A DNA stretch of 64,000 nucleotides, taken from NCBI GenBank assembly GCA_910574935.1, contig CAJTCU010000006.1:62001-126000 (forward strand). The letters are read 5' to 3'. Source of the stretch: Oscillospiraceae bacterium. Lineage in GTDB: Bacteria > Bacillota > Clostridia > Oscillospirales > Acutalibacteraceae. A model generated the notes under the pieces. It saw only the letters and a program-made list of their open reading frames with translations, was not told where the DNA came from and ran no database searches. A program made the translations under genes and the position numbers. Numbering within the stretch: the first letter of the stretch is position 1; the number at the start of each line of letters is the position of its first letter. Of the stretch, positions 1 to 64,000 are shown piece by piece.

Positions 1-6
1 GTCGGC

Positions 7-1200
7 ATGACAAAAAACACATTTGCGGCCAGCGTGCAATCAAAAAGAGGGCGGCTTTACGCCGTGATCCAAGTCAAGGAGGATGGCAAAACAAAACCGG
101 TCTGGCGGGCGCTTGGCCTGCCGGAGGGTATAGGGAAATCAAAGGCACAAAAAGCTTATCGGGAGGTGGTAAGCAAATTTGAAATCGAGTACGCCGAGAG
201 CCTGGTGCGCAGGGAAAATCCTGCAGCCGGTCTCTCGGTTTTTGATTATCTCTGTGCCTATCTGGACAAGGCAAAACCCAGTATTCAAATCAACACTTAC
301 GAGAGTTATCATGGCATGATCTATGGGAAAATCCGGCGGTATTTTGAATCAAGAACAAAGCTTACTGTGGCTAATTTGAAACCGAAGGATATCCAGGAGT
401 TCTATGATTCTCTGTTTGCCGAGGGGGTGGTCGCCAACACCGTCATCCACTACCACGCCATTATGCGAAAGGCTTTCAATCAGGCGTTCAAGGACGGCTT
501 GATCGACACAAACCCCTTTGACCGTGTGGAGCGTCCGAAAAAGAACAAATATCACGGAGATAATTACTCAGAAGAAGAACTGGCGGCGCTGTTGGAGCTG
601 ACCCGCTCCGACCCTATCTATCCGGCTATCATCCTGGCCGGGTGCACGGGCCTGCGCCGCAGCGAGGCGTTGGGGCTGCGGTGGTCGAGGATAGACTGGG
701 AGCAGAACACGGTGCTGCTGGACACGAAGGTGGTGGAGTACGAGCGGGACGGTGAGAAGATCGTGGAGCCTGTGGAGGAGATGAAAAACAAATCCAGCCG
801 CCGGACACTGCCTCTGCCGGGGCCAGTCCGTGAAATGCTGGAGACAGAAAAAGAGAAACAGGAAATCTACCGCAAGATGTTCGGGAACAGCTATGACCTG
901 CGGTACCTGGATTATGTGTGCGTCGACCAGCTCGGCAGACTGATACGGCCTTCCTATGTGACCCAGCATTTCAGCGATATCATCAAGAAGTATGGGCTTA
1001 GAAAGCTTACTTTCCATGGTTTGCGTCACACCATGGCGAGCATACTCATAAGCCACGATGTGCCACTGATAAACGTCTCCAACTTCCTTGGACACAGTGA
1101 TATCAGCACTACGGCTAACATTTACGCCCATCTGGACAAGGCCAGCAAGCAGGCCAGCGCGGATATTATCACTGACATTTTCAAAAAGGACGGCGAATAA
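7..1200 (+). CDS. Tyrosine recombinase / phage-type integrase
   Basis: A complete 397-aa tyrosine site-specific recombinase that would integrate and excise the mobile element whose end lies here. Residues ~1-60 resemble the arm-site-binding AP2-like domain of Tn916/phage integrases, ~75-175 the SAM-like core-binding domain, and ~185-385 the catalytic domain. The active-site set is visible: R217 (in TGLRRSE), K262, H337 and R340 (in HGLRH), H363 (in LGHSD) and the nucleophile Y373. The next gene starts 2 nt after the stop codon, so the two are probably co-transcribed. Base composition is less GC-rich than in the chromosomal genes further right, as expected for acquired DNA. The rest of the element presumably lies left of the window. 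The target is inferred to be the tRNA-Ser gene at 3585-3678. Confidence 0.95.
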   Translation: MTKNTFAASVQSKRGRLYAVIQVKEDGKTKPVWRALGLPEGIGKSKAQKAYREVVSKFEIEYAESLVRRENPAAGLSVFDYLCAYLDKAKPSIQINTYESYHGMIYGKIRRYFESRTKLTVANLKPKDIQEFYDSLFAEGVVANTVIHYHAIMRKAFNQAFKDGLIDTNPFDRVERPKKNKYHGDNYSEEELAALLELTRSDPIYPAIILAGCTGLRRSEALGLRWSRIDWEQNTVLLDTKVVEYERDGEKIVEPVEEMKNKSSRRTLPLPGPVREMLETEKEKQEIYRKMFGNSYDLRYLDYVCVDQLGRLIRPSYVTQHFSDIIKKYGLRKLTFHGLRHTMASILISHDVPLINVSNFLGHSDISTTANIYAHLDKASKQASADIITDIFKKDGE

Positions 1201-1201
1201 A

Positions 1202-1738
1202 ATGGGGGCCTATCTCAGCGCTGACGAGTTGTACCGCTACCTCCATATCTCAAAGCGCAAGCTGAAATTTCTGTTGGAAAATGATTATATTCCGTGCATT
1301 GATACAGGGAAGAAAACACATCGGTTTCTGATAAAGGTAAGCGATGCGAAAGAGTTTAAGCGCAGAATGGACACCGAGCCGGGATTTCTGTCGGAGCTAT
1401 ATGGGCAATTTAACTCGGGTATCTACACGCCTAGGAAGAAATTGATTGAACCTACGCCGGAGAATTGCAGGGCCTTTCAGAAGTTTCTGACGGAACGATG
1501 GGCAGACTATCCTGACGCTCTGCCCACAAGGTTGGCCGCTGAGTTGATTGGCTGTGCGCCTCAGAGGGTGGGGGATTGGATGCGGAAGGGGGTAATCAGC
1601 AGTGTTAATATCGGTGGGGTGAAGTATTGTGGCAAGGCGGAGTTTATCGCGTACTGTGCATCGCCAAATATGTTGAGAAAGCCGGGAGCGGCAAGGTATC
1701 GGGAACTTATCATGGAGTTTTTATGTAAGCATAAGTAA
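1202..1738 (+). CDS. Small DNA-binding protein with two excisionase-like HTH segments
   Basis: A 178-aa protein that starts right after the integrase stop codon, with a purine-rich RBS inside the integrase 3' end. Two segments look like the MerR/excisionase-type winged helix: ~4-58 (LSADELYRYLHISKRKLKFL, then a hydrophobic hinge and DAKEFKRRM) and ~108-158 (LAAELIGCAPQRVGDWMRKG, then FIAYC). Position next to the integrase and the HTH folds suggest a recombination directionality factor or a regulator of the element. It is about twice the length of classical Xis proteins, and I do not recognise a named family for the whole chain. Codon use matches the integrase, so it belongs to the same element. 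Confidence 0.7.
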   Translation: MGAYLSADELYRYLHISKRKLKFLLENDYIPCIDTGKKTHRFLIKVSDAKEFKRRMDTEPGFLSELYGQFNSGIYTPRKKLIEPTPENCRAFQKFLTERWADYPDALPTRLAAELIGCAPQRVGDWMRKGVISSVNIGGVKYCGKAEFIAYCASPNMLRKPGAARYRELIMEFLCKHK

Positions 1739-1740
1739 AA

Positions 1741-3507
1741 TTACCGCAGCCGCTCGTACCCCCGCTTAACTACTTCCGCCATTAAAGCCCGGCGCTTGGA
1801 CAAGAAGTCAAAGTAGTCCATATGTTCCCAATCTTCTGGTAGAGCATGGTCAGCATAAATACTGCCCTTCTCAGTAGGGTCAATTTTTGCAAGCTGGTCT
1901 TTCATATATTCGGCAGGGCTTGTATCCAAAACTTCGATATTATCGCTCCACTCAATGAAAGCAAAGTTGGCCATCTGGTTTCGATCTCTGTCATCAGCTA
2001 TTCCGATCCTGGCCAAATATGCTTTTGGAAACAGGTGGTGTTTCTCCAATGCTTTCTTCTTCCCATCGGCAGTGGGGTCAAACAATTCCCGGGTGTGGAG
2101 CGTTGAGAACAGCACTTTCGCATCCAACACATTTAAGGCAGCGCAGTAGCCAAACCAGGAGGGATTGCGCGGCGCGGAATTTGCAAGGCTGGTGGGCAAC
2201 GTGATGGCAAAATAGTCCCCTGTGAACACAGAGGCTATTTTCTTTTCCAACAGCGCAACAAAAGTTTCCTCTGTTTTCACATTGCGCAGATCTGCCAAAT
2301 CCGATTCCATATCCGTTTCCGGAGAGCCGGTGTAATACCCCGTAACAGCGGTCATAAAGAACCACTTTGCGATCAGCTTTCGCAGGGCTGACTCGCTCAT
2401 GCCATAGTAAAACTTTCCAAAAAGGTACATCACGTAAGAATAGACCAGGGCATTTTCTGAGGAAATCAGCGATTTGGATACGAACCCAGCCGCCTCCACG
2501 CACTTGAGAAAGTTTTTCCATATCTGCACATCCAGCACCTGTTCCAACACTTGTTTTAGCTTTTCAAAATTCTGAATACGAAGGCTCTCCGTGTAAACAC
2601 CATTTTCAAAGTCCCGGCCGCGCAGGAGCATATAGGCATAGTGCAGCCTCGCCCGCTGAAAGCCATAGCTCATAGCAACCCGCACAATGTGGGTGGGAGA
2701 GGGCTGGAACAGAAAGTTGTATGCTGTTCCTGGTTTCGGTGTCTTCGCGCTACGGCAGAAATCTACGATTTTCTGCCGGCCCTCAGGCCAATAGACAGAG
2801 ATAAGGGTAAGGATAAAATCATCCTCCCCCAGTTTCTCTCCGCCAGAATTGACCCGCACGAAAATGTCAGCGACGCTCTCTTCATCAGAGTTACCGCTGA
2901 TTTCCAAAGTAGGGATACTGAATCCTGTAAGAGAGAGCAAGTCCATAGTATTCTGTTGGATGCACTGCTTTTCGTCATCCGTCAGCGTGCCGTCGGTTTT
3001 CTCACGGGCATCTGAGATGGTTTGGACTTTTTCCGAAATGTAGGCAAAGCTTTTGGACTCATTGCGAAAGACCTCACTGATGTCGTAGATCCATTCCGCG
3101 CCGCGTTTTGTTGCATTATCTCCCACCGCAAAAGTACGGGTCAGCGGGTTGAAAGATATGATGATCTGCTTCTCGTTGAACTTTGCGTCTACAATCTTTT
3201 TGCCGTACATAACCGCATATAAAGAGGTCAGGCGCTGTTGACCGTCTATCACAAGGCTCTTGGGAGTCCCGAAAGGCTTGTTATCTATGCCTATCGTTTT
3301 ACTTTTCTCTGTATCATCCGCCGCATCCCAAATCATCAGATAGCCGATTGGGTAGCCTTTCAGCATAGAGTCCAGCAAGTCGCGGACCTTAGCGGCTCTC
3401 CAGACATAGCCCCGCTGAAGGTCAGGCAGGCCCAGTTTTCCGGTTTCCACCTCCATAATAAGCTCCCGCACCGTGCGGGGGACAGGTGTAAAAAGAGTTT
3501 TTGACAT
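1741..3507 (-). CDS. DUF262/DUF1524 protein, GmrSD-type restriction endonuclease
   Basis: A 588-aa protein. The start at 3507 (MSKTLFTPV) is chosen because AGGAGGG lies 6 nt upstream; an in-frame ATG ten codons earlier has no RBS. Residues ~10-230 are a DUF262 domain with LPDLQRGYVW (27-36) and the signature DGQQRLTSL (88-96). This ParB/sulfiredoxin-like module is linked to NTP use in GmrS. The C-terminal third is DUF1524, an HNH-like nuclease with EKHHLFPKAYL (H490/H491). One chain carrying both domains is the usual form of GmrSD/type IV restriction proteins that attack modified phage DNA, although some DUF262 proteins have other roles. It sits between the integrase and the tRNA-Ser attachment site, a typical place for a defence cargo gene, and its composition is AT-richer than the chromosome. 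Confidence 0.85.
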   Translation of the reverse strand: MSKTLFTPVPRTVRELIMEVETGKLGLPDLQRGYVWRAAKVRDLLDSMLKGYPIGYLMIWDAADDTEKSKTIGIDNKPFGTPKSLVIDGQQRLTSLYAVMYGKKIVDAKFNEKQIIISFNPLTRTFAVGDNATKRGAEWIYDISEVFRNESKSFAYISEKVQTISDAREKTDGTLTDDEKQCIQQNTMDLLSLTGFSIPTLEISGNSDEESVADIFVRVNSGGEKLGEDDFILTLISVYWPEGRQKIVDFCRSAKTPKPGTAYNFLFQPSPTHIVRVAMSYGFQRARLHYAYMLLRGRDFENGVYTESLRIQNFEKLKQVLEQVLDVQIWKNFLKCVEAAGFVSKSLISSENALVYSYVMYLFGKFYYGMSESALRKLIAKWFFMTAVTGYYTGSPETDMESDLADLRNVKTEETFVALLEKKIASVFTGDYFAITLPTSLANSAPRNPSWFGYCAALNVLDAKVLFSTLHTRELFDPTADGKKKALEKHHLFPKAYLARIGIADDRDRNQMANFAFIEWSDNIEVLDTSPAEYMKDQLAKIDPTEKGSIYADHALPEDWEHMDYFDFLSKRRALMAEVVKRGYERLR

Positions 3508-3548
3508 CAGTGACCCTCCTGAAAGACATTTTAACAATTATACGAAAA

Positions 3549-3580
3549 GGAGGCAAAACACCCAAAATGTTGTTGCCTCC
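3549..3580 (-). terminator. Terminator of tRNA-Ser
   Basis: An 8-bp perfect stem (GGAGGCAA at 3549-3556 with TTGCCTCC at 3573-3580), followed in the minus direction by TTTTCG. It begins 4 nt past the encoded CCA of tRNA-Ser and separates the tRNA from the start of the DUF262 gene. Confidence 0.75.
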
Positions 3581-3584
3581 CCAT

Positions 3585-3678
3585 TGGCGGAGATGAAGAG
3601 ATTTGAACTCTTGCGCCGGGGAACTCCCGACCTACCGCATTTCGAGTGCGGACCCTTCAACCACTTGGGTACATCTCC
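3585..3678 (-). tRNA. tRNA-Ser (anticodon CGA)
   Basis: A 94-nt class II tRNA including an encoded CCA. The acceptor stem is GGAGATG/CATCTCC with discriminator G73. The anticodon stem CCGCA/TGCGG encloses loop CTCGAAA, giving anticodon CGA (reads UCG). There is a long variable arm, as serine tRNAs require, and a T arm AAGAG-TTCAAAT-CTCTT. The mobile element lies on its 3' side (lower coordinates), the usual arrangement for integration into a tRNA gene. The gene is intact. Copies of its 5' half recur upstream in a 171-bp array. Confidence 0.96.
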
Positions 3679-4165
3679 GTATATAAAATTGTGTCGTTTA
3701 TTATCTTAGAATTCCCGTTAGAACTCGGCTAAATTTCTGTCCTCCCAACTCCAAAATTCCCAGTGTTTTCAAGGCTTTCCGGCCTCTCCCGTTCCACTCA
3801 CCCCACAGAATTTCGAGTGCGGACCCTTCAACCACTTGGGTACATCTCCGTGTATGAAATTGTGTTATTTGCTATCTTAGAATTCCCGTTAGAACTCAGC
3901 CAAATCTCTGCCCACCCAACTCCAAAACTCCCAGTGCTTTCAAGGCTTTCCGGCCTCTCCCGTTCCACTCACGCCACAGAATTTCGAGTGCGGACCCTTC
4001 AACCACTTGGGTACATCTCCGTGTATGAAATTGTGTTATTTGCTATCTTAGAATTCCTCTTAGAACCCAGCCAAATCTCTGCCCACCCAACTCCAAAACT
4101 CCCAGTGTTTTCAAGGCCTCCCGGCCTTCCGGGTTCCTCTCACCCCACAAAATTTCCCGTGCGGA
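3639..4165. repeat. 171-bp tandem repeat carrying the 5' half of tRNA-Ser
   Basis: The sequence from the anticodon loop to the 5' end of tRNA-Ser plus ~131 bp of upstream flank recurs with an exact 171-bp period. The tRNA-derived block starts at 3639 (real tRNA), 3810 and 3981, with a decayed fourth start at 4152. In each extra copy the tRNA homology ends at the 3' edge of the anticodon loop, leaving a 40-nt tRNA 5' half that cannot be functional. The break at the anticodon loop matches a known crossover position of tyrosine recombinases in tRNA genes. Units 1-3 are nearly identical, so duplication was recent or is kept alike. Either repeated integration/excision or simple tandem duplication could produce this. 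Confidence 0.9.
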
Positions 4166-4577
4166 CCCGTTATGACCCCTTCTCTAAGTGTAGTTTTGGG
4201 CACAAAACCACTATATTCTTTATCCGCCCAGCGCTTGTTTCCAAACAGAAGAAACGCCAGACTCTCACCTTGTTTAAGAAATCCGGGGGAACCGCGGCTC
4301 TGTCCATTTTTCATGAAGAAAAATTGCTGTCGCTTGGCTGGTCCAGCCCGGTCAATCCTTATATCCTTGACCTGGTTTTTCCACACAGAAAGAAACCGCT
4401 TCCAACACAAAGGGGCGGCGGTTTCTTATGTTTTCAAACCATGCCCTCATTCCTACCCGTGCCGGTTGAAATTTATTATATCTCCCCCTGGCAAAAATGT
4501 CAAGCCTCCGCCGCAAAACTTTACGGGTCCATCACCGGCCACATCCTTATATCTGCCCAAAGGGTTTGCAATGCCGT
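4166..4577. other. Non-coding stretch between repeat array and MFS gene
   Basis: About 410 bp in which I see no gene. It contains an inverted repeat at 4390-4399/4418-4427 (AAGAAACCGC with GCGGTTTCTT). In the minus direction this is followed by a T-rich tract and may end the MFS transcript. A weaker GTTTTG/CAAAAC hairpin lies near 4190. A long plus-strand reading frame crosses the array, this stretch and the MFS gene, but it has no domain and no RBS. Confidence 0.5.
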
Positions 4578-5777
4578 TCACTGGGGCGGCTGGGGCGCGC
4601 CGCCGACCCTGGTGCGGGAAAGCCTCACCAGGCAGAAGATCAGGACAATGGGAAACACCGCGGCGCTAAGCATTCCCAGGCGCAGGCCCGCCCATTCGCT
4701 GACCATTCCCGTTAGGGCCGGCCCTGTAGAGCAGCCGATGTCTCCGCACACTGCCAAGAGCCCAAACATGGCCGCGCCCCCTTTGGGATAGGTCTGGGCC
4801 GTAGAGCTAAGCACCCCTGGCCACATCAGGCTGATGGAGAACCCGCACAGTGCGCAGCTAAGCAGGGCCAGCAAGGGCACGGGAAACAACGCAGCCCCCA
4901 GATAGCACAGCACACAGAGAACCGCTGTGGCCATCAGCGCCTTATACAGGTTCAGTTTTGTGCCCCATACCCCATATATAGTACGGCCAATGCCCATGAA
5001 CACCGCAAACAGGCAGGGCCCCAGCAGATCGCCCAAAATTTTCGGCACCCCAAGGGCTTGCTCGGCAAAAAGAGAGCTCCACTGGCTCATAGCCAGCTCG
5101 CTGGCCCCGGCGCACAGCATAAGCACCATAGAAAGCGCGAATAACTTTGACCGCCACAGCTTAGCCAGGGGTGTTTTTTCCTCTTCCGGCACAGTGGAAC
5201 ACAGGGGGACCCGCAGAAAGGAAAAGGTGTTGTACAGGGGCAGCAAAGCCCACACTAAGGGCAAAACCCACCACAGCCCTTGGCCAATAGCCCGCACCGC
5301 CACAGTGGTAAGCAATACCACCCCCACCTGGCCCCAGCAGTAGAAGGAGTGGAGCAGGCTCATTTTGGCGTCCTTGGCCTCGCTGGGCAGGGAGTCAATG
5401 ATAGGGCTGACCGCCACCTCGATAATCCCTCCGCCCACGGCTGTAACCATGGTGGCAATCATCAGCCCCAAAAAAGGCCAGGGCAGCAGCCGGGGCAAAA
5501 GGCCCAGCATCACCAGGCCCGCCGTGCAGCAAACATGGGCGGTCACCGTGGCGGCCCGGTAGCCAGTGCGGTCAATTAGCTTCATGCACACCAGGTCCAC
5601 CACAATCTGCGTGACAAAATTGAAAAGAATCAGGGACGAGATCATGGCGTAGGAAATGCCGAAATCCCGCTGGAAAATCACAAAAAACAGGGGGCTTAGG
5701 TTATTAACAATGCCCTGCACTATGTACCCGCGGTAACAGGCCATGCGGGTGGGGCGGTAAGAAAGGGTTTGATCCAT
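4578..5777 (-). CDS. MFS transporter
   Basis: A 399-aa major facilitator superfamily protein with about twelve hydrophobic segments and a central cytoplasmic loop (~residues 200-220, PEEEKTPLAKLWRSK). The start at 5777 (MDQTLSYRP) has GGAGGAGC just upstream. A conserved-looking loop with D and R residues (KLIDRTGYRAA) follows the second helix, as in MFS motif A. Substrate cannot be read from sequence. The overall look is of the sugar/FucP-like MFS proteins common in gut Clostridia. It is divergent from the TIM-barrel isomerase at 6015, and the two share a 237-bp control region, so a sugar or polyol substrate handled by that enzyme is a reasonable guess. Confidence 0.85.
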   Translation of the reverse strand: MDQTLSYRPTRMACYRGYIVQGIVNNLSPLFFVIFQRDFGISYAMISSLILFNFVTQIVVDLVCMKLIDRTGYRAATVTAHVCCTAGLVMLGLLPRLLPWPFLGLMIATMVTAVGGGIIEVAVSPIIDSLPSEAKDAKMSLLHSFYCWGQVGVVLLTTVAVRAIGQGLWWVLPLVWALLPLYNTFSFLRVPLCSTVPEEEKTPLAKLWRSKLFALSMVLMLCAGASELAMSQWSSLFAEQALGVPKILGDLLGPCLFAVFMGIGRTIYGVWGTKLNLYKALMATAVLCVLCYLGAALFPVPLLALLSCALCGFSISLMWPGVLSSTAQTYPKGGAAMFGLLAVCGDIGCSTGPALTGMVSEWAGLRLGMLSAAVFPIVLIFCLVRLSRTRVGGAPQPPQ

Positions 5778-5812
5778 AGAAGAAGCTCCTCCTAACTGGC
5801 GCGAATGGAGAT

Positions 5813-5841
5813 ATTTTAGCAAAAACCCAGTGGATTTGCAA
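5813..5841 (-). promoter_or_regulatory. Promoter of the MFS gene
   Basis: On the minus strand, TTGCAA (5836-5841) and TAAAAT (5813-5818) are separated by 17 bp, about 35 nt upstream of the MFS start codon. This is a good sigma-A match. Confidence 0.65.
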
Positions 5842-5912
5842 GGGGGGATATTCCCCTTTTTCCCTATTCTATGCCCATCCCCCCGCCCCCGCCACAAAAT
5901 TTCCGGGGCCGC

Positions 5913-5941
5913 TTGCATTTCCCCTTGGCCTTCTGTATAAT
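5913..5941 (+). promoter_or_regulatory. Promoter of the TIM-barrel isomerase gene
   Basis: TTGCAT (5913-5918), a 17-bp spacer, then a consensus TATAAT (5936-5941), 73 nt before the start codon. It lies back to back with the MFS promoter, with ~70 bp between the two -35 boxes, leaving room for a shared regulator site. Confidence 0.75.
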
Positions 5942-6014
5942 ATAAATAGATTCTACGCTGGAGGAACCCGCCCGTTCTTTCCCCCGGCAGTTTAAAACCA
6001 AGGAGTGTTTCCCT

Positions 6015-6986
6015 ATGAAATTAGGCATACTGTCCAATGTAATCGGTAGTACCCCACTCAAAGAGGCCCTGGCCTACTTTAAAGGCTTAGGCGCGCAGAT
6101 GGTAGAAATCGGCTGCGGCGGCTATCCCGGCAAAGACCACTGCGACCCCGGCGTACTGCTTCATGACGAAGGGAAGTTTCAGGAGTTTGTGGACACCGTC
6201 AAGGAGTCCGGACTGGAGATCAGCGCCCTTTCCTGCCACGCCAACCCCATTCACCCGGACAAGGAGATCGCGAAGCAGTTTGACGACGACCTGCATAACG
6301 CGGTGCTGATGGCCGAAAAGCTGGGCATCCACCAAATCAACACCTTCTCCGGCTGCCCGGGCGACTGCCCCGAGAGCAAAAACCCCAACTGGATTGTCTG
6401 CGCCTGGCCCAACGAGTTCCCCCAGGTGCTGGAGTGGCAATGGAACCAAGTGCTCATCCCATACTGGAAGGACTTTGTGGCCTTTGCCAAAAGCCACGGT
6501 GTAAACAAGATTGCCATGGAGATGCACCAGGGCTTCTGTGTACACAACACCCGCACCATGCTGCGCCTGCGGGAGGCCGTAGGTCCAGAAATTGGCGCAA
6601 ACCTGGACCCCAGCCATCTGTTCTGGCAGGGCATGGACCCCATCAAGGTGATCCGCGCCCTGGGCGGGGAGGCCATCTTCCATGTACACGCCAAGGACGC
6701 CATCATCGACCCCATCAACGCCCCAGTAAACGGCACCCTGGACACCCTGTCCTATGGGGACGAGCTGAACCGCTCCTGGATTTTCCGCAGCATTGGCTAT
6801 GGCCACGACGAGCTGTTTTGGAAGCAGTTTGTCAGCCAGCTGCGCATGGTAGGTTATGACTACGTGCTGTCCATTGAGCACGAGGACAGCCTGATGAGCC
6901 AGAATGAGGGACTGGTAAAAGCCTGTGACATTCTAAAACGCTCCATCACCTTTGAGAACAAAATGACCGAAGCCCGCTGGTTCTAA
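6015..6986 (+). CDS. Sugar phosphate isomerase/epimerase family (xylose isomerase-like TIM barrel)
   Basis: A 323-aa protein with AAGGAGTG 8 nt before the ATG. The chain follows the AP-endonuclease-2/xylose-isomerase-like TIM barrel: MKLGILSN at strand 1, EIGCGGYPG, a LSCHANPIHP strand, then likely metal ligands in AMEMHQGF (Glu), GANLDPSH (Asp, His), HVHAKD (His, Asp) and LSIEHED (Glu). Such enzymes interconvert ketoses, inositol derivatives or uronates. The substrate cannot be assigned. Divergence from an MFS transporter points to a two-gene uptake and catabolism unit for one compound. No terminator is obvious; transcription would run into the repeat field that follows. Confidence 0.85.
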   Translation: MKLGILSNVIGSTPLKEALAYFKGLGAQMVEIGCGGYPGKDHCDPGVLLHDEGKFQEFVDTVKESGLEISALSCHANPIHPDKEIAKQFDDDLHNAVLMAEKLGIHQINTFSGCPGDCPESKNPNWIVCAWPNEFPQVLEWQWNQVLIPYWKDFVAFAKSHGVNKIAMEMHQGFCVHNTRTMLRLREAVGPEIGANLDPSHLFWQGMDPIKVIRALGGEAIFHVHAKDAIIDPINAPVNGTLDTLSYGDELNRSWIFRSIGYGHDELFWKQFVSQLRMVGYDYVLSIEHEDSLMSQNEGLVKACDILKRSITFENKMTEARWF

Positions 6987-6992
6987 ACCAAT

Positions 6993-7421
6993 CCAGCGCA
7001 AGCGCTGGAGCATTCGTCGCGGGCAACGCAAGCGTTGCATCGTTAGTCGCGGAGGCGTTCGCCAGCGCAAGCGCTGGACCATTAGCCGCGGGGGCGTTCG
7101 CTTGGGCTCACTCGCCGGTGGTATCTTCTAGCGGAGCCAACACGTTCCTCTGGGGGCTTCCGGCAGCGCAACCGTTGCATCATTAGCCGCAGGGGCGTTC
7201 GCCAGCGCAAGCGCTGGACCATTAGCCGCGGGGGCGTTCGCTTGAGCTCACTTGCCGGTGTTAGCTTCTGGCCCAGCCAGCGCGGACAGGGGCCGAAGGA
7301 GTGGGGCCCGTATTGGCTAAAGCAAAAAAAGAGGGGCCGCGCCGGGAGTGCCCAGAGGAACGCGCTGGCTCGGCTGACCCATACCACCCAGGGAGGGCGG
7401 GGCTTTGCCCGACTCCGCGAC
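6993..7421. repeat. Palindromic repeat field, first block
   Basis: Downstream of the isomerase gene the 16-bp palindrome CCAGCGCAAGCGCTGG occurs at 6993, 7062 and 7202, with variants at 7023 (GCAACGCAAGCGTTGC) and near 7163. Most copies are followed by a shared ~22-bp tail (GGACCATTAGCCGCGG, then GGCGTTCG). Segment 7202-7421 is repeated almost unchanged at 7679-7898, an offset of 477 bp. In the 7023 variant both arms changed together, so the hairpin is preserved. No convincing gene is present. Confidence 0.85.
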
Positions 7422-7507
7422 ATTGGATGCAACGTCACGTTGCCCGCGACATTGGATGCAGCGTCACGTTGCCCGCTACATTGGGTGCAGCGTCACGCTG
7501 CTGTGTA
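7421..7507. repeat. Three tandem 29-bp units with covarying palindromes
   Basis: Units start at 7421, 7450 and 7479. Each contains CATTGG followed by a 15-bp palindrome. The palindromes are GCAACGTCACGTTGC, GCAGCGTCACGTTGC and GCAGCGTCACGCTGC: the second holds a G-T pair and the third completes the compensatory change. An AT-rich stretch (7508-7600) with a GTGTGTAC/GTACACAC inverted repeat follows. Confidence 0.8.
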
Positions 7508-7600
7508 CTGTGTGGTGGTGTGTACGGGTATTTTATAAACTCGTATACAAAATGTATATTGTTATAGCTATAGGTATGTGCTAGTACACACTGGCACACG

Positions 7601-7898
7601 CCAGCGCAAGCGCTGGACCATTAGCCGCGGGGGCGTTCGCCAGCGCAAGCGCTGGACCATTAGCCGCGGGGGCGTTCGCCAGCGCAAGCGCTGGACCATT
7701 AGCCGCGGGGGCGTTCGCTTGGGCTCACTTGCCGGTGTTAGCTTCTGGCCCAGCCAGCGCGGACAGGGGCCGAAGGGGTGGGGCCCGTATTGGCTAAAGC
7801 AAAAAAAGAGGGGCCGCGCCGGAAGCGCCCAGAGGAACGCGCTGGCTCGGCTGACCCATACCACCCAGGGAGGGCGGGGCTTTGCCCGACTCCGCGAC
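7601..7898. repeat. Three tandem 39-bp palindrome units plus second copy of the 220-bp block
   Basis: Exact 39-bp units start at 7601, 7640 and 7679, each opening with CCAGCGCAAGCGCTGG. The third runs into the second copy of the 220-bp block (7679-7898), which differs from 7202-7421 at only a few positions. A degenerate half palindrome (CCAGCGCTTGCG) follows at ~7907, just before the ychF RBS. The array has no unique spacers, so it is not CRISPR. Confidence 0.88.
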
Positions 7899-7959
7899 TA
7901 AAGGTCCAGCGCTTGCGTTGGGCGGTATTGAACCTCATAGCAAGGAGACGTGAAAACTC

Positions 7960-9054
7960 ATGAAATTAGGTATCGTCGGCCTGCCCAACGTGGGCAAGAG
8001 CACTCTATTTAACGCCATTACCAACGCTGGGGCCCAGTCCGCCAATTACCCCTTTTGCACCATTGAGCCCAACGTGGGCGTGGTGGCCGTGCCGGACCGC
8101 CGCCTGGATACGCTGGCCGAAATGTACCAGCCGGAAAAGTTTACCCCTGCCACCATTGAGTTTGTGGACATTGCCGGGCTGGTGCGGGGCGCTTCCAAAG
8201 GCGAGGGCCTGGGCAACAAGTTCCTCTCCAATATCCGGGAGGTAGACGCCGTGGTTCACGTGGTGCGCTGCTTTGAGGACGGGGACATTATCCACGTAGA
8301 GGGCAGCATTGACCCTGCCCGGGATATTGAGACCATTGACGTGGAGCTGCTCCTTTCAGATATTGAGGTGCTGGACCGGCGCATTGACAAAACCAGGAAG
8401 CTCCTAAAGTCTGACAAAAAGTACCAGGCGGAGCTGGACTTTTTCCAAAGGGTCCACGCCGCTTTGGAGGCGGGCCAAAGCGCCCGCAGCGTGGAATGCA
8501 ACGAGGAAGATGCGCGGTGGCTGGCCTCGGTTTCCCTGCTTACCAACAAGCCCATTATTTTTGCCGCCAACTTCAGCGAGGCGGACTTTAAAAACGGCAT
8601 GGAGGATAACCCCTTTTACCAGGCGGTAAAGGACGCCGCCCAAAAGGAACACGCCGCCGTGCTGCCCATCTGCGCCCAAATTGAGGCGGAAATAGCCGGA
8701 CTGGAGCCAGGGGAAAAGCAGCTGTTTTTGGCCGACCTCGGCCTTAGCGAGTCCGGCCTGGACCGGCTGATTACCGCCTGCTACTCCCTTTTAGGGCTTA
8801 TCTCCTACCTTACCGCCGGAAAGCCGGAGGTACGGGCCTGGACCATTCTCAAAGGGACCAAGGCCCCCCAGGCGGCGGGAAAAATCCACTCGGACTTTGA
8901 GCGGGGCTTTATCCGGGCCGAGGTCATTGGCTTTGACGAGCTGATGGCGTGCGGCACCATGGCCGCTGCCAAGGAAAAGGGCCTGGTGCGGTCAGAGGGC
9001 AAAGAGTACGTGATGCGGGACGGGGACATTGTGTTGTTCCGGTTTAACGTTTAA
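7960..9054 (+). CDS. ychF: Redox-regulated ATPase/GTPase YchF (OLA1 family)
   Basis: A 364-aa YchF, full length for the family, with AAGGAGACG before the ATG. The G domain begins at residue 1 with the P-loop GLPNVGKST (7-15), then a [20 protein letters not shown] switch II region. The G4 motif is the family's non-canonical NxxE type (AANFSE), which makes YchF bind ATP rather than GTP. A coiled-coil insert precedes G4, and residues ~280-363 form a TGS domain ([15 protein letters not shown] to [10 protein letters not shown]). The protein is a ribosome-associated stress-response ATPase. The repeat field directly upstream means its transcript may begin in or beyond structured repeats; I see no clear promoter close to the gene. 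Confidence 0.97.
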
Positions 9055-9131
9055 GGCGGCGCGCCCCTGTGTTTTTTCCCAATAGAGACCCCGGCAACAC
9101 GAAAATACCCCTTAGAAAAGAGAGAATCCAC

Positions 9132-10322
9132 ATGAACTACGCCTTTTCAGAACGCGTTAAAAGCTTAAAGCCCTCGGCCATTCGGGAAATTCTCAAGAAC
9201 TCCTCCGCCCCGGGGATTATCCCCCTCTCGGCGGGAAATCCCGCGCCCGACGCTTTCCCCTATAAGGACATTGCGGCCATCTCCCAAAAGCTGCTGGCCC
9301 ATACCCCCATGGAGGCCCTGCAATACAGCGTAACCGAGGGCTACGCCCCCCTGCGGCGGCACCTGGCCGAATACATGGAGAACAAGCACCGGGTGGGCGG
9401 CCCCGGGGACGATGTGCTGATTACCAGCGGGGCCCAGCAGGTGATGGACCTGCTTACCAAAACCCTGCTTAATGAAGGCGACACCGTTTTATGCGAGGCC
9501 CCCAGCTTTATCGGCTCCCTAAACACCTTTCGCTCTTACCGGGCCAAGCTCTGCGGCATTCCCATGGAGGCGGACGGCGTTAGTATAGAGGGCCTGGAGC
9601 GGGCCCTTTGCACAGAGAAAAACGTCAAGTACTTTTATACCATTCCCAATTTCCAGAACCCCTCTGGCATTACCATGAGCCTGGAAAAGCGGAAGCGGGT
9701 GTACGAGCTCTGCCGGGACCACGGCGTGGTGGTGCTGGAGGACAACCCCTATGGCGACCTGCGCTTTGCCGGGGAGGACCTGCCCGCCATTAAAAGCTTT
9801 GACCAAGAGGGCGTGGTGATGTACGCTGGGTCCTTTTCCAAGGTGGTCTCCCCCGGTATGCGGGTGGGCTACGCCATTGGTCCCAAAGAGCTGATCCAGA
9901 AAATGGTGGTGTGCAAGCAGGGCGAGGACGTACACAGCAATATTTGGGCCCAAATGGTCTGCCACCAGTTTATGACCGGCTGCGATTACGAGGCCCACAT
10001 TCAGCGGCTGCGGGACATCTACCGCCGGAAAAGCGGGGTGCTGCTAAAGGCCATGGAAGAGCATTTTGCGCCGCTAATTACCTGGAACTCCTTTGAGGGC
10101 GGGCTGTTTGCCTGGTGCGTGCTGCCGGATGGCATCGACATGCTGGACTTTGTAAAGCGCGGGGCCGAGAGAAAGGTGTGCGTGGTGCCGGGCACGGCCT
10201 TTTTGACGGACGAGAGCCAGCCCTGCCAGGCGTTCCGGGTAAACTTTTCCACCCCCACGGATGAACAGCTGCGGGAAGGCGTTAAAATTCTAGGCCAGCT
10301 GGCCAAAGAGATGGCGGGCTAA
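9132..10322 (+). CDS. PLP-dependent aminotransferase, class I/II (2-aminoadipate/LysN-like)
   Basis: A 396-aa fold-type I aminotransferase; the ATG at 9132 (MNYAFSERV) fits family length better than a codon 21 positions earlier. Visible motifs are IPNFQNPSG (171-179), EDNPYGDL (203-210) and the PLP lysine K237 in GSFSKVVSPGMRVGY. This is the MocR-C-terminal/2-aminoadipate aminotransferase group (LysN, ARO8-like), which transfers amino groups between 2-oxoglutarate and aromatic, branched or aminoadipate-type amino acids. The N-terminal GntR domain of MocR regulators is absent, so it is an enzyme only. The RBS is weak (AGAGAG). It lies 77 bp after ychF and 83 bp before trpS, all on the plus strand. 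Exact substrate unknown. Confidence 0.9.
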   Translation: MNYAFSERVKSLKPSAIREILKNSSAPGIIPLSAGNPAPDAFPYKDIAAISQKLLAHTPMEALQYSVTEGYAPLRRHLAEYMENKHRVGGPGDDVLITSGAQQVMDLLTKTLLNEGDTVLCEAPSFIGSLNTFRSYRAKLCGIPMEADGVSIEGLERALCTEKNVKYFYTIPNFQNPSGITMSLEKRKRVYELCRDHGVVVLEDNPYGDLRFAGEDLPAIKSFDQEGVVMYAGSFSKVVSPGMRVGYAIGPKELIQKMVVCKQGEDVHSNIWAQMVCHQFMTGCDYEAHIQRLRDIYRRKSGVLLKAMEEHFAPLITWNSFEGGLFAWCVLPDGIDMLDFVKRGAERKVCVVPGTAFLTDESQPCQAFRVNFSTPTDEQLREGVKILGQLAKEMAG

Positions 10323-10405
10323 AACCAGCGGAAAAAACATTGGGGCCAGGGGCTTTTTGGAGCCCCCGGCCCGTCCTCATCAATCAAACAAGGAGCGAAT
10401 CCCAA

Positions 10406-11410
10406 ATGGAAAATACGGAACAAAAAAAGCGCATCCTTAGCATGTACCAGTGCACAGGCACCTTTACCCTGGGCAACTACCTGGGCGCCCTGCGCAACCA
10501 TTTGCGCTTTCAAGAGGAAGGCTATGACTGCGTCTACGCCCTGGCGGACCTCCACGCCCTTACCGTGCGCCAAAACCCCGCCGAGCTGCGCCGCTATACC
10601 AAAGAGGCCTACGCCTTTTTGCTGGCCATGGGCTTTGACGTAAGCCGCACCCTGTTCTTTATCCAAAGCCACGTGCCGGAGCACACCCAGCTGGCCTGGG
10701 TTCTTAGCTGCAACACCCAGTTTGGCGAGCTCTCCCGCATGACCCAGTTTAAAGACAAGTCCCAAAAGCACGCGGACAACATCAACGCCGGGCTCTTCAC
10801 CTACCCCTGCCTGATGGCGGCGGATATTCTGCTGTACCAGGCGGACTTTGTCCCCGTGGGCGCGGACCAGAAACAGCATGTGGAGATTGCCCGAGACATT
10901 GCCGAGCGCTTTAACGGCGTGTACGGCCCCACCTTTACCGTGCCCCAGCCGCTGATTCCCCAGCACGGGGCCCGGGTCATGTCCCTGCAAAGCCCCACCA
11001 ATAAAATGTCCAAGTCTGACGAGAACCAGAACGGCAACATCTCTGTTCTGGACGACCCGGACACCATTATGCGCAAGTTCAAGCGCGCCGTTACCGACAG
11101 CGAGAGCCAAGTGCGCTTTGCCCCGGGCAAGGACGGGGTCAACAACCTGATGGGCATTTACGCGGCCATTACGGGCAAGACTATGGAGGAAATTGAGGGC
11201 GAATTTGAGGGCAAGGGCTACGGAGACTTCAAGCCCGCTGTGGCCGAGGCGGTCATCAGCGAGCTAAAGCCCATTCAGGACCGGTACAAGGAGATTGTGG
11301 CGGACAAGGCCTTTTTGGAAAAGACCTACCACGACAACGCCCCCCGGGCCCAGGCCCTGGCCCAGCGCACCCTGCGGAAGGTGTACCGCAAGGTAGGGCT
11401 GGTGGACTAA
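10406..11410 (+). CDS. trpS: Tryptophanyl-tRNA synthetase
   Basis: A 334-aa class Ic aminoacyl-tRNA synthetase that charges tRNA-Trp. The ATG at 10406 has AAGGAGCG upstream. The HIGH-type signature is TGTFTLGNYLGAL (17-29), with TLGN in the HIGH position as in other TrpRS. NKMSKSDENQNG (around 200-210) is the KMSKS loop. Length and end (RKVYRKVGLVD) fit bacterial TrpRS. I looked for a tryptophan T-box in the short 83-bp gap upstream and there is none; the gene may be read through from the aminotransferase. Confidence 0.97.
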   Translation: MENTEQKKRILSMYQCTGTFTLGNYLGALRNHLRFQEEGYDCVYALADLHALTVRQNPAELRRYTKEAYAFLLAMGFDVSRTLFFIQSHVPEHTQLAWVLSCNTQFGELSRMTQFKDKSQKHADNINAGLFTYPCLMAADILLYQADFVPVGADQKQHVEIARDIAERFNGVYGPTFTVPQPLIPQHGARVMSLQSPTNKMSKSDENQNGNISVLDDPDTIMRKFKRAVTDSESQVRFAPGKDGVNNLMGIYAAITGKTMEEIEGEFEGKGYGDFKPAVAEAVISELKPIQDRYKEIVADKAFLEKTYHDNAPRAQALAQRTLRKVYRKVGLVD

Positions 11411-11804
11411 GAACTTGTACCGATAGGATATTGCACCAGACTTTTCGGCAAATTTAGCCGCAGAATGCGGCAGGAGGTCCGGGGGAAAGGATTTCCCCCG
11501 GCGAGGTGGTGGAGCGGCGCTCCACGGTCTTGCCGAAGGGCGCGGCCTGTGCGCCCGGAGGCCTTCCCCTGGCAGACAAAGCGCGCCCTGCGCGCATGAT
11601 GGGCCCGGAAGGGCCCGGGAGTATTAAACGGCCTTCGTGCCACGCACCGCGGCAAGACCTTGGAGCTCTGCTCCAAACCTCGCAGCCTTTGAAAAGGCTG
11701 GCGAAACTTTTCCCGCCGCTTTCACGCCAGCGGTTCCGCCTTGCCCTGCCTCGAAGCCGTTTCGCTGCTCTCAAGACCCATACTTTATTTTCAGGAGGCT
11801 TCCC
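11411..11804. other. GC-rich hairpin-rich intergenic region
   Basis: A ~390-bp stretch with no convincing gene but many strong inverted repeats. The best is CCGGGGGAAA/TTTCCCCCGG with a 3-nt loop near 11479, then GTGGAGC/GCTCCAC near 11508. TTGGAGC/GCTCCAA follows near 11660, and AGCCTTTGAAAAGGCT at 11684-11699. The last two plus the following GGCGAAACTTTT form a module that recurs at about 53235-53291. The first hairpin may act as the trpS terminator, although no U-run follows it. Confidence 0.55.
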
Positions 11805-13004
11805 ATGGAATCTTTAACCGAACTTTACCGCATTGGCCGGGGGCCTTCCAGCTCCCACACCATGGGGCCGGGCCGGGCGGCCCAGCGCTTTCAGGCCGCG
11901 TACCCCCAGGCCGACAGTTTTCAGGTAACTTTATACGGTTCTTTGGCCAAGACTGGCCGGGGCCACCTTACGGACGTGGCGGTAAAAGAGGCCCTGGAGC
12001 CCCTGCCCGCCCGTATTCTCTTTGACACAGAGACCGAGAACCTGCCCCACCCCAACACCATGGAGCTGGAGGCCTTCCTGCGGGGAGAGCGCCTGGGCTT
12101 TTGGCGGGTGTTCAGCGTGGGGGGCGGCAAGATAAAGATTGAGGGCCAGGCCGAAGCCGACCCGCCCCAGGTGTACCCCCTGCGCACCTTTAGCGAAATT
12201 AAGGACTACTGCCGGGAGAAGGACCTTTACCTGTGGCAGTATGTAGAGCAGTGCGAGGGGCCGAAGATTTGGGAGTACCTCTCCGAAGTGTGGGAGGTGA
12301 TGAAAGAGGCCGTCTACCGGGGCATCCGCAAGGACGGCGAGCTGGCCGGGGGCCTGGGGGTGCAGCGCAAGGCCATGTACCTGAACCGCCAGCGCCACAT
12401 GGACGAGAGCAAAGAGACCCGGGAAAACCGCAAGGTGTGCGCCTACGCCTTTGCCGTCAGCGAAGAGAACGCTGGGGGCGGCACCATTGTTACAGCCCCC
12501 ACCTGCGGGGCCTGTGGGGTGCTGCCCGCCGTGATGCTGTATAAACAGGAGCAGCAGGGCTTTTCTGACCGGGACATGTTAAAGGGCCTGGCTGTGGCCG
12601 GGCTTGTGGGCAATGTGATCAAGACCAACGCCTCTATTTCCGGGGCGGAGTGCGGGTGCCAGGCAGAGATTGGCAGCGCCTGCTCCATGGCGGCGGCGGG
12701 CTTGGCCGAGGCGTATCACATGGACCTGGACCAGATTGAATACGCGGCCGAGGTGGCTATGGAGCACCACCTGGGCCTGACCTGCGACCCCATTGGGGGG
12801 CTGGTGCAGATCCCCTGCATCGAGCGCAACGCCGTGGCGGGTATGCGGGCCATCAATGCCTTAAGTTTGGCAAATTTTTTGACCTATACCCGGAAGATCA
12901 GCTTTGACATGGTAATAAAGACCATGTATGAGACCGGGCGGGACCTGTTTAGTAAATACCGGGAGACCAGCGAGGGCGGGCTGGCGAAAAATTACCGGGA
13001 ATAG
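11805..13004 (+). CDS. sdaA: L-serine dehydratase, iron-sulfur type, single chain
   Basis: A 399-aa L-serine ammonia-lyase converting serine to pyruvate and ammonia. The start at 11805 follows CAGGAGGC. Residues ~1-140 are the beta-type domain (ELYRIGRGPSSSHTMGPGRAA), and ~170-395 the alpha-type catalytic domain with TAPTCGACGVLPA, the ECGCQAEIGSACSMAAAG segment and CDPIGGLVQIPC, whose cysteines hold the oxygen-sensitive 4Fe-4S cluster. Both halves are fused as in E. coli SdaA, whereas many Firmicutes split them. No ACT domain is seen. It is a stand-alone gene ended by a strong terminator at 13011-13035. Serine dissimilation fits an amino-acid-using anaerobe. Confidence 0.95.
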   Translation: MESLTELYRIGRGPSSSHTMGPGRAAQRFQAAYPQADSFQVTLYGSLAKTGRGHLTDVAVKEALEPLPARILFDTETENLPHPNTMELEAFLRGERLGFWRVFSVGGGKIKIEGQAEADPPQVYPLRTFSEIKDYCREKDLYLWQYVEQCEGPKIWEYLSEVWEVMKEAVYRGIRKDGELAGGLGVQRKAMYLNRQRHMDESKETRENRKVCAYAFAVSEENAGGGTIVTAPTCGACGVLPAVMLYKQEQQGFSDRDMLKGLAVAGLVGNVIKTNASISGAECGCQAEIGSACSMAAAGLAEAYHMDLDQIEYAAEVAMEHHLGLTCDPIGGLVQIPCIERNAVAGMRAINALSLANFLTYTRKISFDMVIKTMYETGRDLFSKYRETSEGGLAKNYRE

Positions 13005-13010
13005 AGGAAA

Positions 13011-13035
13011 AGAGCGCGGGCGGCGCTCTTTTTTT
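13011..13035 (+). terminator. Terminator of L-serine dehydratase gene
   Basis: AGAGCGC/GCGCTCT stem (13011-13017 with 13023-13029) followed by an uninterrupted T-run, starting 6 nt after the stop codon. Confidence 0.9.
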
Positions 13036-13082
13036 CAGAATGAGCTTACCTGGCGGAGCGGGAAACCGTCTAATTCACAGGA

Positions 13083-13235
13083 GTATAGTTAACGCGGTGC
13101 AAAAGAGGTATGTACCGATTTTCAAGGGCGTTTACTATGCGTTCACGCGGCGCTAAAGCGGTCCATTCCTTTATAGGCTTTCACCCTTTTGTTCCTTGAA
13201 CCGCGGTTATCTACTGATTTCAAGCGCGTTTACAA
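13083..13235. repeat. Two copies of a ~50-bp intergenic repeat upstream of the sigma factor gene
   Basis: Copy 1 (13083-13140) begins GTATAGTTAACGC and ends GCGTTTACTATGC, so its ends are inverted repeats. Copy 2 (about 13190-13235) ends CAAGCGCGTTTACAATAT. Reading the minus strand, both follow the pattern TATAGTAAACGCGCTTGAAA, then GGTA-N-ATACC-like bases, then TTTTCAAG-like bases. Relatives lie at 32578-32632 and 58355-58401. The rest of 13036-13371 shows no gene. Confidence 0.7.
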
Positions 13236-13371
13236 TATTGCAATGGAAGGAGACCACCGGGGGCTCTTATCCATAAAAACAGGTATTGCAAGTATTATTT
13301 GGAAGAATGCCGTCTTTCCCGGGTTTTCCGGCCTTTTTCCTTTCTTCTTTTCATTACACCACTTGAAAGCG

Positions 13372-13899
13372 GTGAGAACCATTATAGAACGTTGGGTCAG
13401 AAAAGCCCAGAACGGCGACAAGGAGGCCTTTGTCCGCCTGATGGGCGAGTACGAAACCGCCATGTACGGCACCGCCAAGGCCATTCTGCACAACGAGGCC
13501 GACGTGCAGGACGCTGTGCAAGAGGCCCTGTGCCGGGCTTTTTATAAACTACATACCCTGCGCCAGCCCAAATTTTTTAAGACCTGGCTTACCCGGGTGG
13601 TCATTAACTGCTGTTACGACCTGCTCCGCCAGCAGCGGGGCCTGGTGCCCCTGGACCTTCTCCCTGAAGAAGGCCAAGAGGAGGACCGGGACCTCTCTTT
13701 GGACGTGCGCCGCGCGCTGGCCGCCCTGGGAGAAAACGACCGGCTGATCCTTACCCTATACTATTTGAACGACATCCCGGTAAAGGAGATCGCAAAGCTT
13801 TTGGGCATTACAGAGGGTGCGGCAAAAATGCGCCTTTATCATGGGCGAAAGAAGTTTAAGGAAACCTTTGGAGCTAACGGAAAGGAGGCAGGGCTATGA
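13372..13899 (+). CDS. ECF-type RNA polymerase sigma factor
   Basis: A 175-aa sigma-70 family ECF factor. I place the start at GTG 13372 (VRTIIERWV), giving the normal ECF length; the reading frame continues upstream but that sequence is not sigma-like and no good RBS supports it. Region 2 runs ~1-75 (EAFVRLMGEYETAMYGTAKAIL, DVQDAVQEALCRAFYKL, with FFKTWLTRVVINCCYDLLRQ). Region 4 is ~115-165 (LGENDRLILTLYYLNDIPVKEIAKLLGITEGAAKMRLYHGRK). The stop overlaps the next gene's ATG (ATGA), indicating coupling with the anti-sigma partner. Such pairs respond to envelope stress; the signal is unknown here. Confidence 0.92.
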   Translation: MRTIIERWVRKAQNGDKEAFVRLMGEYETAMYGTAKAILHNEADVQDAVQEALCRAFYKLHTLRQPKFFKTWLTRVVINCCYDLLRQQRGLVPLDLLPEEGQEEDRDLSLDVRRALAALGENDRLILTLYYLNDIPVKEIAKLLGITEGAAKMRLYHGRKKFKETFGANGKEAGL

Positions 13900-15854
13900 A
13901 AACTGGCAAACACGGACCTGGCCGGCCCCCGCGTCCGCCGCTGCGGCGGGACCGGGCCTTTCGGGCCCAGCTGGCCCGGCAGCTGGGGGTGGAAAAGCCC
14001 CCCCAGGCATTCCACGCCGCGATGCAAAAGACCCTGCTGGAGCTGCCCGAAGAGCTGCCCGTCCGCTACCGCCCGGTGCGGGAGCTGCTGCGGCGCACCA
14101 CCATGGCGGCCGCTGTTTTGGCGCTGGTGTTTTTGGGGCTGCTGGGGGTAAACTCCACCTACCCCCAAATTACCGAGGCCCTGCCTGGCCTGGGCTTTGT
14201 GTTCCGGTCTATAAACGGCGGACAGGAGGCCCCCCCCCCTCCGGTGGCGGAGGCCACGCCCTCTCCTACCCCCACGCCAGAGGCGGCGCCTGTTTTTCTG
14301 CCGGTCACCGCGCAGCCCCTTGGGGAATTCCCTGGGGATCTGACCGTTGACGCGGCCTGGACCGACGGCAAGACCCTATACCTGGATTTAAGCATTGGCT
14401 TTGGCATGGATATGAACCTGGCCGAAACCTTTAAGCAGCGGGAAGGAGACCTTGAGGAAAAAACCGGCTACCAGCTGCTGACAGGGATACCGGAATACGC
14501 TAACGAATATGACTATGTGCTCCCCAGCGCCCATGTGGTGGTAGAAGGAGCCCTTGTTAATGAGAATGAAACCCTTAGCTTTGAAAGCAATGGCGCCGGC
14601 CGGGCGGAAAGCTCCTTGTCCCTGGATCTGACCCAGCTGAAAGAACCGATAGACGGCGCTGTGGAAGTACAGATCTTTATTCCGGAACTGACCCTAACCT
14701 TTTATGGTGAGCAGGGGATGGAGCATATAGCAAGCTGGACCCCTGGCTTTGAGCTTTCGTGTAAGGTGGAGATAGACAACACCCAAAACCACACCATCCT
14801 CTCCCCTGCCACGGATAACCAGGCCACCCTGGAGCGGGTGGAATATACCCCCAGTTATGTACAGGTGGAGGCCACCCTGCCCAATATTGGCTTCTGTGGC
14901 GACCTGCTGCTTATGGAAGAATCCATGCCCCTGGGGATCTACGCCCAACTCTGGCAAGAGGAAGCCGCCCCCGCCGCCCCCAAAACCCCAGAGGACCCGT
15001 GGCGGAACGGCTACACAATGAGCGAGGTCCAGCTGGCGGATGGCACAGAAATTGATTTGGAGTTAGGCCCAGAACAGTTTGGAGATAAGAACACCTTCCG
15101 GTTCACATTTTGCTCTCAAGGTCAGCCCGTACGTCTGGACGCGCCGCTGGTGCTTACCTTTTACGAGACCCCGGAGGAGGCCGGAGAGTTCGCCTGCCGC
15201 CGGGTGCTGGCAGAGTTTAGCATTGACCTGGAGAAAAACCAGGTGTTTGCCAGCGAAAACTACAAGAAAACCGGCAACGAAAAGCTGGACCCGGACCGAA
15301 AGGCCCCGCCCCTGGGGGCCTTCCTGAATGACTTCCTCTGTATTGATATAAGCCTCCAGCCCATGGAAGCCTCTCCCACAGGTATGGGCGAGTACGTTTC
15401 CCTGTTCACGCCCTATCCCATGGTGGGCCGGAGCCTGGCCATTCAGGCCTATTACGATGACGTGCTGGTGCAGCAATTACCTGTAACCACCGGCTTGCCG
15501 GAAGGGGAACGTTTTACGGGCGAAAACGGCTCGTATATGGAGAGCAGCTATTCTCTGCCCAGCACAGGAGAGACCTATAGGGTCATGTCTTTTTGGATAT
15601 ACTATCTCTACGACCGCCGGGACTCCACTGGAGGCCTACAGCGCTACACCCGCCTGGAGCTAGTGGACCTGGAGACGGGAAAAACCCTTATTTCCGATTT
15701 AAACGAAGAAATGATGCGCAGCCGGGTGGAGACTCTGGGAGATTTTGTAGCCTACTACGCACAGCAGAAGACCCCCGAGAACTGGCCCCAAGCCCCGTCT
15801 TCTTTTGGGACAGAGAGCGACCTGTACGGGGGCAGGAGCGACACACAGCCCTAG
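13896..15854 (+). CDS. DUF4179-type membrane anti-sigma factor
   Basis: A 652-aa single-pass membrane protein. Residues 1-67 are basic and cytoplasmic, where the sigma factor would bind. Residues ~68-86 form one TM helix (MAAAVLALVFLGLLGV), followed by NSTYPQITEALPGLG, typical of the DUF4179 family. A Pro/Thr linker (~111-130) leads to a ~520-aa extracytoplasmic part made of beta-rich segments (FPGDLTVDAAWTDGKTLYLDL and similar). The 4-nt overlap with the ECF sigma gene and the topology support an anti-sigma role. The external part is the presumed sensor; I see no enzyme motif in it. The C-terminal repeats are specific to this type of Clostridial protein. Confidence 0.85.
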   Translation: MKTGKHGPGRPPRPPLRRDRAFRAQLARQLGVEKPPQAFHAAMQKTLLELPEELPVRYRPVRELLRRTTMAAAVLALVFLGLLGVNSTYPQITEALPGLGFVFRSINGGQEAPPPPVAEATPSPTPTPEAAPVFLPVTAQPLGEFPGDLTVDAAWTDGKTLYLDLSIGFGMDMNLAETFKQREGDLEEKTGYQLLTGIPEYANEYDYVLPSAHVVVEGALVNENETLSFESNGAGRAESSLSLDLTQLKEPIDGAVEVQIFIPELTLTFYGEQGMEHIASWTPGFELSCKVEIDNTQNHTILSPATDNQATLERVEYTPSYVQVEATLPNIGFCGDLLLMEESMPLGIYAQLWQEEAAPAAPKTPEDPWRNGYTMSEVQLADGTEIDLELGPEQFGDKNTFRFTFCSQGQPVRLDAPLVLTFYETPEEAGEFACRRVLAEFSIDLEKNQVFASENYKKTGNEKLDPDRKAPPLGAFLNDFLCIDISLQPMEASPTGMGEYVSLFTPYPMVGRSLAIQAYYDDVLVQQLPVTTGLPEGERFTGENGSYMESSYSLPSTGETYRVMSFWIYYLYDRRDSTGGLQRYTRLELVDLETGKTLISDLNEEMMRSRVETLGDFVAYYAQQKTPENWPQAPSSFGTESDLYGGRSDTQP

Positions 15855-15892
15855 AGTCTGGAAGGAAAAGAATGCATGCGGCCCAGGGGCGC

Positions 15893-17587
15893 TTATCCCC
15901 GGGCCGCTTTCTTTTCATCCTCTTGATTCGCCAGCTCTGCCAGCCCTTCCGTGATTTTCCGAAACACCCGGGCGGTGGCGCCCTGATCCTCTGCCACAGA
16001 TTCCCGCAGCACGGTGACGCAGTACCGGGGAGCGCCGGTTTTGTCGCAGATAAAGCCGCAGTAGATAAAGTGGGAGAGCTCCTTGTCTCCTTCATAGGCC
16101 CCGGTCTGGGCTGTGCCGGTCTTTATGCCGCTGGCGCAGTTTCCCGGCGCGCCTGCCGAGCCAGTACCCCGTTTGGCGGCGCTAATCAGGTAGTCCCGCA
16201 GAGTCTTGGCTGTGGCGGGGGACATGGCCTGCACGGTCTGGTCTGTTACGGGCTGATAAGGGCTTAGCTCCTGCTGGGCGTTGACCTGCCCGGCTATCAA
16301 CTTGGGCGAGCTATACTGCCCCCCGGCTGCAATGGCGTTCATCATGCCGCACAGCTGTACAGGCGTAACCGCCAAATCCCCCTGCCCAAAGGAGAAGTTG
16401 GCCAGAGCCCGGGCGTTTTCCAGGTCAGACGCCTCGGGCAGAATTCCCGGCGAGGAAAACAGCCCCCGGCCAAACTCTTGGCGCTGGCCCAGCCCCAGGT
16501 TATAGGCCATGGCCAGCACGGTCTGCCCTCCCAGGGCCCGGGCCGCGCTAATAAAGTAACCGTTACAGGACTTTTCCAGAGCGGCTTTCAGGTCCACCAC
16601 TCCATGGGCCGTGCCGTCAAAGCAATGAAACAGCATTCCCCCAGCGTTTAGCGCGCCGTTGCAGGTAAAAAGGGGGCCCACGGGGCTTTCCGCAGGGGTG
16701 GTTCCGCTGTTTGCCGGCTCTTGGGTTTTCTGCTGGCTTTCCAGCTGGGCGGCGGCGGTAGCCAGCTTAAACACCGAGCCCGGCGGGTAGGCGCAGAAGG
16801 CCCTGTTAATAAGGGGCGAGTCCTGGCCCTGGGCCGCTGTTCCAATATCGCCTGGGTCAAAGTCCGGCAGGCTTACCAGGGCGCGTATCTCGCAGTTTGG
16901 CACCTCTGTAACTACCACGGCCCCACGGCCCAGCTCCCCGGCGTTTTCCTCTGCCAGGCGCTGTATCTCCGCGTCTATGGTCACCGCCACGCCGCCCCCA
17001 GCCGGTTCCAGTGTGTCCACCACCATCCGGCTGGCCCCGGCAATAGCCCGGCCCAGGCCATCCACCTGGTAGTAAACCGTGATCTCCCCTCCATGGTTCT
17101 CCAGCGCGTCGTTCATGGCCAGCTCCACCCCGGCCGCACCGCTGCCGGTGCTGTCCAGGTATCCTACCACATGAGGGGCCAGCTGATCTTCCTGATAGCG
17201 CCTGGGCACACTGAACAGGTCCACACAGTCGTGCTCAAGATAGCGGTCCAGCTCCATTACAAAGGGTTTACCATCCTCCAGGGCTGTGGCCAGCCGCTGC
17301 CGGTAGCGCCCCTTGGTAACAGACTCCAGCGCCCCCACAGCCTCGATTGTAGGGGCTACCGCCGCCACCAGCCGGGTGGTCTGGCCCGTAAGAGGCGTCA
17401 GGTTGCAGTCATAGATGGTACCCCGGCTTTTGGCCACATCCAGCCGGTAGACGCTCTGCTGGCCAGCGGCAGCCACGTACTCCGCGTCCCCGGATATATT
17501 TGCCAAAGAGCGCCCGGCAGCCCCCATCAGGCAAAAGAGTCCAAGCAAAAGGGCATAGGCTTTTATTTTTACGGTTTTTCGTTTCAT
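15893..17587 (-). CDS. Penicillin-binding protein, class B transpeptidase (FtsI/PBP2-like)
   Basis: A 564-aa class B PBP that cross-links peptidoglycan outside the membrane. The start at 17587 (MKRKTVKIK) follows GGGGAG and gives an N-terminal TM anchor (~7-28). Residues ~45-240 are the dimerisation/pedestal region (SRGTIYD is its usual beginning). The transpeptidase motifs are S271-V-F-K274 (YPPGSVFK), S340-C-N342 and K489-T-G491. It is somewhat short for the FtsI/SpoVD class, and I see no PASTA repeats. It is a single minus-strand gene between two plus-strand genes. Its role in division, elongation or sporulation cannot be told from sequence; with no neighbouring shape genes, a specialised PBP is plausible. 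Confidence 0.9.
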   Translation of the reverse strand: MKRKTVKIKAYALLLGLFCLMGAAGRSLANISGDAEYVAAAGQQSVYRLDVAKSRGTIYDCNLTPLTGQTTRLVAAVAPTIEAVGALESVTKGRYRQRLATALEDGKPFVMELDRYLEHDCVDLFSVPRRYQEDQLAPHVVGYLDSTGSGAAGVELAMNDALENHGGEITVYYQVDGLGRAIAGASRMVVDTLEPAGGGVAVTIDAEIQRLAEENAGELGRGAVVVTEVPNCEIRALVSLPDFDPGDIGTAAQGQDSPLINRAFCAYPPGSVFKLATAAAQLESQQKTQEPANSGTTPAESPVGPLFTCNGALNAGGMLFHCFDGTAHGVVDLKAALEKSCNGYFISAARALGGQTVLAMAYNLGLGQRQEFGRGLFSSPGILPEASDLENARALANFSFGQGDLAVTPVQLCGMMNAIAAGGQYSSPKLIAGQVNAQQELSPYQPVTDQTVQAMSPATAKTLRDYLISAAKRGTGSAGAPGNCASGIKTGTAQTGAYEGDKELSHFIYCGFICDKTGAPRYCVTVLRESVAEDQGATARVFRKITEGLAELANQEDEKKAARG

Positions 17588-17744
17588 AAGCTCCCCCACT
17601 ACCGGCGGCTGGCCCCAGGACCGGCCGCCACGACATTTCCCTTTCAGTATGCGGAATTTTCCCGGGAAAATTCGCATTTTCCCGCCAAAATCGGAGAAGC
17701 TTTGAGAAGAAGGGGCCGGAAAAGGCCCGAGAGGGAGGCGCTTC

Positions 17745-18110
17745 ATGAAACATTCCGTCAAGATAAAATACGCCCTCACCGGGGGATTAGCCGGTCTGGC
17801 CAACGGCCTTTTTGGCGCGGGCGGGGGGCTTTTTCTGGTGCCGCTGCTGGCCGGGTGGGCCCGGCTGCCCCAGCGCAAGGCTTTTGCCACCTCGGTGGCC
17901 GTTATTCTGCCCCTGTCCCTGGTCTCGGCAGCCATTTATTTTTTTAAAGGCAGCTTGGACCTTAACGCCGTCTGGCCCTTTTTGGCCGGGGGATTCTTAG
18001 GGGGCCTGGTCTCCGGGCGGGTGTTCCGGCGGGTGCCGGTAAAATGGCTGCATAGGGCCTTTGGGCTGCTAATCCTCTACGGAGGCGTAAGGGCGGTGTT
18101 GAACCTATGA
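17745..18110 (+). CDS. Half-size TauE/SafE permease, first subunit
   Basis: A 121-aa membrane protein with about four hydrophobic segments, corresponding to one half of a sulfite exporter TauE/SafE (DUF81) permease. The motif GLANGLFGAGGGLFLVPLL (15-33) is the family signature of each half, as is RKAFATSVAVILPLS. The usual family member is ~250 aa with two such halves; here each half is its own gene. The stop overlaps the ATG of the next gene by 4 nt, strongly suggesting that the two make one heterodimeric transporter. AGGGAGG precedes the start. The substrate could be sulfite, sulfonate or another organic anion. Confidence 0.85.
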   Translation: MKHSVKIKYALTGGLAGLANGLFGAGGGLFLVPLLAGWARLPQRKAFATSVAVILPLSLVSAAIYFFKGSLDLNAVWPFLAGGFLGGLVSGRVFRRVPVKWLHRAFGLLILYGGVRAVLNL

Positions 18111-18466
18111 GCTGGTTTTTTGGCATGCTCGTGGGCTTTTCCACTGGGGTGATCTCCGGTTTTGGGGTGGGGGGCGGCACCCTGCTGGTCCTCTGGCTAA
18201 CCCTGGTGGAACACATGGACCAGCTGCGGGCCGGGGGCGTGAACCTGGTGTATTTTGCCGCCTGTGGACTTCCGGCCCTTTTGGGACACATAAAAAACGG
18301 CCTGGTAGAGGGCCAGGCCGTTCTATGGTGTGTGCTTTTGGGCATACCCGCCTGCTTGGCAGGTTCCCTAGCTGCGGCAGGGATGGATGTGGGGCTGCTG
18401 CGGCGGGGCTTTGGGGTCTTGCTTTTGGTTGTGGGGGTGAAGGAGCTGTTCTATTCTGACCGCTGA
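18107..18466 (+). CDS. Half-size TauE/SafE permease, second subunit
   Basis: A 119-aa partner of the previous gene, beginning in its stop codon. It has the second-half version of the signature, GVISGFGVGGGTLLVLWL, and four hydrophobic segments. A charged loop (GHIKNGLVEGQ) matches the position of the loop between helices in DUF81 proteins. The two half-proteins are similar but not near-identical, as expected for the two halves of an internally duplicated permease. The gene converges with the DUF308 gene at 18502. Confidence 0.85.
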   Translation: MSWFFGMLVGFSTGVISGFGVGGGTLLVLWLTLVEHMDQLRAGGVNLVYFAACGLPALLGHIKNGLVEGQAVLWCVLLGIPACLAGSLAAAGMDVGLLRRGFGVLLLVVGVKELFYSDR

Positions 18467-18501
18467 CTAGGGCTTGTTTGAAGCATCGAAAACGGCGTTT
18501 T

Positions 18502-19035
18502 TTATTTTGCTTTATAGATTCGGTCCGCTGCCACTGTATTGGCCAGGGTGTACACGCCGTCGAATACAAAACTCACGCCAATAAATACCACCAGGTGGCT
18601 CATCAGCGAGAAGGGCCGCAGAACCATTACCAGCCCCAGCAGGGAAAGAACCAGTGCCGCCGTCAGCGAAATCCACCATTTCTCAAAGCCCAGGGCCTTC
18701 ATGTCCAGGGCTTTTTTGATGGAGGAAACCCCGTCCACCAGAATATAGACCCCCAGCGTCACCGGAATGACCGAGGCCAAAAACTGCGGACTCACCATCA
18801 GGAACACCCCCAACAGGGCCAGGATCATCCCTAAAAACAGGTCAAACCGGCTCTGGTAGCCGCCTCCCGCCTTCCAGTAGGAGTACAGCCGCACCGCCCC
18901 ATAGCACAGGGTCACCCCGCCAATTACAATGCTGGCCCACTGAAGGGCCGAGCCGGGAAAAAGGATGAGCACCACCCCCAGGGCCGTGTACAAAACAGAT
19001 GTAAGCACCAAACTGTTTCGAATACTTTTCAACAT
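18502..19035 (-). CDS. HdeD family (DUF308) membrane protein
   Basis: A 177-aa protein with six hydrophobic segments (TSVLYTALGVVLILFP, ASIVIGGVTLCYGAVRLY, LGMILALLGVFLMVSP and so on), matching the HdeD/DUF308 family first linked to acid resistance in E. coli. The start at 19035 (MLKSIRNSL) uses a GGAG that sits on the stop codon of the GNAT gene; an in-frame ATG at 19059 would overlap that gene. It is the last gene of the minus-strand operon preceded by the T-box leader. Its function here is unknown. Confidence 0.8.
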   Translation of the reverse strand: MLKSIRNSLVLTSVLYTALGVVLILFPGSALQWASIVIGGVTLCYGAVRLYSYWKAGGGYQSRFDLFLGMILALLGVFLMVSPQFLASVIPVTLGVYILVDGVSSIKKALDMKALGFEKWWISLTAALVLSLLGLVMVLRPFSLMSHLVVFIGVSFVFDGVYTLANTVAADRIYKAK

Positions 19036-19048
19036 CGCGGTCACTCTC

Positions 19049-19606
19049 CTAACATCCAATCTTTCGAATCATAATATATTCGTTGCACAGGCTGCCGTCC
19101 TTTAGACGGAAAGCGTCGGGCCGCACGCCCACAATGCGAAAGCCCATTTTTTCATACAGAGCCCGCGCCCGAAAGTTTCCCTCTAAAAATTCCAGCTCCA
19201 GCTGGGTGAGGCCTTGCCAGCTTTCCGCAATGCGGATGAGCTCCTGGAACATCGCTGTACCAATGCCCTGACCCCAGAATTCCTTTAAGAGGGCAATGCC
19301 CACATTGGCCCGGTGGCGTATCTTGGCCATATTGCTTCTGCTCACCTCGCAGTTTCCCGCGATTCTGCCCTCCACCTGGCAGACCAGCGTGGCCGCGTTC
19401 TCTGCGGCGTTCATGTTCTCTATCCACTTGGCCTCATTCTCCGGGGTGTATTTTTTGCAGTCCTCCGGACCGCGCAAGATGAATTCCGACTCTTCAGCGG
19501 ACTTTACCAGATAGTCCAGCAGGCCGGGCACATCCTCCTGCCGGGGGCTGCGCAGTAAGGCTTTCCGGCCGTCCTTCAGCAGAAACGGCGTCTCGTTTGT
19601 AAGCAT
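19049..19606 (-). CDS. GNAT family N-acetyltransferase
   Basis: A 185-aa GNAT, with an acetyl-CoA-binding region at WGQGIGTAMFQELIRIAE (the Q/RxxGxG/A loop) and a C-terminal LEFLEGNFRARALYEKMGF, the usual beta6/alpha4 signature. The start shares one base with the stop of the upstream acyl-CoA synthetase gene (TAATG), so translation is likely coupled. The substrate is unknown. Tight coupling to a CoA-forming enzyme suggests that both act in one process, perhaps acylation with a product of the synthetase or a regulatory acetylation of it; this is inference. Confidence 0.88.
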   Translation of the reverse strand: MLTNETPFLLKDGRKALLRSPRQEDVPGLLDYLVKSAEESEFILRGPEDCKKYTPENEAKWIENMNAAENAATLVCQVEGRIAGNCEVSRSNMAKIRHRANVGIALLKEFWGQGIGTAMFQELIRIAESWQGLTQLELEFLEGNFRARALYEKMGFRIVGVRPDAFRLKDGSLCNEYIMIRKIGC

Positions 19607-21918
19607 TATTTTTCCTCCTCCCGCAGCTGCACCCGCCTGATCTTGCCGCTGATGGTCTTGGGCAGTTCCTCCCGGAACTCCACGATGCGGGGGTACTTAT
19701 AGGGAGCTGTGTGCTTCTTTACATAGGTCTGTATCTCTTTCTTCAGCTGGTCGGTGCCCTCTGTGCCCCGGGTCAGCACAATGGTGGCCTTGACCACCTG
19801 GCCCCGCACCGGGTCCGGCACGGCGGTAACGGCGCATTCCAGCACATAGGGCAGCTCCATGATCACGCTTTCGATCTCGAAGGGCCCAATGCGGTAACCA
19901 GAGGACTTGATCACATCGTCCGTGCGGCCCACGTACCAGAAGAAGCCGTCCTCGTCCCGCCAGGCCGTATCGCCAGTGTGGTACATGCCGTCATACCAGG
20001 ACTCCCTGGTTTGCTTCTCATCCTGGTAGTAGCCCATAAACAGGCCGCAGGGCGCGCCCTTATCGGTACGTATCACAATCTCTCCTGTCTCGCCCACCGG
20101 GGCGCTGCTGCCGTCGGGCAGCACAATATCCACATCATACAGGGGGCTGGGCACACCCATAGAGCCCGTTTTGGGGATGGCGCCCACCGGGTTATAAATC
20201 ACACAGGTGGTCTCTGTTTGACCAAAGCCCTCCATCAGCATAAGGCCCGTGGCCCGCTTCCACTGCTGGTAGACCTCTGGGTTCAGGGCCTCGCCGGCCG
20301 TGGTGGAGTACTCGATTCCAGAAAGGTCATATTTCGAGAGGTCCTCCTTGATAAAGAACCGGTACATGGTGGGCGGCGCACAGAAGGTGGTGATATGGTA
20401 CTTAGCGAACATAGGCAGAATGTCGTGGGCGTCGAACTTGTCAAAATCATAGGTAAACAGCGCCGCCTCGCACATCCACTGGCCGTAGTACTTACCCCAC
20501 ATAGCCTTGCCCCAGCCCGTGTCAGAAATGGTAAAGTGCAGGCCGTCTGGGTTCACATTGTGCCAGTACCGGGCGGTGATATAGTGGCCAAGGGCATACT
20601 TATAGCTGTGCATAGCAATTTTCGGATAACCTGTGGTACCGGAGGTGAAGTACATTAGCATCAGGTCGCTGCCACAGGGAGAGTCTGGCTTTCGGTCATA
20701 CACATCCGGGAAAAGGGCCATCTCCTTGTCAAAGTCATGCCAGTCGGTCAGCCCCCGCTCGGGCCGGTTCTCTCCAACCAGAATCTTCACCTGCACCCCA
20801 GGGCAGTTTTGGGCTGCCCGGTGGGCCTCGTCGGCGGTTTGGTCGTCGCTGGTACACAAAATAGCCTTTACCCCCGCGGCTTTAAAGCGGTAGTCAAAGT
20901 CGTGCTCCATCAAAAGATGGGTGGCCGGGATAATCACCGCGCCCATTTTGTGCAGGGCCGTGATCACAAACCAGAACTGGTAGTGGCGCTTGAGCACCAC
21001 CAGCACCTTGTCTCCCCGCTGAATGCCCAGGCTCTCCAGGTAGTTGGCGGTTTTGTTGGACATGCGGCGGATGTCGCCAAAGGTAAAGCGGCGCTCTACC
21101 TTGTGCTTATCCACATGGAGCATCGCCAGGCGTTCTGGCTCCCGGCGGGCAATTTCGTCCACAATATCGAAGCCAAAGTTAAAGTTCTCTTCGTTTTTAA
21201 ACTGAATCTCTTTTAAGATGCCGTTCTCGTCCAGAGTGGTCTCGATAAAGGGATCGGCCACGCTCTCCCGGTTCTGCCGGGCCAGCTTGCGCTGGATGAG
21301 GGTCTGAAACCGGTCTGGCTGGTGGGGCAGGTCCTCCGTACCCTTCATCACCATGGCGTACAACTGGCAGTCGGCTCCGCCGGTGGCGATCATCCCGTGG
21401 GGGGTGCCGGAGTTGTAGTAGATGGAGTCGCCCTCGTTGAGGGTTTCGATGTGGCTGCCGATCTGCATCTTCATGGAGCCCTTTACCACAATATCGAACT
21501 CCTGGCCCGTGTGGGCGGCCAGCTTAATGGCCACGTGCTGCTCGGCCTCGGAATAGGGCATGGTAACAAAAAACGGCTCCGCGGTCTTATCTTTAAACAG
21601 GGGGGCCAGGTTCAAATATTTGAAACCGTGGCGGCGGGCAATGGGCAGGCCGTCCCCGTGGCGCACAATGGTGTAGCTGGACAACGTGGGGCTGACGCCG
21701 CGGATCAGGTCCGTGGGGTCCACGCCAAAGCGCTTGGCGCACTTGTAGATAAAGGTAAAGCTAAAGTCCTGCTCGCCCAGTTCGCAATGCTGGTATTCCT
21801 CTTTTGTAACGCCCGTGCACTTGGCCATCTCCTCTTCCGAAAGGCCGGTAATCTCCCGCATAGTGCGGATGCGCTGGGCCACCTCGGCCAGCTGGGTTTT
21901 TAGGTCTGTTTTTTCCAT
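19606..21918 (-). CDS. XRE-cupin-AMP-binding fusion: acyl-CoA synthetase with built-in regulator domains
   Basis: A 770-aa three-part protein. Residues ~10-70 are an XRE-type HTH (RIRTMREITGLSEEEMAKCT, then TFIYKCAKRFGVDPTDL). Residues ~115-192 are a cupin_2 barrel (HTGQEFDIVVKGSMKMQIG, GDSIYYNSGTPHGM). Residues ~235-770 are an ANL-superfamily acyl-CoA synthetase with YFTSGTTGYPK (423-433), GFGQTE, YHTGD and the catalytic K759 in ISGKIRR. The enzyme part is closest in look to medium/branched-chain acyl-CoA synthetases (ACSM/MACS; GWGKAMWGKYYGQW). XRE plus cupin is normally a stand-alone repressor such as PuuR, so the protein may both form acyl-CoA and bind DNA. It starts after AAGGGGG, 46 bp downstream of the unknown gene. 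An imperfect palindrome around GTTAAC at the junction is a candidate self-operator. Confidence 0.88.
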   Translation of the reverse strand: MEKTDLKTQLAEVAQRIRTMREITGLSEEEMAKCTGVTKEEYQHCELGEQDFSFTFIYKCAKRFGVDPTDLIRGVSPTLSSYTIVRHGDGLPIARRHGFKYLNLAPLFKDKTAEPFFVTMPYSEAEQHVAIKLAAHTGQEFDIVVKGSMKMQIGSHIETLNEGDSIYYNSGTPHGMIATGGADCQLYAMVMKGTEDLPHQPDRFQTLIQRKLARQNRESVADPFIETTLDENGILKEIQFKNEENFNFGFDIVDEIARREPERLAMLHVDKHKVERRFTFGDIRRMSNKTANYLESLGIQRGDKVLVVLKRHYQFWFVITALHKMGAVIIPATHLLMEHDFDYRFKAAGVKAILCTSDDQTADEAHRAAQNCPGVQVKILVGENRPERGLTDWHDFDKEMALFPDVYDRKPDSPCGSDLMLMYFTSGTTGYPKIAMHSYKYALGHYITARYWHNVNPDGLHFTISDTGWGKAMWGKYYGQWMCEAALFTYDFDKFDAHDILPMFAKYHITTFCAPPTMYRFFIKEDLSKYDLSGIEYSTTAGEALNPEVYQQWKRATGLMLMEGFGQTETTCVIYNPVGAIPKTGSMGVPSPLYDVDIVLPDGSSAPVGETGEIVIRTDKGAPCGLFMGYYQDEKQTRESWYDGMYHTGDTAWRDEDGFFWYVGRTDDVIKSSGYRIGPFEIESVIMELPYVLECAVTAVPDPVRGQVVKATIVLTRGTEGTDQLKKEIQTYVKKHTAPYKYPRIVEFREELPKTISGKIRRVQLREEEK

Positions 21919-21964
21919 TGGGTCGTCCCCCTTTGATAAGAGTAGTATATCGAAATTTTACCAG

Positions 21965-22771
21965 TTAACACGTTATGTCAAAACAAATTCTGCCGTCTTT
22001 TTCTCGGATATAGGGCTTGCGCTCTTTGATATAGGCGTACTGGGGGTAGCGGGCGGCACTGTTCCGCAGCAGATACATCAGCGTGGGGTGTACCGCCACG
22101 TCATGGTTGCTGTGCATCACCATCCCCTTGTGCTCCAGCCACTTCAGCATTTCCGGCAGGTGCGGGTCCGTATAAGGCTTTGCCAGAGAAAAGGACAACT
22201 CGCTAAGGCAGAGCCAGTAGTACCAGAGGCAAAACCAGGGGCGCTTTTTCTCTCCATAGTGCTGGTTGAAGTTGTCCAGCCTACTCTGTATCCAGGCCTC
22301 CTCTTCCGGGGCGGCCGCCGCCAGGAACCGCAGGACCACCAGCGAAGCGTCGAAGCACTCCCCCACCCCGTCGTCCTGATAGCCAAAGCAGGTGGTGCGC
22401 AGCCGCGCCAGGGTCTGCTGCCGCATAGCCTCCACCTCCGGCAGCTCTGGCCCCAGCAGGCACAGCAGCCGCAGGATCTCCAGCTCATATAGGTTGCTGG
22501 CAAACAGCTGGGTCTTTGGGGTCTGGTTCATCAGGGTCTTGTACTTTTCACCCTGGTTGTAGGCTGGAATAAAGCATTCTGGGTACATCCTGCGGCCTTC
22601 CCGGTCTCGGTTCCCCGGGCAGCGGACCCCACGGTAAAACCGTTCCGCCTCCTCTGGGGTACTTCGCGCGGCCAGCAGCTGGCCAAGGATCTGGTCTTTC
22701 TGTTTTTCGGTCAGCGTTCCATCCCGCAATAGGAAGTGGTTGGTTTTTAACGTCAGTTCGTACGCTTTCAT
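21965..22771 (-). CDS. Unknown 268-aa protein directly behind a T-box leader
   Basis: I do not recognise this protein. The start at 22771 (MKAYELTLK) follows AAGGAGG and is the first good start after the T-box terminator. The chain is mostly alpha-helical, rich in Trp, Tyr and Cys, with no signal peptide or TM helix. Helical stretches such as LYELEILRLLCLLGPE, CFDASLVVLRFLAAAAPEEE and RPWFCLWYYWLCLSELSFSLA suggest an alpha/alpha-toroid like prenyltransferase or terpene-cyclase folds, but without their catalytic DxDD or zinc motifs. Possible ligand residues are C51, C66, C128, C139 and D140. It is the first gene of a likely operon with the acyl-CoA synthetase fusion, GNAT and DUF308 genes, and should share their control by the leader. 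Confidence 0.75.
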   Translation of the reverse strand: MKAYELTLKTNHFLLRDGTLTEKQKDQILGQLLAARSTPEEAERFYRGVRCPGNRDREGRRMYPECFIPAYNQGEKYKTLMNQTPKTQLFASNLYELEILRLLCLLGPELPEVEAMRQQTLARLRTTCFGYQDDGVGECFDASLVVLRFLAAAAPEEEAWIQSRLDNFNQHYGEKKRPWFCLWYYWLCLSELSFSLAKPYTDPHLPEMLKWLEHKGMVMHSNHDVAVHPTLMYLLRNSAARYPQYAYIKERKPYIREKDGRICFDITC

Positions 22772-22795
22772 GGACTTTCCTCCTTCGCGACCCAT

Positions 22796-23150
22796 AAAAA
22801 AACCGTCTCACAGGGATTTCTCCCCATGAGACGGAATTGCTCCGCGGTACCACTCATCTTGCAAAAGCAAAACGCCCCTATGGCGCTAGCCTCTGCCTCC
22901 TCTGCGGACTCTAACAAGCCCTTTGCCCTAACGCGGCTTTACGGAGGACATCTACTTCCCAAAAAACTCCACACAGCTCTTGTTAAGCTCCCGGTTGCTG
23001 GCGCGTCTCGGGTTTCGGGTCCCCGGCTCAGAAGGGATGGACATTTTCGGCCGTACCCCATTGGCTTGCAGCAACCGCCAACTCTCTGAAAGGGTCGCAA
23101 CCATGTCTTCTTCGTCATTGCCTTTACTTATACAATTACATCTTACTTAA
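22796..23150 (-). promoter_or_regulatory. T-box riboswitch leader, probably tRNA-Ile responsive
   Basis: Reading the minus strand: a stem I with K-turn bases (AATGACGAAG with CTTCTGAGCC), an AGAGAG motif, and an apical hairpin TTGGC-GGTTGCTGCAA-GCCAA. Then comes a long middle region and the T-box GAGTGGTACCGCGG (22842-22855). Last is a terminator stem (CCGTCTCA/TGAGACGG, 22803-22834) with seven Ts. The triplet AUC (23036-23038) sits just above the K-turn helix in CAUCCCUUC, matching the ileS leader (CAUCCCUCC) in this window. The T-box UGGU pairs with ACCA tRNA ends and so disfavours serine (its tRNA here has discriminator G). Uncharged tRNA-Ile would thus allow read-through into the 21965-22771 gene. 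The T-box identity is solid; the specifier is a structural inference. Confidence 0.88.
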
Positions 23151-23155
23151 AGAGT

Positions 23156-23183
23156 ATTATACACCCAAGTCCCAAAAAGTCAA
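23156..23183 (-). promoter_or_regulatory. Promoter of the T-box operon
   Basis: Minus strand TTGACT (23178-23183), 16-bp spacer, consensus TATAAT (23156-23161). Transcription would begin near 23149, just before the T-box stem I. Between this promoter and the kbl stop (23281) I see no gene and no clear kbl terminator. Confidence 0.8.
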
Positions 23184-23280
23184 TAGTTTCCAGAAAATTT
23201 TTCCTTATACAGCGTTCTGTTTCCTCTATAAGAATGTCCTGCTGGCAGAGCGCAATATCTGTTTTTAAGCAAGCGCCAGG

Positions 23281-24468
23281 TTAAATGCCCATTTCTTCTT
23301 TCACTGCCTTAAAGCATTCCACCGCGAAATCCAGGTCCTCCCGGCTGTGCCCCGCAGAAACCTGGGTGCGAATACGCGCCCGGCCCTTTGGCACCACGGG
23401 ATAGCTGAAGCCCACCACATACACACCTTTTTCCAGCATTCGAACCGCAAACTCTGCCGCCACTTTGGCGTCGTACAGCATTACTGCCACAATGGGGTGG
23501 CTGCCCTCCAGCACGTCAAAGCCCAAACGGCTTAGCTTCTCCCGGAAGTAGGCAGTATTCTCGTGCACCCGGTCCCGCAGCTCCGTAGAGGCTGTCAGCA
23601 GCTCCAGGGTCTTTAGACTGGCGGCGCATACAGCAGGAGCCAAGGTATTAGAGAACAGATACGGACGGCTGCGCTGGCGCAGAAGCTCTACAATTTCCTG
23701 GCGGGCCGCGGTATAGCCGCCGCTGGCCCCGCCCAGGGCCTTGCCAAAGGTGCCTGTAATAATATCCACCCGGCCCTGTACCCCGCAGAACTCCGGCGTG
23801 CCCCGGCCTGTGTCCCCCATAAAGCCCACGGCGTGGCTGTCGTCTACCATCACTAGAGCGTCAAACTCGTCTGCCAGGTCGCAGATCCCTTTTAGATTGG
23901 CAATGTAGCCATCCATAGAGAACACGCCGTCTGTGGCAATGAGCTTCACCTGGCAGCCCGCCTCTTCGGCAGCCTCCAGCTGGGCCCGCAGGTCCTCCAT
24001 ATTGTTGTTTTTATAGCGAAAGCGCTTGGCTTTGCACAGACGCACCCCATCAATAATAGAGGCATGGTTCAGCTCGTCAGAGATAATGGCGTCCTCGGGC
24101 CCCAGCAGGGTCTCAAATAGGCCTCCGTTGGCGTCAAAGCAGGAGGAGTACAGAATCACGTCATCTGTGCCCAAGAACTCCGAGAGCTTTTGCTCCAGCT
24201 GTTTGTGAACGCTTTGGGTGCCGCAGATAAACCGCACCGACGAGAGACCAAAGCCCCATTGATCGTAGCTCTCTTTGGCCGCGGCAATCAACTCCGGATT
24301 ATTGGCAAGGCCCAGGTAGTTGTTGGCGCACATATTCACCACCCGGCTGGCCTCTGTGGTGTCAATCCGGGACCGCTGGGGGGTGGTGATGACCCGTTCC
24401 CCCTTCCAGGTGCCTGCCTCACGGATCGCTTCTAGCTCATTTTTATACTTCTCTAAAGCTTTTTTCAT
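23281..24468 (-). CDS. kbl: 2-amino-3-ketobutyrate coenzyme A ligase (glycine C-acetyltransferase)
   Basis: A 395-aa fold-type I PLP enzyme of the alpha-oxoamine synthase family. The start at 24468 (MKKALEKYK) follows GGGAGG. Motifs include [13 protein letters not shown], the [15 protein letters not shown] segment (PLP contacts) and the PLP lysine in [15 protein letters not shown]. It cleaves 2-amino-3-ketobutyrate with CoA to glycine and acetyl-CoA, the second step of threonine degradation. The first enzyme, threonine dehydrogenase, is encoded immediately upstream, which supports Kbl over the related BioF or HemA. A terminator-like hairpin between the two genes suggests partly independent transcription. 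Confidence 0.95.
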
Positions 24469-24675
24469 AAAATGACCTCCCAAATAAAAACACAAGCCTT
24501 GCCAAATACATACCAGACTATACGCCGCAGCGCAAAGTTCAATAAACCGTTTCGACCGCCTTTCAAGACCGCAAGACGTGAAAGCGGGGGCCGCAAGCGG
24601 CAGACAAGCCCCAGCCCTTCACAAATCTTTCCCGTAAAGAAGAAACCGCTTGTAAAGAGCGGGTCCCGCCTGCGG

Positions 24676-24706
24676 AAAAGGGGTGCTTACAAGAAAAAAG
24701 CACCCC
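24676..24706 (-). terminator. Terminator between tdh and kbl
   Basis: Minus-strand GGGGTGCT/AGCACCCC stem (24699-24706 with 24680-24687) followed by TTTT. It lies 57 bp after the tdh stop and about 208 bp before kbl. The remaining 24469-24675 interval holds no gene; a TATAGT -10-like hexamer lies ~55 bp upstream of kbl. Confidence 0.75.
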
Positions 24707-24762
24707 TCCCGTTCCTCTTTCCTGCCGTCCCGGCTTAAAGACACAAACGCAAAATGAAACGC

Positions 24763-25800
24763 TCACTCAGTCCAGTCCAAAATCACCTTCCCAGACTTTC
24801 CGCTATTCATGGCGGCAAATCCCTGCTCAAACTGGGTGTAGTGGAACCGGTGGGTGATTACCGGCGTCAGATCCAGGCCGCCCTGCACCATGTAGCTCAT
24901 CTGGTGCCAGTTATCCATCTTCCGACCGTAAATCCCCTGTAAAGTAAGCCCTTTGCCAATAATACCGTTCATGTTCATAGGCACGGGTTCGTTGGAAATT
25001 CCCAAAAGGCTAATCTTGCCGCCGTTTCGCATCACAGAGATCATCTGGGTCAAGGCCGCGCCGTTTCCGCTCATCTCCAGACCAATGTCAAAGCCCTCTA
25101 CCAGGCCCTGCTTGCTCATCACACTGGGCAGGTCCTCGGTCTTTACGTTCACCGCCGCGTCCGCGCCCATCTTCCGGGCCAGATCCAGCCGGTACTCGTT
25201 TACATCGGTAATCACCACCCGGCGGGCCCCGGCGTACTTGCAAACCCCGGCGGCAATGATTCCAATGGGCCCCGCGCCGGTAATCAGTACATCCTCTCCC
25301 ACCAAGTCCCACATCAGGGCTGTATGGGTGGCATTGCCAAAAGCGTCGAAGAACGCTACCACCTCTTCGGGCAGGCTCCCGTCAATGATAATTACATTAC
25401 TCTGGGGAATGCATACATACTGGGCGAAAGCGCCGTCCCGGTCCACGCCCACCCCCTGGGTGTCTTTGCACCACTGGATGTTGCCGGTATGGCAGTTCCG
25501 GCAGCGGCCGCAGGTAATATGTCCCTCGCCGCTAACCCGCTGGCCTACGTGCAGGCCCTCTACCCCCGCGCCCAGCTGGGCCACCTCGCCCACATACTCG
25601 TGGCCGATGACCATGGGGGGCCGGATGTGCTCCCGGGCCCAAGGGTCCCAGTTGTAAATGTGGACATCCGTGCCGCAGATAGCGGTTTTGTGCACTTTAA
25701 TCAGGACCTGCCCTGGCCCTGGCAGGGGCACCGGTACCTGGCGAAGCTCCAGTCCTGGGCCCGCAGCGGGCTTTACCAGGGCGTCCATCATTTGAGACAT
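24763..25800 (-). CDS. tdh: L-threonine 3-dehydrogenase
   Basis: A 345-aa zinc-dependent medium-chain dehydrogenase that oxidises threonine to 2-amino-3-ketobutyrate with NAD. The catalytic zinc site shows C42 (ICGTDVHIYNWD) and H67/E68 (GHEYVGEV). The structural zinc loop has C97, C100, C103 and C111. The Rossmann motif is GAGPIGIIAAGV. The sequence CGTDVHIYNWDPWA is highly characteristic of Tdh. AGGAGGAGG precedes the start. Together with kbl it forms the threonine-to-glycine pathway, giving acetyl-CoA and glycine. Confidence 0.96.
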   Translation of the reverse strand: MSQMMDALVKPAAGPGLELRQVPVPLPGPGQVLIKVHKTAICGTDVHIYNWDPWAREHIRPPMVIGHEYVGEVAQLGAGVEGLHVGQRVSGEGHITCGRCRNCHTGNIQWCKDTQGVGVDRDGAFAQYVCIPQSNVIIIDGSLPEEVVAFFDAFGNATHTALMWDLVGEDVLITGAGPIGIIAAGVCKYAGARRVVITDVNEYRLDLARKMGADAAVNVKTEDLPSVMSKQGLVEGFDIGLEMSGNGAALTQMISVMRNGGKISLLGISNEPVPMNMNGIIGKGLTLQGIYGRKMDNWHQMSYMVQGGLDLTPVITHRFHYTQFEQGFAAMNSGKSGKVILDWTE

Positions 25801-25906
25801 AGGTAGACCTCCTCCTGTTTTTAAGCATCCTTTGCCTTAAGCATCTGTTTTGGGGGCCACGAAAGCCGGTATTTGCGGGTATAACGAAAGACCGCTTCCC
25901 GCTTTT

Positions 25907-27556
25907 TTATTTCTTCATCCGGAACTTGCTGACCTCGCCCTTTAGCAAATTGGCCTGGCTGAACAGCTCTGTGCTAACGGCCGCGGACTCCTCGCTGCTG
26001 GCCGAGTTGGTCTGCACCACCGCGGAGATCTGGCCAATGCCCTCGGTGACCTGCATAATGGACTCAGCTTCGCCCCGCACAGCGTCGGCAATCACGCCGA
26101 TGTCTTCGTTGGAACGGGTCACCAGCTCCAGGGTCTTTTGCAGCTCGGCAGAGACCCCGCCCACGATCTGGCTGCCGCGCCCAGCGGCCTCCACGCAGTT
26201 GTCAATCAGTTCCTTGGTGGCCTTGGCCGCCTGGTCGGACTGGGCCGCCAGGTTGCGTACCTCGCCGGCTACCACAGCAAAGCCCTTTCCGGCCTCGCCA
26301 GCCCGCGCCGCCTCTACCGCCGCGTTCAAGGCCAGAATGTTTGTCTGGAAGGAAATATTTTCGATGGTAGCAATGATTTGCCCAATCTGCTGGGAAGTAC
26401 CGCTGATGTCCTCCATGGCAGCCACCATTTGTTTCATTTGCTCGCTGCTGGCAGCCACCTGCTGGCCGGTCATCGTGGCGCGGGCCTGGGCTTCCCCGGC
26501 GGTCTGCACGTTCTGCTTGGCGCTCTTGGAAAGGTCATCCAAGGTGGCATACAGCTCCTGTACCGAGCTGGCCTGTTCCGTAGCCCCCTGAGCCAGAGAC
26601 TGAGAGCTGCTGGCCAGCTGGTCGGCGTTGGCAGAAATGCGCTGCTCCGCCTGGGCAATGGCGCCTAAAGCCCCGGAAAGGGTGCTGGTAAAGCTGTCGA
26701 TAGAAGCCTGAATCGAGCGAAAATCTCCTATGTAGTCCGCGCTGGTACTCACATCAAAATCTCCCTGAGAGACCCGGTCCAGAATGCTGTTGATGTCTGT
26801 TACATAGCTCTCAATCAGTCCCATAGAATGCTCCAGGGTGCTGGCCAGCTGGCCCAGCTCATCCTTGGAGCTGTAGTTAAACTTTAGCTCCAGCTTACCC
26901 TCTTGCAGCACCTTGCTGCTCTCGGTAATGCTAAGGATGGGCTCCACCACCCGCTTGATCACATAGAGGATCAGGCCAATCAGGCAGAACAGCGCCAGCG
27001 CCAGACACACCCCTGAAGTGATGTGCATGGTTACGGCTGTATTCTCCATCTCGGCGGCGCTTTCTTGGCTAAGGGCGCTGCTGCGCTCGATCACTTGATC
27101 TAAAAGACCCACTAAGGTGCCCAAATTGCCATGAATGGTCTCTTGAAAATAGCTGGTGGCTGCCTGGGGGTCTGTCTTCAGCAAATCCAGTACGTAGGTG
27201 GCAGACTCATGCAGTTCCTTGTGCAGGGGCTCCAGCTGAGAACGCAGAGCCAGAATATCCTGGTCGTCGGTTCCCGCTTCGCCGTACAGCCACTGGCCCA
27301 AAACACAAGTAGAGGGGTCGATACTGCCGGTAAACTCTGTGCCGGCATACAGGGCGTTACTTAGGTTTGTTACCCACTTGTAGTGGGCAGTTTCCGCCTT
27401 TTCCGCCCGGTCCAGCAGGGCGTTGGCCTGAGATGCCATTGCCTGGGTGGCCTGTATCCTGAAAATATTAAAGGTGGTCATGAAACTGAACAGCAGTGTA
27501 GAGACCAGTACTGCCACCACCCGAATGGCAACGGTTCTCTTAATACTTTTTTGCAT
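25907..27556 (-). CDS. Methyl-accepting chemotaxis protein with extracytoplasmic CZB-like sensor
   Basis: A 549-aa transmembrane chemoreceptor. TM1 is ~10-33 and TM2 ~180-205, followed by HAMP (~205-260) and a signalling domain with the hairpin tip near [19 protein letters not shown]. The 150-aa outer domain carries H58-x-x-W61, C84-x-L-G-x-W89, H112 and H116, the 3-His/1-Cys pattern of the CZB zinc-binding domain. That domain is usually found in the cytoplasm at the C-terminus of receptors and diguanylate cyclases. Zinc or redox/HOCl sensing outside the cell is therefore possible. The start at 27556 (MQKSIKR) is preferred over one four codons earlier. No flagellar or other chemotaxis genes are in the window. 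Its own promoter is at 27620-27648. Confidence 0.9.
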
Positions 27557-27619
27557 TGGAACACACATCCTTCCTCGTTATCCGCGGCAAAGCTAAAAAG
27601 CCGACGATTACTTATGCTA

Positions 27620-27648
27620 ATAATACACTACGCGGCGTGGTTTTGCAA
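27620..27648 (-). promoter_or_regulatory. Promoter of the chemoreceptor gene
   Basis: Minus-strand TTGCAA (27643-27648), 17-bp spacer, TATTAT (27620-27625), about 65 nt upstream of the start codon. Confidence 0.6.
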
Positions 27649-27748
27649 GCCCAAAATTTTGCACAAAAGAGGCGGCGCGCCCCGCATTGACTTTCCACCC
27701 GTTCTCTGGTACTATAATTCTAAAGCATATTCCCCAGGAGGCTTTTTT

Positions 27749-29098
27749 ATGGCTATGGACATGACCCGGGGGCCGGCGGTACGCTCTATGCTGCGTTTTG
27801 CCGTGCCCATGGTGTTGGGCAACCTTTTGCAGCAGTGCTATAACATCGCGGACACCCTAATTGTCGGCAAATTCTTGGGGCCCGATACCCTGGCGGCGGT
27901 GGGCTCCTCTTTTACGCTGATGACCTTTCTCACCTCCATTCTTCTGGGCCTTTGCATGGGCAGCGGGACTCTTTTTTCTATCCGTTTTGGCCAGCGGGAC
28001 CAGCGAGGACTGCAAGAGGCCGTATGCGCCTCTTTTCTGCTTATTTTAGCCCTCACGCTGGTCTTGAATCTGGCGGTGTTTCTGTGTCTAGACGGCATAA
28101 AGTGGTTTATGCGGGTGCCAGACCCGGTTTGGGGCCACATGCGGGCCTATCTCTGGGTAATTTTCTGCGGCATTTTCGCCACCTTTTTATATAATTACTT
28201 TGCCTCTTTGCTGCGTGCCCTGGGAAACTCGGTAACGCCCCTAGTGTTTTTAGGGGCCTCCGCCTTATTGAACATTGGCCTGGACCTCTGGTTTGTTCTT
28301 GGGCTGCGGTGGGGACCGGCCGGAGCGGCCTGGGCCACAGTGATTGCCCAATATGTGTCTGGGGTGGGCATTGCCATTTATTCTCTGCTGCGGCTGCCCT
28401 GCCTGAAAATGACCCGGGCCCAGCGCCGGGTCGGCTGGAACTGCGTGCGGCAAATCGCCAGCTTTTCAGTGCTCACCTGCCTACAGCAGTCGGTGATGAA
28501 CCTGGGCATTCTGCTGGTACAGGGCATTGTCAACAGCTTTGGTCCAGCGGTGATGGCGGCTTTTGCCGCGGCTGTGAAGATCGACGCCTTTGCCTACATG
28601 CCTGTGCAGGACTTTGGCAACGCCTTTTCCACCTATACTGCCCAAAACTACGGGGCCGGCCAGCGCCGACGTATTCAGGCCGGGTTTCGGGGGGCGGCGC
28701 TGGCCGCCCTGGTCTTTTGCCTGGGGGTCTCGGGGCTGGTTTGTCTGTTTGCCCCACAGCTGATGGGGCTCTTTGTGGACCCGGCGGAGACAGAGATTAT
28801 CGCCCAGGGCGTGCGGTACCTTCGCATTGAGGGAGCCTTCTACTGGGGCATTGGGTTCCTCTTTTTGCTGTACGGCCTCTACCGGGCCCTGGGCCGCCCA
28901 GGTATGTCTGTGGTGCTAACCGTAGTCTCCCTGGGCCTGCGGGTGGCCCTGGCCCACAGCCTCTCGGCCGTGACGGCCATTGGCGTAACCGGCATCTGGT
29001 GGTCTGTGCCCATTGGCTGGGTGCTGGCAGACCTGGCGGGCTTTGGGTATTACTTTATCCGGCGGAAGAAACTGCTGCCCGGCTTTTTCCAGGAATAG
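27749..29098 (+). CDS. MATE family efflux transporter
   Basis: A 449-aa MATE (NorM/DinF-like) exporter with about twelve hydrophobic helices in two halves. The N-terminal block RGPAVRSMLRFAVPMVLGNLLQQ, then YNIADTLIVGKFLGPDTLAAVG, is the classic MATE beginning; the second half starts near IASFSVLTCLQQSVMNLG. Such proteins export drugs or metabolites with Na+ or H+. CAGGAGGC lies 8 nt before the ATG. A TATAAT (27712-27717) lies 32 bp upstream, but the nearest TTGACT is 20 bp away, so the promoter is uncertain. The gene is divergent from the chemoreceptor. From 29099 to 29379 I see no gene, only a CCCCC/GGGGG hairpin with a T-rich tail near 29202-29245 that could end this transcript. Confidence 0.93.
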   Translation: MAMDMTRGPAVRSMLRFAVPMVLGNLLQQCYNIADTLIVGKFLGPDTLAAVGSSFTLMTFLTSILLGLCMGSGTLFSIRFGQRDQRGLQEAVCASFLLILALTLVLNLAVFLCLDGIKWFMRVPDPVWGHMRAYLWVIFCGIFATFLYNYFASLLRALGNSVTPLVFLGASALLNIGLDLWFVLGLRWGPAGAAWATVIAQYVSGVGIAIYSLLRLPCLKMTRAQRRVGWNCVRQIASFSVLTCLQQSVMNLGILLVQGIVNSFGPAVMAAFAAAVKIDAFAYMPVQDFGNAFSTYTAQNYGAGQRRRIQAGFRGAALAALVFCLGVSGLVCLFAPQLMGLFVDPAETEIIAQGVRYLRIEGAFYWGIGFLFLLYGLYRALGRPGMSVVLTVVSLGLRVALAHSLSAVTAIGVTGIWWSVPIGWVLADLAGFGYYFIRRKKLLPGFFQE

Positions 29099-29379
29099 CC
29101 GAAAACGGGCCCCTTGGCCGGCCTCTGCCTCTCAAAGCCGCCCAGCGTCTTTTTTACTCCGAAACGCCGTTTATTCTGACCAGAAGCCGTCCTTTTTGTG
29201 TCCCCCCTAAAAAAGGCGACCGTTTTTCCGGGGGCTTTTTCTTGTACTACAAAATCATGCAAAGTCTGGCAGACGCCTATTTTAATTGGAGTGAAACGCT
29301 GCTCAAAAAAAGGGTGCGTAAGATCCCCTTTTAAACCATCGGTAGAGCGGCCACGCCGATTCTCACGCACATTCACTAC

Positions 29380-29419
29380 AAAAAAGGCCGGCGTTTCCCT
29401 TTTGGGGAAGGACGCCGGT
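29380..29419 (-). terminator. Terminator of the RimJ/RimL-type GNAT gene
   Basis: Minus-strand ACCGGCG/CGCCGG stem enclosing an inner TTCCC/GGGAA stem, followed by six Ts. It begins 7 bp after the stop codon at 29426. Confidence 0.85.
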
Positions 29420-29425
29420 CTTTTC

Positions 29426-30025
29426 TTATTCGCTAAAGTCCTCTATGTAGTGCTGCGGGTGTTGGTTCCAGTACCCCCTGTATACCCGGCTGTCGTTGCC
29501 ATCCAGGTTCATCTGGTACATGCGGAACAGCACCCAGATATCTTTGGGCTGCCACTGCTCCATGTAGGAGTACTTATAGGTCATGCCCAGGCGGCGCATC
29601 ACCTGGCCGCTGCGGGGATTGTCGGTGTCGTGGGTCGCCGTTACATACTGCACGCCATCTGCCCGCAGCTGGTCCATCACCGCCCGGCAGGCCTCGGTGG
29701 CAATGCCCTGCCGCCAGAACTCCCGCCGCAGCCCATAGCCCATGTCGTGGCTTTCACCAGCGCTCACCTCCACATAGCCCACCGGCCGGTCGTCGGCTTT
29801 CATGCACACCGCATAGCCATAGCCCTTTGGCTGGCTATACAGCTGGGCGTAGCGCCGAACGTACAGCTCCTGGGCCTGCTCCATGGTCTCCACTGGATAC
29901 CAGGGCAGATAGGTGTTCACTTCCTTGTCGCTAAAAATGCTGAAAATTGCCTCCAGGTCATCCTCCGTAAACCTTCTTAGTATCAGCCGCTCCGTCTCCA
30001 AGCGGGGCGTATTTTTGGTATTCAT
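29426..30025 (-). CDS. GNAT N-acetyltransferase, RimJ/RimL type
   Basis: A 199-aa acetyltransferase of the Acetyltransf_3 (RimJ/RimL) group: TPRLETERLILRRFTEDDLEAIF at the N-terminus is the typical opening, and GYGLRREFWRQGIATEACRAVM contains the acetyl-CoA loop. Related proteins acetylate ribosomal protein N-termini or small molecules; the substrate here is unknown. The start at 30025 follows GGAGGAC. It lies 28 bp downstream of the truncated metallo-hydrolase gene, probably in one transcript. Confidence 0.88.
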   Translation of the reverse strand: MNTKNTPRLETERLILRRFTEDDLEAIFSIFSDKEVNTYLPWYPVETMEQAQELYVRRYAQLYSQPKGYGYAVCMKADDRPVGYVEVSAGESHDMGYGLRREFWRQGIATEACRAVMDQLRADGVQYVTATHDTDNPRSGQVMRRLGMTYKYSYMEQWQPKDIWVLFRMYQMNLDGNDSRVYRGYWNQHPQHYIEDFSE

Positions 30026-30053
30026 AAGTCCTCCATTCACGGCCCTATGCCGC

Positions 30054-30782
30054 CTATACCATCCTCCACAGCATACGGCCCCCGGCAAACCACACTGTTA
30101 GCCTTCCCTGGTCCTTTAACCAGAACAAAAACAAGCGCACCGTGCTGCCCACCAGGGCGTACCGCTGAACGTTCAGCTCTATGCTAAGCAGCCCACATAG
30201 CTTTGACAAAACTTCCTCAAAGCTGCCGGGCTCTTTACAAAGACCCGCGATGGTCTCCCCCAATTCCGTGGTTTTGTCCATGTTGTACTGGGCCGGCTCC
30301 CGAATATTCTCTGTTACCGGAGCGTGGGATGGTACAAACAGGGACGCTTTCATGGCTTTCACCTGTTCCAAGGTATCCAGGTAAGCAGCCACATCATAAA
30401 TAAAGTTGACCTTGCACTTTTCCCGCGTCTCCCGGGTGGAAAGGCAGTCGGCCAAATACATCACATGGTCCCGGGTGGTAAAGCTCACCATATGAAAAAA
30501 TATCCGGGCAGGGACACAGCCCGCAGGCCCCCCGGGCAGCCGCTCTGGGTCCAGGGGGCGGGCGCGGCTCTCCTGGGCCATAAGAAATTTGTGCCGCAGC
30601 TCCTTCATAGGGAAGCCGCCGTACAAAAAAGCCGGCTCCAGCACCGGGTGGCAGGTAAAAGCGCACTCAATGCCCGGCGCAAAGCTCTGGCACCCCCGGG
30701 ACTCCTCCAGCCGCACAAGCCCCACCCTGGCGGGGCTCTCCAAATAAAAACCATCCGCACCGGCCTGGCGCAGCTCATCCAT
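30054..30782 (-). pseudogene. Metallo-beta-lactamase-fold hydrolase lacking its N-terminal metal-binding half
   Basis: A 242-aa reading frame whose middle matches the C-terminal half of MBL-fold hydrolases: VMYLADCLSTRETREKCKVNFIYDVAAYLDTLEQV, then SLFVPSHAPV, where His follows Pro-Ser. The HxHxDH motif that should come ~100 residues earlier is missing. The frame begins at a point equivalent to just after that motif (ELRQAGADGFYL), and an in-frame stop lies 24 nt upstream of the ATG. A purine-rich tract precedes the start, so the truncated product might be made. I favour a 5'-truncated remnant; a non-catalytic derivative is the alternative. From 30783 to 31036 no gene is seen, only a GGCAG/CTGCC hairpin (about 30914-30940). 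Confidence 0.55.
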
Positions 30783-31036
30783 ATGCCGCCGCCCCCTTTT
30801 TATTTAGAGCTCTTGTGGAATAAAACACATTCGACGCCCCTGGGGATTTGCCTCCGGAACTCTCCCGCCATTTTTACAAAACCCCTTTTGCGCAGAAGTC
30901 TGTTGGAATAAGCCGAAAGGCAGCACCCTATGGCACTGCCTTCAACATACCACGTACCCTTTCATTTGTCAAGAGCCGGCAGGAATTATACGCAACTAAA
31001 TTTTTATTCGTATATATAGTAATGTTTCTTATTATA

Positions 31037-31600
31037 TTATACGAATACTGGCTGTAGCTGCCGGCCCGCCAGGGCAGCGGCCACAGTCTCTTTTAGCAGG
31101 GAAAAGTCCGCCACCAGAGAAAAGGGTTTTTTCACTGGGTCATCCTGACGCAAGGGCACAAAGTACACGTTTTTGGTATTCATCAGCCGGGCGGCGTTCT
31201 GCCCCGATGCCGCCAGGGCGTCGTTGCTGGCCAGGCAAATAACCACCGGCAGCCCCACCCGCAGGGAGGACTTTACCGCCATGGTCACCGGCGTGTCGGT
31301 AATCCCCAGCGCCAGCTTTGACAAGGTGTTCCCTGTGCATGGGCACACCACCATAGCGTCTACCAGTCCCTTAGGGCCCAGGGGCTCCACCTCCACAATG
31401 GTGTGCAGCACCTTTCGGCCTGTGGTTTTCTCCCCTTGGCGAATAAAGTCCGCGGCTTTGCCAAACCGGGTATCTGTGGTATAGACGTTTTCCGACATAA
31501 TGGGCAGCAGGGCATAGTCCCCGCTTAGCTCTGCCATTTGCTCCATGGCTCTGTCCAGGGTGCAGAAAGAACCGCACATGGCAAACCCCAGCGTTTGCAT
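31037..31600 (-). CDS. dpaB: Dipicolinate synthase subunit B
   Basis: A 187-aa flavoprotein-like subunit (SpoVFB) of dipicolinate synthase. LGFAMCGSFCTLDRAMEQM at the start and VDAMVVCPCTGNTLSKLALGITDTPVTMAVK in the middle are family hallmarks. With DpaA it makes dipicolinic acid, the calcium-chelating compound of the spore core, in the mother cell. AAAGGAG precedes the ATG, and the gene follows dpaA by 27 bp. A perfect 10-bp AT-rich inverted repeat (31005-31014/31038-31047) overlaps the stop codon and may be a 3' processing or termination structure. Confidence 0.95.
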   Translation of the reverse strand: MQTLGFAMCGSFCTLDRAMEQMAELSGDYALLPIMSENVYTTDTRFGKAADFIRQGEKTTGRKVLHTIVEVEPLGPKGLVDAMVVCPCTGNTLSKLALGITDTPVTMAVKSSLRVGLPVVICLASNDALAASGQNAARLMNTKNVYFVPLRQDDPVKKPFSLVADFSLLKETVAAALAGRQLQPVFV

Positions 31601-31627
31601 AGTATACCATCTCCTTTCGTAAATGCT

Positions 31628-32479
31628 CTACTCCTCCCGCAGCATATGATAGACCGCTTCCTGAATCAGCTCTCCCGAGGCCTTGGGCGACATCCGTCCC
31701 GGCAGAGACGGGGCTAACAGCACCCGCACCCCGGCGGCTTCGGCGGCCTCCAGATCAATGCCGCCGGGAGCCGAGGCCAGTTCAACGGCCAATACGTCCT
31801 GGCTCTGGCAGGCCAGGGCCTCTTCGCCAATGACCCGGGCGGGCACAGTATTGAAAATCAGATCAAAGGGCCGGGCAATCTCCCCATACCGAAGGGCCTG
31901 GTATCCCGCGGCCCGGATACAGGTAAGGTCGCTGTCCTTTCGGGCGCCGCAAAACACCTGGGCCCCCATGCCCCGCAGCATGCCGCACAGGGCCTTTCCA
32001 ATGCGCCCATAGCCTGTTACCAGGCACCGGGCGCCGCCCAGGGTGCCCGGGTGCTCCTGTACCGCCAGAGCCACCGCGCCCTCGGCGGTCAGATAGGCGT
32101 TGCCGGCTACCAGCTCCTCCCGGGCGTAATAATCACCGTAGCGCACCTGCTGCCATAAGGGCGACGAGGCCACCAGCTTCGCCATCATGCCCCCAAAGAC
32201 CCGTCTGCCCCCGAACATCCGGGCAAAGCTGTCATCCAGCCGGATCTCCATGTTGGAAAGGGGCGTATTCAGGTAAAGCCCGTCCCGGGTGGCAGGCAGA
32301 GGCAGCAGAACGGCTTCGCATTTTTCCGCCAGCAGAGAAAGCCCCACCTGGGGAAACCCCTCCCGGCCAGGGGCATTTTCCAGGCAGCTAAGGTAGACCC
32401 GGCAGCCATCGTTAGCTAGGGCCCTAGCCAAGTAGATCTGCCGCAGGTCCCCGCCTGCTATGCCAAAGGCACTGATCAT
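31628..32479 (-). CDS. dpaA: Dipicolinate synthase subunit A
   Basis: A 283-aa NAD(P)-binding subunit (SpoVFA) of dipicolinate synthase. It opens with FGIAGGDLRQIYLARALANDG, and has a second Rossmann motif, CLVTGYGRIGKALCGMLRGMG. It is the first gene of the dpaA-dpaB operon and marks the organism as a potential spore former. AAAGGATG lies before the start. Expression would be expected from a mother-cell sigma factor; I could not place a convincing sigma-K promoter in the AT-rich upstream region, which also holds a member of the ~50-bp repeat family. Confidence 0.95.
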   Translation of the reverse strand: MISAFGIAGGDLRQIYLARALANDGCRVYLSCLENAPGREGFPQVGLSLLAEKCEAVLLPLPATRDGLYLNTPLSNMEIRLDDSFARMFGGRRVFGGMMAKLVASSPLWQQVRYGDYYAREELVAGNAYLTAEGAVALAVQEHPGTLGGARCLVTGYGRIGKALCGMLRGMGAQVFCGARKDSDLTCIRAAGYQALRYGEIARPFDLIFNTVPARVIGEEALACQSQDVLAVELASAPGGIDLEAAEAAGVRVLLAPSLPGRMSPKASGELIQEAVYHMLREE

Positions 32480-32577
32480 ATCAGACCCATCCTTTCGGTT
32501 GATGAAGGTATTTATAGGAAACGCACTTAATAAAAAACCGGTATTTACCGTTTTTTTAAGCGGGGTAGCGAAGCTGC

Positions 32578-32632
32578 CCGGTTCAAAACAAGTGGAATAC
32601 CTTATTTTGAACCGCGTTAACTATACCATAGG
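32578..32632. repeat. ~50-bp intergenic repeat, copy upstream of dpaA
   Basis: On the minus strand it reads GGTATAGTTAACGCGGTTC, then AAAATAAGGTATTCC, then a TTTTGAACCG end. TTCAAAA and TTTTGAA pair as an inverted repeat. It matches the copies at 13083-13235 and 58355-58401. The rest of 32480-32769 shows no gene. Confidence 0.65.
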
Positions 32633-32770
32633 GCTTGCCCCGCCCCTGGGGGATATTCCATAGTATGGCAGAGGCGGGGTTTTGGTGAAATATAGTAAGC
32701 CCCCTTGAAAATCGGCTTTGCCGCCCAAGTTCAAAAGATTCGCTCTCCTTCTTTTGAATCCTGCTAACAA

Positions 32771-32800
32771 AACAAAGAGAGCCGCAAAGCGGCCCTCTCT
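32771..32800 (-). terminator. Terminator of the pcrA-ABC exporter operon
   Basis: Minus-strand AGAGA-(2-nt bulge)-GCCGC/GCGGC-TCTCT hairpin followed by TTTGTTTTG. It is the first strong terminator after the last ABC gene (stop 32969). Confidence 0.8.
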
Positions 32801-32958
32801 CAAAATACCATGCGATTGTATCCGGCAGCTGGTGGGGGTATATGCACAGCCCGTCGGCACGGGTCTCCAAAACCTCCAGGGCCCAGGGTTCCATACCGGC
32901 CGCTCTTCCAATCAGCCTAGAACGCGTCCCGAATCAGGGGCCCATTTCTCTTCTCCAT
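32801..32958 (-). pseudogene. Degraded small reading frame after the ABC exporter
   Basis: An ATG at 32958 with AAGGAG 5 nt upstream, 10 bp after the ABC gene stop, begins MEKRNGPLIRDAF and then meets TAG. In the next frame a protein-like stretch continues (LIGRAAGMEPWALEVLE, then TRADGLCIYPHQLPD). One frameshift would join the two into a ~50-aa polypeptide ending at the terminator. I do not recognise it. Confidence 0.3.
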
Positions 32959-32968
32959 GGCCTTCTCC

Positions 32969-34717
32969 TTATGTGACGCTGAACTGACTATTATACAGCT
33001 GGGCGTAGAAGCCTCCCTTTTCCAGCAGCTCCTGGTGGTTACCCTGCTCGATGATATGTCCATCCTTCATCACCAAAATGGTGTCCGCGTCTCGGATGGT
33101 GGAAAGCCGGTGGGCCACCACAAAGCTGGTGCGGCCCTTCATCATTTTGGCAAAGGCCCGCTGAATGCGGATCTCCGTGCGGGTGTCAATAGAGGAGGTC
33201 GCTTCATCCAGAATCAGCATGGGCGGCAGGCTTAGCATGACCCGGGCAATGCACAGCAGCTGCTTCTGTCCCTGGCTTAGGCCCCCCAGGTCCTCCCCGA
33301 TGACCGTGTCGTAGCCCTTTGGCAGCCGCTGGATAAAGCTGTGGGCGTGGGCGCTCTTGGCGGCGGCCACCACCTCTTCGGGGCTGGCCTCCGGCCGGCT
33401 GTAGGCAATGTTCTCCCGCACTGTGCCCTGCTTCAGCCAGGTGTCTTGCAGCACCATACCGAAATTGCGGCGCAGGCTGTGGCGGGTGATCTGCCGGACG
33501 TCTGTGCCGTCTACCAAAATAGCTCCGCTGTTCACATCGTAAAAGCGCATCAGAAGGTTGATCACCGTGGTCTTGCCGCAGCCAGTGGGGCCCACCAGGG
33601 CCACCCGGCTGCCCGGGGCCACCTGTAGGTTAAAATCCTCGATGAGCCGCTGGCCGGGCCGGTAGGCAAAGTCTACCTGGTCCACCGCCACCCGGCCCTG
33701 AGCCGTGCCTAGAACCAGGGCGTCGGGGGCGTCGGGGGCCTGGGGCTCCTCCTCTATGAGCTCGAACACCCGGGCAGCGCAGGCCAGGGCGTTTTGCAGC
33801 TCGGTGACCACCCCGGAGATCTCGTTGAAGGGCTTGGTGTACTGATTGGCATAGCTTAAAAAGCAGGAGAGCTGTCCCACGGTGAGCCCCCCGCCCACCA
33901 CAGACAGGGCCCCCACAATGCCCACCCCGGTATACACCAGGGAATTGACAAAACGGGTGGAGGGGTTTGTGATGGAGGAAAAGAAGATGGCCTTTAGGGA
34001 GCAGCGGCGCAGGCGCTCGTTGATCTCGCCAAAGCGTTCCATGGCATTTTTCTCTTGGCCAAAGGCCCGCACCACCTTTTGGCTGCCCACCATCTCCTCT
34101 ACAAAGCCGGTCTGCTCCCCCCGCACCTGAGACTGCTGGCGGAACATATTGTAGGTACTTTTGGCAATAAAGGCCGCTACCACCAGAGAGACCGGGGTAA
34201 TGAGCACTACCACCAGGGTGATGGTCACGTTCACCGAAAGCATGAAGCCCAGGGTGCCCAAAATGGTAATGACACCGGTAAACAGCTGGGTAAAGCCCAT
34301 CAAAAGGCCATCGGCAAACTGGTCCACGTCCGCGATCACCCGGCTGACCACCTCCCCAGCGGGGTGGGCGTCAATATATTTCAGGGGCAGGCGCTGAAGC
34401 CTTTGAAACGCCTCGTTACGGATGTCTCGAACCACCCGGTAGGTGACCCGGTTATTGATTACGCTCATCACCCACTGAGCCAGGGCCGCCGCGGCAATGA
34501 CCACGCCGATTTGGACCAGAATGGAGAAAACCGCCCCAAAGTCCACCTGGCCCGGGCCCACAATCTGGTCCACCGCATGGCCGGTGAGGATGGGAATATA
34601 TAGGGAAGCGGCCACCGAAACCGCCGCCAGTAAAACAGACAACCCCACCAGCAGCCAGTAGCGCCGGATATATTGCAGCACTTTTTTTAACGTGCCCTTT
34701 TTGGCCCTCTGCCTCAT
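32969..34717 (-). CDS. ABC exporter subunit, TMD-NBD, canonical ATPase site
   Basis: A 582-aa half-transporter: six TM helices in residues ~20-310 (RRYWLLVGLSVLLAAVSVAASLYIP and so on) and a C-terminal nucleotide-binding domain. Walker A is GPTGCGKTT, the signature is the variant LSQGQKQ, Walker B plus catalytic Glu is LILDEATSSID, and the H-loop is VVAHRLSTIRD. The start overlaps the stop of the preceding ABC gene by 4 nt. Canonical Walker B/H-loop here, degenerate ones in the partner, and the non-canonical signature here are the pattern of asymmetric heterodimeric exporters (BmrCD, TM287/288). Substrate may be drugs, lipids or peptides. Confidence 0.93.
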   Translation of the reverse strand: MRQRAKKGTLKKVLQYIRRYWLLVGLSVLLAAVSVAASLYIPILTGHAVDQIVGPGQVDFGAVFSILVQIGVVIAAAALAQWVMSVINNRVTYRVVRDIRNEAFQRLQRLPLKYIDAHPAGEVVSRVIADVDQFADGLLMGFTQLFTGVITILGTLGFMLSVNVTITLVVVLITPVSLVVAAFIAKSTYNMFRQQSQVRGEQTGFVEEMVGSQKVVRAFGQEKNAMERFGEINERLRRCSLKAIFFSSITNPSTRFVNSLVYTGVGIVGALSVVGGGLTVGQLSCFLSYANQYTKPFNEISGVVTELQNALACAARVFELIEEEPQAPDAPDALVLGTAQGRVAVDQVDFAYRPGQRLIEDFNLQVAPGSRVALVGPTGCGKTTVINLLMRFYDVNSGAILVDGTDVRQITRHSLRRNFGMVLQDTWLKQGTVRENIAYSRPEASPEEVVAAAKSAHAHSFIQRLPKGYDTVIGEDLGGLSQGQKQLLCIARVMLSLPPMLILDEATSSIDTRTEIRIQRAFAKMMKGRTSFVVAHRLSTIRDADTILVMKDGHIIEQGNHQELLEKGGFYAQLYNSQFSVT

Positions 34718-36438
34718 GTCCGCTTCCCTCCCTTCTCAAACTGGGACTCGTAAATCTCCCGGTAAACTCCGCAGTTTTCTAAAAGTTGGTCATGGGTGCC
34801 CAGCCCAACGGCCCGGCCCTCGTCCAGCACGATAATCAGATCAGCGTGGCGGATGGAAGAGGCCCGCTGGCTGACAATAAACACCGTGGGCCGGCCTGGC
34901 AGGCCAGCAAGGGCCTGCCGAAGCCTGGCGTCTGTGGCAAAGTCCAGGGCACTGGCACTATCGTCCAAAATCAGGATCTCCGGCCCTCTTACCAGGGCTC
35001 TGGCAATGGTCAGCCGCTGGCGCTGGCCCCCGGAAAAGTTCCGGCCCCCTTGCTCCACCGGCTCTTCCAGGCCCTTGGGCTTTTGCTCCATAAACTCCCT
35101 GGCCTGGGCGGTCTCCAGGGCCTGCCACAGCTCCTGGTCCGAGGCGTCCCCCCGGCCCCACAGCAGGTTCTGCCGCACCGTGCCCCCAAAGAGCACGGCC
35201 TTTTGGGGCACCACGCCGATTTTCTGCCGCAGCTCCTCCAGGGGCTGCTGGCGGACGTCCACGCCGCCCACCAGCACCTGGCCTTCTGTTGCTTCATAAA
35301 ACCGGGGAATTAGGTTGACCAAAGAGGTCTTTCCGCTGCCGGTACTCCCGATAATCCCCACCGTCTGGCCAGGCTTCACGGTAAAGCTGAGACCCGTTAG
35401 GGTGGGGGCGCCCGCCCCCTGGTAGGTGAGGGACACTTCCCGGAACTCTACCCCCGCGCCACTGCCAGAAACGCCCTTTTCCGGAGAGCAAAGGCCTGGC
35501 TGGATCTCCAGCACGGCAGCGACCCGGTTGGCGCAAGCCAGGGCCTTGGTAATATTAATAATCAGGTTAGCCAGCTTTACCAGCTCCACCAGGATTTGAG
35601 ACATGTAGTTTAGCAGGGCCACCACCGCCCCCTGGGTAATCATGCCTGTGTCCACCCGCAGGGCCCCCACCCAGACCAGGACCACGGCCCCCAGGTTGAT
35701 GAGCACATAGGTCACCGGATTCATAAGAGCGGAAACCTTGCCCACAAACTCCTGTAAATGGGTCAGGGCGTTGTTCTCTGCCTGGAAAGCCGCGGCTTCA
35801 TCCTCCTCCCGGCCAAAGGCCCGGACCACCCGCACACCGGTAAGGTTTTCCCGGGTGATGCCCAGCACCTTGTCCAGCCCCTGCTGCACCTGCTTATAGC
35901 GGGGCATGGTCCACAGCATTACCCCAAACACCACAATGGACAGCAGGGGAATCACCGCCACAAAAATAAGGGCCGCCTTCCAGTCAATGGCAAAGGCCAT
36001 GACCATTGCCCCGAACACCACAAAGGGCGAGCGCAGAAGCAGGCGTAGGGTAAGGTTCATGCCGTTCTGCACCTGGTTAATGTCGCTGGTCATACGGGTG
36101 ATCAGGGTGGCGGGCCCCTCGCGGTCCATCTCGGCAAAACCCAGGCTTTGGATGTGCCCAAACAGGGCTGCCCGAACCTTGGCCGCGAAGCCCACCGAGG
36201 CCTTAGCCGCGAAAAACTGGGCGGTAATGGAACAGACCAGCCCCACCACGCCCAGGGCCACCAGCACCAGGCACATGCGGATAATGTAGTTTTGGTCCCG
36301 GTGGGCAATGCCAGTATCAATGACAGCCCGCATCACCAGGGGCACCATGAGCTCGAAAGAGGCCTCCAGCAGCTTGAACAAGGGCCCCAGGACGCATTCT
36401 TTTCGGTACTCCTTTAAATAGAATAGGAGCTTTTTCAT
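34714..36438 (-). CDS. ABC exporter subunit, TMD-NBD, degenerate ATPase site
   Basis: A 574-aa half-transporter that pairs with the 32969-34717 product. It opens MKKLLFYLKEYRKECVLGPL with six TM helices, then an NBD: Walker A GSTGSGKTS, canonical signature FSGGQRQR, Walker B LILDDSASALD in which the catalytic Glu is Asp, and IVSQRASSIRH where the H-loop His is Gln. Both losses fall on the same composite site, as in heterodimeric exporters. It starts 2 nt after the GNAT stop codon, with its RBS inside the GNAT gene, so it belongs to the pcrA operon. Confidence 0.93.
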   Translation of the reverse strand: MKKLLFYLKEYRKECVLGPLFKLLEASFELMVPLVMRAVIDTGIAHRDQNYIIRMCLVLVALGVVGLVCSITAQFFAAKASVGFAAKVRAALFGHIQSLGFAEMDREGPATLITRMTSDINQVQNGMNLTLRLLLRSPFVVFGAMVMAFAIDWKAALIFVAVIPLLSIVVFGVMLWTMPRYKQVQQGLDKVLGITRENLTGVRVVRAFGREEDEAAAFQAENNALTHLQEFVGKVSALMNPVTYVLINLGAVVLVWVGALRVDTGMITQGAVVALLNYMSQILVELVKLANLIINITKALACANRVAAVLEIQPGLCSPEKGVSGSGAGVEFREVSLTYQGAGAPTLTGLSFTVKPGQTVGIIGSTGSGKTSLVNLIPRFYEATEGQVLVGGVDVRQQPLEELRQKIGVVPQKAVLFGGTVRQNLLWGRGDASDQELWQALETAQAREFMEQKPKGLEEPVEQGGRNFSGGQRQRLTIARALVRGPEILILDDSASALDFATDARLRQALAGLPGRPTVFIVSQRASSIRHADLIIVLDEGRAVGLGTHDQLLENCGVYREIYESQFEKGGKRT

Positions 36439-36439
36439 T

Positions 36440-36898
36440 CTATTTCACTTCCATAATATAAATCTGGCAGGGGTTGGCCTCATCCCAAAGGGTGGGAAAG
36501 CACTCCAAAGGCAAAAACCCCAGGCTCTGGTAAAAGCGGTTGGTCCTGTCGTAACTTTCATAGCGCCCCGGCTCCACTGTTTTCACCGTGAGGAACCGGC
36601 AGCCCCGCTCCTGGGCATAGGCGTACAGGGCCCGGAACAACCCTCGACCCAGCCCCCGCCGGTGGAGCGCCCCTTCTACCGCCATAACGTAGACCTCCCC
36701 CGCCCAGAGACTGGTGGGCCGGTAGGCGATGAACCCCCGAGCCCGCCCCTGTTCCAGGTCTGCCCACAGGGGCAGCTGGCGGCAGGCGGCAGCGTACTCC
36801 TCTATAGCTTCCGAAATGCCGAAGCACTGGGGCAGGCCCTTTAAAATCTCCCGGCAGAGGGCCTCCTTTTGGTCTTTATTCTCTATCTTTGTGATGAT
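36440..36898 (-). CDS. GNAT acetyltransferase with a probable AUC start codon
   Basis: A 152-residue GNAT: IENKDQKEALCREILKGLP, then an FGISEAIEEYAAACRQLPLWAD helix region, then EVYVMAVEGALHRRGLGRGLFRAL with the acetyl-CoA loop, ending YQSLGFLPLECFPTLWDEANPC. The N-terminal 70 residues match the family and are in frame, but there is no ATG, GTG or TTG before the internal ATG at 36685. A perfect AAGGAGG sits 7 nt upstream of ATC (36896-36898), so I place the start there. Starting at 36685 instead would remove half of the fold. The RBS overlaps the end of the nitrilase gene (stop at 36901). Confidence 0.7.
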   Translation of the reverse strand: MITKIENKDQKEALCREILKGLPQCFGISEAIEEYAAACRQLPLWADLEQGRARGFIAYRPTSLWAGEVYVMAVEGALHRRGLGRGLFRALYAYAQERGCRFLTVKTVEPGRYESYDRTNRFYQSLGFLPLECFPTLWDEANPCQIYIMEVK

Positions 36899-36900
36899 AT

Positions 36901-37596
36901 TTATTCCTCCTTACACAGGGGAACGAACAGTTCCGGCCTGCGGTCCGCGAAGTAGCCAATAGGCCGCTGGGGACCCAGGTCTACCTCCACCGAAAAAGCC
37001 CCCCGCACCCCTGCCTTTTCCAGCAGGGGCTCCCCGTCTCCGCCAAAGGCAAAGGCCAGGGGGATCTCCCCGCAGAAATGGCAGCAGCCCGCCACAGGGG
37101 TCTCGTTCTCAATGGCCCGGGCTCGGGCCAGGGCCCGCCACTGCTCATACTGTAGACGGTGGTACATCCCTGTGCCGATGATGTTCACCATCAGCACGGG
37201 GGCCTCTAAAGCCATGATCCGGCAGACTTCGGGAAAGTGGAGCTCATAGCAGATGGGCACGGCCAGCCTGCCCCACTGGGTGTTCAGGCAGCGAATACGC
37301 TCCCCCGGCCGCTTGCCCTTCTCCCTCTCTCCGGCAGTGAGGACGCACTTGGCGTACTGGTCCGCCACCCGACCCCCTTCTAAGATCAGAGCCAATTCCC
37401 TGCCGCCCCGTTGGCATCCGGTAATGATGGTGCCCCCTATCTGCCCGCTAAGCTCAAGGGCCAGGGACAGCTCGTCCTCGTTCCGCAGGAAGCCCTCGGG
37501 GAACAGGTACAGGTCCGCATCCCCCTCCCCCAAGAGCCTGATAAGCTCCTCCTTTGCCGCAAACCGCCTGGGCACGGCCAGCACCAGCTTTGCCAT
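36901..37596 (-). CDS. Carbon-nitrogen hydrolase (nitrilase superfamily)
   Basis: A 231-aa nitrilase-fold amidohydrolase. The catalytic triad is visible: E34 in LFPEGF, K83 in YAKCVLT and C116 in PICYELHFPE. At 231 aa it is slightly short for the superfamily (~260-300), with shortened N- and C-terminal strands. It hydrolyses an amide or nitrile of unknown identity. It starts 4 nt after the pcrA stop and ends where the GNAT begins, so it is embedded in a compact five-gene operon. I cannot link its function to the helicase or the exporter. Confidence 0.88.
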   Translation of the reverse strand: MAKLVLAVPRRFAAKEELIRLLGEGDADLYLFPEGFLRNEDELSLALELSGQIGGTIITGCQRGGRELALILEGGRVADQYAKCVLTAGEREKGKRPGERIRCLNTQWGRLAVPICYELHFPEVCRIMALEAPVLMVNIIGTGMYHRLQYEQWRALARARAIENETPVAGCCHFCGEIPLAFAFGGDGEPLLEKAGVRGAFSVEVDLGPQRPIGYFADRRPELFVPLCKEE

Positions 37597-37600
37597 GGGA

Positions 37601-40006
37601 CTACAGCTTTTCCAGCCGGGCGAAGTTTGCCATCAGCTTTTTGGTGCCCACTTTGTCAAAGGCAATTTCCAGCAGGGTATCATTGGCCATGGGCTTGGCC
37701 GTTAGAATCATGCCCGTGCCAAAGGTCTTATGCTGTACCATATCCCCAGGCCTATATGTGCCCGCCGGAGAGGGCGCGTGGGGCTTGGGCCGGTAGCTGG
37801 GCAGGCCCCCCGCGGGCCGCTGGCTCCCCTGTAGGCCTGGACTCTGTAGACCCTGCGCCCCCCCAAGAGGCGTCTGGCCCAAAGACTCCGGCCGGTAGGC
37901 ATACTCCCGGGAACGGCTGCGCTCGGTAAGCTCTTCGGGTACCTCCTGGGCGAAGCGGGAGAGCCGGTTGCGATTGGTGGAGCCGAAGATCATCCGGCTC
38001 TCGGCGTTGTAGATGTACAGCTCCTCCCGGGCCCGGGTGATGGCCACATAGGCCAGGCGGCGCTCCTCCTCGACCTGAGAGGGGTCGTACAGCACCGCGT
38101 TGCCAGGAAATACCCCCTCCTCCCAGCCAGGCAGGAACACCACCGGGAACTCCAGTCCCTTGGCAGAGTGGACGGTCATAAGCACCACCGAGTCCGCCGC
38201 CGCGTCGTAATTGTCAATGTCCGTGAACAGGGAGACTTCCTCCAAAAACCCGGAGAGGCTGGCCTCTTCCCCATTTTCCTGCTCGTAGCGCTGGAGCATG
38301 GTAGAGAGCTCCTGCACGTTCTCCGCCCGGTCCTCTGCCGAAGCCGGCTCATCGGTTTTTAAGAACATCAGGTAGCCGGTGTCCTCCAGCAGCTGGGCAT
38401 ACAGCTCGCTGGGCGCCATGCCCCCCTCGTTTTTTTCCATCAGGCTGTTCATCATGGCCACAAAGGGCAGCAGCTTGTTCCCGGCCCGGGAGATGGCCGG
38501 GTAGTCTCCCGGGTGGGAGATCACCTGGAACAGGCTTTTCCCCACCTGCTGGCCAATCTGGGCGGCGGTGTCCACCGTCTTTTCCCCCACCCCCCGCTTG
38601 GGGGTGTTGATAATGCGCCGCAGCCGTACCTCGTCCCCGGGGTTGTTGATCACGCTTAGATAGGCAATCATATCCCGCACCTCTTTGCGGTCAAAGAACC
38701 GGGTGCCGCCCAGGATGCGGTGGGGCACGCCCTGCTTGGCAAACATTCTCTCAAAGCTTAGGGACTGGCTGTTCATCCGGTAGAGAATGGCGTAGTCCGA
38801 AAATTTCCGGCCCCCTGCCACCCCGTCCAGAATGGTTTTCGCCACCCGCTGGGCCTCGTCCTGCTCGTTTTCCGCGGTGTGCAGGCGGATCTTCTCCCCG
38901 GCCCCAGCGGCGGTCCACAGGGTCTTGCCCTTGCGCTCCCGGTTGTTGGCGATCACCGCGTTAGCCGCGTCCAAGATATTCTGGGTAGAGCGGTAGTTCT
39001 GCTCTAAGCGCACCACCTTGGCCCCAGGAAAATCCTGCTCGAAATTTAGGATATTCTCAATGGTCGCCCCCCGGAACCCGTAAATACTCTGGTCGTCGTC
39101 GCCCACCACACACAGGTTATTGTGTTTTTTGGCCAAAAGACTGACAAACTCGTACTGGGCGTGGTTGGTGTCCTGGTACTCGTCCACCATGATGTAACGG
39201 AAGCGGTCCTGGTAATATTCCAGCACGTCGGGGCATTTTTTAAAGAGGCGCACCGTGTTTGCCAGCAGGTCGTCAAAGTCCATGGCGTCGTTGTTCTCCA
39301 GCCTGTGCTGGTAGGCCTTGTAGGCCCTGGCCACCACCTTTAGCCGGAAGTCATTGCCCGCCTGGTCCTCGAACTCCTCCGGAGAGATCAGGCTGTCCTT
39401 TGCCCGGGAGATCTCCCCCAGAATCGCCTTATGGGAGAGGGACTTCTCGTTAATCTCCAGGTCCCGCATCACATCCTTCATCAGCCGGCGGCTGTCGTCG
39501 GTATCATAAATGGTAAAGTGGCTGGTGTAGCCCAGCCGGTCCCCGTCCCGGCGGAGCATTCGAGCGCAGCCAGAGTGGAAGGTGGAGGCGAAAATATCCT
39601 CTCCTTCGCTGCCCAGCATGGCGCACAGGCGGTCTTTCAGCTCCCCCGCCGCTTTATTGGTAAAGGTGATGGCCATAATCTTCCAGGGCCGGCAGGCTGA
39701 AACCGAAAGCCGCGCCCGGGTAATCTCGGAGAGCTGCCCCCCCCGTAGGTAGTCCTGGCAGGCGGCGGCGTCCTCTTCGGAAAATTCCGGCTGAACAAAG
39801 GCGTTATTGTAGGCCTTGCCATAGCGCACCAGGTTGGCAATGCGGTTTACCAGCACCGTGGTTTTACCGCTGCCAGCTCCGGCCAAAATCAGCAGGGGAC
39901 CGTCCGTCCAAAACACCGCCTCCTGCTGGCGCTGGTTCATGCGGGAGAAGTCCTTTTCCAGCACCCGGCGGCGCAGCTCTATGATTTCCTCTTTCTCATA
40001 TGCCAT
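37601..40006 (-). CDS. pcrA: ATP-dependent DNA helicase PcrA (UvrD/Rep family)
   Basis: An 801-aa superfamily 1A helicase, 3'-5' on DNA, used in repair and replication restart. The start at 40006 (MAYEKEEII) follows AGGACAGG. Motif Q/I: NQRQQEAVFWTDGPLLILAG then AGSGKT (42-49); Ia: ITFTNKAAGEL; II: VDEYQDTN; III: GDDDQSIYGFRG; IV: LEQNYRS; V/VI: MTVHSAKGLEFPVVF and YVAITRAREELY. The C-terminal ~100 residues (ending KLMANFARLEKL) form the PcrA-type Tudor-like tail that binds RNA polymerase, after a Pro/Gly/Gln-rich linker. It is the first gene of the operon; the promoter is at 40048-40076. Confidence 0.97.
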   Translation of the reverse strand: MAYEKEEIIELRRRVLEKDFSRMNQRQQEAVFWTDGPLLILAGAGSGKTTVLVNRIANLVRYGKAYNNAFVQPEFSEEDAAACQDYLRGGQLSEITRARLSVSACRPWKIMAITFTNKAAGELKDRLCAMLGSEGEDIFASTFHSGCARMLRRDGDRLGYTSHFTIYDTDDSRRLMKDVMRDLEINEKSLSHKAILGEISRAKDSLISPEEFEDQAGNDFRLKVVARAYKAYQHRLENNDAMDFDDLLANTVRLFKKCPDVLEYYQDRFRYIMVDEYQDTNHAQYEFVSLLAKKHNNLCVVGDDDQSIYGFRGATIENILNFEQDFPGAKVVRLEQNYRSTQNILDAANAVIANNRERKGKTLWTAAGAGEKIRLHTAENEQDEAQRVAKTILDGVAGGRKFSDYAILYRMNSQSLSFERMFAKQGVPHRILGGTRFFDRKEVRDMIAYLSVINNPGDEVRLRRIINTPKRGVGEKTVDTAAQIGQQVGKSLFQVISHPGDYPAISRAGNKLLPFVAMMNSLMEKNEGGMAPSELYAQLLEDTGYLMFLKTDEPASAEDRAENVQELSTMLQRYEQENGEEASLSGFLEEVSLFTDIDNYDAAADSVVLMTVHSAKGLEFPVVFLPGWEEGVFPGNAVLYDPSQVEEERRLAYVAITRAREELYIYNAESRMIFGSTNRNRLSRFAQEVPEELTERSRSREYAYRPESLGQTPLGGAQGLQSPGLQGSQRPAGGLPSYRPKPHAPSPAGTYRPGDMVQHKTFGTGMILTAKPMANDTLLEIAFDKVGTKKLMANFARLEKL

Positions 40007-40047
40007 AAGGTTTGCCCTGTCCTCTCTTATATAATAGTCTCCGGATA

Positions 40048-40076
40048 ATTTTACCATAATGGGCGGCGAAAGGCAA
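40048..40076 (-). promoter_or_regulatory. Promoter of the pcrA operon
   Basis: Minus-strand TTGCCT (40071-40076), 17-bp spacer, TAAAAT (40048-40053), ~42 nt before the pcrA start. Confidence 0.65.
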
Positions 40077-40092
40077 CGGCCGGTGAAAAAAT

Positions 40093-40121
40093 TTGACAAA
40101 TCCCCCGCTAAGCTTTAGAAT
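40093..40121 (+). promoter_or_regulatory. Promoter of the HAD hydrolase gene
   Basis: Consensus TTGACA (40093-40098), 17-bp spacer, TAGAAT (40116-40121). A ~165-nt leader follows, containing a GCCAGG/CCTGGC hairpin and other stems. I do not recognise a riboswitch class in it. Confidence 0.75.
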
Positions 40122-40293
40122 AGAAGAGAACCGGAAACCGGCAAGCCAAAACCGTTTCGCCGTGCCGCCTGGCGGTTGGGCCAGGGCTTAACGATCCCTT
40201 CACCTGGCTTTGCCAAGCAAAGAGGGCCAGGGAACTTTGTAATGTATCCCATCCCCCTTTGCTATTGTCTAAAAACAAGAAAGGACCTTCCCC

Positions 40294-40992
40294 ATGGAAA
40301 AACTCAAACATATCAAAGGCATTTTTTTCGACCTGGGCGGCACCCTGTTGTATCCGCCCTCGGGCAGCTGGATGTTCTCAGATCTGGCCTACCGCTATTT
40401 CCCCCGGGAAGCCCTGGGCAGCCCCCAGGCCGCCCCTATGATGGAGGAGGCCGGCCGGGTGCTGCACAGCGACCACCTGCTGACCGGTCTGGATGAGGAA
40501 TACCAGCGCTTTCTACAGTATTACACCACCGTGGCAAAGGGGCTGGGCCTATCCCTGACCCAAGAAGAGCTTGGTCTGGTGACCCGGGACAAGCTGGACA
40601 AGAGGGGAAATTACCGGCTTTTTGACGATACCAAAGCCACCCTGAAGGCCCTGCGGGGCCGGTACCGGCTGGGCATTATTTCAGACACCTGGCCCTCCAT
40701 TGTGCCCCAGCTGGAATATATGGATATTTTGCGGTACTTCGACTGCGCCACCTACAGCTTCGCCCTGGGAACCCTGAAGCCGGACCCCAGGATGTATGAG
40801 GACGCCCTAGAAAAAATGGGCCTGCCCGCTGAAGAAACCCTCTTTGTGGACGATCTGCCCAAGAATCTGGAAGGCGCCCGGGCCGCGGGCATTCATCCTG
40901 TGCTGATACGGGCTCTGCCGGGCGCCCCAGTGGCCCCGGAGGGCGTTCCTGTGATCGAAACAATCTCCGGCCTGCTGGACCTGCTGGACTGA
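40294..40992 (+). CDS. HAD superfamily hydrolase with atypical motif I
   Basis: A 232-aa HAD subfamily I protein. Motif I is FFDLGGTLL with the nucleophile D13, but the position of the second Asp (usual DxDGT) is Gly15, which removes the general acid/base of normal phosphatases. Motif II is GIISDTWPS, the conserved Lys is in GTLKPDPRMYEDAL, and motif III is TLFVDDLPKNLEGARAAG. A helical cap lies in residues ~20-90. The protein may act by a different mechanism or bind without hydrolysing; haloacid dehalogenases also deviate here. Substrate unknown. The DUF1836 gene follows by 14 bp, so the two are co-transcribed. Confidence 0.85.
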   Translation: MEKLKHIKGIFFDLGGTLLYPPSGSWMFSDLAYRYFPREALGSPQAAPMMEEAGRVLHSDHLLTGLDEEYQRFLQYYTTVAKGLGLSLTQEELGLVTRDKLDKRGNYRLFDDTKATLKALRGRYRLGIISDTWPSIVPQLEYMDILRYFDCATYSFALGTLKPDPRMYEDALEKMGLPAEETLFVDDLPKNLEGARAAGIHPVLIRALPGAPVAPEGVPVIETISGLLDLLD

Positions 40993-41006
40993 AAGGGGGA
41001 AACACA

Positions 41007-41537
41007 TTGGACGCCAACGAAAAGATTATCCACTGGGCGGAAGAAGGGGCCCGCCTGTCTCCCCCAGATTGGGACCAGCTGCCCACCATCCCCCTGTATG
41101 TGGACCAAGTGCTCTTATACCTGCGGGATAGTCTGCACTTTTTTGAACGGGACGAGGATGATCTTCTTTTGACCAACTCCATGATCAACAACTATGTAAA
41201 GACCGGCGTGCTGGCTCACCCAGAAAAGAAAAAATACAGCCGCCAGCACCTAGCGGCACTTATAACCATCTGTATGCTGAAACAAGTGCTGGCCCTACAG
41301 GATATTGTCACCCTGCTGGACGGCGAAGATCTGGGACCCGAGCTGTACGAGCTTTTCCTTTCTGCCCATACCGGCGCGGTGCGGGAAACCTGCCAAGAGC
41401 TGGCCCAGCGCTGCCAGGCTGGAGAAAGCCCCCGGCGGCAGGCCCTGCGCCTGGCGGCGGAGGCCAACGCAAAACGGGCTGCGGCAGAGCGTATTCTGTG
41501 TGAGCTGGCCAAGGAGAAGCAGCCGGAAAAGAAATAG
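41007..41537 (+). CDS. DUF1836 protein (HTH-like)
   Basis: A 176-aa protein of the DUF1836 family, common in Firmicutes. It starts with TTG at 41007, 6 nt after AAAGGGGG. The region IPLYVDQVLLYLRDSLHFF, then LTNSMINNYVKTGVL, then KKKYSRQHLAALITICMLKQVLAL resembles a MerR-like winged helix and is the family signature. The C-terminal part is helical with a coiled-coil tendency, ending in Lys/Glu-rich sequence. Probably a transcription regulator or adaptor; no function is established. It ends 11 bp before a strong terminator. Confidence 0.8.
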   Translation: MDANEKIIHWAEEGARLSPPDWDQLPTIPLYVDQVLLYLRDSLHFFERDEDDLLLTNSMINNYVKTGVLAHPEKKKYSRQHLAALITICMLKQVLALQDIVTLLDGEDLGPELYELFLSAHTGAVRETCQELAQRCQAGESPRRQALRLAAEANAKRAAAERILCELAKEKQPEKK

Positions 41538-41548
41538 CCCGAAAAAAT

Positions 41549-41597
41549 GCCGGAGCCCCCGACCAATGGATGATGCGGGGCCCGGCGTTTTGTTTTC
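41549..41597 (+). terminator. Terminator after the DUF1836 gene
   Basis: GCCGG-A-GCCCCC stem with GGGGCCCGGC (41549-41586, one bulge), followed by GTTTTGTTTTCTT. Confidence 0.85.
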
Positions 41598-41602
41598 TTG
41601 TC

Positions 41603-41782
41603 TTATGGCAATCCCGCAGAATTCTAAGTACCGTATTGGGCAGTCAGATTTCTCGTCAGAGGGTACAGATTGAGCGCCGTCTATCTCACCATTGACAAGC
41701 GAAAGCTGTGCGCTATCACGGAAAATCTGCAAGCAAGACGGTGCTTAAGGCGCCACCCGCGAATGGTGCGGGGGTGCCTTAT
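41603..41782. mobile_element. 180-bp MITE-like element, copy 1
   Basis: A 180-bp element, same length and direction as the copy at 48498-48677 and closely similar throughout. Ends are inverted repeats: left TTATGGCAATCCCGCA, right TGCGGGGGTGCCTTAT. Internal shared blocks include ATTCTAAGTACCGTATTGGG and GCAAGCAAGACGGTGCTTAA. It encodes no transposase. It sits just after the DUF1836 terminator, and its right end supplies the stop codon of the small Cys-rich gene on the minus strand. A minus-strand frame inside (AQLSLVNGEIDGAQSVPS and so on) is also conserved in copy 2. Confidence 0.85.
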
Positions 41783-42003
41783 AGCTTAAAGTCCTCTGGG
41801 TCAAAGTCCCTGGTGCGCAGAGGCGGCGCTGGGAGGGGCTCCCGCTTTAGAGGGTCGTATCGGTACGCCTTGCAGCGGGCTGCCTCTGTCTTTTTATGCA
41901 GCGTACACGCCGGGCTACCCGCTGGCCCGCCATTGTACGTGCAGTACTGGCAGTCCGGAGGAATCTCCCCGCCAAACAGGGGGGCTTTTTTCTTTTTGAA
42001 CAT
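41779..42003 (-). CDS. Small four-cysteine protein
   Basis: A 74-aa protein starting at 42003 (MFKKKKAPLFGGE) with GAGGTG upstream. Four cysteines, C18-x2-C21-x11-C33-x10-C44, could bind one zinc ion. The C-terminal 30 residues are Pro/Arg/Asp-rich. I do not recognise a named family. The stop codon TAA lies within the terminal inverted repeat of the 180-bp element, so insertion may have set the C-terminus. A TTG start 11 codons earlier is possible but lacks an RBS. Confidence 0.65.
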   Translation of the reverse strand: MFKKKKAPLFGGEIPPDCQYCTYNGGPAGSPACTLHKKTEAARCKAYRYDPLKREPLPAPPLRTRDFDPEDFKL

Positions 42004-42037
42004 CCTTTTCACCTCATGATAACTTCTTTTACTCAAT

Positions 42038-42141
42038 CAAAAAGCGGAAACCCGGCGCAGCATGCCATGGGTCTTTCGCGGGATGGCCGCGCACCGGTGG
42101 TGCCTGGCAAGCCACCGAGCCAGCAAACGAGCCGCTTTTTG
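42038..42141. other. 104-bp inverted-repeat-bounded structured segment
   Basis: Perfect 10-bp inverted ends, CAAAAAGCGG (42038-42047) and CCGCTTTTTG (42132-42141), enclose at least two inner hairpins (CGGTGG/CCACCG and CGCGG/CCGCG on the minus strand). In the minus direction the 3' arm ends in TTTTTG, so it could be a terminator-like structure or a small structured RNA between the membrane gene (ends 42216) and the Cys-rich gene. No gene is present. Confidence 0.55.
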
Positions 42142-42215
42142 CGCCAAAGACCGGAGCCATTGAACCTGGTCCCATGGGACAGCGAATGCAAGCCGCGCAA
42201 AAGCTCCCTGCCTTT

Positions 42216-42671
42216 TTACAGGCGGCTGTACGCCAGGTATGCTCCGGCCTTTAGCAAAACGGTCGCCGCCAGAGCTGCCAGGGACATATAAAACGCCGGC
42301 ATATTATACAGCGCTGTAGCCGTGGTGGTGAACAAAAGGAACAGCAAAAGTACATCCACCACCAGCCCGCCGCTTTTGTCGTGGAGGTACTGCCTGCGCT
42401 CGTCCTGTTCCTCCAGCATTTTCTCTTCCAGCAGAAGCCGGTTTTTCAGCAGGGCCTTATTATGATGAATGCGAACGCCCACCCAGATCATCCCGCCAAA
42501 ATAAATGACCCGGTACGTCAGGTTTGCCAGGTCTGTCATCATCCGGCTGTCGCCCCCGCCGGTTTCGCCCACTACCACCATAAAGGCCAGCATCAGCGCC
42601 AGAAGCAGCCAAAGGGCCCGGTTCCGCCACCGGATTTTTTCCGTATAGGTCGTGCTTTTCCTCTCTTTCAT
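42216..42671 (-). CDS. Small membrane protein paired with XRE regulator
   Basis: A 151-aa integral membrane protein. TM1 is ~17-36 (ALWLLLALMLAFMVVV), TM2 ~48-66 (TYRVIYFGGMIWVGV), and TM3/TM4 lie in ~100-150 (VVDVLLLFLLFTTTATALY, SLAALAATVLLKAGAYL). A basic/acidic coiled-coil-like cytoplasmic segment (HHNKALLKNRLLLEEKMLEEQDERRQ) connects the pairs. The start at 42671 follows AAAGGGG. It lies 37 bp downstream of the XRE gene; XRE-plus-membrane-protein pairs are frequent in Clostridia and of unknown role. Confidence 0.75.
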   Translation of the reverse strand: MKERKSTTYTEKIRWRNRALWLLLALMLAFMVVVGETGGGDSRMMTDLANLTYRVIYFGGMIWVGVRIHHNKALLKNRLLLEEKMLEEQDERRQYLHDKSGGLVVDVLLLFLLFTTTATALYNMPAFYMSLAALAATVLLKAGAYLAYSRL

Positions 42672-42708
42672 CGGTGCGTTCCCCTTTCCAGAGCCCGCTT
42701 TCGCGGCT

Positions 42709-42954
42709 CTATTTCTTTTCCCGTTCCAGGCGGTCATTTTCCAGCAGCAAGTTCTCCTTTAAGCAGCAGACTTCCTCTATGGTGGCGCCAAAAACCTGGG
42801 CCAGCCGGTAGGCAAGCATCAGCGAGGGGCTGTACTGGCCCTTCTCAATAGAAATAATGGTTCGAGCAGACACATGCACCCGCTGGGCCAGCTGCTGCTG
42901 GGTTAACCCCCCAGCGGTGCGCAGCTCTTTTACACGGTTTTTGATCTTCCCCAC
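42709..42954 (-). CDS. XRE family transcriptional regulator (short)
   Basis: An 81-aa protein consisting almost entirely of one HTH_3 domain: IKNRVKELRTAGGLTQQQLA, then a QRVHVSARTIISIEKGQYSPSL recognition helix region, then LAYRLAQVFGATIEEVCCL. It is similar in type to the YozG-like short regulators. I list the GTG at 42954, although the RBS is almost in contact with it; ATC three codons later, at the family's usual start, is an alternative. Two palindromes overlap its promoter, which points to autoregulation. Confidence 0.85.
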   Translation of the reverse strand: MGKIKNRVKELRTAGGLTQQQLAQRVHVSARTIISIEKGQYSPSLMLAYRLAQVFGATIEEVCCLKENLLLENDRLEREKK

Positions 42955-42966
42955 CCCCTTTTATGT

Positions 42967-43023
42967 GAAGCTCGCTTCCTGTGAAGTTTACTTCATGTTA
43001 TCATATTTTCTGGGGTTTGTCAA
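42967..43023 (-). promoter_or_regulatory. Promoter with two operator palindromes for the XRE gene
   Basis: Minus-strand TTGACA (43018-43023), 17-bp spacer, TAACAT (42995-43000). Two palindromes lie directly downstream of the -10: GAAGTTTACTTC (42983-42994) and GAAGCTCGCTTC (42967-42978). They share GAAG-N4-CTTC, each preceded by TGT, in a 16-bp direct repeat. That spacing fits two dimers of a small XRE repressor. Confidence 0.7.
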
Positions 43024-43089
43024 GCGTTTTTTCCAACGCCTTTTTGAGAAGAGAAGGCCCCTGTGCCGCCGGGACCTATACCGTATTAC

Positions 43090-44220
43090 TCATTTATTTT
43101 GCGTCTCCTTTTGCCCCAGCATCAGTAAAAAGGCCCCGCACATCAACAGCACCGAAGCGCCCCCTGCCGCTGTTCCCGAGAATGCCCGCACCCCCTGGGT
43201 TCCGGCAGGAGCCCAGGCAGCCAAAGCCCCGTGGGGCAAAAAGGTCTGAAGCAGCAGGCAGCACCCTGCTGAAAGCAGGCCGTGCATCAACCGGAACAAA
43301 AAGTACTTCCAACGTTTTACCGGCAGTTGGGGGAAAAACGCGAACACCTGCATGTGCACGCAAAGCCCCCCAAACCCCAGCCCAAAGGCATAGACCGCCG
43401 GCCCCGCCCCCGCCTGGAGCGCGTCGCCCACGCCGCCGGTGACTTCCAGCCCAAAAGACAGCACGGCCCCCCACTGAAAGGGGCTTAACCCTCCCATACG
43501 GCTGAGCTGCCGCACCAAAAAGCCATAAACTCCGCTGCCGTGGAGCAGCGCGGTAAAACCGGAAAACAGCACTACACATGCACACATCAAAAGCACACTG
43601 CGGGCCCCTTCATTGACCGAGCGTATCAGTGCGCCTCCCCCCGGGGCCTCCTCCCGGAGAATCTCCTCCTCCGGCCGGGGGGCTTTCCACGCCGCCAGAA
43701 CCCCCAGCAGAATCCCCGTCAGCGTAACCGAGACAAACAGCAGCAGCCCCAGCCGCCCACTGCCCAGCATCCCCCAACCCAAAAAGGTGATAACAAAGGC
43801 CACCCCGGGGTTTACACAGAATAACAGCATACGTCCGGCCTGCTCCTGGGTGATGCGGCCCTGCTCCAGCAAAAGAGAGATCCCCCGGGCCCCGGCAGGG
43901 TATCCCCCCAGAAAGCTCATAAGCACTGGTGCGGCACAGTGGCCGGGCAGGCGGAACAACTTCCGGGTAAGCCCCCCCAGAGGACCACCCAGGGCAGCGG
44001 CGGCCGGGGAGATCACCGCAAAGCTGGAGAGCACCATAAAGGGGAACAACGAGGGGGTCAATACCGTTAAGCATTGACTGATACTGGCCGCCACGCTTTG
44101 GCGTACCTGCTGGGGGTAGCGCAACAGAGCCAGAAGGACCGTTAAAAAACCCAGGGCGCACAGCCCCGCCCGAAAGCCGGGCAGGGCTGGCAGATATTTC
44201 CGGCGTTCCAAAAGAACCAC
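43090..44220 (-). CDS. ylbJ: Sporulation integral membrane protein YlbJ
   Basis: A 376-aa polytopic protein with about eight hydrophobic helices in the nucleoside-recognition (Gate) fold. VLTPSLFPFMVLSSF and the MSFLGGYPAGARGISLLLEQGRITQEQA segment, followed by CVNPGVAFVITFLGWGMLGS, are characteristic of YlbJ. B. subtilis YlbJ is made in the mother cell under sigma-E and is needed for heat-resistant spores. The start is GTG at 44220 with AAAGG close upstream. It is a single gene, divergent from yqfC across the 166-bp inverted-repeat element. Confidence 0.88.
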   Translation of the reverse strand: MVLLERRKYLPALPGFRAGLCALGFLTVLLALLRYPQQVRQSVAASISQCLTVLTPSLFPFMVLSSFAVISPAAAALGGPLGGLTRKLFRLPGHCAAPVLMSFLGGYPAGARGISLLLEQGRITQEQAGRMLLFCVNPGVAFVITFLGWGMLGSGRLGLLLFVSVTLTGILLGVLAAWKAPRPEEEILREEAPGGGALIRSVNEGARSVLLMCACVVLFSGFTALLHGSGVYGFLVRQLSRMGGLSPFQWGAVLSFGLEVTGGVGDALQAGAGPAVYAFGLGFGGLCVHMQVFAFFPQLPVKRWKYFLFRLMHGLLSAGCCLLLQTFLPHGALAAWAPAGTQGVRAFSGTAAGGASVLLMCGAFLLMLGQKETQNK

Positions 44221-44304
44221 GACCTTTCGCCATAATAATGCCAGTATATGAGCCCTGGAGGTGATACATTCTGGGGACCGCGCATATTCATTTCACAGGG
44301 CGGC

Positions 44305-44470
44305 CAGGGCTTGTTGAAACAGAGAGAAACTGACGAATTTTTGCCCAAAAGGGGGCCATTGCAAGGAAAAAGCCGCAAGGCAATCTTCCGATTGGCGAGG
44401 ATGTTTGACGCGGAAAAGGGCCGCTTCTGGGCATAAAGACGGCGTTTTCTCTCTGTTTCAACAAGCCCTG
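44305..44470. mobile_element. 166-bp element with perfect 25-bp terminal inverted repeats
   Basis: The 25 bases at 44305-44329 (starting CAGGGCTTGTTGAAACAG) are exactly inverted at 44446-44470 (ending CTGTTTCAACAAGCCCTG). The 116-bp centre contains no gene. This is the layout of a non-autonomous MITE, or of a very stable hairpin. The sequence AGGGCTTGTTTGAAG near 18470 resembles one end. The element occupies most of the ylbJ-yqfC intergenic region, so the yqfC promoter must lie in it or just around it. Confidence 0.75.
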
Positions 44471-44497
44471 GGCTATCAGTTTTTAAGGAGGCGCACT

Positions 44498-44722
44498 ATG
44501 GAGCTGAAGTCAAAATGCGGGGCCGTACTCTCTATCACAGGCAACCACAGCGCCGTGGTGGATGGCTGCGATGGGGTGATGGACTATGACGAAGAAAAGG
44601 TCATCCTGCGCACCGGACGGCTCACGATACACATTACCGGCCGCCAGCTGCGGCTGCGGCGGCTGACCGAAAACTCGGCCATGATTACAGGCATGATCGA
44701 CCGAGTGGAATACAGCTATTAG
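44498..44722 (+). CDS. yqfC: Sporulation protein YqfC (YabP family)
   Basis: A 74-aa YabP/YqfC family protein (GAVLSITGNHSAVVDGCDGV, then VILRTGRLTIHITGRQLRL). In Bacilli yqfC is under sigma-E and precedes yqfD, as here. AAGGAGG lies before the ATG. It is somewhat shorter than B. subtilis YqfC (93 aa) but covers the core. The next gene follows by 10 bp. Confidence 0.9.
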   Translation: MELKSKCGAVLSITGNHSAVVDGCDGVMDYDEEKVILRTGRLTIHITGRQLRLRRLTENSAMITGMIDRVEYSY

Positions 44723-44732
44723 GGAGGCGGTC

Positions 44733-45935
44733 ATGGTGTTAGAGAGAATCTTTCACCTGCTTTCGGGTTATGTCGAGTTTCAGGTACGGGGGGACGGGGC
44801 GCGCTTTTTCTCCATCGCGGCCAAAAGGGGCTTCGGCTTTTGGGGGTTCCGCCGGGCGGATGGCAAAGCCGTGGCTCGGGTAAAGCCCAGCGCGTACAAA
44901 AAAATACGGCCGGTCTGCCGGCGCTGCCAGGTAAGCACCCGCGTTCTTCGCCGGCGGGGGCTCCCCTTTCATCTGCGGCGGCTGGGGCGTCGGAAAGGGC
45001 TGCTGGCAGGAGCCTTAGCCGGCGCAGCTTTATACTGGTTTTTGTCCGGGTTCATCTGGGGAGTAAGCGTTAGCGGCCAAGAATTTGTCACGCCGCGAGA
45101 GATTCTGGACGCGGCCCAAGCCCAAGGAGTCTTTGTGGGCGCCAGCCGGGAGTCCTTTTCCCCCAAAAACGCGGGCAGCGGAATCATTGCCCAGGTGCCC
45201 AAGCTCAGCTGGGCTGCTGTGAACACCGATGGCTGTTTTGTGGAAATTGCCGTAAAGGAGGGTACCGCAAAGCCCCAGGTGGAGGACGCCGGGGAATTTT
45301 CCAACATTGTAGCCTCCCGGGAAGGACAGATTGTGGCAGTAGAGGCCCAGGAAGGACGTCCTGAGGTAAAGCCCGGGGATATTGTGACCAAGGGGCAGCT
45401 GCTGATTGCGGGATTATATCAGGAGGTCCCAGACCCCTATGGTCCCCAGCCGGAAAAACTTTACCAGCGGGCGGGTCCCGCCCGGGGCCGAGTGGTGGCA
45501 GAGACCTACCGGGAATTTACCGTACAGGTCGGGGCCACCACCACCCAGGAGATAGAGGGGCCGCGCCAGCAGCGGTACTGGCTGGAGCTATTTGGCCTGC
45601 GGATTCCTCTGGGGATCTGGAGTACTCCAGCGGGTAAAACCCGGTCTTATACAGAAGTGACCCGCGCCCAGGCTTTGGACGTGGAACTGCCCCTGGCCTT
45701 TGAGCGGCAGGTGGTTATCTCATTAACAGAAGAACAGCGGGCCTTGACAAAAAAGGAGCAGCAGGCCGCGGCACTGCAAAAGCTGCGGGCGGCCCAAAAG
45801 GCCGCTTTGCCAAAAGGCAGCAGCGTGGTGGAGGAAACGTTGGAATATCGTTGGACTGGGGACATGTGCCTGCTAAGCGCCCGGTGCCGCTGTCGGGAGG
45901 AGATTGGGGAGCTTCGGGTAATTTCGGTTAAATAA
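44733..45935 (+). CDS. yqfD: Sporulation protein YqfD
   Basis: A 400-aa YqfD. The N-terminal ~85 residues are cytoplasmic with an RPVCRRCQV cysteine pair; one TM helix spans ~90-112 (LAGALAGAALYWFLSGFIWG). The rest is extracytoplasmic and contains GSGIIAQVPKLSWAAVNTDG, then GTAKPQ, and a KPGDIVTKGQLLIAGLYQE barrel-like segment. YqfD acts in the engulfed forespore/mother-cell interface in Bacilli and is required for normal engulfment. The gene order yqfC-yqfD-phoH-ybeY is the conserved Firmicute arrangement. Confidence 0.93.
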   Translation: MVLERIFHLLSGYVEFQVRGDGARFFSIAAKRGFGFWGFRRADGKAVARVKPSAYKKIRPVCRRCQVSTRVLRRRGLPFHLRRLGRRKGLLAGALAGAALYWFLSGFIWGVSVSGQEFVTPREILDAAQAQGVFVGASRESFSPKNAGSGIIAQVPKLSWAAVNTDGCFVEIAVKEGTAKPQVEDAGEFSNIVASREGQIVAVEAQEGRPEVKPGDIVTKGQLLIAGLYQEVPDPYGPQPEKLYQRAGPARGRVVAETYREFTVQVGATTTQEIEGPRQQRYWLELFGLRIPLGIWSTPAGKTRSYTEVTRAQALDVELPLAFERQVVISLTEEQRALTKKEQQAAALQKLRAAQKAALPKGSSVVEETLEYRWTGDMCLLSARCRCREEIGELRVISVK

Positions 45936-45982
45936 CCCAACGAATCCCAAAAAAATTTGGCAATATTTCATATGTTTTGGGC

Positions 45983-46012
45983 TTGAATCTAACGGGTAAT
46001 ATATGGTATAAT
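45983..46012 (+). promoter_or_regulatory. Promoter upstream of phoH
   Basis: TTGAAT (45983-45988), 18-bp spacer, consensus TATAAT (46007-46012). A second TATAAT lies near 46095 without a clear -35. The ~200-nt leader between contains the direct repeat GGTATTACAA (46030 and 46058) and a GACTGGTATCAGTC hairpin. Confidence 0.65.
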
Positions 46013-46214
46013 TTGACTGGTATCAGTCCGGTATTACAAGATGCCGTTCCCCTTTTGGGTATTACAATTCGGAATCTTGCAAAGCGCCGGGGCTATAATA
46101 AAGATTGACTGGGTACAATAGCAGCGGAACGCCCCCTGTTGCCCACGCAAATCCCCTTTGTAAAACTTAGAAAAACAAACTATCCTGTGGTAATATGAAT
46201 TTTTAGGAGATACT

Positions 46215-47192
46215 TTGGAAGTAAAAATCAGTGTTGACAGAATGGAACAGGCCGCCGAGCTTTTCGGCAATTTTGACAGCAACATCCGCCTAATTGAGCA
46301 AGAATACGGCGTTAGTATGGTCTTTCGGGACTCTCAGCTAAAGATTTCCGGCGAGGACCCCGAAGGGGTGGACCGGGCCGCCCGGGCAGTGCGCAGCCTT
46401 ATCACTCTCATTGGCGGAGGAGAGGCCCTTAGCGAACAAAATGTGCGTTACTGCATCCGCATGGTGGCGGAGGACAGTGAACAAAAGGTGGCCAAGCTGG
46501 CCGGGGACTGCATTTGCGTTACCAGCAAAGGCAAGCCTATTAAGCCAAAAACCGTGGGCCAACGTACCTATTGTGACAATATTAAAGAGAACACTGTCAC
46601 CATCGGGGTGGGGCCTGCCGGTACCGGCAAAACCTACCTGGCGGTAGCTATGGCTGTTACAGCCTTTCGGGCCCAGCAGGTGAACCGCATTATCCTAACC
46701 CGTCCGGCCGTGGAGGCAGGAGAAAAGCTGGGGTTTCTTCCTGGTGATTTGCAGCAAAAGGTGGATCCCTACCTGCGGCCCCTGTACGATGCCCTATTCG
46801 ACATGCTGGGGGCCGAAACCTACCAGCGCTATGTAGAGCGGGGAAATATTGAGGTGGCTCCCCTGGCCTATATGCGTGGCCGCACGTTAGACGACAGCTT
46901 TATCATTTTGGATGAGGCCCAGAACACCACGGGTGAACAGATGAAAATGTTCCTTACCCGGCTGGGCTTTAACTCTAAAATGGTTATTACTGGTGATGTG
47001 ACCCAGATAGACCTGCCTGACGGCAAGCGCAGCGGCCTGAAAGAGGCAGTGCGAGTGCTGCGGGGCGTGGATGATATTGCCATTTTCCGTTTTACGGAGA
47101 AAGACGTAGTACGCCACAAACTGGTGCAGGACATCATCCGGGCTTACGAGCGGGCCAGCCGGGCAGGCGACCGGCGCTCCGCTTCTGTATAA
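46215..47192 (+). CDS. phoH: PhoH family ATPase (PhoH/YlaK)
   Basis: A 325-aa PhoH-like protein starting with TTG at 46215, after TAGGAGA. Residues ~1-100 form a KH-like N-terminal part (EVKISVDRMEQAAELFGNFD, then LKISGEDPEGVDRAARAVRSL). Residues ~110-320 are the P-loop NTPase: Walker A GPAGTGKT (133-140), RPAVEAGEKLGFLPGD, and Walker B FIILDEAQN. It is a predicted RNA-associated ATPase/helicase that commonly neighbours YbeY, an rRNA-processing endonuclease. The gap to ybeY (242 bp) holds no gene I can support. Confidence 0.95.
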   Translation: MEVKISVDRMEQAAELFGNFDSNIRLIEQEYGVSMVFRDSQLKISGEDPEGVDRAARAVRSLITLIGGGEALSEQNVRYCIRMVAEDSEQKVAKLAGDCICVTSKGKPIKPKTVGQRTYCDNIKENTVTIGVGPAGTGKTYLAVAMAVTAFRAQQVNRIILTRPAVEAGEKLGFLPGDLQQKVDPYLRPLYDALFDMLGAETYQRYVERGNIEVAPLAYMRGRTLDDSFIILDEAQNTTGEQMKMFLTRLGFNSKMVITGDVTQIDLPDGKRSGLKEAVRVLRGVDDIAIFRFTEKDVVRHKLVQDIIRAYERASRAGDRRSASV

Positions 47193-47434
47193 GATAAGAA
47201 ACTTGTAAGCATAGCCCAAAGGGCTTAACTGGTTGCGTTTTTTGTGGGACAGAGCGGCTTTTTAAGAAATATTTCATGTGTTTTCAGAAAATCCCATGTG
47301 GACCGACGGAAAAAGGCCTGGCCAGAGACGGCCTTTGACGCTAATAAATACAAGTTTTCAGTCAAAGCAACGCAGGACTTGCACAGCGCGGTTCCGGCTG
47401 CGGTGGGCATTCCAGAAAGGAACGGTCTTGAATT

Positions 47435-47935
47435 ATGGAGAAAATCAGAGTCATCATTTCAAACCGGCAGAAACAAGTGAGGATTCCCACCGGTGTGCGA
47501 ATGTTGATTCGCCGCTGCTGCCACGCGGTGCTCCAGCTGGAGGACTTTCCCGATTCTGCGGAGATCAGTGTAAGCTTTGTGGACAACGACCAGATTCGAG
47601 AGATGAACCGCCAGTATCGGGACAAGGATTCCGTCACCGATGTGCTAAGCTTCCCCATGGGGGAAAACGGGCGCTATGACGTGAACCACGAGACCGGGGC
47701 CAAAATTTTGGGCGACATTGTCATTTCTGTGCCCAAGGCAGTGGAGCAGGCCAGAACCTATGGCCACTCTTTAGAGCGGGAGATTGGCTTCCTTACCGCT
47801 CATTCGGTTTTGCATCTTTTGGGGTACGACCACGAGGACGGCGGCCTGGCCCGGGTGCGAATGCGGGAAAAGGAAGAACGGGTTATGCGGGAGCTAGGTT
47901 TACCCGCCAGCAGCAGCTATGCCCCCGAGGAATAG
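47435..47935 (+). CDS. ybeY: Endoribonuclease YbeY (rRNA maturation factor)
   Basis: A 166-aa YbeY with the metal-binding motif H123-x3-H127-x5-H133 (AHSVLHLLGYDHE), which holds zinc in this single-strand RNase for 16S rRNA 3'-end maturation and ribosome quality control. VTDVLSFPM is also conserved. The RBS (GAAAGGAACGG) is slightly far from the ATG. Its 3' end overlaps the dgkA start by 17 bp. Confidence 0.95.
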   Translation: MEKIRVIISNRQKQVRIPTGVRMLIRRCCHAVLQLEDFPDSAEISVSFVDNDQIREMNRQYRDKDSVTDVLSFPMGENGRYDVNHETGAKILGDIVISVPKAVEQARTYGHSLEREIGFLTAHSVLHLLGYDHEDGGLARVRMREKEERVMRELGLPASSSYAPEE

Positions 47936-48395
47936 TAAGCGGCGCACTCTGCTGCACAGCTTTCGGGACGCTTTCCGGGGGATATGGCATTGCCTACAAT
48001 CAGAACGGAACATGCGCATACACATGGTTGCCTGCGGATATGTCCTGTTTTTCTCTTTAAAAACCGGCGTCAGCCGGGGTGAGCTGGCCTGTTTGCTGGT
48101 GGCCATGGGCGTAGTGACCTGCGCTGAGACTATGAACACCTCTATTGAAAAGCTCTGCGACTTTGCCCAAAAGCGCCATAGCCGGATGATTGGCAACATA
48201 AAAGACTTAGCGGCAGGGGCCGTGTTGCTTAGCGCCGTTTTTGCGGCATTGGCGGGCGGGGTAGTTTTGTTGCGCCCAGCCTTTTGGGCTGTGTGGGAAG
48301 AGATTCTAATGCAGCCCAAAAAGCTGGCGGTTTTTATCCTTAGCCTGGCGGCCAGCATGGCGCTGGTATTTGCTGTGCCCCTAAAGCGGGAATAA
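47919..48395 (+). CDS. dgkA: Diacylglycerol/undecaprenol kinase DgkA family
   Basis: A 158-aa membrane kinase with three core TM helices (ACGYVLFFSLKTGVS, LLVAMGVVTCAETMNTSIEKL, LAAGAVLLSAVFAALAGGVVL) plus a fourth C-terminal one. The catalytic segment E-x-N-T-S-I-E in AETMNTSIEKLCDFA and the LAAGAV block define the family. Gram-positive members phosphorylate undecaprenol. The start overlaps ybeY, so translation is coupled. A C-terminal extension (residues ~125-155, QPKKLAVFILSLAASMALVF) goes beyond the B. subtilis protein. Confidence 0.93.
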   Translation: MPPRNSKRRTLLHSFRDAFRGIWHCLQSERNMRIHMVACGYVLFFSLKTGVSRGELACLLVAMGVVTCAETMNTSIEKLCDFAQKRHSRMIGNIKDLAAGAVLLSAVFAALAGGVVLLRPAFWAVWEEILMQPKKLAVFILSLAASMALVFAVPLKRE

Positions 48396-48462
48396 GCCCG
48401 GAACAGTTTATCCAAAAAAGACGCGGAAGCTCCCAGGGCATGGATCCCTGCAAAACAATAAA

Positions 48463-48499
48463 GAAAAGCGGTATGGTTTTTCGCCATACCGCTTTTTTT
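48463..48499 (+). terminator. Terminator after dgkA
   Basis: Perfect 10-bp stem AGCGGTATGG/CCATACCGCT (48467-48476/48484-48493) with a T-run to 48499. The left end of the 180-bp element begins inside the T-run. Confidence 0.92.
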
Positions 48500-48677
48500 A
48501 AGGCAATACCGCACAATTCTAAGTACCGTATTGGGCAGTCAGATTTTTCTTCAGAGGGTACAGATTGAGCGCCGTCCATCTCACCATTGACCAGCGAAAG
48601 CTGTGCTCTACGACGGAAAATGTGCAAGCAAGACGGTGCTTAAGGTGCCACCCGCGAATGGTGCGGGGTTGCCTTAA
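48498..48677. mobile_element. 180-bp MITE-like element, copy 2
   Basis: Exactly 180 bp, as is copy 1 at 41603-41782. Ends are TTAAGGCAATACCGCAC and, on the right, GTGCGGGGTTGCCTTAA, inverted repeats with two mismatches. Both copies lie immediately after a rho-independent terminator. The minus-strand frame within reads AQLSLVNGEMDGAQSVPSEE and continues SDCPIRYLELCGIAL; differences from copy 1 are mostly conservative (I/M, D/E, F/L). From 48678 to 48796 I see nothing else. Confidence 0.85.
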
Positions 48678-48796
48678 ATCTAGGCTGGTCTCCCTAAGTA
48701 GGGGCATGGGTGAGTCTCGCTTGCCCACCTGGTCGGTTCACACTGCCTACCCTGCCCCCTACGCCCCACTTGCTTCTAACTTTCCCATAAAGGCAT

Positions 48797-51700
48797 TTAC
48801 GAAATTCGTTCCACGCCAAAGCGGGTCTTTTCGCCGTTAACATCCCACTCCGCCGTATACCCGGCCAGCTGGCCATACTGGCAGCTCTCGCCCAGCACGT
48901 CGGCCAAAATCTCCTCTTGGTTCTTTTGCAGCACCGCCTCTACCTTGGCGCTGCCCTGGTGGTACAATCGGATATGGTCCGTCACCTTAAAGCCCGCGTC
49001 CTTACGCATGGACTGCACCTTGCTGACAATCTCCCGTACAAAGCCCTCTTCAATGAGCTCCTCCGTCAGGGCTGTGTCCAGCACCACGGTGAGGCCCCGA
49101 TCTGAGACCGAGGTGTAGCCCTCCTTCTGGGTGGTTTCAATCAGCAGCTCTTCCTCCGTCAGGCTAATTTCCCCGTCAGGCAGGGCCAGCTTCAGGGCGC
49201 CCTCCTGGTCCAGCTGTTTTTTGGCAGCAGCGCCGTCCAGCTCCTGCAAAGCCTGGCGGATGGCCCCGATGCGCTTGCCGTACTTTTGGCCCAGGATCTT
49301 CAGCTGGGGCTTAAAGCTGTAGGCGGTGAACTCCGACATATCGCGAAGGAACACGATTTCCTTCACGTTCAGCTCCTGCTTGATGATATCCTGATACAGC
49401 CCGCCCAGGCCCGGATCCGCGTCTGTGCACAGCCGGCACAGCGGCTGGCGGTTTTTAATGTTGGCCTGGTTCCGAGCCGCCCGGCCCAGGGCCACTACCC
49501 GCAGCACCTCGTCCATATCCGCTTCCAGTTTGGGGTCAATGCGGGCCGGGTCACACACCGGGAAGCCGCACAGGTGCACGCTTTCCGGGGCGGCGGGGTC
49601 CAGAGAGCACACCAGGTTGCGGTAGATCTCCTCGCTCATAAAGGGGGCCATCGGGGCCAGCAGCTTGGCGGTGTCCACCAGCACGGTATACAGGGTCATA
49701 TAGGCGGCGGTCTTGTCCGCGGCCTCCCCCTGCACCCAAAAGCGCTCCCGGCTGCGGCGCACGTACCAGTTGGAAAGCTCATCCACAAAATCTTGCAGAA
49801 CACGGGCGGTTTCTGGCACATGATATTGGGTTAGCTGCTGGTCCACCGCCTTTATGGTGCTGTTCAGCCGGGAGAGCAGCCAGCGGTCCATTACGGTCAG
49901 AGCGCAGTCCTCTAGTTTATACTGGGCAGCGTCAAAATTGTCGATGTTGGCGTACAGCACAAAAAAGGCGTAGGTATTCCACAGGGTAGAGAAGAACTTC
50001 TTCTGCACCTCTACCACGCCCTTCTCCGAAAAGCGCTTGGGCAGCCAGGGGGCGCAGGTGGTATAGAAGAACCACCGCAACGAGTCGGAGCCGAACCTCT
50101 CAAGGGCCTCCATGGGGTCCACGGCGTTGCCCTTGCTCTTGCTCATCTTCTTGCCATCCGCGTCCTGAACCAGGCCCATCACCAGCACGTTCTTGTAGGG
50201 GGCCCTGTCAAAGAGCAAGGTAGAAATGGCCAGCAGGCTGTAGAACCACCCCCGGGTCTGGTCCACCGCCTCGCTGATAAAGTCCGCGGGGAACTGGCTC
50301 TCAAACAGCTCCTGGTTCTCAAAGGGGTAGTGGTGCTGGGCAAAGGGCATGGCCCCGCTGTCGAACCAGCAGTCGATGACCTCAGGCACCCGGCGCATCT
50401 GTTTGCCGCAGTGGGGGCAGGTGATGGTCACCTCATCCACATAGGGCCTGTGCAGTTCAATGTCCTCTGGGCAGTTAGGGGACATCTCCCGTAGCTCGGC
50501 TATGCTGCCAATGGCGTGGCGGTGGCCGCACTCGCACTCCCAGATGTTCAGGGGTGTGCCCCAGTACCGGTTGCGGCTGACAGCCCAGTCCTGCAAATTC
50601 TCCAGCCAGTCGCCAAAACGGCCCTTGCCGATGCTCTCGGGCAGCCAATTGACTGTATTATTGTTGGCAATGAGCTGGTCCTTGACCTTGGTGACCTCGA
50701 TATACCAGCTCTCTCGGGCGTAGTAAATCAGCGGGGTGTCGCAGCGCCAGCAGAAGGGATAGCTGTGCTCGAACCTGGGCGCGGAGAACAGAAGGCCCCG
50801 GGCCTCCAAATCTACCAGAATTTCCTTGTCCGCATCCTTGCAGAACACCCCCGGCCACTTGGTCTCGGCGGTCATCTCGCCTTTCTGGTCCACCAGCTGC
50901 ACCAGGGGCAGGCCGTACCTGCGGCCCACCTTTGCGTCGTCCTCGCCGAAAGCCGGGGCAATGTGCACAATGCCCGTGCCGTCGGTGAGGGTCACGTAGT
51001 CGTCGCAGACCACATACCAGCACTTCTCCTGGGGGCGGACAAAGTCAAACAGGGGCTCATACTCTTTATGCTCCAGGTCCGCGCCTTTGTAGTGTTCCAG
51101 CACGGTATAGGTCCCCTCCCCCAGCACCGTATCGCACAGGGCGGCGGCCAGGTAATAGGTCTCGGTCCTGTCCTCCTTGGTAAAGGCGGCCTTCACGTAG
51201 TCCTCTTTGGCGTTGACGCACAGGGCCACGTTGCTGGGCAGGGTCCAGGGGGTGGTGGTCCAGGCCAGGATGAAGGCGTCCTCCCCCTTGCAGCGGAACT
51301 TGGCAATGGCGGAGCGCTCTTTCACGTCCTTATAGCCTTGGGCCACCTCGTGGGAACTAAGCGGCGTGCCGCAGCGGGGGCAGTATGGCACAATTTTAAA
51401 TCCCTTATAGAGCAGGCCCTTTTCCCAAATCTGCTTAAGGGCCCACCACTCGGACTCGATATATTCATTATGATAGGTCACGTAAGGGTCCTCCATGTCG
51501 GCCCAAAAACCCACGGCCTTGGAAAATTCCTCCCACATGCCCTTGTACTTCCACACGCTCTCCTTGCACTTCTGGTTGAAGGGCGAGACGCCGTACTCTT
51601 CAATCTGCTCCTTGCCGCTGATTTTCAGCAGCTTTTCCACCTCCAGCTCCACCGGCAGGCCGTGGGTGTCCCAGCCGGCCTTGCGGGGGACGATCTGCCC

Positions 51701-51931
51701 CTTCATGGTCTGATACCGGGGGAACAGGTCCTTAAAGGCCCGGGTCTCCAGGTGGCCGATGTGGGGCTTGCCATTGGCGGTGGGGGGGCCGTCATAGAAG
51801 GTGTAGGCGGGCGCTCCCTCACGGCTTTGGATGCTTTTTTCAAAGATTTTATTGTCCGTCCAAAACTTTTCGGTGGCCTTCTCCCGCTCCACAAAGTTCA
51901 TATTGGCGGAGACCTCCCTGTACTTGCTCAT
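48797..51931 (-). CDS. ileS: Isoleucyl-tRNA synthetase
   Basis: A 1044-aa class Ia synthetase. The start at 51931 (MSKYREVSANMNF) follows AAAGGATGG. HIGH is PHIGH (56-60), preceded by FYDGPPTANG. The editing CP1 domain contains WTTTPWTLPSN. KMSKS is in DADGKKMSKSKGNAVDP (around residue 600). The C-terminal anticodon-binding part runs to the end without the zinc finger of the E. coli enzyme, so it belongs to the eukaryotic-like/long type (ileS2-like), a form associated with mupirocin tolerance elsewhere. An isoleucine T-box leader precedes it. Confidence 0.96.
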   Translation of the reverse strand: MSKYREVSANMNFVEREKATEKFWTDNKIFEKSIQSREGAPAYTFYDGPPTANGKPHIGHLETRAFKDLFPRYQTMKGQIVPRKAGWDTHGLPVELEVEKLLKISGKEQIEEYGVSPFNQKCKESVWKYKGMWEEFSKAVGFWADMEDPYVTYHNEYIESEWWALKQIWEKGLLYKGFKIVPYCPRCGTPLSSHEVAQGYKDVKERSAIAKFRCKGEDAFILAWTTTPWTLPSNVALCVNAKEDYVKAAFTKEDRTETYYLAAALCDTVLGEGTYTVLEHYKGADLEHKEYEPLFDFVRPQEKCWYVVCDDYVTLTDGTGIVHIAPAFGEDDAKVGRRYGLPLVQLVDQKGEMTAETKWPGVFCKDADKEILVDLEARGLLFSAPRFEHSYPFCWRCDTPLIYYARESWYIEVTKVKDQLIANNNTVNWLPESIGKGRFGDWLENLQDWAVSRNRYWGTPLNIWECECGHRHAIGSIAELREMSPNCPEDIELHRPYVDEVTITCPHCGKQMRRVPEVIDCWFDSGAMPFAQHHYPFENQELFESQFPADFISEAVDQTRGWFYSLLAISTLLFDRAPYKNVLVMGLVQDADGKKMSKSKGNAVDPMEALERFGSDSLRWFFYTTCAPWLPKRFSEKGVVEVQKKFFSTLWNTYAFFVLYANIDNFDAAQYKLEDCALTVMDRWLLSRLNSTIKAVDQQLTQYHVPETARVLQDFVDELSNWYVRRSRERFWVQGEAADKTAAYMTLYTVLVDTAKLLAPMAPFMSEEIYRNLVCSLDPAAPESVHLCGFPVCDPARIDPKLEADMDEVLRVVALGRAARNQANIKNRQPLCRLCTDADPGLGGLYQDIIKQELNVKEIVFLRDMSEFTAYSFKPQLKILGQKYGKRIGAIRQALQELDGAAAKKQLDQEGALKLALPDGEISLTEEELLIETTQKEGYTSVSDRGLTVVLDTALTEELIEEGFVREIVSKVQSMRKDAGFKVTDHIRLYHQGSAKVEAVLQKNQEEILADVLGESCQYGQLAGYTAEWDVNGEKTRFGVERIS

Positions 51932-51950
51932 GCTTGACCATCCTTTCCAT

Positions 51951-52208
51951 AAATAAAGCCTCCGCCCCAAAACAGGGCGAAGGCATACTTCGCTTTACCA
52001 CCCATTTTGACTGTCGGTGTACCAACAGCTTCCCGATAACGGCGGGGGCCGGCCTGGCTTAATAAAGGCTTGCGGACAACGGGGCCTTGTTCAGCTGGCG
52101 ACTTCGGAGGGATGCGGAAAAGGCGCAGGTGCCGGCTTGCACCAGCCGCCGGCTCTCTGGGACCATAGGCCTGGCCCGCGTGTCTCCATCATAGTCTTTA
52201 CGGTGTAT
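51951..52208 (-). promoter_or_regulatory. T-box riboswitch leader of ileS
   Basis: On the minus strand: AGAGAG, an apical hairpin GCCGGC-GGCTGGTGCAA-GCCGGC, then CGCATCCCTCCGAAG with the specifier AUC (52111-52113) just above the K-turn helix. Next comes a T-box GGGTGGTAAAGCG (51991-52003), and a terminator (51951-51984, GCCTTCGCCC/GGGGCGGAGGC then TTTATTTAT). AUC and UGGU both fit tRNA-Ile. The T-box departs from the consensus GGTACCGCG by reading GGTAAAGCG. Uncharged tRNA-Ile would permit read-through into ileS. Confidence 0.88.
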
Positions 52209-52216
52209 TTTTTCAG

Positions 52217-52245
52217 ATTATAGCACGGCAAAAGGGGAAAGTCAA
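52217..52245 (-). promoter_or_regulatory. Promoter of ileS leader
   Basis: Minus-strand TTGACT (52240-52245), 17-bp spacer, consensus TATAAT (52217-52222). Confidence 0.85.
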
Positions 52246-52547
52246 GAAAAAACCCGCAAAAGGCCCCAAAAGCGGACACATTGCGCGGTCCAGGGGCGTT
52301 AGGCCCCTGGCAGGGGTCAAGGGGGCGGCGCCCCTTGCCGCCGGAGGCGACCTTAACCTTAAGGCGGCGCGAAGAAAAGGAATGTGGTTCCACCAAACCA
52401 GCCGGCCCAGCAGCATAAAAAAGGAGGGCCCGGCTCGCGCCGCCCAAAAGCAGCGAGTTGTAAAAATCAGCGAAGCAAGATTTTTACAAGAGCGGCCCCC
52501 ACCACAAGCCCAGCCCAAGGCAGCCAGGCCAAATCACAAAAACAAAA
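52246..52547. other. GC-rich non-coding region with hairpins
   Basis: No gene is supported. Inverted repeats include CCAGGGGC/GCCCCTGG near 52291, AAGGGG/CCCCTT around a GGCGGCG core near 52320, and a perfect 10-bp TGTAAAAATC/GATTTTTACA hairpin near 52459-52490. The last could end the transcript of the 52548 gene. Confidence 0.5.
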
Positions 52548-53108
52548 TCACCCCGCGAACATAGACCCAATCTCCCCCAGGTTGCACATCCCCTCCGTCA
52601 CAAAATGGGCCAGCTCGGCGCCCGTCTTGGGCATCAGGGTCCCGTGGGTCCGCAAATAGTCCGCCAGACGCTGGAACAGCTGCCCGTCGGTGGGGTGCGC
52701 CCGCCGGTCGTTGATCCGGCAGGCCTCTTGGCCTAAGAGAGTGATGCTGCAACAGTCCGGCTCCTCCCCATCCACAAAAGCTGTCACGCTAAGCCACTGG
52801 GCACTGTGGCTGCTCAGGCCGCTGTCCCAGGGCAGCAGGTTCCTGAAATCCTCCTGGTAGCCGCTCTCCCGCAAAATCTCCATCAGCCCGGCAAAGTCCT
52901 CCGGGTTTTCGCTTTCCAGGGTATACTGGGGCGAGTCTGCCAGCCCGGCCTCCCAGGTCCAGTCCTGGAGAAAGCCGGAGACCCGGTCTACCGGCTTCTC
53001 CAGGCTCATGACGCTCTCCAAGGACCAGGGCCACAGCCGCCAGGCCGCAACGCCGCCTAACAAGAGGACTACCGCGCCGAAAACCAGCCAATTCTTCCAT
53101 TTTTTCAT
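52548..53108 (-). CDS. Unknown membrane-anchored protein
   Basis: A 186-aa protein with one N-terminal TM anchor (residues ~7-24, NWLVFGAVVLLLGGVAAW) and a ~160-aa outer domain. The ATG at 53108 follows AAGGGGGG. The outer part (PQYTLESENPEDFAGLMEIL, then WLSVTAFVDGEEPDCCSITLLG) looks like a small alpha/beta domain of the kind found in uncharacterised Clostridial exported proteins. It has CC at ~121-122 and one further Cys but no lipobox. I do not recognise a family. It stands alone between the ileS leader and tuf. Confidence 0.65.
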   Translation of the reverse strand: MKKWKNWLVFGAVVLLLGGVAAWRLWPWSLESVMSLEKPVDRVSGFLQDWTWEAGLADSPQYTLESENPEDFAGLMEILRESGYQEDFRNLLPWDSGLSSHSAQWLSVTAFVDGEEPDCCSITLLGQEACRINDRRAHPTDGQLFQRLADYLRTHGTLMPKTGAELAHFVTEGMCNLGEIGSMFAG

Positions 53109-53221
53109 CACTTTTCGCCCCCCTTTTTAGGTGTTTTTTGTATTATACTTGTTTTTGGTGGAAAAGTCAAGTCCTGCGGCCTTTCGGGAGTGTCCAAAGG
53201 GAATATTTTTTGACGATGTTT

Positions 53222-53291
53222 CGGCCTCCGGCAGCCATGGGGCTTTGCCCCCTGGCTCCCCACGGCCTTTGAAAAGGCCGGCGAAACTTTT
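53222..53291. repeat. Paired-hairpin module, second copy
   Basis: ATGGGGCTTTGCCCC-type hairpin followed by GGCCTTTGAAAAGGCC and GGCGAAACTTTT (53264-53291). The copy at about 11655-11712 has TTGGAGCTCTGCTCCAA and AGCCTTTGAAAAGGCT in the same order. The stem ends changed on both sides (A-T versus G-C pair), so pairing is kept. The flanking 53109-53221 and 53292-53365 show no gene. Confidence 0.7.
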
Positions 53292-53365
53292 ACTGTTTGC
53301 CCATTGGGACCTATCTGCTCACCCTTTCGCCTCTGCCGCTTCCGCAGCTCTCTCCTCCCCCACGC

Positions 53366-53394
53366 AAAAAGAGGCCCCCTGCTGGGAGCCTCTT
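53366..53394 (-). terminator. Terminator of tuf
   Basis: Minus-strand GAGGCTCCC/GGGGGCCTC stem (53371-53392) followed by TTTTT, 14 bp after the tuf stop. It ends the str operon. Confidence 0.85.
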
Positions 53395-53407
53395 CTCTTA
53401 GCAAAAT

Positions 53408-54610
<1,203 letters not shown>

Positions 54611-54705
54611 TGGGAAATTGCCTCCTCGCAATCAAAATATTCGATATTTGTGCCTTGCATACATTCTATCAGCAAAGCGCCGAAAAATCAAGAGATATTT
54701 ACCTT

Positions 54706-56802
54706 TTACTCCGACTTTTTGCCACGGTCGCTGATGATCTTTTCAGAAATATTCTTGGGCACCTCCGCATAGGTGGAGGGCTCCATGGTATACTGGCCGC
54801 GGCCCTGGGTCTTGGAGCGCATGTCTGTAGCGTAGCCAAACATTTCGGAAAGCGGGACTTCACTGTTGACCTGCTGGGCGCCGGGCAGGGCGTCCATGCC
54901 CTGAATCATGCCGCGCCGGGAGTTCAGGTCGCCAATCACGTCGCCCATATACTCTTCGGGGGTGATGACAGTGACCTTCATAATGGGCTCCATCAGCACC
55001 GGGTCCGCCTTGCGCATAGCCTCTTTAAAGGCCATAGAGCCAGCAATCTTAAAGGCCATTTCAGAAGAGTCCACCTCGTGGTAGGAGCCGTCATACAAGG
55101 TAACCTTTACGTCCACCACGTTGTAGCCAGCCAAAACGCCGCTTAGCATAGCGCCCTGGATGCCCTGGTCCACCGCGGGAATATACTCCTTGGGAATAGC
55201 GCCGCCAACCACAGAGTTGACGAACTCATAGCCCTGGCCCGGGTTGGGCTCAATACGGATCTTAACATGGCCATACTGGCCCTTACCGCCAGACTGACGG
55301 GCATACTTGGTGTCAGAAGCAGCTTCCTTACGGATCGTCTCCTTATAGGCCACCTGGGGCTTGCCCACGTTGGCCTCCACCTTAAACTCACGGAGCAGAC
55401 GGTCCACAATAATCTCCAGATGCAGCTCACCCATGCCGGCAATGATGGTCTGGCCGGTTTCCTCGTCGGTGTATGCCTTAAAGGTGGGGTCCTCCTCCGC
55501 CAGCTTCGAGAGGGCAATTCCCATTTTCTCCTGGCCGGCCTTGGTCTTGGGCTCAATGGCCACTCGGATAACCGGGTCCGGGAACTCCATGGACTCCAAG
55601 ATAACCGGATGCTTCTCGTCGCACAGGGTGTCGCCTGTGGTGGTGTTCTTCAGGCCCACGGCGGCCGCAATGTCGCCGGCATAAACCCGGTCAATGTCCT
55701 TGCGGTCGTTGGCGTGCATCTGCACGATACGGCCCATGCGCTCGTTGTTGTCCTTTACGGAGTTGTACACCGTAGCGCCGGCCTCCACAGAGCCGGAATA
55801 GACCCGGAAGAAGCATAGCTTGCCCACATAGGGGTCTGTGGCAATCTTGAACGCCAGAGCGGCGAAAGGCTCTTCGTCGGAAGAATGGCGCACCTCTTCC
55901 TCCTCGGTGTCCGGGTTGGTGCCCTTAATGGCGGGCACGTCGGTGGGAGCGGGCATATAGTCCACAATAGCGTCCAGCAGCTTCTGCACGCCCTTGTTGC
56001 GGTAAGAGGTGCCGCAGGTAACGGGGACCATGTGGTTGGCAATGGTGGCCTTGCGGATACAGTTCTTAATCTCGTCAATGGTGAGCTCTTCGCCCTCCAG
56101 ATATTTCTCCATCAGGGCGTCGTCCAGCTCTGCCACATGCTCTACCATTTCGGCATGGTACTGCTGGGCCTTTTCCAGCATATCCTCGGGAATTTCCTCC
56201 TCGCGGATATCCTTGCCCAGGTCGTCGTAATAGACATAGGCTTTCATCTTTACCAGGTCGATGATGCCCTTAAAGGAATCCTCGGCCCCGATGGGCAGCT
56301 GAATGGGCACCGCGTTGCACTTCAGGCGGTCCTTCATCATCTGCACGACGCGGTAGAAGTCCGCGCCCATAATATCCATTTTATTCACGTACGCCATGCG
56401 GGGCACCTTGTACTCGTCCGCTTGGCGCCACACGGTCTCAGACTGGGGCTCCACGCCGCCCTTTGCACAGAACACGGTAACAGAGCCGTCCAGCACACGC
56501 AGGGAGCGCTGCACCTCTACTGTGAAGTCCACGTGGCCGGGAGTATCAATAATGTTAATCCGGTTCTGATTGCCGTTGCGGTCCGGCCAGAAGCAGGTGG
56601 TGGCAGCCGATGTGATGGTAATGCCGCGCTCCTGTTCCTGAGCCATCCAGTCCATGGTGGCGGCACCCTCGTGGGTCTCGCCAATCTTGTAGTTCACGCC
56701 TGTGTAAAACAGAATACGCTCTGTAGTAGTGGTTTTACCGGCATCAATATGAGCCATAATGCCGATGTTTCTGGTTAATTCCAGTGGTACCTGTCTGGCC
56801 AT
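54706..56802 (-). CDS. fusA: Elongation factor G
   Basis: A 698-aa translocase EF-G. G1 is AHIDAGKT (17-24), and the G3 region reads [15 protein letters not shown]. Domains IV-V include [20 protein letters not shown] and [42 protein letters not shown] lies upstream of the ATG, slightly far (13 nt). A standard member of the rpsL-rpsG-fusA-tuf operon. Confidence 0.99.
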
Positions 56803-56960
56803 AAATACGTTATTTCCTCCTTATTCCAAAAGATGCCTTTTCACGGAGTGGTGCAAAGCGTCTGCCGCTTTACGCGGGGAGCGCTGCCAACGGCCGCTGT
56901 TCTAATTCTACCAAGCTGGCAGGCAAAACCGCTGCGGCAAATGCCCGGCCCTTGCGCTGG

Positions 56961-57431
56961 TTACCAGCGATAGTGGGCGAAAGCCCGGTTGGCTTCGGCC
57001 ATCCGGTGGGTATCGTCGCGCTTCTTGGCTGCGCCGCCCGCACCGTTGATGGCGTCCAGAATCTCCCCGGCCAGCCGCTCGCGCATGGTGCGCTCATTAC
57101 GGCTGCGGGCGTAGCTGGTCAGCCACCGCAGACCCAGGGTCTGCCGGCGTTCGGGCCGTACCTCCATGGGCACCTGATAGGTAGAGCCACCCACCCGGCG
57201 GGCCTTTACCTCCAGGCTGGGCATAACATTCTCCATGGCCTGCTCAAAAACCTCCAGGGGCTCCTTGCCGGTCTTTTCCTGAACGATTTCAAAGGCGCCG
57301 TATACAATCTTCTGGGCTACGCCCTTCTTGCCGTCCAACATAATGCTGTTGATCAGCCTCGTCACAAGCTTGGAATTATACATGGGGTCGGGCAAAACAT
57401 CGCGCTTTGCCACATTGCCTCTTCTTGGCAT
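56961..57431 (-). CDS. rpsG: 30S ribosomal protein S7
   Basis: A 156-aa S7, starting [20 protein letters not shown] after GAAGGAGGG. It binds the 16S rRNA 3' major domain and nucleates head assembly. [20 protein letters not shown] is the conserved beta-hairpin region. It follows rpsL by 183 bp and precedes fusA by 158 bp; neither gap holds a gene. Confidence 0.99.
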
Positions 57432-57614
57432 AATCTTCCCTCCTTCATAAAATGAATTCACCGGTACTCGAAATCCGTCCGCGTCTCCCCGGACGGTCCC
57501 GTCAGCTAATAGGCAATTTACCGACCCCGCGCTTTCCAAAACAATGGGCGCAGAATCTATATAAATTAAGCCGAATAGCTTAGAGAATTATTTTTGTTAA
57601 TGGGGCCAGGCTTT

Positions 57615-58037
57615 TTATTTCTTTCCAGCCTTGGGCCGCTTAGCGCCGTACTTGCTGCGGGCCTGCATGCGCTTGGCAACGCCCTGGGTATCCAGCGTGC
57701 CGCGAATAATGTGATAACGCACACCGGGCAGGTCGCGTACACGGCCGCCGCGAATCATCACTACGCTGTGCTCTTGCAGGTTGTGGCCCACGCCCGGAAT
57801 GTAGGCGTTCACCTCAATGCCGTTGGAAAGACGGACCCTGGCCACTTTGCGCAGGGCAGAGTTCGGCTTTTTAGGAGTACGGGTAAACACACTTGTGCAC
57901 ACCCCCCGCTTCTGGGGAGAATCCTGGTCGATGGCCGAACGCTTCTTAGAGTTCCACCCCTTCAAAAGCGCGGGGGCCTTACTCTTTTTTGTAACGTCGG
58001 ACCTGCCTGTTTTAACCAATTGGTTAAAGGTTGGCAT
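57615..58037 (-). CDS. rpsL: 30S ribosomal protein S12
   Basis: A 140-aa S12 near the decoding centre. [19 protein letters not shown] and [20 protein letters not shown] are the conserved loops. The lysines altered in streptomycin-resistant mutants are the wild-type residues (PKKPNS, and the Lys equivalent near [10 protein letters not shown] is not changed to a resistance form that I can identify). AAGGAGGTG precedes the ATG. First gene of the str operon. Confidence 0.99.
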
Positions 58038-58144
58038 AGCTGCACCTCCTTGCTAAATAATAGTATTGATTGGGAAAGGCGAAATAAACGCTTCCCAGCC
58101 AAAGATTTCCGGCTGGGCGCAAATATAGCCAAGCCCATTTAGAG

Positions 58145-58174
58145 ATTATAGCACCCAAATACAGGTTCTGTCAA
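58145..58174 (-). promoter_or_regulatory. Promoter of the rpsL-rpsG-fusA-tuf operon
   Basis: Minus-strand consensus TTGACA (58169-58174), 18-bp spacer, consensus TATAAT (58145-58150), with a ~100-nt leader before rpsL. Confidence 0.88.
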
Positions 58175-58354
58175 GTTTTTTCCCCGCATACTTTGCGGGT
58201 TTCAAAGGTTTTCCCTAATCGCCAATTTCCTATGGGACAAGCCCGGCAACTTATGAGAAAAAAGCACAACTTTTTACCGCTTTCTCCCGGCGTCCTCTTC
58301 ATTTAGAGTGCAGATGAAAGCCGTTTCTACCACATCTCGCTTTTTTTCAAGCCT

Positions 58355-58401
58355 TATAGTAAACACGCTTGAAAGCCGGTCGATACCGGTTTTTTTCAAG
58401 C
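58355..58401. repeat. ~50-bp intergenic repeat, copy between rpoC and rpsL
   Basis: Plus strand TATAGTAAACACGCTTGAAA, then GCCGGTCGATACCGG, then TTTTTTTCAAGC. The central CCGGT/ACCGG and the outer GCTTGAAA/TTTCAAGC are nested inverted repeats, making a hairpin. It is related to the copies at 13083-13235 and 32578-32632. The rest of 58175-58506 shows no gene. Confidence 0.7.
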
Positions 58402-58506
58402 CAGGCGGCGATGCCGTCTGGTCCAAAAGAGGAAGATCATCTCTTTGGGGCCGCGTTAACGATCCCCCCGCTTTCCTTAGGATATGGGGCAAAACCCAAA
58501 ATGAAA

Positions 58507-58534
58507 AATGGGCATTTCCTAAAAAATGCCCATT
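58507..58534 (-). terminator. Terminator of the rpoBC transcript
   Basis: Minus-strand AATGGGCATTT/AAATGCCCATT stem (58507-58517/58524-58534) with a 6-nt loop, followed by TTTCATTTT. Located 18 bp after the rpoC stop. Confidence 0.9.
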
Positions 58535-58552
58535 CATACCTGCGCTAAATTT

Positions 58553-61500
58553 TTAGGCGGGACTCACGTCAGAAGCCACCTCGTCCTCAGGTTCTAGGAC
58601 AAAATCTTCATCCTCGTCCTCGTCGTCAAAGCTGAAATCCAGCTCTTCCGGCGCTTCTTCCTTATAGACCTTAGGCAGCTCCGGCATAGGCTCCAGCGGC
58701 TGGTCTTTACTCTCAATCTCTACCTCGCCGTAGCACTTCAGGCCTGTGCCCGCGGGCACCAGCTTGCCAATAATCACGTTCTCCTTCAGGCCCACCAGCG
58801 AGTCCACCTTGCCCTTAATGGCCGCGTCGGTGAGCACCCGGGTGGTCTCCTGGAAGGAGGCGGCGGACATAAAGCTGTCTGTGGCCAACGAGGCCTTGGT
58901 AATACCCAACAGGATGGGGGTATAGGTGGCTTCCCGCAGCTGGGTCTCTCCTGCCTCTTTGCGACTGCGGATATCCTCATTGGCAAATAGCACCTCGTTC
59001 TTGTCCGCCAAAGCGCCTACCATCAGGCCCGTGTCTCCCGCGTCATCCACCCGCACTTTGCGCAGCATTTGCCGCACGATGATCTCAATATGCTTGTCGT
59101 TGATGTCCACGCCCTGCATCCGATAGGTGCGCTGCACCTCTTGAATCAGGTAGTTCTGCACCTCCTGGGTGCCGCTGATAGCCAGCACGTCGTGGGGGCT
59201 CACCGATCCCTCGGTAATGCGCTTGCCCCGCTTAATATACTCGCCCTCGCTTACCGTGACCCGGGACCCGAAGGGAATCAGGTACGAACGGCTGTCGCCG
59301 GTCTCGTCATCGGTAACCACCACGTGGCGGTTCTTCTTAATTTCCTCAAAGGTGACCTTACCGTCAATCTCGTTGATAATGGCCACGTGCTTGGGCTTGC
59401 GGCCCTCAAACAGCTCGTCGATGCGGGGCAGACCCTGGGTGATGTCCTCCGCGCTGGCCACGCCGCCGGTATGGAACGTACGCATGGTCAGCTGGGTACC
59501 AGGTTCGCCAATGGACTGAGCCGCGATAATTCCCACAGCCTCGCCCACCTGCACCGGCTTGCCGGTGGCCAGGGACGCGCCGTAGCAGCGCTTGCACACA
59601 CCGCTCTTAGACCGGCAGGTAAGCACCGAGCGAATCTCAATGCGCTCCGTGCCCCGGCTAATGATCAGGTCCGCGTCCTCGTCCGTCATCAGCTTATCCC
59701 GAGAGACTAATACATTGCCGTCCTCGCCACAATAGTCCTCTACCAGGTACCGGCCCACCAGACGCTCCTTCAGGGGCTCGATAGACTCTGGACCAGAGGT
59801 GATCTCAAATACCTCAATGCCCTCGTGGGTGCCGCAGTCCTCCTCGCGGATAACCACCTCTTGGGAAACGTCCACCAGGCGGCGGGTCAGATAGCCCGAG
59901 TCCGCGGTGCGCAGGGCGGTGTCGGTGGTGCCCTTCCGGGCGCCCCGGGAGGAGATGAAGTATTCCAGCACGTTCAGGCCTTCGCGGTAGTTGGACTTAA
60001 TGGGAATTTCAATGGTTTTGCCAGAGGTATTGGAGATGTTGCCCCGCATACCCGCCAGCTGGTTTAGGTTGGAGATGGTGCCCCGGGCGCCGGAGTCTGC
60101 CATCATGTAGATGGGGTTATACCGGTCCAGGCCCCGCTGCAAGGCGTTGGCCACGTCCTTTGTACACTTGTCCCAGACCTTCAGCACCGCCTCGTAGCGC
60201 TCCCGCTCCGAGAGGAAGCCCTCGCTGTACTCCCCGGCAATCTCGTTGATTTCCTGTTCGGCGGCGCTGACCAGCTCCTTTTTGTCGGCGGGAATGGTGG
60301 CGTCGCACACGGCCACCGTAATGCCGCTGATGGTGGAGTATTTGTAGCCCTGGGCCTTAATCTCGTCCAGCACCTCGGCGGAGCGCTCGGTTCCGTGCAC
60401 CTTGATGCAGCGCTCGATAATCTGCCCCAGCTGCTTTTTGCCCACCAAGAAGTCCACCTCAAACTTCAAGGCGTTTTCCGGCACGGACCGGTCCACAAAG
60501 CCCAAGTCTTGCGGGATAGGCCGGTTAAAAATCATCCGGCCCATGGTGGTCTCCACCATGCCGCTGAACTTCTCGCCATGTACCTCCACGGTACGGCGCA
60601 CCTTTATTTTTGCGTGCAGGCTGATAATACGGGCGTCGTAGGCCATCATGGCCTCTTCCATGTTGCGGAAAGCTTTGCCCTCTCCTATCTCCCCGTCCTT
60701 GTCCAGGGTCAGGTAGTAGGATCCCAGCACCATGTCCTGGGTAGGCACGGTGACGGGGCGACCGTCCGAGGGCTTTAGCAGGTTGTTGGCGGCCAGCATC
60801 AGGAACCGGGCCTCAGCCTGGGCCTCGGCGGAAAGGGGCACGTGCACGGCCATCTGGTCTCCGTCAAAGTCCGCGTTGTACGCGGTACACACCAGGGGGT
60901 GCAGCTTAAGAGCCCGGCCCTCTACCAGCACCGGCTCGAAAGCTTGAATGCCTAGGCGGTGTAGGGTGGGCGCACGGTTCAGCAGCACTGGGTGGTTCTT
61001 AATGACCACCTCCAAAGAATCCCACACCTCGGGCTTAGCCCGCTCCACCGCTTTACGGGCGGCCTTAATATTACCCACCGCGCCGGTCTCTACCAGGCGC
61101 TTCATCACAAAGGGCTTGAAGAGTTCCAGGGCCATCTCTTTGGGCAGGCCGCACTGGTACATCTTCAGCTCTGGGCCAACCACGATAACAGAACGCCCCG
61201 AGTAGTCCACCCGCTTGCCCAACAGGTTTTGGCGGAATCTGCCCTGTTTGCCCTTCAGCATGTCAGAAAGGGACTTCAGGGGCCGGTTGTTGGGGCCTGT
61301 AACAGGCCTGCCCCGGCGGCCGTTGTCAATGAGGGCGTCCACGGCCTCTTGCAGCATTCTCTTTTCATTGCGTACAATAATATCCGGCGCACCCAGCTCC
61401 AAAAGGCGCTTCAGGCGGTTATTCCGGTTGATGACCCGGCGGTACAGGTCATTTAGGTCACTGGTGGCAAAGCGGCCGCCATCCAGCTGGACCATGGGCC

Positions 61501-62215
61501 GGATATCTGGGGGAATTACCGGCACCACGTCCAAAATCATCCATTCCGGCCGGTTGCCGGAAGCCCGGAAGGACTCCACCACCTCCAGGCGCTTGAGGAT
61601 ACGCATACGTTTCTGACCGCTGGCGGCCTCCAGCTCTTCCCGCAGGCTCACGGCCAGGGACTCTGGCTCCAGCTCGCACAGCAACTCTTTAATGGCCTCG
61701 GCGCCCATACCCGCTTTAAAGCCATCTTCGTACTTTTCCCGCAGGTCCCGGTACTCTTTTTCGGTGAGGGTCTGCATTTTAGAGAGCTCCTTCACCTCGC
61801 CCGGATCGGTAACAATATACAGGGCAAAGTACAATACTTTCTCCAAGATACGGGGGGAAAGATCCAAAATCAAGCCCATGCGGCTAGGGATGCCCTTAAA
61901 GTACCAAATGTGGGAGACCGGCGCCGCCAGCTCAATGTGGCCCATGCGCTCCCGGCGGACCTTGCTGCGGGTAACCTCCACGCCGCAGCGGTCGCAAACC
62001 TTGCCTTTATAGCGGATGCGCTTATACTTGCCGCAGTGGCACTCCCAGTCCTTGGTGGGCCCAAAGATGCGTTCACAGAACAAACCGTCCCGTTCGGGCT
62101 TTAGGGTTCGATAGTTGATGGTCTCGGGCTTTTTCACCTCGCCGTGGGACCATTCCCGCACCTTATCCGGCGAAGCCAAGCCGATCTTTATTGACTCAAA
62201 CGTGTTGAATTCCAT
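58553..62215 (-). CDS. rpoC: RNA polymerase beta' subunit
   Basis: A 1220-aa beta' subunit. The N-terminal zinc ribbon is [20 protein letters not shown] (residues ~55-75). The catalytic loop [12 protein letters not shown] lies near residue 445 with its three Asp for Mg2+. The second zinc site cysteines are in EDCGTHEG and [14 protein letters not shown], and the trigger-loop region [25 protein letters not shown] is intact. The C-terminus ends in an acidic tail ([12 protein letters not shown], then [13 protein letters not shown]). It follows rpoB by 59 bp in one transcript and ends at a terminator. Confidence 0.99.
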
Positions 62216-62274
62216 ATGATACCCGCTTTCTTATGTCAATTTTGAGGAAAACGCGCTGGGAAAAACCATCGGCC

Positions 62275-64000
62275 TTAAAAATCATCCTCTTCCCCAGGGT
62301 CCGTGTCCATGTCGAAGTCCTCGTCGTCCAGTCCGTCCCCATATTCGTCCTCTTCTTCCTCTTCGTCGAAGATCGGTTCGCCGTCCTCGTCCTCCATCGA
62401 GTAGCCCGCCAGGTCGTCGGCCACGTTGTCCTCATCAAACGCCTCGCCGCCGCCCAGGCCCACGTCATCCTCCTCATAGGTCTGCTTTAGGTCAATCTCC
62501 TCGTTGTTCTGATCCAGCACCTTCACGTCCAGGCCCAAAGACTGCAATTCCTTAATTAGCACCTTAAAGCTCTCGGGAATGCCCGGGGTGGGGATGTTCT
62601 GGCCCTTGACAATGGCCTCGTAGGTCTTGACGCGGCCCACCACGTCGTCAGATTTCACCGTCAGGATTTCTTGCAGGGTATACGCCGCGCCATAGGCCTC
62701 CAGGGCCCACACCTCCATCTCGCCAAAACGCTGGCCGCCAAACTGGGCCTTGCCGCCCAAAGGCTGCTGGGTAACCAGAGAGTAGGGGCCGGTGCTGCGG
62801 GCGTGTATTTTATCGTCCACCAGATGGTGCAGCTTCAGATAATACATAAAGCCCACTGTTACAGGGTTGTCAAAATACTCGCCGGTACGGCCGTCCCGCA
62901 GGAAGAACTTTCCATCCTCGTGCATATTGCCCATACGGAAGCACTCGCGGATGTCCGCCTCGTGGGCGCCGTCAAACACGGGGGTCATGATCTTCCATCC
63001 CAGTGCGTTGGCCGCCATGCCCAGGTGCACCTCCAGCACCTGGCCGATGTTCATGCGGCTGGGCACGCCCAGGGGGTTCAGCACAATGTCCAGAGGCGTG
63101 CCGTCAGGCAGGAAGGGCATCTCTTCCTCTGGCAGAATGCGGGAGACCACGCCCTTGTTGCCGTGGCGGCCGGCCATCTTGTCTCCCACGCTAATTTTCC
63201 GCTTCTGGGCAATATAGCAGCGCACCACCTTGTTGACCCCAGGAGAGAGCTCGTCGTGGCTGTTCTCTCGGTTAAAGACCTTTACGTCCACCACCACGCC
63301 GTACTCGCCGTGGGGCACCCGCAGGGAGGTATCCCGCACTTCCCGGGCTTTTTCACCAAAGATGGCCCGCAGCAGCCGCTCCTCGGCAGTAAGCTCCGTC
63401 TCGCCCTTAGGGGTCACCTTGCCCACCAGAATATCCCCGGCGCGCACGTCCGCGCCCACCCGGATAATGCCCCGGTCGTCCAGGTCCCGCAGCAGCTCCT
63501 CGTTGACATTGGGAATATCCCGGGTAATCTCCTCGGGGCCCAGCTTGGTGTCCCGGGCCTCCATCTCGTACTCTTCAATATGAATGGAGGTATACACGTC
63601 GTTGCGCACAATCTTCTCGTTGAGCAGCACCGCGTCCTCATAGTTGTAGCCCTCCCAGGTCATAAAGCCGATGAGGGCGTTTTTGCCCAGGGCGATCTCA
63701 CCGTTCTTAATCGCCGGGCCGTCGGCAATCACGCTGCCCTTTTCCACCCGGTCGCCCACATCCACCACAGGCACCTGGTTGATGCAGGTGCTCTGGTTGG
63801 AGCGCATGAACTTGATAATCTCATAGTCGTCGGTGTCCCCGTTGTCCGCGGTAACCCGCACCCGGTTGGCGCTGACAGACTTCACCACGCCGCCCCGCCG
63901 GGCCAGCACACATACGCCGGAGTCCACCCCGGCCTTATACTCCATGCCGGTGCCCACAATGGGGCTCTCGGTCTTAATCAGAGGCACAGCCTGACGCTGC
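62275..64000 (-). CDS. rpoB: RNA polymerase beta subunit, 5' part outside the window
   Basis: The C-terminal ~575 residues of beta; the frame runs off the right edge ([21 protein letters not shown] near the edge, just beyond the rifampicin region). Visible conserved parts are [54 protein letters not shown] and [21 protein letters not shown]. After the usual end (LKQTYEEDD) the chain continues ~70 residues, extremely rich in Asp and Glu, to GEEDDF. That is longer than the tail of B. subtilis or E. coli beta. Confidence 0.98.

Follow-up and report, generated by a model that had tools for sequence, protein, structure and literature searches.

T-boxes switch genes on when an amino acid is scarce, and one with an isoleucine specifier precedes the gene of an acyl-CoA synthetase fused to an XRE-cupin part in the window (the whole stretch of 64,000 nucleotides analyzed here). 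The question raised by this locus is what an acyl-CoA synthetase could contribute to the supply of isoleucine. The original prediction was that the operon salvages branched short-chain acids for isoleucine when charged tRNA-Ile is low, and the comparative tests favour it through the specifier, the pairing of leader and ligase in 147 of 160 relatives, and the neighbouring 2-oxoisovalerate-type oxidoreductase (VOR). According to this scheme, the leader would sense uncharged tRNA-Ile, and isoleucine shortage would cause transcription read-through into the ligase gene. The AMP-forming acyl-CoA synthetase would activate 2-methylbutyrate, the ferredoxin-dependent VOR would convert 2-methylbutyryl-CoA into 3-methyl-2-oxopentanoate by reductive carboxylation, and transamination would yield isoleucine. 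Many relatives carry a further copy, behind a valine T-box and directly upstream of the VOR operon, that would serve the conversion of isobutyrate into valine. We assign a probability of roughly 0.84 to T-box control of isoleucine and valine synthesis by reductive carboxylation, from 2-methylbutyrate and isobutyrate, respectively. Directly observed are the leader, the specifiers, the recurrence, the gene order, the pathway content, and the covariation of one residue with the specifier; from these we infer the substrates, the direction of flux, and the switching.

The leader was found by a covariance search of the whole 64 kb window (RF00230, E value 2.4e-14, model positions 1-219; Table 1). 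Its score lies below the Rfam gathering score of 93, the curator's threshold, so the leader is absent from a default gathering-level Rfam scan; among seven homologous leaders from four loci scanned with the same model, three score above this value and four below. A GAAG/CUUC helix, also present in the Stem I fold, flanks the AUC specifier. The antiterminator with the T-box sequence and the competing terminator both fold in this leader, the latter with -25.4 kcal/mol (z -7.1 against shuffles). Since the antiterminator alone (-9.5 kcal/mol, z -0.5) and Stem I (z 0.1) fold no better than shuffled sequence, the identification rests on the covariance match and on the relatives, in whose 147 leaders all ten bases of TGGTACCGCG are identical (148 with the window's own P0002 row). 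The leader promoter is the sole promoter-like site detected by a pattern scan of positions 18400-23300, where shuffled sequences yield 2.7 on average. The claim of a complete isoleucine-type leader with its own promoter and terminator is borne out by these features, and the window's leader is, as judged from covariance and conservation, a genuine T-box with an isoleucine specifier and a predicted response to tRNA.

Table 1. Positions of the leader elements and genes in the window
Feature	Position	Strand	Remark
T-box leader, Stem I to antiterminator	22824..23127	-	RF00230 match, 74.8 bits
Promoter of leader, TTGACT-16-TATAAT	23156..23183	-	11/12 consensus matches
Specifier codon AUC (Ile)	23036..23038	-	covariance alignment, specifier columns
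T-box sequence TGGTACCGCG	22843..22852	-	UGGU, fits discriminator A
Intrinsic terminator	22803..22834	-	14 pairs, then T7
Gene P0002	21965..22795	-	reading frame; probable start ATG 22771 behind AAGGAGG
XRE HTH + cupin + acyl-CoA synthetase fusion P0001, 770 aa	19606..21918	-	Pfam
Codon of Gly470 of P0001	20509..20511	-	position separating Ile-type (G) from Val-type (A)
GNAT acetyltransferase gene	19049..19606	-	Pfam
HdeD/DUF308-like membrane protein gene, ATG 19035	18502..19035	-	profile matches
Second T-box leader, before ileS	51970..52201	-	RF00230, 68 bits, E 1.4e-12

Like other RF00230 T-boxes, the leader has a Stem I with the specifier, the AGAGA bulge, TGGTACCGCG, and a terminator/antiterminator pair, and its specifier codon corresponds to the amino acid. 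Unlike the known T-boxes of biosynthesis and synthetase genes, it would control a gene for the activation of a branched short-chain acid. The terms acyl-CoA, AMP-binding, CoA ligase, and fatty acid are all absent, by word search, from the main texts of the TBDB paper and the 2008 T-box survey, and our literature searches turned up no report of an acyl-CoA synthetase gene behind a T-box; the TBDB data tables may list such leaders without comment. The second leader of the window is followed by the IleS reading frame, and its AUC, which had been said to occupy the equivalent place, was read by eye at 52113-52111, the Rfam alignment splitting this codon with a gap. In the window's whole genome there are eight T-box matches (E <= 0.01), and the operons behind them, named from downstream translations, contain tyrS, leuA, leuS, the XRE-cupin-ligase operon, ileS, alaS, a trpB-like gene, and thrS.

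To describe the recurrence of this arrangement, relatives were collected from a contig search (the best 80 of at least 592), from a family sample (91 of 150 genomes with a match at E <= 1e-100), and from a phylum sample (38 of 398 genomes with a match at E <= 1e-150). The loci of these searches and 77 fetched stretches, between which one genome may appear in both collections, gave 160 distinct ORFs matching the XRE-cupin start as well as 70 unfused ligases with an identity of at least 40%, and three others were set aside; some of the collected rows are incomplete, and the 160 include two separate XRE-cupin genes. A canonical T-box with TGGTACCGCG was found within 330 nt upstream in 147 of the 160, so the pairing of leader and ligase does recur in related genomes. 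Specifiers could be read in 145 of these leaders, 107 for isoleucine, 38 for valine, and none for another amino acid. By script, the codons are ATC (104), GTA (36), and GTC (2); three more ATC were read by eye (L174, L045, and L074), and two further leaders are incomplete and unreadable. The script calls a codon only where a helix flanks it; seven leaders were also aligned with the Rfam model, independently of that rule, and the four valine leaders among them have GUA in the specifier columns. The distance from T-box to ligase has a median of 111 nt, and a loose promoter pattern, counted without a chance control, lies just upstream in 130 of the 132 leaders with enough sequence.

Thirteen fusion rows have no canonical T-box within 330 nt upstream, and none of them was added to the 147. 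Four (L013, L056, L105, and L112) have degenerate T-boxes, with ATC read by eye in three of them and the sequence of L056 starting too late; L206 has a canonical T-box at -427; L089 and L235 represent the ligase of the window itself; L055 and L082 are incomplete upstream; L124 and L156 are the separate XRE-cupin genes; and in L036 and L088 no T-box was found upstream. Among the 70 unfused ligases, 66 of which have at least 1 kb of upstream sequence, a T-box is located within 330 nt upstream in one case and within 2.2 kb in eight. In seven of these loci (L127, L128, L131, L132, L133, L134, and L161), a separate XRE-cupin gene lies between T-box and ligase, and in the remaining one (L219) the T-box is directly before the unfused ligase; the specifier is ATC in all eight, in two by eye. 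Because the T-boxed unfused ligases mostly follow a separate XRE-cupin gene, the conserved unit is the isoleucine T-box with XRE-cupin and ligase, either fused or as two genes.

The reading frames of the window agree with the gene layout and the spacing of 46, -1, and about 13 bp given in the original prediction: the gap between P0002 and the ligase gene is 46 nt, the ligase and GNAT genes overlap by 1 nt, and the GNAT and HdeD-like genes are 13 nt apart. P0002 has no Pfam or NCBIfam match, its AlphaFold model, made without an alignment, is unusable (pLDDT 47.7), and two of the 150 family genomes have a match to it, namely its own and a congeneric one, where the match lies on the ligase's contig, about 117 kb from the ligase. 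In the window, this gene separates the leader from the ligase, which we count against the proposed route. Being the first gene after the leader, P0002 might be the main target of the isoleucine T-box, with the ligase a passenger transcribed from its own promoter. However, neither a promoter-like nor a terminator-like site was detected by the pattern scan in the 46-nt gap, and L009, L010, L090, and most other loci lack a P0002-sized gene between T-box and ligase, as reflected in the median distance; control aimed mainly at P0002 is thus highly improbable. In the collected loci, besides the window, a GNAT gene was found beside the ligase in L009, L010, L090, and weakly in L231, and an HdeD-like gene in L010 and L090, though many loci had only 1.5 kb of flank and farther copies could escape this search. 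The whole operon was rejected as the system, the GNAT, HdeD-like, and P0002 genes being confined to the closest collected relatives or absent there. From the operon composition as originally conceived, the T-box, XRE-cupin, and ligase are retained as conserved, whereas P0002, GNAT, and the HdeD-like gene are, by this distribution, apparently recent additions.

The ligase P0001 contains the Pfam domains HTH_19, Cupin_2, AMP-binding, and AMP-binding_C. In alignment with Macs_Ma of Methanosarcina acetivorans, its best PDB match (3etc, E 5.7e-188), Trp474 of P0001 corresponds to Trp259, with the numbering anchored on YHTGD 431-435. The two proteins have the GWGKxxW motif in common, as well as GFGQTE, which we take to be the motif holding the Gly known from acetyl-CoA synthetase. 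The suggested link to an archaeal MACS-type enzyme preferring 2-methylbutyrate holds in that Macs_Ma (3ETC) is the closest solved relative of the ligase part; unlike it, P0001 has an XRE-cupin extension at its N-terminus, and its gene is located behind a T-box. Available excerpts of PMC10455477 report the preference of Macs_Ma for 2-methylbutyrate. The best NCBIfam match of P0001 is MbcS (NF047394), with 417.6 bits far under the equivalog cut-off of 850. The S. aureus MbcS activates 2-methylbutyrate and isobutyrate, and isovalerate poorly, as described in the excerpted part of PMC10026030, and these are the two branched acids proposed here. Both comparisons suggest that P0001 probably activates a branched short-chain acid.

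In S. aureus, the role of MbcS is the provision of fatty-acid primers (PMC10026030, in part), and this precedent, together with the NCBIfam match, would fit a ligase that supplies branched acyl-CoA primers for membrane fatty acids. Such a role would not be expected to come with specifiers for isoleucine and valine only, nor with adjacent VOR and IlvE-like genes and a tie to missing canonical genes, and we consider it very unlikely.

The neighbours of the ligase genes agree better with the synthesis of isoleucine and valine from branched acids. In 24 of the 25 loci with two fusion ligases the isoleucine-type copy is followed by the valine-type one, and in the remaining locus the first leader is unreadable. 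VorB was found on the same strand within 1.7 kb after all 20 evaluable valine-type ligases (29 in total). Of the 106 isoleucine-type ligases, 64 are evaluable, and VorB follows within 1.7 kb in 6 of these and within 4.6 kb in 21. Evaluable means here at least 2.5 kb of downstream sequence or a VorB seen, a rule that slightly favours positives. VorB is farther from the isoleucine-type ligases because a valine copy often intervenes. Outside the evaluable set, the valine copy of L209 is followed by relatives of VorA and VorC that are encoded on the opposite strand. The operon behind the valine copies encodes a MinD-like ATPase, a 2[4Fe-4S] ferredoxin (named by reading its translation), VorB, VorA, and VorC, and in some loci, for instance L084 and L080, it also encodes an Aminotran_4 protein, an IlvE-like aminotransferase. 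The neighbouring oxidoreductase was identified as VOR by a match of 541 bits to NF005507 (cut-off 399), and VorB of the window's genome scores 553 bits, with VorA and VorC relatives adjoining. Thus, a 2-oxoacid:ferredoxin oxidoreductase of the kind sought near the leader and its operon lies directly downstream in many relatives, but not in the window's genome, where VOR is located on another contig and is preceded by none of the T-box matches. The window's species has one copy of the ligase, of the isoleucine type. Many gut and rumen relatives have this pairing, frequently along with another copy that senses valine, which suggests a regulated route to the two amino acids from acids released by other microbes.

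The canonical pathway was compared with the ligase in 80 genomes of the family sample with a completeness of 90% or more. They comprise every fusion genome (36), 27 of 28 genomes with unfused or split ligases only (G120 was left out), and 17 of the 51 without a ligase match (19 of the 51 were among the genomes listed; G044 and G046 were left out to keep the set at 80). A source of 2-oxobutyrate, cimA or ilvA, is present in 10 of 36 fusion, 27 of 27 unfused-only, and 12 of 17 ligase-free genomes, with cimA counted only above its curated cut-off and weaker, probably LeuA-like matches dropped. The corresponding counts are 14, 22, and 11 for ilvC, 15, 21, and 11 for ilvD, and 34, 22, and 3 for VorB above its cut-off. 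Against the ligase-free genomes, neither ilvC nor ilvD is significantly rarer in the fusion genomes (p 0.14 and 0.15), the Fisher p values here and below being guides only, as the genomes are related and independence is overstated. Among the unfused-only genomes, all four with a T-box are without ilvC or ilvD, compared with two of 23 missing a canonical step among those without a T-box. The valine-type copy is present in 16 of the 22 fusion genomes without ilvC, versus 3 of the 14 with it (p 0.005); its not being found in the other six ilvC-lacking genomes counts against our reading. So do nine other fusion genomes which, like the window's genome with its ilvA, ilvB/N-like, ilvC, and ilvD genes, have ilvC, ilvD, and an entry enzyme. 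Since the canonical pathway genes are present, the single copy is of the isoleucine type, and VOR is located elsewhere, the branched-acid route is probably auxiliary in the window's species.

The same counts bear on a route in which the ligase activates propionate, and a 2-oxoacid synthase forms 2-oxobutyrate, which is converted into isoleucine via IlvBCD. It would be compatible with an isoleucine T-box, ilvC occurs without a cimA or ilvA match in four fusion genomes, the window's genome has both ilvC and ilvD, and Macs_Ma adenylates propionate (PMC10455477, in part). However, the same part of that paper reports that many acids adenylated by Macs_Ma never reach the completed thioester, the neighbouring oxidoreductase belongs to the 2-oxoisovalerate family, and the valine-type paralog would be left unexplained. 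Moreover, propionate cannot yield isoleucine by this route in the 22 of 36 fusion genomes without ilvC. As a general explanation it is unlikely; in species with both ilvC and ilvD, including that of the window, it is possible.

A catabolic direction, from branched amino acids by way of acyl-CoA to the acids, would serve energy or redox balance; it would be in keeping with the fermentation of amino acids by gut anaerobes and with the reversibility, in principle, of VOR-type enzymes. Yet the ligase is of the AMP-forming kind, a T-box activates genes at amino-acid scarcity, and the fusion is enriched where canonical entry enzymes are missing; there is little chance that the flux runs this way. 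The biosynthetic direction of the proposed route is preferred because of T-box logic and the latter enrichment.

The chemistry proposed here is known from other anaerobes. In the accessible parts of PMC7356843, the role of branched volatile acids in rumen bacteria, as growth factors and as precursors of amino acids, is traced back to the 1960s, and papers of 1962-1971 are cited for isoleucine and valine made from 2-methylbutyrate and isobutyrate, respectively; such synthesis in rumen anaerobes also appears in excerpts of PMC10658910. For these organisms the proposed chemistry is the same, and here genes, a gene order, and tRNA-dependent control are proposed as well. In Methanobrevibacter ruminantium, where the usual pathway is incomplete, reductive carboxylation of 2-methylbutyrate to isoleucine was inferred (PMC2812497, in part); this organism is archaeal, and T-boxes are unmentioned in the accessible part of its genome paper. 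Hence, as far as our literature searches go, branched-acid synthesis of isoleucine and valine and T-boxes are known already, and the combination with specifier-matched paralogs of a fused synthetase is new. If the proposed reading is true, the leader codon predicts the enzyme substrate, acid cross-feeding among gut microbes can be read off their genomes, and supposed isoleucine and valine auxotrophs without ilv genes may be prototrophs on their neighbours' acids. The extended proposal given below would also identify the regulated genes by which Oscillospiraceae-like bacteria of rumen and gut use branched acids as growth factors.

A single residue of the ligase follows the specifier. When 134 labelled fusion ligases are aligned with the window's P0001, position 470 is Ala in all 29 valine-type rows and Gly in 104 of the 105 isoleucine-type rows, the exception being L117 with an isoleucine specifier and Ala; the window has Gly, as does Macs_Ma at the equivalent position. 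The residue lies within GW[G/A]KxxW, four residues before Trp474, the equivalent of the known acyl-pocket tryptophan Trp259. A slightly smaller pocket for a substrate shorter by one carbon makes chemical sense.

The two parts of the fusion protein differ in their trees. In the XRE-cupin tree, the valine type forms one clade (support 99), whereas the tree of the ligase part has five label changes, at least three of them forced, and no single valine clade. An origin of the valine type by a single duplication fits the former part but not the latter, with its five changes. In a 217-row ligase tree the labels change four times, versus 23-29 times in 200 shuffles. The trees suggest that the ligase domains of tandem copies may have recombined, with Ala and Gly held in place by selection. 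We see somewhat better than even odds for an extended proposal in which the T-box codon labels the substrate, the isoleucine-type and valine-type paralogs activate 2-methylbutyrate and isobutyrate, respectively, the change from Gly to Ala sets the preference despite recombination, VOR and the aminotransferase belong to the regulated set, and the synthetase is possibly a DNA-binding regulator of its own operon. Further positions, mostly in the XRE-cupin part, also separate the two types. Unfused ligases overall vary at position 470 (G, A, M, or L). Finally, Gly occupies this position in nine ligases with isoleucine T-boxes outside the main fusion clade, namely eight unfused ones and L166, which was excluded from the residue count because of its placement outside that clade.

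Intervening genes separate T-boxes from their expected targets elsewhere in the same genome as they do in the window (loci L001 and L002): a GNAT gene and a HAD-like gene lie between a T-box and tyrS, and a methyltransferase-like gene lies between a T-box and leuA, these genes all being named from reading their translations. The immediate upstream neighbours of the window's isoleucine T-box leader, an aminotransferase class I/II gene and a zinc alcohol dehydrogenase-like gene on the same strand (see table), have an order that looks like kbl-tdh, a threonine breakdown arrangement.

Coordinates of features at the ligase loci and in the window
Feature	Position	Remark
Leu T-box, LeuA-like gene and ligase fusion	L026: 1662 and 1750-5617	
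tRNA-Ser, anticodon CGA	window 3585-3678	sole tRNA gene found in the window
Aminotransferase class I/II protein	window 23281-24495	same strand as leader, directly upstream side
Zinc alcohol dehydrogenase-like protein	window 24763-25800	same strand as leader, upstream side

At seven loci among the collected relatives (L127, L128, L131, L132, L133, L134, and L161), a separate XRE-cupin gene forms a two-gene operon with the ligase behind an Ile T-box; this organization is perhaps the state that preceded the fusion. The fusion ligase L166, also with an Ile T-box, groups with the unfused ligases in the tree and could represent an independent fusion event. Searches of its genome, G128, for ilvC, cimA, and ilvA gave no match for any of them.

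At locus L026, another T-box, with a CUC (Leu) specifier read by eye, is followed by a LeuA-like gene and an 831-aa protein fusing a xylose-isomerase-like TIM barrel to an AMP-binding ligase, and this set is located directly 5' of the Ile T-box ligase. Similar arrangements occur at L040, L044, and L060.

The ligase at L117 carries the Val-type Ala at position 470 despite an Ile specifier, and is perhaps a broad enzyme. The 1.1-Mb genome encoding it (G022) has one match only, and the genome search yielded no match to ilvC.

Degenerate T-box sequences, for instance GTGGTAACGTG, precede the ligase at L013, L056, L105, and L112; the canonical pathway genes are present in the genomes of the latter two (G143 and G012, respectively). 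The stretch TTTGAATATCAC, or a similar one, recurs immediately 5' of many rumen T-box leaders, for example those of L026, L038, and L058.
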